A DNA stretch of 32,721 nt from Candidatus Omnitrophota bacterium (GTDB lineage: Bacteria > Omnitrophota > Gorgyraeia > B26-G9), in contig JAHJAO010000118.1 of NCBI GenBank assembly GCA_018813905.1, forward strand, positions 1-32,721, read 5' to 3'. Numbering within the stretch: the stretch's first letter is position 1; the number at the start of each line of letters is the position of its first letter. Below are positions 1-32,721 of the stretch, in pieces. A model generated the notes under the pieces. That model searched no databases, was not told the DNA's origin, and saw nothing but the letters and a program-made list of their open reading frames with translations. Made by a program: the position numbers and the translations under genes.

Positions 1-210
1 ATGTTGCCTTATACGGGCGATATAACTTTTGTTCGTAAACAGGTGGCACAGATGTTAAAGCGAGCCGCAGCGGCGCTTGATATTATCAAACCTGGCGCTC
101 GGCTAAAGGTGGTGTACGGCTATCGTCATCCAGACATTCAGGAAAACCCCTTGGATAGCAGTTCACCTTTGCTTGCCGCGCCGTGGCAAACACAAACAGG
201 TGCAGGGTAA
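1..210 (+). pseudogene. Truncated M15-type (VanX-like) D-Ala-D-Ala dipeptidase fragment
   Basis: The reading frame is open from the first base, so the true start may lie outside the window. The segment around residues 33-48 (LKVVYGYRHPDIQ) resembles the part of VanX-like D-alanyl-D-alanine dipeptidases that normally reads DGYRP or similar and precedes the zinc-binding HxxxxxxD motif. After residue 48 the similarity stops and the frame ends in a low-complexity tail (NPLDSSSPLLAAPWQ) with a TAA only 5 bp before the convergent radical SAM gene. The zinc-ligand half of the enzyme is absent, and I find no continuation in the other frames. The family assignment rests on one short motif. It is most likely a 3'-truncated, inactive gene. 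Confidence 0.4.
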
Positions 211-215
211 GATAA

Positions 216-1244
216 TTAATTAGCCTGAAAACGGCCGAAGATTAACGCGCCGCAATGGCCGCAACGCCCCTCTTTTAAACGAATTTCTATTTCGTCGTAG
301 TCTTTTCTGCGAATTACGACTTTCTTACAGGTCTGGCAATAAGTATGGATCGCATTATGTCCGGGGACATTGCTGATATAGACATAATGAATGCCTTCCT
401 CCATCGCCGTTTTACGCGTTCCTTCCAATAAACTTATCGGGGTCGGCGCCACTTCTTTCAAATGCCCGTAGGGGAAAAAGCGCGTCAGGTGCCAGGGAGT
501 GTCTTTGCCGAGTTCTGCGAATATCCAGGAAGCGATTTCTTTAACTTCTTTATCGTTTGAATTATAACCGGGAATCAAATTTGTAACTATTTCCACATGC
601 ATCGCGTATTTACGCTTGGCCGCGCTGCCGTTGGCAAAAATGATATTTACGTCGTCGATATCCGAAATTCGGGCATAACTTTCCATAAAAGCGCCTTTTA
701 CATCGAGGCAAAAACCGTCCGTATACCTGCTCAGCATCTCCAAAGGTTCCGGCAACATATATCCATTGGTTACGTAGCATGTGGACAGGCCTTCTTCTTT
801 GGCCAATTTGAAAACATCAATTACAAATTCAAACCACACTGTCGGTTCATTATAAGTAAAGGCGATCCCTTTGCACTTATTTTTCTTTGCTTTTCTGACA
901 ACCATTTCCGGGGTCATATAAGTTGTGCTCGAAAGACTTTTATTTACATCGCAATGGGAAAAGTCCCAGGACAGGCACCCTTGACACCGGAAATTACATC
1001 CTAACCCGCCTAAAGACAACCATAATGTGCCGGGAAAAAAATTAAACATCGGTTTTTTTTCTATAGGGGCCACACTGATCGCCGCAATATTGCCGTAAGT
1101 TAACGTGTAAAGCGTTCCGTACTGATTTAAACGTGTCCCGCACCATCCGGCATGACCATTATCGATTATGCATTTGCGGCGACAAAGGCCACAGCTGATG
1201 CTTTCACCCATTCCTTTTTTCCAGAATAAAGCTTCCTTTTTCAT
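216..1244 (-). CDS. amrS: AmmeMemoRadiSam system radical SAM enzyme
   Basis: This is a 342-residue radical SAM protein. The cluster motif C83-N-F-R-C87-Q-G-C90 is the CX3CX2C that holds the 4Fe-4S cluster for SAM cleavage. The N-terminus has a cysteine set (C18, C21, C25, C35) in the CGLC...GWCGTR pattern typical of this family. The C-terminus carries a second pair of CxxC motifs (CQTC and CGHC) that probably binds metal. Family members usually accompany Memo and AMMECR1 proteins, and their substrate is unresolved. Neither partner is in this window. The gene is the last of the rfbB operon and starts 2 bp after the ligase stop, with a good Shine-Dalgarno (GGAGGAG) inside the ligase end. PflA-like activase is the older name for such proteins. 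Confidence 0.88.
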   Translation of the reverse strand: MKKEALFWKKGMGESISCGLCRRKCIIDNGHAGWCGTRLNQYGTLYTLTYGNIAAISVAPIEKKPMFNFFPGTLWLSLGGLGCNFRCQGCLSWDFSHCDVNKSLSSTTYMTPEMVVRKAKKNKCKGIAFTYNEPTVWFEFVIDVFKLAKEEGLSTCYVTNGYMLPEPLEMLSRYTDGFCLDVKGAFMESYARISDIDDVNIIFANGSAAKRKYAMHVEIVTNLIPGYNSNDKEVKEIASWIFAELGKDTPWHLTRFFPYGHLKEVAPTPISLLEGTRKTAMEEGIHYVYISNVPGHNAIHTYCQTCKKVVIRRKDYDEIEIRLKEGRCGHCGALIFGRFQAN

Positions 1245-1246
1245 CC

Positions 1247-2983
1247 TTATTTTCTCCTCCCCTGGATTTTAAATATATCGATAATTTCTTTTACGGTCGT
1301 CGCATCCCGTACGCTTTTTTCCGTCCGGATAAGCTTTACGATGCGGGGAAAGCGCAAGGCAAAACCGGCCATATTTTTATTGGTTTTACCGCAAGTATGT
1401 ATTGGGCTGCGGGTAATTTCATCGGCCTGCACTTCCGTCACGTAATGCGGCTTGACCCAAACATCCGGCCGAATTAATGAATCCACATCTTTGGGTTTTG
1501 TCGCCGTCTTACATTTGTCCAGTATCCTTTTAAGTTTGGATAAATCATCCTCGCTTAAACCGGAACCTGCTTTTGCTATGGTTTTAAAGCCGCCGCTTTT
1601 CTCATCCAACACGCAAAGCAACAGTGAGCCAATGCCGAAACTTGCGCGCTGTCCTTTACCAAAAAAATATCCGACGATCACGCCATCTATAGTATCGCTT
1701 ACCTTATCTTCATATGAACGTTTTAACTTTATCCAGTTAAAGTTTCTCCCGCCCGCCCGATATCCGGCATCCAATCTCTTAACCACAATCCCTTCGCTGC
1801 CGGCACGCACGGCTTTATCAAAAATTTCCGCAAGTTCTTTTTCCGTCTTTACGATTTTAAAAGGGGATAATTCCAACACCTCGCCAGGTTTCACTACCTT
1901 ATCCATAATCTCCCGCCTTGCCCGATACGGCTGGCCCGTTACATCGCCCCATTCATCGACATATAAAATATCGAAGACAAAAAGCTTTAGCGGGAAACGT
2001 TTTTGCATCTCCACGATATCGTATTTTCTTTTCCTCTGAACCGTTATTTGAAAAGGTAAAATTTCGCCGTTGTCAGGATTGTACGCTAACGCTTCTCCTT
2101 CAAACATCGCTCTTTTACTGCTTATCTGCTTGACCGTTCCTTCCTGAATTTCGGGAAACATATGCGTAGTATTTTCCAGGTTACGGGAAAAAATTGTTAC
2201 CTTATCGCCATCTTTATGTATCTGGCAACGAAAGCCGTCATATTTGGTCTCTACGGCGCATTCGCCGATCTTTTCGATGATTTCTTTAGGGCTGGAAAGC
2301 CTCGCCGCCAAAGCAACCCGGACTGGGCAACCGACAATAACCTTAAAATTCTCGATATATCTAAAATCCTGTGTAAAGAGAATTTTAGCCACCAAGCCTA
2401 AATCGGAACAACGGTTATAAGCCACTTCTAATTTACCCCGCAAACTTTTATTTTTGGCGCAGGCTAAGGATAAACTATCCAAAACAGTCGCATCTCCTAT
2501 TCCTAAACGCAGCTTGCCCAATATGATTCTGACGATATATTTGGCCTCAAGGGGGCTGGTTTGCCGAATAAGCCCGGCAAGTATTCCGACTTTTTTTGCA
2601 ACCGCTCCCGAACCGGTCGCTTGCGCAATAGTGTTTAATTGTTCATAAACATCCTTTACCGTTTTTGTTGCCGGATGCAAGCAGCATAAATCATAGGCCG
2701 TCTCGCCGTAATCCCCTTTTTTCCGAAAGTGAGCCGTTATCTTATCCGTTGGCATCCCGGTTGCTTCCACAATAGCTCTATGCATCAATTTCTCGCTCAT
2801 ACCGAACTCGACATTTTTAAATACCGGCAAAAGCTGCCCCTGGCATAAATAGATAATTTTGTCTACCTCTTTTTCATAGTCATCGATGGACTTAAAAAGT
2901 TCCGAGAGTATATCGGTCATCTCGAGCCTTTTTGTCGTCGCTTCTAATCTTTCAAAATATTTCGCTAATTTTTCAAACTTCAC
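1247..2983 (-). CDS. lig: ATP-dependent DNA ligase (archaeal type)
   Basis: This is a 578-residue ATP-dependent DNA ligase. Motif I, ETKYDGFRCQIH, places the AMP-accepting lysine at K247. The downstream nucleotidyltransferase motifs are clear: FEGEALAYN (III), EGIVVKRLDAGY (IV) and NWIKLKRSY (V). The first ~215 residues match the N-terminal DNA-binding domain of archaeal/eukaryotic ligase I, and residues after ~425 form the OB-fold. Length and domain order are like archaeal Lig and unlike the small bacterial LigD-type ligases. The start is GTG and overlaps the Nudix stop codon by 4 bp (GTGA), so the two are translationally coupled. Bacteria normally replicate with NAD-dependent LigA, which is not in this window. 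A repair role or replacement of LigA are both possible. Confidence 0.93.
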   Translation of the reverse strand: MKFEKLAKYFERLEATTKRLEMTDILSELFKSIDDYEKEVDKIIYLCQGQLLPVFKNVEFGMSEKLMHRAIVEATGMPTDKITAHFRKKGDYGETAYDLCCLHPATKTVKDVYEQLNTIAQATGSGAVAKKVGILAGLIRQTSPLEAKYIVRIILGKLRLGIGDATVLDSLSLACAKNKSLRGKLEVAYNRCSDLGLVAKILFTQDFRYIENFKVIVGCPVRVALAARLSSPKEIIEKIGECAVETKYDGFRCQIHKDGDKVTIFSRNLENTTHMFPEIQEGTVKQISSKRAMFEGEALAYNPDNGEILPFQITVQRKRKYDIVEMQKRFPLKLFVFDILYVDEWGDVTGQPYRARREIMDKVVKPGEVLELSPFKIVKTEKELAEIFDKAVRAGSEGIVVKRLDAGYRAGGRNFNWIKLKRSYEDKVSDTIDGVIVGYFFGKGQRASFGIGSLLLCVLDEKSGGFKTIAKAGSGLSEDDLSKLKRILDKCKTATKPKDVDSLIRPDVWVKPHYVTEVQADEITRSPIHTCGKTNKNMAGFALRFPRIVKLIRTEKSVRDATTVKEIIDIFKIQGRRK

Positions 2984-3420
2984 TCTTTATTTATCCCTTT
3001 TTCTAAGATTTTCTTCGCCAAAAGCAAGATCTTGCGTTCGGTCTCATACGTGGCCCGGCCGATGGCCGTATCAATATCAAACCACTCGACCGTATCTACC
3101 TCACGGTCATGCGTACCGATATCGCCATTTTTATAGGTAAGTAAAAAAAAATGTACCGTCTTGTCCAAGCGCAATTTTCTTTTTGCGTCAGAATACCAAT
3201 AATGAACTTCATCTAGATACCGGGCTATTTTCGCAACAACCCCGGTTTCCTCTTTTATCTCCCGGACAGCCGCATCTTCAAACGTCTCCCCCTTTTCTAC
3301 TTTTCCCTTAGGCAAACACCATACACTAAAATTTTTCCGGCAAATTAACACAACCGACTTTGTGCCGGGCCGGTTTACCACCCCACCCGAAGAAACCTCT
3401 TTTTCTGTTTTATACCTCAT
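2980..3420 (-). CDS. Nudix hydrolase (MutT/Ap4A-hydrolase-like)
   Basis: This 146-residue protein has a perfect Nudix box GX5EX7REUXEEXGU at residues 39-61 (G39, E45, R53-E54, E57-E58, G60), which binds the catalytic Mg2+. The overall shape, with SSGGVV near the start and an HFFLLTY strand after the box, resembles small bacterial Nudix enzymes that hydrolyse oxidised dNTPs or diadenosine polyphosphates. The substrate cannot be read from sequence. It sits 3 bp after the UDP-glucuronate decarboxylase gene and overlaps the DNA ligase start by 4 bp, which suggests coordinated production with the ligase. An Ap4A-type substrate would fit that pairing, but this is inference. Confidence 0.9.
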   Translation of the reverse strand: MRYKTEKEVSSGGVVNRPGTKSVVLICRKNFSVWCLPKGKVEKGETFEDAAVREIKEETGVVAKIARYLDEVHYWYSDAKRKLRLDKTVHFFLLTYKNGDIGTHDREVDTVEWFDIDTAIGRATYETERKILLLAKKILEKGINKE

Positions 3421-3423
3421 AAC

Positions 3424-4353
3424 TCACCTTGCGGCTTTAAAGTAAGCAATGGTGTTTTTTAACCCCTGCTCTAACTCCACCTTTGGCTGCCAACGCAAAA
3501 GTTTACGCGCGCGGCTGATATCCGGCCGCCTTTTTTTTGGGTCATCCACGGGCAGCAGCTCAAACACCACCTTACTCTTGGATTGAGTCAGGGCAATGAT
3601 CTTTTTTGCCAGATCAATCAACGTTATTTCCTTAGCATTGCCCAGATTTACAGGAATATTTATTTTGGAATTCATGAGACGCAATATCCCCTTGACTAAA
3701 TCATCAATATAGCAGAAAGAACGCGTCTGTTTGCCCCCGCCGTATATCGTCAGCGGCTTATCCGCAAGAGCCTGGGAAATAAAGTTCGGTATCGCCCGAC
3801 CATCATTTTTCCGCATCGCCGGGCCGTAAGTATTAAATATCCGGACAATCTTTGTGTCTATTTTATGTACGCGGTGATAAGCAAGGGTTATGGCTTCAGC
3901 AAAACGTTTTGCTTCATCATATACGCCCCGCGGGCCGATGGGATTAACATTGCCCCAATATTCTTCTTTTTGCGGATGTTCCAGCGGGTCGCCGTATATT
4001 TCACTGGTGGAAGCAATCAAGAACTTTGCCTTCTTTTTTCTTGCCAGCCCCAAACAGTTGTGTGTACCCAGACTCCCTACCTTTAAGGTCTGAATGGGAA
4101 AATTGAGATAATCCACCGGACTTGCCGGAGAAGCAAAATGCAATATAAAGTCTATCCGGCCTTTTACATTGATATGTTTGGATACGTCGTGTTTTATAAA
4201 TGTAAAATCTTTGTGCTTTAAAAGGCCGCCGATATTGTTTTTGCTGCCGGTAATCAAATTATCCAGGCAAACAACTTTATGCCCTTCCAGAATTAGCCGC
4301 CGGCATAGATGCGAACCGATAAAACCTGCGCCGCCTGTAATCAGTATCCTCAT
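3424..4353 (-). CDS. uxs: UDP-glucuronate decarboxylase (UDP-xylose synthase), extended SDR family
   Basis: This is a 309-residue extended short-chain dehydrogenase/reductase. The NAD-binding GGAGFIGSH lies at residues 7-15. The segment [11 protein letters not shown] (72-82) and the run [14 protein letters not shown] (115-128), followed by [18 protein letters not shown], are hallmarks of UDP-xylose synthases. The catalytic pair is Y145/K149 (YxxxK). The enzyme oxidises and decarboxylates UDP-glucuronate to UDP-xylose in the cytoplasm. The start ATG overlaps the rfbD stop by 4 bp. Beside rfbB and rfbD it indicates a pentose in the surface glycan. Other UDP-sugar epimerases share the fold but lack the SPASP and GNVNPIGPR signatures. 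Confidence 0.9.
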
Positions 4354-5276
4354 CTTAAACTTCCCTTCTCTTTAACAATATACTGCTTTAACGCCTCCTG
4401 CCAACTGCACAACGAATGGCCGATGATTTCGTTATAGCGGGAATTGTCCAAAATGGAAATTGCCGGCCTTTGGGCGGGACGGGCAAATTCTGCGCTGCTT
4501 AGCGGTAAAATTTGCGCTTTGGTTTTGCTTAAATCAATTATTTCTCGAGCAAACTCGAACCAACTGCAGGTTCCGCTATTTGTAATATGATATATCCCGT
4601 ACGCATTGCGTTTGTTTTTTTGAAAAATATGCCCGATTAATTTTTCGATAGCTTGCGCTAAACTCTCCGTGTGGGTAGGCGAACCGATTTGGTCGTTTAC
4701 CACTTTAAGCTGTTCTCCTTTCCCGGCTTTATCGATGATGGTATCAACGAAATTTTTTCCGCCCGCGCCGAACAACCAGCTCGTTCTTACGATTAGATAT
4801 TCCGCTATTGTCCGGGCAACCGCTTTTTCCCCTTCTAATTTTGAACGGCCGTAAACATTAAGCGGATTCGGAGGATCATCTTCCCGGTAAGCGCCCCCCT
4901 TGCTGCCGTCAAACACATAATCCGTGCTGGTATAGATAAGCTTGGCTTTTATTTGTTTGCACAGGCATGCGATATTCTGCGTACCCTGGCCATTAATACG
5001 GTAAGCAAGTTCTGTTTTGTTTTCACAGCCGTCCACGTCAGTATAGGCAGCGGCATGAATAACAATTTCCGGCCTATATTTGTGAAAGATTCCGTTCAAC
5101 GCATCAAGATTACAGATATCCGCCGGGCAGAAAACAATTGAAGAATTATTCTCCTTGACTGGATTTAAATCAAGCGCTATTACGCAGAATCTATCGTTAA
5201 AACGGCTGATCAATGCTTTACCGAGCATGCCCGCGGCACCAGTAATTAAAATCTTTTTTTCAATTCTTTCCACCAT
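4350..5276 (-). CDS. rfbD: dTDP-4-dehydrorhamnose reductase
   Basis: This 308-residue enzyme performs the last step of dTDP-L-rhamnose synthesis, the NAD(P)H-dependent reduction of dTDP-4-dehydrorhamnose. The nucleotide-binding motif is TGAAGMLG (residues 12-19). [12 protein letters not shown] (74-85), TSTDYVFDG (116-124) and the catalytic Y142-GRS-K146 are all typical of RfbD/RmlD. The gene overlaps the end of rfbB by 31 bp and the start of the decarboxylase gene by 4 bp, so expression is tightly coupled. The first codons (MVERIE) lie inside rfbB, and the GTG at codon 2 is an alternative start. The epimerase RfbC and thymidylyltransferase RfbA needed for the full pathway are not in the window. 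Confidence 0.92.
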
Positions 5277-6208
5277 TTTTGATTATTTCTGTACCAATCA
5301 ACAGTTTCTTGCAGCGATTTAAAAAAAGAATTTTTAGGTTTAAATCCAAGCTGGCGTATTTTTCTTATATCCAGGCTATAACGCAAATCGTGTCCGGGTC
5401 GATCTTTTACAGGCTTAATCCAGGATTTGTCTTTCCCTAAAATTTTCAAAAGCAACATCGTTAAATCAATATTGCGTATTTCACAACCCGTCGCGATATT
5501 GTAAATCTCACCTATCTTCCCTCTTTGCAAAACCAGGTCAATTGCCGCGCAGTTATCTAGAACAAAAATCCAGTCCCGGATATTTTTTCCGTCTCCGTAT
5601 AAAGGAACGGGTTTTCCTTCTAAAATATTGGTTACAAATACTGGTATTACTTTTTCCGGAAATTGCCACGGCCCAAAATTATTGCTGGAACGCGTAATAA
5701 TAACCGGCAGCTTATGCGTTTTGGAATACGAGCGCACAATTAAATCCGCAGCCGCTTTGCTTGCCGAATAAGGGCTGTTCGGTAAAACCGGCGAATGTTC
5801 GGAAAACCTGCCTTTGTTTATCGAGCCATATACCTCATCGGTACTTATCTGTATAAATCTCTTTACCTTAAAACCCCTCGCAATTTCCAAAAGATTATAT
5901 ACGCCAAAAATATTTGTTCTCAAAAAGGCGCTCGCGTTTTGTATCGAACGGTCCACATGAGTTTCTGCGGCAAAATTCAATACCGCCGCACAGCCCCGCA
6001 TAGCTGTTTTAACCGTATTCGGGCTACAGATATCGCCTTTTATGTAAGCATAGCGCTTGAGCCGACTGATGTCGCTAAGATTGGCCGGGCAGGCTGCATA
6101 AGTTTGCTTGTCTAAATTAACGATTTTCAAGCTGGGGTATTTCCGCAGCATAAAACGGATAAAATTACTCCCGATAAATCCCAAGCCGCCAGTAACAAGA
6201 ATTTTCAT
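5246..6208 (-). CDS. rfbB: dTDP-glucose 4,6-dehydratase
   Basis: This 320-residue extended SDR enzyme converts dTDP-glucose to dTDP-4-keto-6-deoxyglucose. The Rossmann motif is GGLGFIGSN (7-15). The catalytic T123-D124-E125 of STDEVYG and Y147/K151 of YSASK are intact, as is the AETHVDRS signature (81-88). I chose the ATG at 6206-6208 because the family begins with MKILVTGG. The open frame continues upstream for 29 codons to 6295 (reading MCNIWAGY...), which matches nothing in the family. The Shine-Dalgarno is weak. It is the first gene of a six-gene operon, with tandem promoters about 190-240 bp upstream. Confidence 0.93.
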   Translation of the reverse strand: MKILVTGGLGFIGSNFIRFMLRKYPSLKIVNLDKQTYAACPANLSDISRLKRYAYIKGDICSPNTVKTAMRGCAAVLNFAAETHVDRSIQNASAFLRTNIFGVYNLLEIARGFKVKRFIQISTDEVYGSINKGRFSEHSPVLPNSPYSASKAAADLIVRSYSKTHKLPVIITRSSNNFGPWQFPEKVIPVFVTNILEGKPVPLYGDGKNIRDWIFVLDNCAAIDLVLQRGKIGEIYNIATGCEIRNIDLTMLLLKILGKDKSWIKPVKDRPGHDLRYSLDIRKIRQLGFKPKNSFFKSLQETVDWYRNNQKWWKELKKRF

Positions 6209-6340
6209 TTTATCTAAGTTTTGTTTTTTTAACCGGTCATAAAAACCCGCGGGCAGGCCCCGATTCACACAGTATCCAGCCCAAATATTACACATCGTGC
6301 TTGCCGTTCAGTGATATCCTGCCGCAGTGATTTTTTACAT

Positions 6341-6375
6341 TCATCCCCCCGCGTTGGCGGGATGCGAGACGGGAT
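6341..6375. repeat. GC-rich REP-like hairpin in rfbB leader
   Basis: In an otherwise AT-rich gap, the segment CCCGCGTTGGCGGG (6348-6361) can fold as a 5 bp stem (CCCGC/GCGGG) with a GTTG loop. It is extended by CATCC on one side and GATG on the other with a small C bulge, and flanked by GCGAGACGGGAT. Base composition differs sharply from the surroundings, which suggests a dispersed palindromic unit. Only one clear copy is present in the window, so repeat status is inferred. Confidence 0.35.
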
Positions 6376-6390
6376 AAAAATAGCTATTTG

Positions 6391-6419
6391 ATTATACCCT
6401 GTTTATTCCTAACAGTAAA
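6391..6419 (-). promoter_or_regulatory. Sigma70-like promoter P2 for rfbB operon
   Basis: On the minus strand TTTACT (6414-6419) and TATAAT (6391-6396) are separated by exactly 17 bp. Transcription would start near 6384 and give a leader of about 175 nt that carries the GC-rich hairpin. Confidence 0.55.
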
Positions 6420-6422
6420 GCA

Positions 6423-6451
6423 ATTCTAACATATAAAATTTGAGGTGTCAA
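6423..6451 (-). promoter_or_regulatory. Sigma70-like promoter P1 for rfbB operon
   Basis: On the minus strand a consensus TTGACA (6446-6451) and TAGAAT (6423-6428) are separated by 17 bp. It is in tandem with P2, whose -35 box begins four bases downstream of this -10 box, so the two sites should exclude each other. Confidence 0.65.
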
Positions 6452-6575
6452 TTGCTTGTAAAATTCATAAGTTTTTAACGGGCATTATTACCTAACCCAA
6501 TTTGCGCAAGGAAGTTAGAGCTAAAATCGTTATTGTTAAAGAGTTTCTTTTTTTCTAAAAATTTAGGGATTTTAC

Positions 6576-6604
6576 TTGCGAAAAAATTTTTTTTATTTTA
6601 TACT
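6576..6604 (+). promoter_or_regulatory. Sigma70-like promoter for GH94 phosphorylase gene
   Basis: TTGCGA (6576-6581) and TATACT (6599-6604) are separated by 17 bp of almost pure A/T. The predicted start is near 6611, giving a leader of about 75 nt before the ATG at 6686. An AGGAAA ribosome-binding site lies about a dozen bases before that ATG. Confidence 0.6.
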
Positions 6605-6685
6605 ATAGTCCTAAAACATCAAAAAAAATTAACGGCACCCGAGCTATTTCCATTTTATAAGATAAAAACAGGAAAAATTTAAGTA

Positions 6686-9409
6686 ATGAATAAAAATCAA
6701 TTATGGAGCTTCGTAAATAGAAACGGCGATTTTGTATTTCCGGAACCGCAAAGAATCAGCCGGTTATACTTCCCTTTAGCTAATGAGCAGGAATTTATGT
6801 CCAGTATTACGCCGCAACTACAAGGTGATATAAAAATCGGCCAGAATCAGTTTTTACTGCAACCCGTAACAAGTGAAGACCTTTACAATAACAAAGTCAA
6901 CCGGAATTTCTGGATATATTTTGACAAAAACCATATCTGGTCTTTGGGCGGTTCTTCCTACTACCAGCCTAAAGATGTAAAGGTAACGTTGCATGCCGGC
7001 ATCCTCTGGCATACGATAAAAAAAACAAGCAAAAATTTTGGTCTGGAAGTTGAAATAACAACTTTCGTCCCCACAAGCAACGAAAAAGCTGAACTCATGC
7101 ATATAAAAATTACTAACATTTCCGATACGGCCATAAACTTCACGCCGACTTCAGCTATCCCTATATTTGGACGCTCCGCCGATAACTTGCGTGATCATCG
7201 GCACTGCACAAGCCTGCTTCACCGCATAAATATCACAAAATACGGAATTGTCGTCAAACCCGTCATGTCTTTTGATGAACGCGGCCACAAGATTAATCAT
7301 TTTAGCTATTTTATACTGGGATGCGAAGGCAACAAACAACCGCCTTTAGGGGTTTTTCCGACAGTCGAATCTTTTATCGGCGAGGGAAACTGTTTAAAAA
7401 CACCGCAAGCGGTAATAAATAATCTGCCGGCATTGAAAAAAGCAGGCAAAATTCATCAAGGCAAAGAAGCAATGGGCGCTTTACGGTTTAAAACAAAAAC
7501 GCTTATCCCCGATGAATCCGCAGATTATATTTTAGTATTAGGGATTGCCGAAAAAGACTCGCAGATAAGCCAGACTTTTAAAAAATTCAACCATAAGGAA
7601 AAAATCTCCGTAGCCTTATCGGAGAATATTGATTTTTGGAAGAACAAAATAGATTCCATCAGTTTCTGCACCGCCGATAATCTTTGGGATAACTGGCTGC
7701 GCTGGGTAACGCTGCAGCCGATTTTGAGAAAAATCTTCGGTTGCTCTTTCCTGCCTGATTTCGATTATGGGCGGGGCGGAAAAGGCTGGCGCGACCTCTG
7801 GCAGGACTGCCTAACATTCATCTTTATTCATCCTAAAAAGACCCGCAAAATCCTGAAAGATAACTTTTCCGGAGTACGGATTGACGGCACTAATGCCACG
7901 ATAATAACTAAAAAACCGGGGTACTTCATCGCCGACCGCAATAAAATTACCCGTGTCTGGATGGATCACGGCATCTGGCCGTATTTTACCCTGCAATTAT
8001 ATATACATCAAACCGGAGATTTTGATATCCTGTTCGACAACCAAACTTATTTTTACGATCAACGCCTTTGCCGCGGCCAGGAGACAGATCACGACTGGAA
8101 TCCTCACTACAAACATTCAAAACATCTGCACACAAAAAACGGTCATCTTTACCGAGGCACAATACTCGAACACATATTGGTACAACATTTAACTTCTTTT
8201 TTCAATGTTGGCGTGCATAACAACATAAAACTTGAAGATGCGGACTGGAATGATGGGTTGGATATGGCCAAAGACGGCGGTGAAAGCGTTGCCTTCAGTT
8301 GTTTCTATGCCCGTAATCTCCATGAATTTACGCTCTTGCTTATCGAGCTTAAATCGAGAAAGAAGGTAAAAGAAATATTTCTGGCAAAAGAAATTTTAAT
8401 CCTTCTAGATACCCTGCGTACACACGCAATCGATTATAACAACCCGTCAGAAAAACAGGATCTTCTTGAACGATATTTTAAATCGGTAAAATACCGCATA
8501 AACGGTAAAAAAGCAGCGGTGAAAATCGAAGATTTAACCCAGGACTTATCTCTAAAATGGCAATGGATGTTTGAGCATCTGCGAAAAAAAGAATGGGTAC
8601 AGATCTCCAAAAAAATCGGGTTTTTCAACGGCTATTACGACAACCGCACAAAACGCGTCGAGGGGAAGTTTAAGGGGAAAGTTAGAATGACTCTTACCGG
8701 ACAAGTTTTCCCTATTTTCAGCGGAGTAGCCTCTACGCACCAGGTACGCCAGATCTTCCGCGCCGCTTCCAAGTTCTTAAAAGACAAGCGATTCGGCGGT
8801 TTTCGGCTTAATACCGATTTCAAAGGGCCGCAATTTGACCTCGGCCGGGCTTTTGCTTTTTCATACGGGGATAAAGAAAACGGGGCGGTTTTTAGCCATA
8901 TGTGCATAATGTTTGCCAACGCTTTGTATAAGCGAGGTTTTGCAAAAGAAGGCTACCAGGTGCTAAAAAGCTTATTTGAGATTGCAACAAACACCCATAT
9001 CAGCAAGATATATCCGTGCCTGCCCGAATATTTTAATTTGGAAGGACGCGGCATGTACTCCTATTTAACCGGATCGGCAAGTTGGTATATAATGACTATG
9101 TTGTCTGAGGTTTATGGGATAAACGGCAATTTTGGCAATTTACTAATATCCCCAAAACTTATAGGCGAACAATTCAACAATTCGCATACAATATCACTTG
9201 CCTGCTATTTTGCAGAACGACGTATAAGTTTAATTTATAAAAATGCACGTAAAATAGATTACGGAAAATATTCTATTACCAAAGTAACTATCAGTCCCAG
9301 GCAAATACCCTATAAGCAGATTTCTCCCAACCAGATAAAAATAAAACGCAAGCACCTATTGGCATTAGCGCAAAATTCTCATACCACTATTGAGATCGTC
9401 CTCGATTAA
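6686..9409 (+). CDS. GH94/GT36-family glycoside phosphorylase (cellobiose-phosphorylase-like)
   Basis: This 907-residue protein has the layout of family GH94 (formerly GT36): an N-terminal beta-sandwich domain (about 1-300), a helical linker and an (alpha/alpha)6 barrel. YGRGGKGWRDLWQD (361-374) corresponds to the GxGFRDxxQD motif of the family. D518-A-D-W-N-D523-G carries the WNDG motif, whose Asp is the general acid in cellobiose and chitobiose phosphorylases. GH94 enzymes split beta-linked disaccharides or beta-1,2-glucans with phosphate to release a sugar 1-phosphate. The precise substrate cannot be told. There is no signal peptide, so it acts in the cytoplasm. It stands alone on the plus strand with its own promoter and is convergent with the AEC transporter gene (4 bp between stops). 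Confidence 0.85.
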   Translation: MNKNQLWSFVNRNGDFVFPEPQRISRLYFPLANEQEFMSSITPQLQGDIKIGQNQFLLQPVTSEDLYNNKVNRNFWIYFDKNHIWSLGGSSYYQPKDVKVTLHAGILWHTIKKTSKNFGLEVEITTFVPTSNEKAELMHIKITNISDTAINFTPTSAIPIFGRSADNLRDHRHCTSLLHRINITKYGIVVKPVMSFDERGHKINHFSYFILGCEGNKQPPLGVFPTVESFIGEGNCLKTPQAVINNLPALKKAGKIHQGKEAMGALRFKTKTLIPDESADYILVLGIAEKDSQISQTFKKFNHKEKISVALSENIDFWKNKIDSISFCTADNLWDNWLRWVTLQPILRKIFGCSFLPDFDYGRGGKGWRDLWQDCLTFIFIHPKKTRKILKDNFSGVRIDGTNATIITKKPGYFIADRNKITRVWMDHGIWPYFTLQLYIHQTGDFDILFDNQTYFYDQRLCRGQETDHDWNPHYKHSKHLHTKNGHLYRGTILEHILVQHLTSFFNVGVHNNIKLEDADWNDGLDMAKDGGESVAFSCFYARNLHEFTLLLIELKSRKKVKEIFLAKEILILLDTLRTHAIDYNNPSEKQDLLERYFKSVKYRINGKKAAVKIEDLTQDLSLKWQWMFEHLRKKEWVQISKKIGFFNGYYDNRTKRVEGKFKGKVRMTLTGQVFPIFSGVASTHQVRQIFRAASKFLKDKRFGGFRLNTDFKGPQFDLGRAFAFSYGDKENGAVFSHMCIMFANALYKRGFAKEGYQVLKSLFEIATNTHISKIYPCLPEYFNLEGRGMYSYLTGSASWYIMTMLSEVYGINGNFGNLLISPKLIGEQFNNSHTISLACYFAERRISLIYKNARKIDYGKYSITKVTISPRQIPYKQISPNQIKIKRKHLLALAQNSHTTIEIVLD

Positions 9410-9413
9410 AATC

Positions 9414-10370
9414 CTAACGTCTAATCAAAGCAAATAAAGCGATTAATGCGGGAATTGTAAACAACCCGGCAAGATGGGTAAACAAAACACCTTGGCTGAT
9501 AAGTTGATACGCTGATTTTTTATGGTAGGCCACCACGCTCAAATTTAAAGCCGAAGGCATGGCGCATTCAATAAGTATCACAAACGACATAAGATCTACG
9601 GATTTAAAAACTTTTAAAATCGCTATGGCCGCCAAAGGCATCACAATCATTTTCAACAAGACTACTTTACATAAAAAACGTTTGCTTTCAATTTTTGCCG
9701 CTAAAGATTCGGCCAATATCGCGCCCAGGACCAATAATGCTATCGGCAAGGTGCACTCCCCTAAAAATACGCACGAACGCAACAATACTCTGGGCACAAA
9801 CGCTTTCCATCCGCATCCGGCGATTAACAAACTGATGATTAAAGTGATAAATGGCGCATTTACCATCGCTTTTAAATGATATCCTGATTTTTTTTCGCCC
9901 GATAAAAGATTCATGCCAAAACTCCAAAAAATTAGATTGAACCCTTGAATAAACAAAAAAATATTTACAAAAAGCGCGTCGGCAATTATCACCGGGAAAA
10001 TATTGCGCACAAGCACTAACGGTAAATATCCGCAATTTTGAAAACAAACCAGGGCAATAAACTCATTTTTGTTTTCAATACTTTTATCAAAAAACAAAAA
10101 TAATTTTGAAATTAAAATCCCGGCACCGGACACGCCTATCCCCAAAATCGGATAAACCCACCAAAAACCTTGAGAAAAAGAGAAATTCCCTTGTAAAAAA
10201 TAAGAAAAAATAAGGCAGGGTAAAAACAGTGTTATAACCAGGTTGCCCAGGCCACGGATTTGTTCAGTGTTTAGCAGCTTTAATTTGAAAAAGAAAAACC
10301 CGCAGATTATAACAATAAAAATTTCTAAAACTGCGGGGAATATTTTCAAAAAACTTAAAAAAAATTCCAT
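9414..10370 (-). CDS. AEC-family (auxin efflux carrier-like) transporter
   Basis: This 318-residue, very hydrophobic protein has about ten predicted membrane segments arranged as two repeats of five. The first repeat covers about residues 10-165 and the second about 170-315. Its N-terminal region (LKLLNTEQIRGLGNLVITLFLPCLIFSYF) and the C-terminal CAMPSALNLSVVAY segment match the AEC/malate-permease family, which moves organic anions across the inner membrane. The substrate is unknown. It begins 16 bp after the CheC-like gene and probably shares its transcript. Its stop lies 4 bp from the convergent phosphorylase stop, with no room for a terminator between them. Confidence 0.8.
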   Translation of the reverse strand: MEFFLSFLKIFPAVLEIFIVIICGFFFFKLKLLNTEQIRGLGNLVITLFLPCLIFSYFLQGNFSFSQGFWWVYPILGIGVSGAGILISKLFLFFDKSIENKNEFIALVCFQNCGYLPLVLVRNIFPVIIADALFVNIFLFIQGFNLIFWSFGMNLLSGEKKSGYHLKAMVNAPFITLIISLLIAGCGWKAFVPRVLLRSCVFLGECTLPIALLVLGAILAESLAAKIESKRFLCKVVLLKMIVMPLAAIAILKVFKSVDLMSFVILIECAMPSALNLSVVAYHKKSAYQLISQGVLFTHLAGLFTIPALIALFALIRR

Positions 10371-10386
10371 CTGTATATAGGTAACT

Positions 10387-10995
10387 TTAAAGGATGGTTT
10401 TTAGGATGAATTCGGCGCTGCTTTTATTTAAAATCAGATAATATCCCCCTTCAATATCCAAACTTTCTTCATGAAAAGCCGTGTGGATAACGCAAACATT
10501 GCCCCAGTGCTCATATTCACGCAACATCATGTGCAACAATTCATCAATCGTCCCGCTTAAGAAATTGGGGACCGAAGACAGGATAAGTTTTTTAATAAGC
10601 GAACTTAACGTGGTTATATAAGTAAAAATGGAAATTCCCCCGATCTCTTTCAAAATCGAAATGCCAAATTGCGTGAAGTTTAATCCAGTCAAATCTACTC
10701 CGCTCATGAATTTATCTATAATTTTCAATGAGTCTTTTTCCGGAAACAGTAAAAATATCGTACCTTCCAAATGCGCGGTTATTTGTACGTTTACTCCGTA
10801 GACTAACTTCCCTTTTTCCTTTACGTAGCTAGAGATATCGCCAGTGGAAATAATATCCAAAGCCGGCAGATGCACTTCGACTCTTCCGCCAAAAAGTTGA
10901 GACAGGATACCCGTGGAATTGCCGACACAGATATTGCCTACTTCCTTTATCGCATCCTGCTGCTGGGCATTTAAAACTGAACCTTTTAAAATCAT
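10387..10995 (-). CDS. cheC: CheC-like protein phosphatase family member
   Basis: This 202-residue protein, read from the ATG at 10993-10995, has the length and repeat organisation of CheC, which dephosphorylates CheY-P. The first active-site motif D14-x3-E18-x2-N21-x3-G25 is intact. The second copy reads S113-x3-E117-x2-G120, so the essential Asn is replaced by Gly and the following Gly by Phe. One functional centre is therefore expected. The reading frame continues upstream to 11229, but those 78 codons lie over the divergent helicase gene and match nothing. The promoter at 11006-11034 places the mRNA start only a few bases before this ATG, which supports the shorter form. No chemotaxis genes are nearby, so its partner response regulator is unknown. 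Confidence 0.78.
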   Translation of the reverse strand: MILKGSVLNAQQQDAIKEVGNICVGNSTGILSQLFGGRVEVHLPALDIISTGDISSYVKEKGKLVYGVNVQITAHLEGTIFLLFPEKDSLKIIDKFMSGVDLTGLNFTQFGISILKEIGGISIFTYITTLSSLIKKLILSSVPNFLSGTIDELLHMMLREYEHWGNVCVIHTAFHEESLDIEGGYYLILNKSSAEFILKTIL

Positions 10996-11005
10996 CTTAA
11001 GAACT

Positions 11006-11034
11006 ATTTTACAGCTTCTCTTTTCATTTGTAAA
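11006..11034 (-). promoter_or_regulatory. Promoter of the CheC-like gene (near-leaderless)
   Basis: On the minus strand TTTACA (11029-11034) and TAAAAT (11006-11011) are separated by 17 bp. Only ten bases lie between the -10 box and the ATG at 10995, so the predicted 5' leader is about four bases. No Shine-Dalgarno is visible. Confidence 0.55.
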
Positions 11035-11059
11035 GCATGAAACTAAATAGAATAATCTA

Positions 11060-11088
11060 TTGTTGATATGCGATTTTTGTTCTATAAT
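11060..11088 (+). promoter_or_regulatory. Promoter of the Ski2-like helicase gene (near-leaderless)
   Basis: TTGTTG (11060-11065) and a perfect TATAAT (11083-11088) are separated by 17 bp. The ATG at 11098 begins nine bases after the -10 box, so the mRNA would start at or within a few bases of the start codon. The upstream in-frame ATG at 11068 would fall inside the promoter. Confidence 0.55.
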
Positions 11089-11097
11089 TTCCTTAAC

Positions 11098-13020
11098 ATG
11101 ATTTATGATGCTTTTCAAAAAAATGCGATCAGTTGCGCAGAAAAAAATCAATCGGTCATTGTATATGCGCCTACGGGTGCCGGCAAAACAGCCATCGCCG
11201 AACATATCATCACACAATGCATCGCCCAAAACCAGCAGGTTATATATACCTCCCCGATCAAGGCCCTGTCCAACCAGAAATTCCGCGATTTTACGGCCAT
11301 CTACGGTGAAAAGGTGGGGATTTTAACCGGGGATGTGAGCATAAATGCGCACGCCCCCGTATTAATTATGACTACCGAAATCTTCCGTAATTGCTTGCTG
11401 GAAGACCCGCAACGTTTCAGTCGCGTCGCGTGGCTGATATTGGATGAGGTCCATTACTTGGATGATCCAGAACGTGGCACGGTATGGGAAGAATCAATAA
11501 TTTTTTGCCCCACACACATTCGCTTTCTCGCGCTTAGCGCTACCATCCCCAATACTAAAGAAATCGCCGCCTGGATATCAAAAATACATAAACAACCTAT
11601 CCAGACCATAGTAGAACAAAATAGGCCCGTGCCGCTTCATCACAGTTTTCAGTGCAATAACCGGATTTTCTCAAATTTTGGGGACCTGGCAAGAAATTGC
11701 GTTGATTTCTCCGACGGAAAATCCGGAAGAAAAAAAAGTAAATATTTCGTTCCCAACAAAATATCCTCTCTCATCCAGCACCTCAAGGATAAAGAACAGC
11801 TTCCGGCCATCTATTTCGCTTTTAGCCGCAAGCGTTGCGAAGAACTCGCGTTTAAAAACACGGGGTTTAACTTTTTGAGTTTTGATGAAAAAAGAAAATT
11901 AGAAGAACTTTTTTCCCTGCTTCTTAAAAAATTCTGTCTGGAAAATGAGCCTTCAGCCAAAAAACTTTGGCCCCTGGTCAAACACGGCATTGCCTATCAT
12001 CATGCCGGACTCCTGCCAAGCTTGAAGGAAGTTATTGAACGGTTGTTTACAAGCCGGCTGATAAAAATGATCTTTACCACGGAAACATTTGCCCTGGGTA
12101 TAAATATGCCGGCAAAAACCGTAGTGTTTGACGAATTAAAAAAATTCTATGGATATTCATATGCCGCCCTGCGCTCCCGCGATTATTACCAAATAGCGGG
12201 CCGCGCCGGACGGCGAGGTATTGACAGCAAAGGTTTTGTATACTGCCGTATCAATCTCCGCCATATCCAGATAAAGCAGGTAAAACAAATTATTTTGGGC
12301 CAGCCCGAACCAATCATCAGTCAGTTTAATATCTCCTATGCCACATTACTTCATCTTTACAAAAAATGGCACGACCAGTTATATGCCATATATCCTTTAA
12401 CCTTACATTTTTTTCAATCCGCAAAGCGGCAAAGGCATAACGCTCTCTCCTTGCTACGGCTTAAGATAAAAATGTTAAAAGACGCCGGCTATATCCAAAA
12501 CTCTCAACTTACCGTTAAAGGTATATTTGCCAGTTTTATATACGGGTATGAATTGCCGATGGCCGAGCTTTACGCGGCGGGGGTTTTGGAAAAACTTTCA
12601 AGCATTGATCTCAATATTGTTCTTGCGGCACTAGTGTTTGAGCCGCGGAAGAATCAGTTGCATGTACGCTTTTCACACGACGTCTTAAAAATTCATAGAT
12701 TGATTTTTCCCGCGATTAAAAACATCGTCAAAAAAGAACAAAAATACCATATCTACCCCCTAAGCAAAGAGCCAAACTTTTTTCTCGCCCCGATAATCGA
12801 AAAATGGTCCCGGGGAGAAAAATTTTCTCATCTTTGCTCCTTCACAAATATAGATGAGGGAGAAATTGTGCGCTATTTCCGGATGGTAATTCAAATACTA
12901 AGACAACTCCTCTTTGCCCCGGCGGTAAACAAAGATTTCAAAATCACGATAAAAGACGCTTTGAATATGATCAATCGCGATGAAATAGATGCAGAAAAGC
13001 AGTTAAGGGAGGGTATCTGA
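11098..13020 (+). CDS. Ski2-like DExH-box RNA helicase
   Basis: This 640-residue superfamily 2 helicase has motif I YAPTGAGKT (23-31), motif II DEVH (116-119), motif III LSATIPN, and motif VI QIAGRAGRRG (365-374). The DEVHY box, the TETFALGINMPAKTVVF segment and the form of motif VI are those of the Ski2/Mtr4/HelY group, which unwinds RNA 3' to 5' for degradation. The C-terminal ~200 residues would hold the winged-helix/ratchet region. It is shorter than Mtr4 or actinobacterial HelY (about 900-1000). I prefer the ATG at 11098 to that at 11068 because of the promoter position and because the family starts close to FQKNAI. It is single and divergent from the CheC-like gene, and convergent with the secreted-protein gene (3 bp apart). 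Confidence 0.87.
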   Translation: MIYDAFQKNAISCAEKNQSVIVYAPTGAGKTAIAEHIITQCIAQNQQVIYTSPIKALSNQKFRDFTAIYGEKVGILTGDVSINAHAPVLIMTTEIFRNCLLEDPQRFSRVAWLILDEVHYLDDPERGTVWEESIIFCPTHIRFLALSATIPNTKEIAAWISKIHKQPIQTIVEQNRPVPLHHSFQCNNRIFSNFGDLARNCVDFSDGKSGRKKSKYFVPNKISSLIQHLKDKEQLPAIYFAFSRKRCEELAFKNTGFNFLSFDEKRKLEELFSLLLKKFCLENEPSAKKLWPLVKHGIAYHHAGLLPSLKEVIERLFTSRLIKMIFTTETFALGINMPAKTVVFDELKKFYGYSYAALRSRDYYQIAGRAGRRGIDSKGFVYCRINLRHIQIKQVKQIILGQPEPIISQFNISYATLLHLYKKWHDQLYAIYPLTLHFFQSAKRQRHNALSLLRLKIKMLKDAGYIQNSQLTVKGIFASFIYGYELPMAELYAAGVLEKLSSIDLNIVLAALVFEPRKNQLHVRFSHDVLKIHRLIFPAIKNIVKKEQKYHIYPLSKEPNFFLAPIIEKWSRGEKFSHLCSFTNIDEGEIVRYFRMVIQILRQLLFAPAVNKDFKITIKDALNMINRDEIDAEKQLREGI

Positions 13021-13023
13021 TAC

Positions 13024-13476
13024 TTATCGCCCCGTGCCGATAACAAAAATAGTGGCCGCATTCGAAACCAAAACAATATCTTCAAATCCGTAGTATTTAG
13101 CCGCAATCTGAAATTCGCCCAGCAACTCGGGAATAAATTTTGCAATAAATTTAATACGTTTTTCCGGGTATAAACGTATCTTTTTTAAATTTATCCCCTG
13201 GATGTTTAAAAGCTTAAACCGTTTAGCGTCAGGTTGCACTATCTCGATTTCCAACGAACGGTTGTCCAGTGCCGGTTCGGTTACCTCCAAGGCTTCCGTG
13301 GATTTGTTTTTAATATATACCGTAGCGGTAATTTCTTCATCCATGCGGTAAACCATGCGGCTTACCTCAACGACTACTTCAAGCGCCGCTTCTTGCGCGA
13401 AAGAGATATCATAAGTTGCGAATATAAGCGCCGCGATAACAATTAAAAAAGTATACCAAAATTTACGTTTATTCAT
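13024..13476 (-). CDS. Small secreted protein with an Ig-like/beta-sandwich domain, function unknown
   Basis: This is a 150-residue protein. Residues 1-26 (MNKRK, a hydrophobic stretch, then ISFA|QE) form a clear Sec signal peptide, so the mature protein is exported. The remaining ~125 residues alternate short beta strands (VEVSRMVYRMDEEITATVYIKNKS) in the manner of Ig-like or BsuPI-type adhesion folds. I do not recognise a family. The ATG at 13474-13476 overlaps the aminotransferase stop by 4 bp (ATGA). The upstream in-frame alternative at 13497 would put MPQTKII before the signal peptide and is less likely. Confidence 0.65.
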   Translation of the reverse strand: MNKRKFWYTFLIVIAALIFATYDISFAQEAALEVVVEVSRMVYRMDEEITATVYIKNKSTEALEVTEPALDNRSLEIEIVQPDAKRFKLLNIQGINLKKIRLYPEKRIKFIAKFIPELLGEFQIAAKYYGFEDIVLVSNAATIFVIGTGR

Positions 13477-14660
13477 GATAATTTTAGTTTGCGGCAAAAT
13501 CTCCCCATACGCTCTATCGCTTCTTTTAACTGCATATAATTTGAAGCGTAAGAAATGCGGATGAACTTATCATAACCTTTCCCAAAAGCAACCCCGGGGA
13601 TAACCGCTACCTTTTCTTCTTTTAAAAGACGATTCGCAAATTCCAGGGAATTTAAAGAAAATTTTCCTATGGATGCAAAAAGATAAAAAGCGCCCTGCGG
13701 CTTGACACAAGCAAGACCCAACGCATTTAAGCCGTCCAACATAAAATCTCTTCTTCTTTTGTATTCACGCCGCATCGATTCCACATCCCGCCGGCCCGCC
13801 TGCAACGCCTCGCACGCAGCCAGTTGGCTTATAATCGGCGCGCATAACATCGTATATTGATGTATTTTAGTCATGGCCGCAATCAACTCCTTCGGGCCAC
13901 AGGCATACCCCAGGCGCCAGCCGGTCATCGCATAAGCTTTAGAGAAGCCGTTCAGGTAAATAGTCCTCTCTTTCGCCCCAGCCAGCGCAGGAAAAGGAAT
14001 ATGGCGGCCTTCATAAGTCAATTCGCCATAAACCTCATCTGTAATCACTAAGAGATTATATCTCTGACAAACTTTGTTTATCGCTTCAAGTTCTTTCCTG
14101 GTATAAGATATGCCTGTTGGATTCGATGGATAATTCAGAATTATACCTTTGGTCTTGGCAGAACAAAGCTTTGCCAATTTTTCAGGGTTAATCTTAAAAT
14201 TTTCCTTCTCCGTTGTCGGCAAAGATATGGGCTTTCCTTGAGCTAATTCTACTATCGGGCCATAAGAAACGTAACTTGGCTGTGGCACAATAATTTCCTC
14301 GCCCGGGTTAACTATCGCTCTCACCGCCAAATCCAAAGCTTCGCTTACTCCTACCGTAATCAATATTTCATTTTCGGGGCAATATACGAGCTCAAAACGC
14401 TCTTTTAAAAAACGTTCAAGATACAGCCTTAGTTTATATAACCCTTTATTTGAAGTATACGAGGTATACCCCTGTTCCAGGCTAAAGATTGCCGTTTCCC
14501 GTATATTCCAAGGGGTAACAAAATCGGGTTCTCCCACACCTAAACTTATCACATCTTTCATCCCGAGCACGAGATCAAAAAAGGCGCGGATGCCGGAAGG
14601 AGCCATTTTTTCTACGCATTTTGAAACAAAATCAATATTCTTTCTTTTCTTCATATCCAC
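13473..14660 (-). CDS. Class I/II PLP-dependent aminotransferase (aspartate aminotransferase-like)
   Basis: This 395-residue fold-type I PLP enzyme has the expected landmarks: LGVGEPDF (40-47), NYPSNPTG (176-183), the PLP-contacting D208-EVYGELTYEG, and the Schiff-base lysine K241 in NGFSKAYAMTGWRLGY. This arrangement is typical of subgroup I-gamma aspartate/aromatic aminotransferases. The precise amino acid pair is not decided by sequence. The gene follows the Lrp/AsnC regulator by 14 bp, a common pairing in which the regulator senses the amino acid. Codon 1 is GTG and the ATG two codons later is an equally good start. Confidence 0.9.
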   Translation of the reverse strand: MDMKKRKNIDFVSKCVEKMAPSGIRAFFDLVLGMKDVISLGVGEPDFVTPWNIRETAIFSLEQGYTSYTSNKGLYKLRLYLERFLKERFELVYCPENEILITVGVSEALDLAVRAIVNPGEEIIVPQPSYVSYGPIVELAQGKPISLPTTEKENFKINPEKLAKLCSAKTKGIILNYPSNPTGISYTRKELEAINKVCQRYNLLVITDEVYGELTYEGRHIPFPALAGAKERTIYLNGFSKAYAMTGWRLGYACGPKELIAAMTKIHQYTMLCAPIISQLAACEALQAGRRDVESMRREYKRRRDFMLDGLNALGLACVKPQGAFYLFASIGKFSLNSLEFANRLLKEEKVAVIPGVAFGKGYDKFIRISYASNYMQLKEAIERMGRFCRKLKLS

Positions 14661-14672
14661 CGAACCAAAAAT

Positions 14673-15158
14673 TTAATATGATATCGCAATGCGTTTGTTC
14701 TCATCGCGGTATTTTAAAATAACATTGTCCTCTTTGTATTTTTTTAAAAGAAAATGGGTAACCGTCCCGCGCACATGTTCCAAAGGGGAAAGTTTCTCCG
14801 CGATAAAATTCGAAATCGTCTGCATATCGCGGCCCTCGACCACAATCAAAAGATCATACGTGCCCGAAACTAGATAGCAACTAGTTACTTCAGGAAATTT
14901 GTAAATCCGTTCGGCAATATAGTCGAATCCCAAATTTTTTTGTGGCAGCACATTAACCTCGATCAGCGCCCGTATTTTTTTATTCTGCGTTTCGATCAGT
15001 TGTTCGTTGATTACGGTTTTGTACCTAAGGATTATTCCCTCTTTTTCAAATTTTTTAATCTTTTTCTTTACGCTCGCTACATCTTTTTTTGTCAATTTTG
15101 CTATCTCTTGCGCCGTTATCCGCGCATCTTTTTCCAGAATTTCCAAAATCTCGTCCAT
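14673..15158 (-). CDS. Lrp/AsnC-family transcriptional regulator
   Basis: This 161-residue protein has an N-terminal helix-turn-helix of the AsnC type (residues 5-47, ILEKDARITAQEIAKLTKKDVASVKKKIKKFEKEGII read as its core). A C-terminal RAM/ACT-like domain (about 64-145) contains the VSGTYDLLIVVEG strand that forms the effector pocket and oligomer interface. Members bind amino acids and control amino acid metabolism, often their own operon. The ATG follows the lipoyl-protein stop as TAATATG, and its Shine-Dalgarno (GAGGAGG) is inside that gene. The aminotransferase immediately downstream is the obvious candidate target. Confidence 0.9.
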   Translation of the reverse strand: MDEILEILEKDARITAQEIAKLTKKDVASVKKKIKKFEKEGIILRYKTVINEQLIETQNKKIRALIEVNVLPQKNLGFDYIAERIYKFPEVTSCYLVSGTYDLLIVVEGRDMQTISNFIAEKLSPLEHVRGTVTHFLLKKYKEDNVILKYRDENKRIAISY

Positions 15159-15159
15159 A

Positions 15160-15411
15160 TTAGGCCTCCTCTCCCGACCCTTCGTGAATACGGGCTAATG
15201 TGTAACCTGTAGGTACAATTTCACCTTCTACCGCTAGAATCTCCGTAATTATCCCTGAACAAGGCGCCGGTATTTTAAAAGTTGCTTTTTCCGTAGTAAT
15301 TTCAACAAGATCCGCACCCTCGGCCACATAGTCTCCGCTTTCTACCAGCCAAAAAGACACCGTTGCTTCATCCACTTCTTCGCCTAAATCCGGCATATTC
15401 ACATCGGTCAT
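15160..15411 (-). CDS. Free-standing lipoyl/biotinyl carrier domain protein
   Basis: The 83-residue protein is a single biotinyl/lipoyl domain of the kind found at the N-terminus of 2-oxoacid dehydrogenase E2 subunits. MPDLGEEVDEATVSFWLVESGDYV leads to the hairpin TTEKAT, where K42 is the attachment lysine. The E-K-A context favours lipoate over biotin (which uses MKM). There is no subunit-binding or acyltransferase domain, so this is a complete small carrier or a lone domain. I chose the ATG at 15409-15411 because GAGG lies 8 bases before it. The in-frame GTG at 15418-15420 overlaps that site. LipB and dihydrolipoyl dehydrogenase are encoded just upstream, but no E1 or E2 is in the window. 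Confidence 0.85.
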   Translation of the reverse strand: MTDVNMPDLGEEVDEATVSFWLVESGDYVAEGADLVEITTEKATFKIPAPCSGIITEILAVEGEIVPTGYTLARIHEGSGEEA

Positions 15412-15435
15412 TACCATCACCTCTTCTTTCTAAAA

Positions 15436-15463
15436 ATCCTAACACTATCAGAATTTTTGTCAA
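15436..15463 (-). promoter_or_regulatory. Extended -10 promoter for lipoyl protein-lrp-aminotransferase operon
   Basis: On the minus strand a consensus TTGACA (15458-15463) and TGTTAGGAT, an extended -10 whose hexamer TAGGAT lies at 15436-15441, are 16 bp apart. The predicted start is about 18 bases before the ATG at 15411. Confidence 0.65.
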
Positions 15464-15616
15464 GCTATTTAGTAGAACATACCTGGTTTCCCGGCATCAA
15501 AGTTTATTGATATCTGATTAGACAAACCCTTTTGCCTGCAACTGCGACCTTAGGGCAAATCGAAGGATAATCTTTCGACCCGAATTAAAATCACCTGGCG
15601 CTTATCGCTTGATTCA
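15464..15616. other. Intergenic remnant between lipB and the lipoyl-protein promoter
   Basis: No intact gene is present. A palindrome GCTTGATTCATCAAGC (15607-15622) overlaps the lipB stop but has no following T-run on the minus strand. A minus-strand frame starting GTG at 15594 reads VILIRVERLSFDLP and then stops (15550). It is vaguely like the start of a dUTPase, with further weak matches in shifted frames downstream. This could be a decayed gene, but the evidence is thin. Confidence 0.25.
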
Positions 15617-16300
15617 TCAAGCAAGAATTAACTGTTCCGCTGCGCTTTGTTGATAACTTTTTTGGTATTCCAGCCCGAACACAGTACTAAAGGCATCCAG
15701 CAAAACCCCTTTTACTTCGCTGCATGATAAATCTTTACCTAAAATACGGGATAAACTTGTAAAATCAACCGCTTCCAACCCGCATGGTTTTATCCAGGAC
15801 AAAAGTCCTAAATCACAGTTGACATTTATGCTCAAGCCATGGTAACTAACCCATTTGCTTATTCCAATGCCTATGGAACCAATCTTTTTATTTCCTGCCC
15901 ACACCCCCCTCATGCCCTGAACCCGCTGCGCGCCGATATTAAAAAACGACAGAAATCTTATAATCACTTCTTCTAGCCCGTGCAAAAAAAGTTTTATATT
16001 TTTACCGCGTTCCTTCAAGTCAAAAATGGGGTAAGCGATCAATTGTCCCGGCAGATGAAATGTTACATCTCCTCCCCGGTCTGACTCTACGATTTCGACA
16101 TTATGCCTTTTAAGGAACTCCGCATCGACCAGCACATTATTTAAATCCGCGTTCCGCCCCAGCGTAATAACCGCAGGATGTTCTAAAACTAAAAGAAAAT
16201 CGTATATTTGGCAAAAGCATTTATATCTATGCAATTGCCTTTGTATATGTAAAGCATCCTGGTAGCCGGTCAAACCAAGATCATAAATTTCACAATTCAT
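15617..16300 (-). CDS. lipB: Octanoyl-[acyl carrier protein]:protein octanoyltransferase
   Basis: This 227-residue LipB moves octanoate from ACP to the lysine of lipoyl domains, the first step of lipoate synthesis. The signature RGGDVTFHLPGQ (75-86) has Leu where most members have Gly (HGPGQ). The catalytic K139 in NKKIGSIGI and C173 in IKPCG are present, and YHGLSINVNCDL (153-164) matches the family. LipA, which inserts sulfur, is not in the window. The gene follows lpdA by 17 bp and is the last of the long minus-strand array. Its natural substrate is likely the small lipoyl protein encoded about 200 bp further on. Confidence 0.93.
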   Translation of the reverse strand: MNCEIYDLGLTGYQDALHIQRQLHRYKCFCQIYDFLLVLEHPAVITLGRNADLNNVLVDAEFLKRHNVEIVESDRGGDVTFHLPGQLIAYPIFDLKERGKNIKLFLHGLEEVIIRFLSFFNIGAQRVQGMRGVWAGNKKIGSIGIGISKWVSYHGLSINVNCDLGLLSWIKPCGLEAVDFTSLSRILGKDLSCSEVKGVLLDAFSTVFGLEYQKSYQQSAAEQLILA

Positions 16301-16317
16301 AATAAAAGGATTTTAAT

Positions 16318-17697
16318 TCACAATATGTTTATGGCCCGGCCATTAACGCTTTCGGACGCCTCCATTACTATTTCGGAAAACGTCGGGTGGGTATGGATTA
16401 CCTCCCCTAAAGCGTCAGCCGTAAAACCAGCTTTCATGGCTACGCAAATTTCGGTAATAAGCTCCGCAGCATTTTTCCCGTAAATAGAAGCCCCAAGTAT
16501 TTTTCCGTCCTTTGCCTGAGTAATCAATTTAATAAATCCCAAAGTTTTTCCCTCAAGCACGGCTTTGCCGCATGCCGAATACGGGAATTTACCGATTTTT
16601 ACCGAGATTGATTGTATCCCCGCTTGCTTTTCATTTATGCCTACACTGGCAACTTGGGGTTCGGTATAAACACACCGCGGGATAGCTTCATAATCCATCT
16701 TTCTGTTTATGCCGGCGATATTTTCCGCCGCAACTATACCCTCGCGGCTGGCAACATGAGCAAGAAATGTTTTTCCCGTAACATCCCCGGCGGCATAAAA
16801 ATTTTTAACGTTGGTGCGCATATGCTCATCAACCAAAATCTTTCCTTTATCCTGCGCTATATTAACCAGCTTTTCCACATCAATCCGGTCAGAATTAGGT
16901 ATCCGGCCTATGGAAAGCAGAATTTTTTCTGCCCTGATTTCCTCTCCTGTGCTTAAAACAACCTTGTTTATATTTGAACCGCAATCTTCAACCCGCACAA
17001 CGTGCGTCTTGGTAACTATGTTTATACCTCTTTTTTTAAAATCTAAAGTGAGCACCCGCGACAGGTCTTCGTCTTCTGCCGGTAAAAGCTGCGGCATAAG
17101 CTCAACTACCGTAACCTTGGCGCCTAAACAACTAAAAATATAAGCAAACTCACAACCGATAACCCCTCCACCGATAATCAATAAGCTCGCGGGGACGGCT
17201 TCCGCATCCAATAACTCACGGCTGCTAATAACCCCGGATGCAGCATGGAAACCGATTTGCGCGGATTCGGCCGGCCGCGAACCCACGGCAATAATGCAAT
17301 TATCGAACTTTATTTTTCTGTCTTCGATTAAAAGTGTATTTTCATCCAAGATACGACCTCGACCGTAAATAATTTCTACCCCGCGTTTTTTTAGGATAAA
17401 ATTCATGCCTTTAGTCAACTGAGCGATGACGGCATTCTTCTTGCTCTGGCAGCTATTAAAATCGAAATTTACCTTTTCTAAATCAATCCCTAATTCTTTA
17501 AAATGTTTAAGTCCCTCTAATCCTTTAGCTACACGTACAAGAAATTTTGTGGGGATGCATCCGTGATTTAAACATACCCCGCCCATTTTTTCTTGTTCAA
17601 TAATACAAGCCGAAAGTCCCAACTGCGCCGCCCGCACTGCCGCGGCAAAACCAGCCGGACCCGCACCCAAAACTGCCACCTGAAATTTGCCATCCAT
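16318..17697 (-). CDS. lpdA: Dihydrolipoyl dehydrogenase (E3)
   Basis: This 459-residue flavoprotein disulfide reductase reoxidises dihydrolipoyl groups with NAD+. The FAD-binding GAGPAGFAAA starts at residue 11. The redox-active pair is C42/C47 in GGVCLNHGCIPTK. The NAD-binding IIGGGVIGCEFA lies near 175-186, the second FAD motif YAAGDV near 305, and the catalytic H437-x4-E442 in HTHPTFSE. All the catalytic parts of a full-length E3 are present. It begins 2 bp after argS and precedes lipB. E1 and E2 partners are absent locally, so the complex served is unknown. Confidence 0.95.
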   Translation of the reverse strand: MDGKFQVAVLGAGPAGFAAAVRAAQLGLSACIIEQEKMGGVCLNHGCIPTKFLVRVAKGLEGLKHFKELGIDLEKVNFDFNSCQSKKNAVIAQLTKGMNFILKKRGVEIIYGRGRILDENTLLIEDRKIKFDNCIIAVGSRPAESAQIGFHAASGVISSRELLDAEAVPASLLIIGGGVIGCEFAYIFSCLGAKVTVVELMPQLLPAEDEDLSRVLTLDFKKRGINIVTKTHVVRVEDCGSNINKVVLSTGEEIRAEKILLSIGRIPNSDRIDVEKLVNIAQDKGKILVDEHMRTNVKNFYAAGDVTGKTFLAHVASREGIVAAENIAGINRKMDYEAIPRCVYTEPQVASVGINEKQAGIQSISVKIGKFPYSACGKAVLEGKTLGFIKLITQAKDGKILGASIYGKNAAELITEICVAMKAGFTADALGEVIHTHPTFSEIVMEASESVNGRAINIL

Positions 17698-17699
17698 GA

Positions 17700-19370
17700 T
17701 TACATGCGCTCCTTCAGAGGACTTACTCCTAAAAGTTTCAAGCCGATTTCTATAACCTGGCGGATACCTTGTACTAAAAACAGCCGGGCTGAAGATACCT
17801 CAAGTTTGTTATTAGAAGACATCACTCGATGCTTATCGTAAAATAAATGGAAACAGCCGGCCAATTGGCGTAAATAAATAGTCAGCCCATGCGGGTCCAA
17901 ATCCTGGGCACAATCTTGAATTACCTGCGGAAAATAGCTGAGTTTCCTTAATAGGTCCAATTCTTCCTTTTCTTTTAAAAAAGTACAATCCGCCGTCGAT
18001 ATATCCAGAGTTTTCCCATTTGCATCTTTCATTTTTTGAATACTCAATATCCGCGCATAAGCATACATTACGTAATAAACCGGATTTTCCAGTGTTTCTT
18101 TTTTGGCCAATTCCAAATCAAACTCCAAATGGCTATCGCATTTGCGCATCAGGAATAAAAAACGGGACGCGTCTTTGCCCACCTCGTTTACTAATTCATC
18201 TAATGTTATATATTCGCCTTCGCGCGTGGACATAACCACCGGCTGGCCATTGCGAAATAAACTCGCCAGTTGAATTATAATTATCGACAGCGCATCCTCT
18301 CTGTATCCTAAAGCCATAACCGCCGCTTTAAGCCGGTTGATATAGCCATGATGATCCGGTCCCCAGATATTGATGAGTTTAGAAAATCCCCGTTCGAATT
18401 TATTTTTATGGTAAGCAATATCCGGCGCAAGGTAGGTGTAAGTGCCGTCGCTTTTTATAAGCACACGGTCTTTATCATCGCCGAGGTTTGCCGAACAGGA
18501 TTTTAGCCAGGTAGCGGCGTCTTTTTTCTCGATGAAACCGTTATTTTTAAGTTCTTCCAAAACTTGCGGAATTTTATCCGCTAATGAACTTTGATAGTGC
18601 CAGGTGTCAAACTCAACATTAAACTCTTCAAGGCTCTTCTTTATTTCCTTCAAAATTTCAGAAACGGCAAAACCGGAAAAAAAACTGATCAGTACATTTT
18701 TTGGGACACCGCTATTTTGCAGCCGCTCGGCCATTTTTTTAAGATATGTGCCTTTATAACCATTTTCCGGAATCGGCAATTTGGTTTTCGAAATCAGTTC
18801 CTCATATCTTACCTTTAAGCTTTCTCCCAACAAATTTATCTGCGTGCCCTCGTCATTTACATAATATTCTTTTTTTACTTCAAATCCGCAAAACCCCAAA
18901 ATTTTTGCCAAGCTGTCACCAACCGCTGCCTGCCGGGCATGAGCGATGCTCAAAGGCCCGGTGGGATTTGCGCTTACAAATTCAATTAAAACTTTCTGGG
19001 CAGTTCCTGAATTCGAACGCCCGAAATTTACCCCCTCTATCTTTATTTGCGAAAGCAACTGATGATACACCTCGTTTTTGAGAAAAAAGTTAATGAACCC
19101 CGGAACTTTTATATCGATCCTTTCAATTTTGTCCAGGATATTCTCCTTGCCCAGTCCAGCTCTTATTTTTTCCGCTAAATCTTTCGCTATTGCTAGCGGG
19201 CTTTTACGCAACGGCTTTGCTAATTTCATCGCGATATTCAACGAAAAATCTCCGAATTTCTCATCGCTGGGCACTTCTAAATATACGGGAAATTCCTCTA
19301 TGGCTGGCTTATAGCCTGAGAGTGCGTCTTCAACAACTTTAACAATGCCCTCTTTAATTTTCTGTATCAT
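17700..19370 (-). CDS. argS: Arginyl-tRNA synthetase
   Basis: This 556-residue class I aminoacyl-tRNA synthetase charges tRNA-Arg. The N-terminal Add1-type tRNA D-loop domain (about 1-90) is followed by SANPTGPLSIAHARQAAVGD (133-152), in which HARQ (144-147) is the HIGH-equivalent. The KMSKS loop is the degenerate VMSTREGEY (from V379, M380), as usual for ArgRS. The C-terminal DALR anticodon-binding domain (about 430-556) contains the YAYARI motif. Size is normal. The start lies 1 bp after the HD-GYP stop codon and the stop 2 bp before lpdA. Confidence 0.96.
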   Translation of the reverse strand: MIQKIKEGIVKVVEDALSGYKPAIEEFPVYLEVPSDEKFGDFSLNIAMKLAKPLRKSPLAIAKDLAEKIRAGLGKENILDKIERIDIKVPGFINFFLKNEVYHQLLSQIKIEGVNFGRSNSGTAQKVLIEFVSANPTGPLSIAHARQAAVGDSLAKILGFCGFEVKKEYYVNDEGTQINLLGESLKVRYEELISKTKLPIPENGYKGTYLKKMAERLQNSGVPKNVLISFFSGFAVSEILKEIKKSLEEFNVEFDTWHYQSSLADKIPQVLEELKNNGFIEKKDAATWLKSCSANLGDDKDRVLIKSDGTYTYLAPDIAYHKNKFERGFSKLINIWGPDHHGYINRLKAAVMALGYREDALSIIIIQLASLFRNGQPVVMSTREGEYITLDELVNEVGKDASRFLFLMRKCDSHLEFDLELAKKETLENPVYYVMYAYARILSIQKMKDANGKTLDISTADCTFLKEKEELDLLRKLSYFPQVIQDCAQDLDPHGLTIYLRQLAGCFHLFYDKHRVMSSNNKLEVSSARLFLVQGIRQVIEIGLKLLGVSPLKERM

Positions 19371-19371
19371 T

Positions 19372-20082
19372 TTATGCCTGGTCTTGCCTTTTAAAAATTT
19401 CCGGTTTGATTTCCAGCAATTTTATGAAGATTTCTACAACTTTGGGATCAAACTGAGTCCCGCTATGTTTTTTTAACTCACAGATAGCCTCTTCTTTGGT
19501 TAACTTCTCCCGGTAGGGACGCTTGCTAATCATAGCATCAAAGCTATCCGCCACCGCCATGATCCTTGCGCCTAAACTTATCTTTTCTTGAGCCAACCCG
19601 TCAGGGTATCCGGCGCCGTCATATCGTTCGTGATGCTCACGTACTATCTGTAATACCTTATCCAAAAAACGGAATGGTTTAAGGATAACCGCGCCCGCTA
19701 AAGAATGCAATCGCATTTCCTTCCATTCTTTTTCATTAAGCTTATCAGGTTTTGTCAGTATATAGTCGTGCACTCCGATTTTGCCCAAATCATGTACAAG
19801 ACACGCATCTTTAATCTTATAAATTTCCTCCTTTGACAATCCCAGCTCCTCGGCAATAGCGCAAGCGTACATTCTTACGTTATCAGAATGGTGCTTGGTC
19901 AAATGATCTTTGAAATCTATAGCCGAGACCAGAGCGCTGATGGTGCGCATAATATTCCTGCGTTCTATCCGACCCCATAAACGCCTGTTTTTTATCTTTT
20001 CTTCCTTTTTGTAAATATAATACCCGATAAATATGCCGATAAAAAATCCGATGATTGGGAAGATTAATGTGGTTAACTTCAT
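19372..20082 (-). CDS. Membrane-anchored HD-GYP domain protein
   Basis: This 236-residue protein has one N-terminal membrane helix (about residues 4-24) followed by a short basic linker and an HD-GYP phosphohydrolase domain. Metal ligands H97-D98 (LVHDLGKIG), H126, H150-H151 and D155, and the GYP triplet at 158-160 (DGAGYPDGL), are all present, so an active cyclic-di-GMP or related phosphodiesterase is expected. There is no receiver or PAS domain to indicate its signal. Its ATG overlaps the rsfS stop by 4 bp. Other genes of the same array include the type IV pilus genes, which c-di-GMP often controls, but a direct link is inference. Confidence 0.9.
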   Translation of the reverse strand: MKLTTLIFPIIGFFIGIFIGYYIYKKEEKIKNRRLWGRIERRNIMRTISALVSAIDFKDHLTKHHSDNVRMYACAIAEELGLSKEEIYKIKDACLVHDLGKIGVHDYILTKPDKLNEKEWKEMRLHSLAGAVILKPFRFLDKVLQIVREHHERYDGAGYPDGLAQEKISLGARIMAVADSFDAMISKRPYREKLTKEEAICELKKHSGTQFDPKVVEIFIKLLEIKPEIFKRQDQA

Positions 20083-20459
20083 CTGCGTTTTTTATTGCTT
20101 TTCGCTATTTTAACTGCCCCCGGCATGCGCATACGGGCCCCATCGGCCCACAAGCGCTCTAAATCATAAAAACTTCTTGTTTCTGAATCAAAAATGTGCA
20201 CGATAACATTCGAATAATCCAATATCACCCATCGGCAATCACCGACTCCTTCTATGTGGTGCAGATAGACGCTAGCCTTGTGCAAACCCTCTTTTATCCC
20301 CTCGGCAAGCGCCCGGATATGCGTTGGCGAAGAGCCGGTAAATATGATAAAAAAATCGCAAAAAGTAGAGACCTTACGCAGGTCTAAAATTACCGGATCC
20401 GCCGCTTTCTTTTCATTAGCCAGTTTCAAAATTGTTTCTACTTTAGTTTTACTCTTAAT
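20079..20459 (-). CDS. rsfS: Ribosomal silencing factor RsfS, probable AUU start
   Basis: This RsfS (RsfA/DUF143) binds ribosomal protein uL14 and blocks subunit joining in starved cells. KKAADPVILDLRKVSTFCDFFIIFTG, GDCRWVILDYSNVIVHIF and YDLERLW are signature segments. The first conventional start is TTG at 20427-20429, but it has no ribosome-binding site and would remove the first helix. Ten codons upstream, ATT at 20457-20459 sits exactly 7 bases after a strong GGAGG (20467-20471). It adds IKSKTKVETI, which gives the normal ~17 residues before the KAED-like motif. No ATG, GTG or CTG lies in between. I therefore annotate 126 residues starting at AUU. The minimum certain extent is 20079-20429. 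Confidence 0.85.
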   Translation of the reverse strand: MKSKTKVETILKLANEKKAADPVILDLRKVSTFCDFFIIFTGSSPTHIRALAEGIKEGLHKASVYLHHIEGVGDCRWVILDYSNVIVHIFDSETRSFYDLERLWADGARMRMPGAVKIAKSNKKRR

Positions 20460-20483
20460 AGCTACCCCTCCTCATCTTATTAT

Positions 20484-21488
20484 TCAGCTGATATCCCCTT
20501 CAATTTCACCCACGATTTCTTCTAAAAGATCCTCGAGTGTTACCAGGCCCACCGTATTTTTATCTTCACCGGTAATAATTGCGATATAAACCCTTAATTT
20601 TTGAAATTCCCGCAACAATTCGCTTACCCGCTTTTTGCTGTCTATAAAATAGGCCGGCCGCAATAAATCTTCGATTATAAAAGGCTGTTTTTCGCGCCAA
20701 ACAGCTAAAAGATGCCGTGCATAAATTAATCCGCAAATATTATTAAGATTATCCCGGTATACGGGAATCCTTGAATGTCCGCCTTCAACAATCAAATCTA
20801 TTAACTTTTCGGGCGTGGTGTTTATATCTACGGCCACCATCTTCTCCACGGGGATCATAACGGCATACACCTGCGTATCTCCAAACTCAAAAATCTTTTG
20901 CAACATTTTTCGCTCGGTATCTGTCAAAACCCCTTCTTCCTTGCCCAATTCAATCATCAGTCTTATCTCTTCTTCCGTTATTAACGGGGATCGCTTAGTC
21001 TGTTCCATGCCAAAAAATTTTAAAATGACCTCGCTTATCCCCAAAAAAATCTTAACCGGTAAGGCCAATAGTTTTATTATCAATTCCATCGGCCACGCAA
21101 TATTAAGCGCAATACGCTCGGCGTGTTTAACCGCAAAAATTTTTGGGGTTATTTCCCCCAAGATTAATACAAGCAAAGTAATGAGAACAGTAGCACTAAC
21201 GATGGCAATAAAATTGTTGCCCAAAAAATAAATAAATATTGCCGTGCCGATGGATGAGATAGCGATATTCACAAAATTATTGGAGATAAGGATGGTCGTG
21301 ATAAGCCCATCCATTCTGTTGATGATGCGTTGCACAATATGCGCATTCTTTTTTTTCTGATTCAAAAGATAACGCAATCTCAATTTATTCAAGCTTACAA
21401 ATGCGACCTCCGCCATGGCAAAAAAGGCGGAGAACAAAAGAAGCACAAATAAAGCAATTATCATTACCAAAAGAAGTTCTGGTTTCAT
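20484..21488 (-). CDS. CNNM/DUF21-CBS transporter-like membrane protein without CorC domain
   Basis: This 334-residue protein has the CNNM (DUF21) transmembrane domain with four hydrophobic segments between residues 4 and 150. It includes the conserved acidic helix end AFFAMAEVAFVS and the GEITPK loop (111-116). A CBS pair follows (about 205-330) with the usual VMIPVEKMVAV and GHSRIPVYRDNLNNICGLIYARHLL. It ends at EEIVGEIEGDIS, just after the second CBS. Most HlyC/CorC proteins continue for ~90 residues into a CorC_HlyC domain, which is missing. Relatives are linked to Mg2+/Co2+ export. It sits 5 bp after nadD, with an A-rich leader and no clear ribosome-binding site. Confidence 0.88.
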   Translation of the reverse strand: MKPELLLVMIIALFVLLLFSAFFAMAEVAFVSLNKLRLRYLLNQKKKNAHIVQRIINRMDGLITTILISNNFVNIAISSIGTAIFIYFLGNNFIAIVSATVLITLLVLILGEITPKIFAVKHAERIALNIAWPMELIIKLLALPVKIFLGISEVILKFFGMEQTKRSPLITEEEIRLMIELGKEEGVLTDTERKMLQKIFEFGDTQVYAVMIPVEKMVAVDINTTPEKLIDLIVEGGHSRIPVYRDNLNNICGLIYARHLLAVWREKQPFIIEDLLRPAYFIDSKKRVSELLREFQKLRVYIAIITGEDKNTVGLVTLEDLLEEIVGEIEGDIS

Positions 21489-21493
21489 TTTTT

Positions 21494-22084
21494 TTATTTT
21501 TGATACAACGAATGTTTTATTATAAACTTATAAGCCTGCTGCGGCAATAAATACCGCGGAGCTTTACCGCGCCTTAAAAGCTGTCGGATAGCGGAGCTGG
21601 AAACGTTCAAAAAATTACCTTTAAGCACCACTACGTTTTTCGGCCAACGAAATTTTTCAAATCCCGGCCTTTTGGCCACTACAAACTTGCATATTTTAAA
21701 TACTTCCTTAATCCGGCGCCAGCTATTTAACTCGGGCAACGCATCCGAGCCGACAATAAAGTATAAATCCGCATCTGGATATTTACTGATAAAAGCACGC
21801 AACGTATCCACGGAATACGAGATACCCCCTCTTTCTAGCTCGAACCGGGATGCTTGAAAAAAACGGTTATCCGCAATTGACTGCTTTATCATCTGATAAC
21901 GCGCCTCGGCCGGGGTAATATCTTGCCTGCCTTTGTGGGGAGGTATGGCGGCGGGGATAAAAATTACCCGATTTAACTTCAAATTCACTCTTGCGGTTTG
22001 GGCCAAATTCAAATGCCCCAGGTGAATAGGGTCAAATGTGCCGCCCAAAATACCTATACGTTTTTTATGTACGAGTCTGCCCAT
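21494..22084 (-). CDS. nadD: Nicotinate-nucleotide adenylyltransferase
   Basis: This 196-residue enzyme adenylates nicotinate mononucleotide to deamido-NAD in NAD synthesis. The nucleotide-binding GGTFDPIHLGH (14-24, with H21 and H24) and the C-terminal SSSAIRQLLRRGK motif are characteristic. FIVGSDALPELNSW is the third family landmark. The ATG at 22082-22084 lies within the proA end and overlaps it by 20 bp. A TTG two codons upstream is less likely. NadD in front of rsfS-type genes and behind obg/proBA is a common bacterial order. Confidence 0.94.
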   Translation of the reverse strand: MGRLVHKKRIGILGGTFDPIHLGHLNLAQTARVNLKLNRVIFIPAAIPPHKGRQDITPAEARYQMIKQSIADNRFFQASRFELERGGISYSVDTLRAFISKYPDADLYFIVGSDALPELNSWRRIKEVFKICKFVVAKRPGFEKFRWPKNVVVLKGNFLNVSSSAIRQLLRRGKAPRYLLPQQAYKFIIKHSLYQK

Positions 22085-23321
22085 TACCAATTACAATATA
22101 TTTATAAGTCGTCAAATCCTCAAGCCCCATCGGGCCCCGGGCATGAAGCTTATCCGTACTAATTCCTACTTCTGCCCCTAAACCAAATTCGTTCCCGTCC
22201 GTAAAGCGCGTCGAGGCATTTATATAAACGCATGCCGCATCTATAGTTTTTAAAAATTTCATACCCCGCTGGAAATCGTTTGAAATTATCGCTTCCGAAT
22301 GTTTTGTGCCAAATTCTGCGATATGTTTCAACGCTCCCTCGAAATTATTTACAATTTTTACCGATAAAATCAAATCCAGATATTCGGTAGAAAAATCTTT
22401 GGCCGTAGCAATCTTTATCCCCGGATAAATTTTAGCGGTCTCAAGACATCCCCTGATTTCAACACCAGCCTTCTTTAACCGTTCTAAAATTTTTGGTAAA
22501 AATTGCTTTGCTACCGCCTTGTGCACAAGCAAGCATTCCATAGCATTACAGGTAGAAGGCCTCTGAACTTTAGCGTTGAAAGCAACTTCTTCGGCCATAG
22601 CCAGGTCAGCGTACTCGTCTACGTAAGTATGGCAGATCCCTTTGTAATGCTTTATAACCGGGATTTTAGATTTATCGGCAACTTCCCGGATCAAAGATTC
22701 CCCGCCGCGCGGGATAATAAGGTCAATAAAACCAGAAAGGGTCAAAAGCAAGGATACCGCTTCCCGGTCATCCGTCTGGATAAGATTAACGCAACCTTTG
22801 GGAAAATCGCACCTTTGTAACGCGCTCGAGAGCGCTTTGTAAATTTCTATATTTGAATTTATAGATTCCCTTCCGCCCCGCAGGATCACCGCGCTTCCCG
22901 CTTTAAAACATAATCCGGCACAATCACTGGTAACATCGGGCCGGGATTCGTATATTATTCCAATAACGCCCAGGGGAGCACGCATCTTGCCGACCATCAA
23001 ACCATTGGGCCGTCGCCATATTTTTATCATCTCTCCTACCGGATCGGCAAGACCAGCGATGGACAGCAAATCCTGGCTCATTTTTCTTATGCGATCCTCG
23101 TTAAGTTTTAACCGGTCGATAAAAGCGCTTGTTTTTCCTTCTTTTTTTGCTAGCCGCACATCTTTACGATTTGCCCTAATTATATCTTCTTTTTTCCTGA
23201 TTAATTCCTCGGCCATAAGCTGCAAGGCCTTATTTTTCAACTGCGAAGATACACCGCCAAGAAAAAGAGATGCGCTTTTCGCTTCTTTAGCAATACGCAT
23301 AATGTCGTTTTTTAGGGACAT
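22065..23321 (-). CDS. proA: Gamma-glutamyl phosphate reductase
   Basis: This 418-residue member of the aldehyde dehydrogenase superfamily reduces gamma-glutamyl phosphate to glutamate semialdehyde, the second step of proline synthesis. The catalytic cysteine is C258 in KVQRPSTCNAMECLLVHK. The cofactor segment MRAPLGVIGIIYESRPDVT (113-131) and the terminal GPMGLEDLTTYKYIVIGNGQ are family signatures. A clean AGGA ribosome-binding site precedes the ATG by 7 bases. ProB is immediately upstream, so product transfer between the two is likely. ProC is not in the window. Confidence 0.96.
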   Translation of the reverse strand: MSLKNDIMRIAKEAKSASLFLGGVSSQLKNKALQLMAEELIRKKEDIIRANRKDVRLAKKEGKTSAFIDRLKLNEDRIRKMSQDLLSIAGLADPVGEMIKIWRRPNGLMVGKMRAPLGVIGIIYESRPDVTSDCAGLCFKAGSAVILRGGRESINSNIEIYKALSSALQRCDFPKGCVNLIQTDDREAVSLLLTLSGFIDLIIPRGGESLIREVADKSKIPVIKHYKGICHTYVDEYADLAMAEEVAFNAKVQRPSTCNAMECLLVHKAVAKQFLPKILERLKKAGVEIRGCLETAKIYPGIKIATAKDFSTEYLDLILSVKIVNNFEGALKHIAEFGTKHSEAIISNDFQRGMKFLKTIDAACVYINASTRFTDGNEFGLGAEVGISTDKLHARGPMGLEDLTTYKYIVIGNGQTRT

Positions 23322-23340
23322 ATCATTTTCCTTTAAATTT

Positions 23341-24447
23341 TTATTTTATAATTACCATATTGTCTCTGTGCACAACCTCATCGTAGGATTTATAGCCAAG
23401 GACCTCTGTGATTACATTAGTTTTGATGCCCTTAATTTTTCTGATTTCATCCTGGGAATAATTGGTCAGCCCGCGCGCAATTTCTTTATTATTTTTGTCC
23501 AAGATTATTACCAAATCCCCAAAAGAAAAACCGCCTTCTGCGGAAACGATTCCGATTGCCAAAAGACTCCTGCCCTGCCGCATAACCGCCTCTTTTGCCC
23601 CGTCATCAACGATAATCCTGCCGCAATCTTTGCAGCTGAATGCAATCCAGCGTTTTTTAGCTGAAATTTTACCCTTGGCCGGGACAAAAAACGTCCCGCA
23701 ACTGGCGCCTCTGATTACTCTTTGCAGGATGGCTTTTCTATTGCCATTAGCAATCAACACAGGGATGCCGGCACCGGTAGCAATCTTTGCCGCTTCGATT
23801 TTCGTCACCATTCCGCCTACGCTGGTATCCTTTTTCGTACCGGTACCAATTTTTACGATATTTGCGTCTATTTTTTCAACCCGGTCCACGATTTTTCCCT
23901 GCCGGTCGTACAGACCATCCACATCCGATAAAATCAGCAATAAATCAGCATCGATTAATGCGGCCACCTGCGCTGAAAGTTTATCGTTATCACCAAACCT
24001 TATTTCTTCGGTTGCCACGGCGTCATTTTCATTAACAATAGGTATAATATCGCCCCGCCTTAAAAGATCCATGATTGTATTGCGCGCATTAAGATACCGC
24101 TCGCGTTCCTCCAGGCCATCCGAGGTAAGTAAAATTTGCGCCGTCAGATAACGGTAACGCCGGAAAACTTGCTCATAATCTGTCATCAGCAAAGTCTGGC
24201 CGACTGCGGCCACACAGCAACACTCGCCGATTGTTTTCGGCCTTTGCTTATAATCCAATTTTTGCATTCCGCAAGCGATCGCGCCGGAAGAAACAAGCAC
24301 AATTCCAAATCTCAGACTTTTAAGTTCGGCTATCTGGATCGCTAACATTTGCAGGCGCCGTTTATCTATCTTCCCGGATTTGGAAGTTATGATGCTCGAG
24401 CCGATTTTTATTACAATCTTTGCCTTTTTAGGTAAATTTAGTCCCAT
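23341..24447 (-). CDS. proB: Glutamate 5-kinase with PUA domain
   Basis: This 368-residue protein phosphorylates glutamate to start proline synthesis. The amino acid kinase domain (1-~260) shows KIVIKIGSSIITSKSGKID at the N-terminus, LVSSGAIACGM, NENDAVATEEIRFGDNDKLSAQVA (the substrate-binding loop) and GTKKDTSVGGMVTKIEAAKIA. The C-terminal PUA domain occupies about 275-360. This is the long, E. coli-like form, which is usually feedback-inhibited by proline. It lies between obg and proA. Confidence 0.96.
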   Translation of the reverse strand: MGLNLPKKAKIVIKIGSSIITSKSGKIDKRRLQMLAIQIAELKSLRFGIVLVSSGAIACGMQKLDYKQRPKTIGECCCVAAVGQTLLMTDYEQVFRRYRYLTAQILLTSDGLEERERYLNARNTIMDLLRRGDIIPIVNENDAVATEEIRFGDNDKLSAQVAALIDADLLLILSDVDGLYDRQGKIVDRVEKIDANIVKIGTGTKKDTSVGGMVTKIEAAKIATGAGIPVLIANGNRKAILQRVIRGASCGTFFVPAKGKISAKKRWIAFSCKDCGRIIVDDGAKEAVMRQGRSLLAIGIVSAEGGFSFGDLVIILDKNNKEIARGLTNYSQDEIRKIKGIKTNVITEVLGYKSYDEVVHRDNMVIIK

Positions 24448-24476
24448 AGCGCCTGCCTTGTTATTCGCATAATTTT

Positions 24477-25445
24477 TCAGCCGGGGAAGAGAATCTTAAA
24501 CAGCTCAGATAAAACCCTGTCTATGCCTTGTTTATCTTTACAAGAAATCGGATATACCGTCTTGCCTAAATGTTGCTTGAACTGTTTAAAATTTGTCTTC
24601 GCCCCAACTAAATCCATCTTGTTGGCTAGTATAAGCTGCTGTCTTTCTAAAAGCCGGGGGTTAAAAATACGCACTTCATTAACCAAATCTTTGTATTGGC
24701 TAATCGCGTCTTCAGCTTTTATAGATGCAATATCGATAATAAAAACTAAAATTTTAGTCCGTTCGATGTGTTTTAAAAATTCTATACCCAACCCTTTCCC
24801 TTTATGCGCCCCACGCAGCAAGCCGGGCATATCCGCTACCACAAACCATTTATCTTGAGAATCGGACTTAACAACACCAAGCACAGGCTTAAGCGTTGAA
24901 AATGGAAAATCGGCCACTTTGGAACCAGCGTGCGATACGGTGTTTAAAAATGAAGACTTGCCCGCATTAGGAAAACCGATCAGACCGACATCAGCGATAA
25001 GCTTTAATTCCAGCAATACGATCTGTTCCTGCCCCGCTTGCCCCTGGGTTGCCGTCTTTTTCTTGCCGTTACCCAAGCCGCCCCTGCCGCCTTGCGCAAC
25101 AATTACCGTTTCATTTGTCTTCGTTAAATCCCGAATAATATATCCACTGTTAAAATCACGGATAATCGTTCCCAGTGGCACACAAATAACGCAGTCCTTG
25201 CCGTCTTTACCTTTTTTTAAATTGCTGCTGCCGTGTTTGCCCGATTCAGCTTTGAAGTGTTGCCGGTAAGTAAAATCCAAAAGCGTATGTACATCCGCAT
25301 CCGACTTTATTACGATATCGCCACCTATACCCCCATCGCCGCCATTGCGACGCCGATACCGCATCGGTTTCATGAAGTAATAACTCTCGCAGCCATTACC
25401 CCCATCTCCTGCCTTGACATAAATCCTGGCCCAATCAGCAAACAT
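24477..25445 (-). CDS. obg: Obg-family GTPase
   Basis: This 322-residue GTPase acts in 50S subunit assembly. The glycine-rich Obg domain fills residues 1-~152 (VKAGDGGNGC, GGDGGIGGDI, GGRGGLGN). The G domain follows, with G1 GFPNAGKSS (157-165), G3 DMPG (205-208) and G4 NKMD. The protein stops right after the G domain, so the optional C-terminal OCT domain is absent, as in E. coli ObgE. It is preceded by rpmA and rplU, the classical bacterial order. Confidence 0.96.
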   Translation of the reverse strand: MFADWARIYVKAGDGGNGCESYYFMKPMRYRRRNGGDGGIGGDIVIKSDADVHTLLDFTYRQHFKAESGKHGSSNLKKGKDGKDCVICVPLGTIIRDFNSGYIIRDLTKTNETVIVAQGGRGGLGNGKKKTATQGQAGQEQIVLLELKLIADVGLIGFPNAGKSSFLNTVSHAGSKVADFPFSTLKPVLGVVKSDSQDKWFVVADMPGLLRGAHKGKGLGIEFLKHIERTKILVFIIDIASIKAEDAISQYKDLVNEVRIFNPRLLERQQLILANKMDLVGAKTNFKQFKQHLGKTVYPISCKDKQGIDRVLSELFKILFPG

Positions 25446-25472
25446 ATCTGTTACTCGGGATAAACCAACAAA

Positions 25473-25712
25473 TTACGGTGTGACACTTATAACTTTTGAT
25501 TTGGGGAAACATACTTTACCGTCCACGAGAGCAAACAATGTATAATCCCGGCCCATGCCCACATTTCTACCTGGCTTCATTTTTGTGCCGCACTGCCTGA
25601 TCAGAACAGTTCCCGCACGCACGGTCTGCCCTCCAAAATATTTCAAGCCTAAACGTTGAGAATTGCTATCCCGACCATTGCGGCTGCTTCCCGCTCCTTT
25701 TTTATGTGCCAT
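25473..25712 (-). CDS. rpmA: 50S ribosomal protein L27
   Basis: This 79-residue bL27 begins [22 protein letters not shown], the conserved N-terminal tail that reaches the peptidyl transferase centre. It has no cleavable N-terminal extension of the kind found in Firmicutes. [19 protein letters not shown] and [14 protein letters not shown] are diagnostic. An AGGAGG-like site precedes the ATG. It is co-transcribed with rplU 48 bp upstream. No ysxB-type protease gene lies between them, in agreement with the absence of a tail to cleave. Confidence 0.97.
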
Positions 25713-25760
25713 GGCTTAAAAACCTCCTTAACCACCAATAAAAGCAAAACAACTGTTTTT

Positions 25761-26072
25761 TTAATTATTAATCTTCTTAATCAATAACCTTGTTTGATCC
25801 TGGCGATGTCCGGTCTTTTTATGAGAGTCTTTGCGGCGCAGGTATTTGAAAATAATAACCTTTTTAGCTTTTGTCTGGGCCAGCACCTCTGCTTCTACCG
25901 TGACCCCTTCGACATAGGGCTGTCCAATTTCCACTTTCTTGCCATCGCAAAACAAAAGCACCCGGTCAAAAGTAACGCTTAACTTAAGTTCGCCAATCTT
26001 TTGGTTTACTTCAATAACCTGTTTTGGCGCAACCTTATACTGAGTTCCGGCTAATTCTAAAATAGCATACAC
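25761..26072 (-). CDS. rplU: 50S ribosomal protein L21
   Basis: This 103-residue bL21 begins (M)YAILELAGTQYKVAPKQ, the usual N-terminus, when the GTG at 26070-26072 is used. A GGAGG stands 8 bases before that GTG. The in-frame ATG at 26087 overlaps this ribosome-binding site and would add five foreign residues. KKVIIFKYLRRKDSHKKTGHRQ near the C-terminus is the 23S rRNA-binding signature. It has its own promoter overlapping the end of rng. Only a ~40 nt leader precedes it, too short for a long L21 leader RNA. Confidence 0.95.
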   Translation of the reverse strand: MYAILELAGTQYKVAPKQVIEVNQKIGELKLSVTFDRVLLFCDGKKVEIGQPYVEGVTVEAEVLAQTKAKKVIIFKYLRRKDSHKKTGHRQDQTRLLIKKINN

Positions 26073-26116
26073 TTCATCCACCTCCATATGTAATTTTTAA
26101 CACAAATAATGCAAAG

Positions 26117-26145
26117 AGTATATCACAAAAATTTAACCTCTTCAA
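26117..26145 (-). promoter_or_regulatory. Internal promoter for rplU-rpmA inside the end of rng
   Basis: On the minus strand TTGAAG (26140-26145) lies in the last codons of rng and TATACT (26117-26122) directly follows its TGA stop, with 17 bp between. It would let the ribosomal protein genes be expressed independently of the long upstream transcript. Confidence 0.5.
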
Positions 26146-27613
26146 TACCTAAATGCTCATCGGTAAATATCGCAATTTTAACCCACATCCGCTTCTCGAT
26201 ATTGGTTATGGCTAAACGGTCTTCATTGAATAACCTTACGGCAACTTTGGGGTGCACAGTAACTTTAAGATAGCGTTTTTTCTGCGCGAATATAAAGTTT
26301 TGTATTTGTCTAAGCACTTTAATAGCAATAGTTTGTATGGATTTTATCCTGCCTCTGCCCGTACATGCCAGGCAGCCTTGGTAAATCACATTTTCCAAGT
26401 TCTTGCGTATGCGCTGACGGGCAATTTGAACCAAGCCTAAAGGGGAAAAGGGATAAATCGTAAGCCGGGCTCTATCCATTTCCATATGCCTGGATAAAAC
26501 CTGTAATATTCTTTTGCGATTTGATTCTAACTGCATATCTATAAAATCTATGACGATTATCCCGGCCAGATCTCTTAACCTTATCTGCCGGGCAATCTCT
26601 TTTGCCGCTTCCAGATTAGTCAAAAAAGCGGTTTGCTCAAGTTTATCCGTAGTCGTAAAACTTCCGCTGTTAACATCTACAGAGATCAGTGCTTCTGTGC
26701 GTTCTATGACAATATAGCCTCCTTTTCTCAAAGATATCCGCTGGATAAAAATTGAATCGATCTGCCGTTCGACATCATATTTCTCAAATAGAGGCATTTT
26801 ATCCCGGTAAAGCTTAAGCCGGCGCTGCAGATGCGGCGCCAAGATTTTTATAAAATTCAATACTCTTTTATAATCTTCTTTTGTATTGATAAATACCTGA
26901 GCGATATCATCCCGAAAATAATCTCTGGTTATTCGCAAAACCAGGCCGTATTCCTCGTGCAACAGCGCCGGCGCCTTATGCCGCGCCATGCGTACCCGGA
27001 TATTGCGCCATAGGCGCAGAAGATACTGCAATTCTCTTATAAACTCTCTGCGGCCTAACCCTAAAGCCTGCGTACGGATAATGCACCCCATCTCTTTAGG
27101 CAACCCAATCTCCCGCAGTAAAGACCGCAGGCGCAATCTTTCTTTTTCATTAGTTATTTTTTTAGAAATCCCGATATTAGGGTTATAGGGCATTAGTACT
27201 AAAAACCTTCCCGGTAAGCTGATTTGGCTGGTCAAACGGCATCCCTTGGTCCCGAAAGGTTCTTTCAACACCTGGACCATAATTTCTTCCCCCTTACGCA
27301 AAAGGCTTTCTATGCCCTGGCGTCCGGCCGGCGGCTTTTCACTTTCTTTCGTTTCCACCGCATACTCACCGTTTTTAAAAGTTTCCGGCAGATATTCATC
27401 AACATACAGAAATCCATTTTTAGGCAACCCAATATCTACAAAAGCTGCTTCCATACCCCTTACTACCTGGGCAACTTTACCCCGGTAAATATTGCCGGCA
27501 TAGTGTTCGTGGTTGCCTCTCTCTAAAAAAAATTCTTCGAGCTGCCCATTTTCAACAACGGCCACTCTTTTTTCATACTCATCAACGCTTATTAAAATTT
27601 CTTTATTTACCAT
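26123..27613 (-). CDS. rng: Ribonuclease E/G family endoribonuclease
   Basis: This 496-residue RNase G-type enzyme processes rRNA and degrades mRNA. The S1 domain (about 35-130) is recognisable from NIYRGKVAQVVRGMEAAFVDIGLPKNGFL. The catalytic aspartates are D313 (SVDVNSGSF) and D356 (IIVIDFIDM), and the zinc-link is C414-L-A-C417. It ends soon after the catalytic core, without an RNase E-like scaffold tail. The S1 loop holds an unusual GC-rich insert reading PPAGRQG (residues 94-100). The start overlaps the DUF2344 gene by 11 bp. The order rng-rplU-rpmA-obg is common in bacteria. Confidence 0.95.
   Translation of the reverse strand: MVNKEILISVDEYEKRVAVVENGQLEEFFLERGNHEHYAGNIYRGKVAQVVRGMEAAFVDIGLPKNGFLYVDEYLPETFKNGEYAVETKESEKPPAGRQGIESLLRKGEEIMVQVLKEPFGTKGCRLTSQISLPGRFLVLMPYNPNIGISKKITNEKERLRLRSLLREIGLPKEMGCIIRTQALGLGRREFIRELQYLLRLWRNIRVRMARHKAPALLHEEYGLVLRITRDYFRDDIAQVFINTKEDYKRVLNFIKILAPHLQRRLKLYRDKMPLFEKYDVERQIDSIFIQRISLRKGGYIVIERTEALISVDVNSGSFTTTDKLEQTAFLTNLEAAKEIARQIRLRDLAGIIVIDFIDMQLESNRKRILQVLSRHMEMDRARLTIYPFSPLGLVQIARQRIRKNLENVIYQGCLACTGRGRIKSIQTIAIKVLRQIQNFIFAQKKRYLKVTVHPKVAVRLFNEDRLAITNIEKRMWVKIAIFTDEHLGIEEVKFL
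27314..27334 (-). repeat. Short GC palindromic insert encoding PPAGRQG within rng
   Basis: A 21-base stretch with the palindrome CCGGCCGG encodes PPAGRQG in frame, in the loop between two S1 strands that differs in length among RNase G proteins. Its base composition contrasts with the flanking codons. It resembles small selfish palindromes that land in tolerated loops. A loosely similar LPAG-coding palindrome lies in the rfbB leader (6245-6257). Confidence 0.3.
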
Positions 27614-27908
27614 AATTTATCTCGATTATTTTAATTCCTTCGACCAACTGTTTTTGCATACGTTTATTAAATTCTTCCAAGCCAAGTTCCCGGGACAAAA
27701 AAAATCTGGCTTCCATCACGCCCTCTTGCCCTACTTTTAACGCTTTTCCAAAAGATATCTTCGGATGGCGGTTGTAGCCAGCAGTTAAAACATACGGTAA
27801 ATCTGCCCTGCGTAACGAGCGGTATAAAAGCCGGATAAAATCTAAATGCGATATATACCGCATCAACCCCTCTTTGCTGAACGTTGCGATAATCGTTCTG
27901 TTCGGCAT
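27603..27908 (-). CDS. DUF2344 domain protein (radical SAM-associated), short form
   Basis: This 101-residue protein matches the N-terminal half of the DUF2344/TIGR03936 family: FSKEGLMRYISHLDFIRLLYRSLRRADLPYVLTAGYNRHPKISFGKALKVG is the family core. Usual members are about 200 residues and are fused to, or follow, a B12-binding radical SAM protein upstream of rng. Here the radical SAM partner is missing, since pilQ lies 10 bp upstream, and the second half is gone. The frame is clean and overlaps the rng start by 11 bp, so it is probably expressed. Function is unknown. Confidence 0.85.
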   Translation of the reverse strand: MPNRTIIATFSKEGLMRYISHLDFIRLLYRSLRRADLPYVLTAGYNRHPKISFGKALKVGQEGVMEARFFLSRELGLEEFNKRMQKQLVEGIKIIEINYGK

Positions 27909-27918
27909 ATATGCTTAA

Positions 27919-29619
27919 TTATTTCTTTTTAAAAAGATACCCTTTATTGCTTCCAGTTTTCTTTTCGGAAACCTCCTCTTTTTTGGGAATTTCAACCGGC
28001 TCTTGCACGAGTTGTGCTTCTTTAGTTTCTTTAACCGTTAGATCCTCTTCTTTGCCTCTAGCAGCATCGGAATTGGCCTCTTCCAGGTTAAGCATTGAAT
28101 CCGGTTCTTCAGTTAAATCCATATCCAGATCAAAATTGAACTCGGTATTCAATAAATCCTCGGCGCCGATCAGATCTTTTTCTGCCCCCGGGACTGCCTC
28201 ATTAGTCGTGTTAAGTGCGGTCAATTTCTTCTCTTTTGTCGTTTCCAGCGCGTTGGTCAATTTCTGCCGCTTGACCAAAGATTCGCCGCCGATAATATGC
28301 GGAGTTATGAATATCAACAAATCCGTCTTGGCAATTTCTTCCGATTTATGCGTAAATAACAAACCTAAAATCGGGATATCGCCCAAAAACGGGATTTTTG
28401 TCTTTGTCGTAACCTTCTTATGCTTAATCAAACCTCCGATAGCCAAAGTCTCCCCATCTTTAATCATTACCGTAGCTTCCGCTGTCTGAGTAGTCAGAAC
28501 CGGCACGCTTGCTCCCTGAAAATCGATCTCCTCTTTCTTATCGCTTATTTCCGGATGAATTTTCAAAGTAACATATCCGTTATTATTAATCGTTGGCGTA
28601 ACCTCCATTAATATCCCATAACTTTTGTATTCCCAGCCGGTGATAACAAAACGGTCCGTTTCTTCATTATAGGTATAACTGGCAATCGGCCAATCCGTAC
28701 CGACATGGATTTTTGCCGGCTGGTTATCCATGGTCGTAATCCGCGGATTTGACAAAATCTGGGTTTTAGAACGGGTCTGAATTGCCTGAAGCAAAAGACT
28801 AAAGGTACTGGCATCCAGTATCCCGAAACTAAAATCATCCGTAGTCGCAAGCGGAAGCGCAGCTGCGGCTATCGTAGGAAAATCATCTGCTGTGTTGCCA
28901 TACGGCATATAATTTTTATATTTCTTGCCAACTTCATCCTTCGGCCAAGGAAATGTCGTCGGGCGTTTAGACATCGAAGCGCTGGCCGAAACGTTCCATT
29001 TCAACCCCAGGTTTTCATCATCGCCTATCGTTGTCTCGATTATTTTCGCCTCGATCGTTACCTGCGGAGTCTGGCGGTCTAATTTTTCGATAACTTTTCC
29101 GATCTTATAAATATTAGTCGGTATATCCGTAACGATGATCAAGTTTGAACGTTCATCGCATTTGATGCCGCCGCGTTCTGATTTCATTTCCCCGACCGAT
29201 TCCGATACTTGTTTGGCCTTAGCAAAATTAAGAGCAAACACCTCTGTAATCAGCGTTTCCTGCCCCTGCTTATCGAGCGTAACTACGCGGATAATATTCT
29301 GTTCACGTTCATAAGCATAGCCGTATGTCCGGCAGATAACATCCAACACTTTTTCCCACGGCACATCCGTTATCTGCACAGTAACTAATCCTTTCACCTC
29401 CTGATCGGACACGATAGAAACGTTGCCTTTTAAAGCTAGCACACGAAACACATCATGAATATCCGCATCTTTAAATTCAACCGATATTTTCCCTTCCCCC
29501 CGGTCATCGACCTGCATCTCATTAAGCCCGTTAGCTGCCAAAAAAGACCCCACCCCAAAAATCAACAATAGCACCCCCAAGCCCAGTTTAGCTTTAAAAT
29601 CAAAACTTCTAATCTTCAT
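27919..29619 (-). CDS. pilQ: Type IV pilus secretin PilQ
   Basis: This 566-residue protein forms the outer-membrane ring through which the pilus passes. Residues 1-30 form a signal peptide. An STN/N0-like domain (45-115) begins ISVEFKDADIHDVFRVLA. A NolW-type N1 domain (125-182) follows, and then the secretin core (185-445), with QILSNPRITTMDNQPA (287-302), GGLI (395-398) and the C-terminal signature KIPFLGDIPILGLLF. AMIN domains are absent. Residues 446-566 form an acidic, probably disordered tail that ends in lysines. I chose the ATG at 29617-29619 because AGGAGG stands 8 bases before it. A 12-codon longer form overlaps pilP. It is the last gene of the pilMNOPQ group. Confidence 0.93.
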   Translation of the reverse strand: MKIRSFDFKAKLGLGVLLLIFGVGSFLAANGLNEMQVDDRGEGKISVEFKDADIHDVFRVLALKGNVSIVSDQEVKGLVTVQITDVPWEKVLDVICRTYGYAYEREQNIIRVVTLDKQGQETLITEVFALNFAKAKQVSESVGEMKSERGGIKCDERSNLIIVTDIPTNIYKIGKVIEKLDRQTPQVTIEAKIIETTIGDDENLGLKWNVSASASMSKRPTTFPWPKDEVGKKYKNYMPYGNTADDFPTIAAAALPLATTDDFSFGILDASTFSLLLQAIQTRSKTQILSNPRITTMDNQPAKIHVGTDWPIASYTYNEETDRFVITGWEYKSYGILMEVTPTINNNGYVTLKIHPEISDKKEEIDFQGASVPVLTTQTAEATVMIKDGETLAIGGLIKHKKVTTKTKIPFLGDIPILGLLFTHKSEEIAKTDLLIFITPHIIGGESLVKRQKLTNALETTKEKKLTALNTTNEAVPGAEKDLIGAEDLLNTEFNFDLDMDLTEEPDSMLNLEEANSDAARGKEEDLTVKETKEAQLVQEPVEIPKKEEVSEKKTGSNKGYLFKKK

Positions 29620-30001
29620 CCCCTTTTCCTCCTTCTTTTTTATTAAGATTAACAACTATATTTTTCCCGTCTTTTTCAAGCAAAACTTTGGTTTTTTCAA
29701 TTTTTAAAATTTTCAGATTAAATAAAGCCTGTCCTTCCTGTATCAGCTTCCCGTTAATAATCGCGATTGACCTCCCTACCGGGTCCCAAATAATGCCTTC
29801 CAGATTGACATCTTCAGATTCGGACAACACAACTGCTCCCGGCAAAAGCCGGCCTTCTTTTGTTACTAGCACACAGAAGGGGTCGCGCCTATTCGCGCTT
29901 TCATATTTAAAAGTGCGGCCCGCATTATCTGCACAGTCCCCGCGCGGCGCAAAAAATAGAACAACCCCTATTAAAAATAATTTAAATAACAGTCCCTTCA
30001 C
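29609..30001 (-). CDS. pilP: Type IV pilus assembly protein PilP
   Basis: This 130-residue protein has an N-terminal hydrophobic export signal (about 4-20) and the PilP-type motif YESANRRDPF (33-42), followed by a small beta domain (VNLEGIIWDPVGRSIAIINGKLIQEG). PilP links the PilNO inner-membrane dimer to the PilQ ring. Cysteine 23 in PRGDC is not in a convincing lipobox, so lipidation is doubtful. The start is GTG, and AAGGA lies 8 bases upstream inside pilO, with which the gene overlaps by 20 bp. Confidence 0.85.
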   Translation of the reverse strand: MKGLLFKLFLIGVVLFFAPRGDCADNAGRTFKYESANRRDPFCVLVTKEGRLLPGAVVLSESEDVNLEGIIWDPVGRSIAIINGKLIQEGQALFNLKILKIEKTKVLLEKDGKNIVVNLNKKEGGKGDED

Positions 30002-30554
30002 CTTCTTTATCCTTAAGACAAAATGTAATTACGGTTATAATCACCTGATGACGCGCGGATTCTCCTTCCGCGACAATTTTTACGGTTTCCACCCGCATAA
30101 GTTTATCCGCAAACTCAATATCATTAATAAACCTGCCCAAATCATGATAGCCGCAATAAGCGTTTATAAAAACAGGGATTTCGACATAGAGGGTGTTTTG
30201 TAAGTAATCTTTGACTTTTTGCGGCTCAATGGCGATAATTTTTACATCGCTATCTTTAGCCAGTTTCGAAAGCAACTCTAAAAACAGAGGAAATTCTCTT
30301 TCGGGCGGCAAACGGCTAAAAAAACTATCGTGTTGGGCCTGTAAAGAATTTAGCTCGTTTTCAAATATATGAAAATTATTAATGCCGTATTCTATATCCG
30401 CAAGCGTTTGTCTTTTTTCTGCTACCTCCTTGGAAACTTTGCTTAGGTTCCCGCATTGCGGTATCGTTAACAGCAGAAATATAACCAAGGTACCTGCAAG
30501 CAGGATTTGTAAAATTGGCAGTTTAGGGTACTTTTTTAAAAACGGGATGTCCAT
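29982..30554 (-). CDS. pilO: Type IV pilus assembly protein PilO
   Basis: This 190-residue bitopic protein has one membrane segment (about 12-31), then a coiled-coil stretch (KVSKEVAEKRQTLADIEYGI and on to about residue 85) and a ferredoxin-like periplasmic domain (LAKDSDVKIIAIEPQKV, PVFINAYCGYHDLGRFINDIE). This is the PilO arrangement. The ATG at 30552-30554 follows the pilN stop by 4 bp. An upstream in-frame start at 30644 would lie wholly in pilN and is rejected. Confidence 0.87.
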   Translation of the reverse strand: MDIPFLKKYPKLPILQILLAGTLVIFLLLTIPQCGNLSKVSKEVAEKRQTLADIEYGINNFHIFENELNSLQAQHDSFFSRLPPEREFPLFLELLSKLAKDSDVKIIAIEPQKVKDYLQNTLYVEIPVFINAYCGYHDLGRFINDIEFADKLMRVETVKIVAEGESARHQVIITVITFCLKDKEGEGTVI

Positions 30555-30558
30555 AAAG

Positions 30559-31182
30559 TCATAATTCTTTCTTTTTAAAATGGCAAAGCAACGTAAAATC
30601 CATGACCTCAATCGAAGAAATTTTTCTCCGCAGAACAGATTCAAGCTCCATATTCCGGAAATACTTTATAAAGTTGGGGTCCGATTTTAGATTGCGGATA
30701 TATTCGCCGATTACGGCCATCTCATCTTTTCCCGGGGCCACGGCACTGCCCTCGAGCACCAAATATTCCGAAAATGAGTTCGTTGCGGTCATATTTTTCG
30801 CGGCAGAAACAACCTTTTGCTCCGTCGATAATACCCGCAGCCAGATTCCGGGAATAGTTAGATCGCTTAGCTTGTTTAAAATTTCAGACCATAACAACCC
30901 TTGTTTTAGCATGGGAGCAAAAACAGCACTAATCTCCTTCAAACTTTTAATTTTTTGGTTTATTGCCACAATCTTTTGCTGTTCAGCAGATAACCCGCCA
31001 ATGCGCGTTTTCAGCGCACCCAAGTTTACCGTCCGGTATAAATTCAAGGCCGTAACAACAAGGAATACTACTAGAAGCGTGGCATTTGCGCTGAGCAAAA
31101 TTAGATTTATGGGGATTTTTTGAGTTATATCCTCCCGGATTGGTTTTCTTAAATCTTCGGGAACTAGATTTATTTCAATCAT
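30559..31182 (-). CDS. pilN: Type IV pilus assembly protein PilN
   Basis: This 207-residue bitopic protein begins MIEINLVPEDLRK. The INLVP stretch (4-8) is the short cytoplasmic motif by which PilN docks in the groove of PilM. A membrane helix (about 24-46), a coiled coil and a periplasmic ferredoxin-like domain follow, the latter containing LLWSEILNKLSDLTIPGIWLRVLS. PilN pairs with PilO, encoded 4 bp downstream, to form the alignment complex. Confidence 0.88.
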   Translation of the reverse strand: MIEINLVPEDLRKPIREDITQKIPINLILLSANATLLVVFLVVTALNLYRTVNLGALKTRIGGLSAEQQKIVAINQKIKSLKEISAVFAPMLKQGLLWSEILNKLSDLTIPGIWLRVLSTEQKVVSAAKNMTATNSFSEYLVLEGSAVAPGKDEMAVIGEYIRNLKSDPNFIKYFRNMELESVLRRKISSIEVMDFTLLCHFKKKEL

Positions 31183-31188
31183 AAATTG

Positions 31189-32208
31189 CTATCCTCGCAG
31201 CGCCAGGCCAATAGACACCGACAGCAAGGGCCCTAGTTCAATAATGCGTGCTTTCGGCAGATTTTCGCTGATTTTCAACATCTGCGTCGGGTCCCAAATC
31301 GCCACATCCAGGCCTAATATGCTATTTAATACTTTATCTAAGCCTTTAAACTTAGCCGTTCCTCCGGTAATAAAGACTTTATTTACTACCTCTCCCAATT
31401 GACTTTCGCAGAAGTTAAAGGATAGCCGCAACTCCGTACACAGCTTATCCAATACCGGTTTTATCGCCCCCAATAAATCGCCGTACCTTCCTTTGGGGTC
31501 TTGCTTTAAACTCTCAGCTTCCGCAGCAGTTATTTCAAATTCCTCAAGTATCGCTTTATTTAATTCATTGCCGCCAAGCGGCACGTCCCGGCTAAAATAG
31601 GGCACTTCGTTATGCAATATCGTGGTGCTGGTAATATCCGCACCAATATCCAAAACGGCAATAATGCCTTTATTCTGCTGACCCAAAAGCTGAAAAGAAT
31701 TAACGATAGCAAAGGAATCTATATCTATAATCTGGGCCGACAGGCCCGCTTCTTTTAGGATATCTATCCGCTCCTGGACAATTTCTTTTTTTGCGGCAAC
31801 AAGCAGTACCCGGATCTTCTCCGTGTTCTTAATATTTTCTAAAATTTGAAAATCATAATTTATCTCTTCCGCGTTAAACGGTATATATTTGCCGACGCTC
31901 AATTTTAAAGCTTTACCCAGCTCTTCTTTGCTCATCTTGGGCATCTGAATATAGCGAACAATCACCGTCTGCCCGGAAACAGAGGTATTAATATACTTTG
32001 CCGTAAGCTGCAACCTTTCCATAATCGCCTTTATTGCCTGCACGACATCGCTGCGTTTTGAGCTTTTTAAAGGCTGAATTTCAAAATTCGTAATCTCCCG
32101 GGTCCCCGAACGCGCCTCGTGCAATATCTGCACCATCTTGACGCTGGAATTGCCGATATCTAATCCGATATTCAGCTTTGATTTTGGAGTGCCAATTTTT
32201 TTTAACAC
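31189..32208 (-). CDS. pilM: Type IV pilus assembly ATPase-fold protein PilM
   Basis: This 339-residue cytoplasmic actin-like protein has the FtsA/PilM fold. The phosphate-1 loop is GLDIGNSSVK (15-24), the second phosphate loop is AVLDIGADITSTTI, and the adenosine motif is VFITGGTAKFKGL. It binds PilN at the inner membrane. The start codon is GTG with little Shine-Dalgarno support, but a later start would cut into the first nucleotide loop. It is the first gene of the 19-gene minus-strand array and has a promoter about 75 bp upstream. Confidence 0.93.
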   Translation of the reverse strand: MLKKIGTPKSKLNIGLDIGNSSVKMVQILHEARSGTREITNFEIQPLKSSKRSDVVQAIKAIMERLQLTAKYINTSVSGQTVIVRYIQMPKMSKEELGKALKLSVGKYIPFNAEEINYDFQILENIKNTEKIRVLLVAAKKEIVQERIDILKEAGLSAQIIDIDSFAIVNSFQLLGQQNKGIIAVLDIGADITSTTILHNEVPYFSRDVPLGGNELNKAILEEFEITAAEAESLKQDPKGRYGDLLGAIKPVLDKLCTELRLSFNFCESQLGEVVNKVFITGGTAKFKGLDKVLNSILGLDVAIWDPTQMLKISENLPKARIIELGPLLSVSIGLALRG

Positions 32209-32284
32209 GTTATTCTTATTGGAGTTGTAACATTCCCCGTTTCGCCGAGAGTATCCTTTGCCAATTTAATAATTTGGTGTATTT

Positions 32285-32313
32285 AGTTTAACACAGATTA
32301 GAAGAGCAATCAA
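32285..32313 (-). promoter_or_regulatory. Sigma70-like promoter for pilM operon
   Basis: On the minus strand TTGATT (32308-32313) and TAAACT (32285-32290) are separated by 17 bp. The leader would be about 70 nt. Within it ATTGG (32264-32268) and CCAAT (32219-32223 region) could close a stem around a small CTCG/CGGG hairpin, so a structured leader is possible. The -35 box overlaps the stop of the mtaB remnant. Confidence 0.5.
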
Positions 32314-32417
32314 GCTATAAGTAAAGCGGAAATCTTAATTTTTCTCTCCAACATAAACTCTGTTTCGTATTGATTTACTTTGCAGCCAAAACTATAAAAG
32401 GAACACGTTTTATCCAT
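32310..32417 (-). pseudogene. Remnant of mtaB-like (MiaB family) methylthiotransferase start
   Basis: A 36-codon minus-strand frame reads MDKTCSFYSFGCKVNQYETE and then diverges and stops. The segment SFGCKVNQYETE is the N-terminal signature of MtaB, the tRNA t6A37 methylthiotransferase, including the first cysteine of its accessory 4Fe-4S cluster and at the right distance from the start Met. The intact enzyme has about 430 residues, but only the first ~21 are preserved. No continuation is visible in the other two frames before pilM. It is therefore a broken gene, and the pilM promoter has its -35 box at its stop codon. Confidence 0.6.
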
Positions 32418-32444
32418 CGTCCGCCAAAACAAAAATACCCTTGT

Positions 32445-32690
32445 TCAGTTGAATCTCCAGTTAACTTCTCCGCTTTTCTTCTCATATTCCGCCCGGCCGT
32501 AAATTACCATTTTGTCGTTATCGGACATGCGGCATACTTGTATGGAAATAGTTTCAAGTTCCGGATATTCCTCAAGCAAGCCCACGATCATATCCATGGC
32601 AAGTTGTTTTGTTAACACTTTTGACTTAGACGCAGTTTTTAGATAGAGGCTAAAGGCAAGAAATGTATCACCAAACCGGACATCTTCCAT
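32445..32690 (-). CDS. Small protein of unknown function
   Basis: This 81-residue frame begins MEDVRFGDTFLAF and has mixed hydrophobic and charged composition with a helix-like middle (KQLAMDMIVGLLEEYPELETISIQV) and a beta-like C-terminal part. An AGGA stands about 8 bases before the ATG, and base composition is coding-like. I do not recognise a family. It ends 27 bp before the mtaB remnant and may be the last gene of an operon that continues beyond the window. The opposite-strand frame across it looks non-coding. Confidence 0.5.
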   Translation of the reverse strand: MEDVRFGDTFLAFSLYLKTASKSKVLTKQLAMDMIVGLLEEYPELETISIQVCRMSDNDKMVIYGRAEYEKKSGEVNWRFN

Positions 32691-32721
32691 AATAAAATCC
32701 TGCTGAAAGCTGCGGTATCCG

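Follow-up and report, generated by a model that had tools for sequence, protein, structure and literature searches.

Putative AUU start codon of rsfS in an Omnitrophota genome and a class-wide pattern of AUA, AUU and AUC starts

The rsfS locus and its start codon

The window, that is, the whole stretch of 32,721 nucleotides that was analysed, carries rsfS on the minus strand between two genes of the same strand. The features that concern us here are listed in the order in which the minus strand is read.

20484 to 21488, minus strand: HlyC/CorC-type gene upstream of rsfS (GldE and CorC models matched below their cut-offs)
20472 to 20474, minus strand: in-frame TGA, five codons 5' of the rsfS ATT (from the sequence)
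20467 to 20472, minus strand: AGGAGG, Shine-Dalgarno (SD) sequence of rsfS (from the sequence and the SD score)
20457 to 20459, minus strand: ATT, proposed start codon of rsfS (from the SD score; the homologous codon is canonical in sister classes)
20427 to 20429, minus strand: TTG, codon 11, first conventional in-frame start of rsfS, without SD (from the SD score; inside helix 1 of the model)
20079 to 20459, minus strand: rsfS coding sequence from ATT to stop, 126 aa (open frame; match to TIGR00090)
19372 to 20082, minus strand: gene of an HD-domain protein downstream of rsfS, its ATG overlapping the rsfS stop by four bases

The leader of rsfS reads GGAGG (20471-20467), then the seven bases GGTAGCT, then ATT (20459-20457), confirming on the minus strand the spacing given by a first-pass annotation. 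The ATT is followed by AAG AGT AAA ACT AAA GTA GAA ACA ATT TTG. Fourteen sense codons separate the TGA (20474-20472) from the codon-11 TTG, and ATG, GTG or TTG occurs in none of them. On an SD score that counts perfect runs only, the ATT reaches -13.0 kcal/mol (AGGAGG, spacing 7), compared to a median of -8.6 for the SD-supported canonical starts of the same genome. The TTG scores -3.0 kcal/mol (AAG, spacing 7), and the annotation's remark that this codon, ten codons later, has no ribosome-binding site thus holds. We conclude from the sequence that the AUU at 20459-20457 is very probably where translation of rsfS begins. The folding of the start region is not unusual (z 0.84), and a hairpin there was considered and rejected.

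Standard open reading frame rules would choose the codon-11 TTG, the first conventional codon in frame, in which case the upstream SD and the upstream similarity would be incidental. Apart from its missing SD, several properties of the protein make this choice highly improbable. Translated from the ATT, the product matches TIGR00090 (rsfS) over residues 7-104 with 110.5 bits (cut-off 56.9), so that the start of the family model precedes the TTG by four residues. Residues 4-10 are conserved over 164 aligned sequences, the window included, with A at residue 7 in 118 and I at residue 10 in 108 of them. With the ATT as residue 1, residue numbers agree with 6 of the 13 solved RsfS sequences, whose first residues sit where the ATT puts them: the same-number stretches are 11-118 with 2o5a, 7-110 with 9q40, 14-109 with 2id1, 14-107 with S. 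aureus RsfS (6sj5, 6sj6) and 9-105 with the 105-residue chain 30qz_6. The numbering of the remaining seven is shifted; judging from the table, these have a longer N-terminus, a tag or a mitochondrial origin. Finally, an AlphaFold2 model (11 sequences, mean pLDDT 79.8) places helix 1 at residues 3-16 with a block pLDDT of 86-88. The TTG lies within this helix, and the model supports the earlier claim that a start there would remove it, or most of it, keeping residues 11-16.

The homologous codon in the class and its sister classes

We compared rsfS genes from 135 genomes of the window's class, one per genome, and 29 from sister classes of the same phylum, aligned via a profile made from the class set; 6 of 170 loci had been removed as duplicate start regions. 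The 135 were drawn from 342 class genomes with an rsfS match and cover 45 families; they comprise the genomes supplied together with loci and further rows chosen by hand from score-ordered listings, with low-scoring families such as f38, f50 and f52 lying outside the sample. Of 221 class genomes with a completeness of 90% or more and a contamination of 5% or less, 10 gave no rsfS match, perhaps owing to loss, divergence or an assembly gap. In families f9, f33 and f38 (e.g. G019, G053, G043, G108) the match is split in two, as though the middle of the protein held an insert or had diverged.

At the codon homologous to the window's ATT, the class genes have ATA in 46 cases, ATT in 12, ATC in 9 and ACG in 4, and otherwise TTG (7), GTG (6), ATG (3) or other codons (48). 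Some of these 48 seem by eye to start elsewhere, such as L012 at an ACG and L104 at an ATC, twelve codons upstream. ATH (ATA, ATT or ATC) occupies the homologous position in 66 of 134 genes, one gene being left out because its ATC precedes a stop (L007), compared to 1-11% at the ten nearest codons, five on each side. The sister classes have TTG in 18 of 29 genes, GTG in 6, ATG in 2, ATA in 1 and others in 2, that is, a canonical codon in 26 of 29. Beyond the class, therefore, this position is a normal start site; within the class it frequently holds an AUH codon. Outside the phylum, an ATG lies no more than six codons from the aligned start in 13 of 13 loci. The recurrence of ATH in independent genomes also bears on the quality of the window sequence itself: the genome is a draft of 135 contigs and ATT is one base from ATG, but an assembly error in place of a canonical codon is, given these counts, scarcely credible.

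The start regions were then classified gene by gene. In 56 of the 135 class genes (55 under a second rule), the stretch from the in-frame stop to the conserved domain holds no ATG, GTG or TTG. In 43 genes, hereafter the strict cases, a canonical codon is absent and an ATH or ACG stands behind an SD at 4-11 nt. Another 15 are probable cases, in which an ATH or ACG has an SD and the gene's own canonical codons have none; these include weak SDs and some codons off the aligned position. A canonical start with SD is found in 39 genes, a canonical codon without SD in 25, and neither a canonical codon nor an ATH or ACG with such an SD in 13. Strict cases span 20 of the 45 sampled families, and strict and probable cases together 27. 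On the domain tree, codon identity requires 9 changes compared to a mean of 35 in 100 shuffles (114 labelled rows), and the start calls require 24 compared to 40 in shuffles (122 rows), indicating that the non-canonical start is inherited but labile.

These sequence comparisons strongly support the proposed AUU start and extend it: initiation of rsfS on AUA, AUU or AUC, and in some cases ACG, appears to be a class-wide pattern of which the window is one case. Standard gene calling is likely to misplace the rsfS start in this class.

The nearest relatives give a more mixed picture. AUU is not common to the window's own family, in which eleven relatives mostly have canonical rsfS starts. Six of them (L002-L007) have a TTG with SD at codon 3, two codons downstream, L011 has a GTG and L013 an ATG at codon 4, and L010 and L008 have ATG; in L023 a stop is directly followed by ATT, with a GTG seven codons in. 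Five of the relatives with TTG also have, one or two codons 5' of it, an ATT (L002, L003, L005, L006) or an ATA (L004), suggesting that the start site may have shifted. The alignment with relatives that the first-pass annotation had called for is thus clearly positive across the class and divided among close kin.

Ribosomes finishing the upstream gene might also be the main translators of rsfS, in which case the start codon would hardly matter. In the window such coupling is suggested by the short same-strand gap of 24 nt between the stop of the HlyC/CorC-type gene and the ATT. Among the strict cases, on the other hand, 21 of 43 have their nearest upstream ORF on the same strand, with gaps of -16 to 223 nt, and the upstream genes vary (HlyC type, nadD, a zinc-ribbon gene). 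In the other 22 that ORF lies on the opposite strand, though many of these may be shadow ORFs, which makes this survey weak. As rsfS has a strong SD of its own, coupling is unnecessary, and we regard it as very unlikely. The zinc-ribbon gene, a CxxC type of about 65 codons, recurs near rsfS in the class (e.g. just upstream in L089, L052 and L088); it forms one cluster of 30 loci and is the nearest upstream ORF in 6 of the 43 strict cases.

To place these figures, the same rule was applied to nine control families taken from the same loci and named by eye: argS (46), nadD (47), rpmI (30), rplT (30), pheS (15), recJ (24), the zinc-ribbon gene (27), an M16 peptidase (20) and the HlyC/CorC type (25). 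None of the 264 control genes is without a canonical start, compared to 55 of 135 for rsfS (Fisher p 1.6e-30) and 20 of 30 for infC. We also scanned 466 kb of the window's own genome, made up of the window, the infC locus and stretches of at most 20 kb per contig from forty contigs; the first two were included on purpose and the other 430 kb were picked regardless of content. Longest ORFs were used, a coding-potential filter having proved too strict (109 genes kept, rsfS lost). From 414 ORFs closed upstream, 23 candidates emerged in which an SD-supported AUH or ACG precedes every canonical codon; infC ranks first (-19.6), rsfS second (-13.0) and the next candidate follows at -10.9. Together, the controls and this ranking indicate that the feature marks rsfS and infC, as far as tested.

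Two other ORFs of the same genome were noted in passing. One (L243, contig C30, plus strand, around 2730) has GGAGG 5 nt before an ATC, a product that starts like a signal peptide and its first canonical codon nine codons on, and is a possible third AUH start. The other (L246, contig C33, minus strand, around plus-strand coordinate 12915) resembles alanine racemase by eye and starts shortly after an in-frame stop with its usual N-terminus seemingly missing; a frameshift or decay is possible.

infC in the same genomes and a possible role of IF3

The infC genes of thirty class genomes mostly begin with ATT, ATC, ATA or ACG behind strong SDs, and 20 of the 30 have no canonical option at all. Four ACG, a codon with a mismatch at the second base, are counted among the infC genes of the class without a canonical start; an ACG start behind a strong SD is apparent by eye in L188, L189, L197 and L200.

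For 33 of the 43 strict rsfS genomes, those with an infC locus at hand, the two genes could be paired. In 25 of the 33, infC has no in-frame canonical codon, and in 5 it has one but a better SD at an AUH codon. In the remaining 3 (G025 ATG, G042 TTG, G090 TTG), a strong SD precedes a canonical infC start, no AUH codon offers itself as an alternative, and rsfS has AUA. A fourth such genome, G068, lies outside the 135; its rsfS has ATA behind AGGAGGTGA and its infC has TTG. These four genomes indicate that infC and rsfS, although often alike in this trait, are not strictly tied to each other.

With regard to infC itself, L210, L294 and L298 of family f32, as well as L304 of G025, have TTG or ATG behind a strong SD next to an rsfS with ATA, and self-control of infC may have been lost in these genomes. 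In the sister classes a canonical infC start is missing in about 8 of 28 genes (9 of 29 rows before leaving out L276, which is cut off). Family f58 has infC mostly with TTG close behind GGAGG, and its rsfS has TTG or GTG.

Previous work offers a frame for these observations. Initiation complexes that form on a codon outside the AUG, GUG and UUG set are destabilised by IF3, from which the self-repression of infC follows, and sigR is a further IF3 target in Streptomyces via its GTC start (PMC5472188). In S. aureus, where infC starts at AUA, AUA and AUU starts give about a tenth of AUG expression, although the ccpN start reaches up to 30% of AUG expression in rich medium (PMC13009471). In a reconstituted system, more IF3 lowers the yield from AUU read by a CAU anticodon (PMC10158994). 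Relatives of this RsfS are known to bind uL14 on the 50S subunit and to block subunit joining; IF3 likewise prevents joining, and both factors rise in E. coli without RimM (PMC13246957).

On this basis we propose the following sequence of events. The strong SD would guide the ribosome to the AUU of rsfS, the start codons AUA, AUU, AUC and sometimes ACG having taken the site of the UUG, GUG or AUG of the sister classes. Since IF3 disfavours AUH codons, rsfS would be translated weakly. When IF3 becomes scarce relative to 30S subunits, RsfS would rise as the infC product does, and since IF3 opposes joining on the 30S subunit and RsfS on the 50S subunit, a cell short of IF3 would gain anti-association capacity on the 50S subunit. 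The prevalence of the same start type in the infC genes of the class and the joint action of IF3 and RsfS in E. coli make such an IF3-sensitive feedback plausible. We place control of the rsfS start by IF3 slightly above an even chance. The explanation as a whole, an AUU-started rsfS as part of a class-wide design and raised when IF3 is short, appears to us moderately probable. Extended to a class-wide circuit, in which the mRNAs of IF3 and RsfS usually carry starts disfavoured by IF3 and both proteins rise as free IF3 falls, keeping subunits apart, the proposal is tentative and falls somewhat short of even.

The main rival of IF3 control accepts the AUU or AUA as a real start but regards it as a fixed, weak one, which keeps RsfS scarce because an excess would silence ribosomes, and which does not sense the supply of IF3. 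We give it a real but clearly smaller chance. It draws strength from the sister classes, where ATG makes up 2 of 26 canonical rsfS codons compared to 41 of 96 starts with SD support at these loci (p 0.0009); this preference for TTG and GTG suggests that weakness, and not IF3 sensing, was selected. It also agrees with the genomes in which rsfS is still AUA next to a canonical infC (G025, G042, G068 and G090). Moreover, E. coli pcnB, which starts at AUU, is reportedly translationally limited as well. A fixed weak start must, however, escape the rule, expected from the work on E. coli and Streptomyces, that any AUH start is IF3-sensitive. It also leaves unexplained why the class left UUG for codons beyond AUG, GUG and UUG, a move that weakness in the sister classes did not need.

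If control by IF3 is real, IF3 would govern a small regulon in this class, with one logic throughout, derived from a UUG-started rsfS.

Comparison with known systems

Few bacterial genes are known to have AUH starts, and the view of IF3 as a gene-specific regulator rests on a handful of cases; a deeply recurring AUH start on the gene of a factor that acts against subunit association from the 50S side would link joining of the subunits to how much IF3 is available. The closest parallel is infC, with AUU in E. coli, ATC in Streptomyces and AUA in S. aureus. Like infC, rsfS in this class has an AUH start behind a strong SD and a product that keeps subunits apart. Unlike infC, which regulates itself, rsfS would be controlled by another protein. 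With E. coli pcnB it shares the AUU start and the fact of not being a ribosomal-protein gene, although the function of pcnB is unrelated.

The first-pass annotation had held that AUU starts are known mainly for infC and pcnB. This is roughly right, but other non-canonical starts have been published. As rsfS may be here, sigR of Streptomyces is a second gene under IF3 via a non-canonical start, which is conserved in relatives; it differs from rsfS in having a GTC codon, encoding a sigma factor and having been tested experimentally (PMC5472188). The starts of ccpN (AUA) and cvfC1 (AUU) in S. aureus resemble those of rsfS in their codons; they are conserved, have an extended SD and were shown by ribosome profiling to be used, and their proteins are unrelated to RsfS (PMC13009471). 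The available portion of that source does not name rsfS among the S. aureus non-canonical cases (PMC13009471). Among the literature matches listed, in the extracts to hand, there is no report of a non-canonical rsfS start; one of them, PMC11975287, joins rsfS, infC and the term non-canonical, and start codons are not the concern of its accessible text.

RsfS/YbeB/Iojap proteins elsewhere belong to the same family and share the residue numbering, with an ATG near the aligned start in all 13 loci from outside the phylum. IF3-sensitive non-canonical starts are of a known kind, of which rsfS would be a new case, unusual in its breadth and in its functional tie to IF3.
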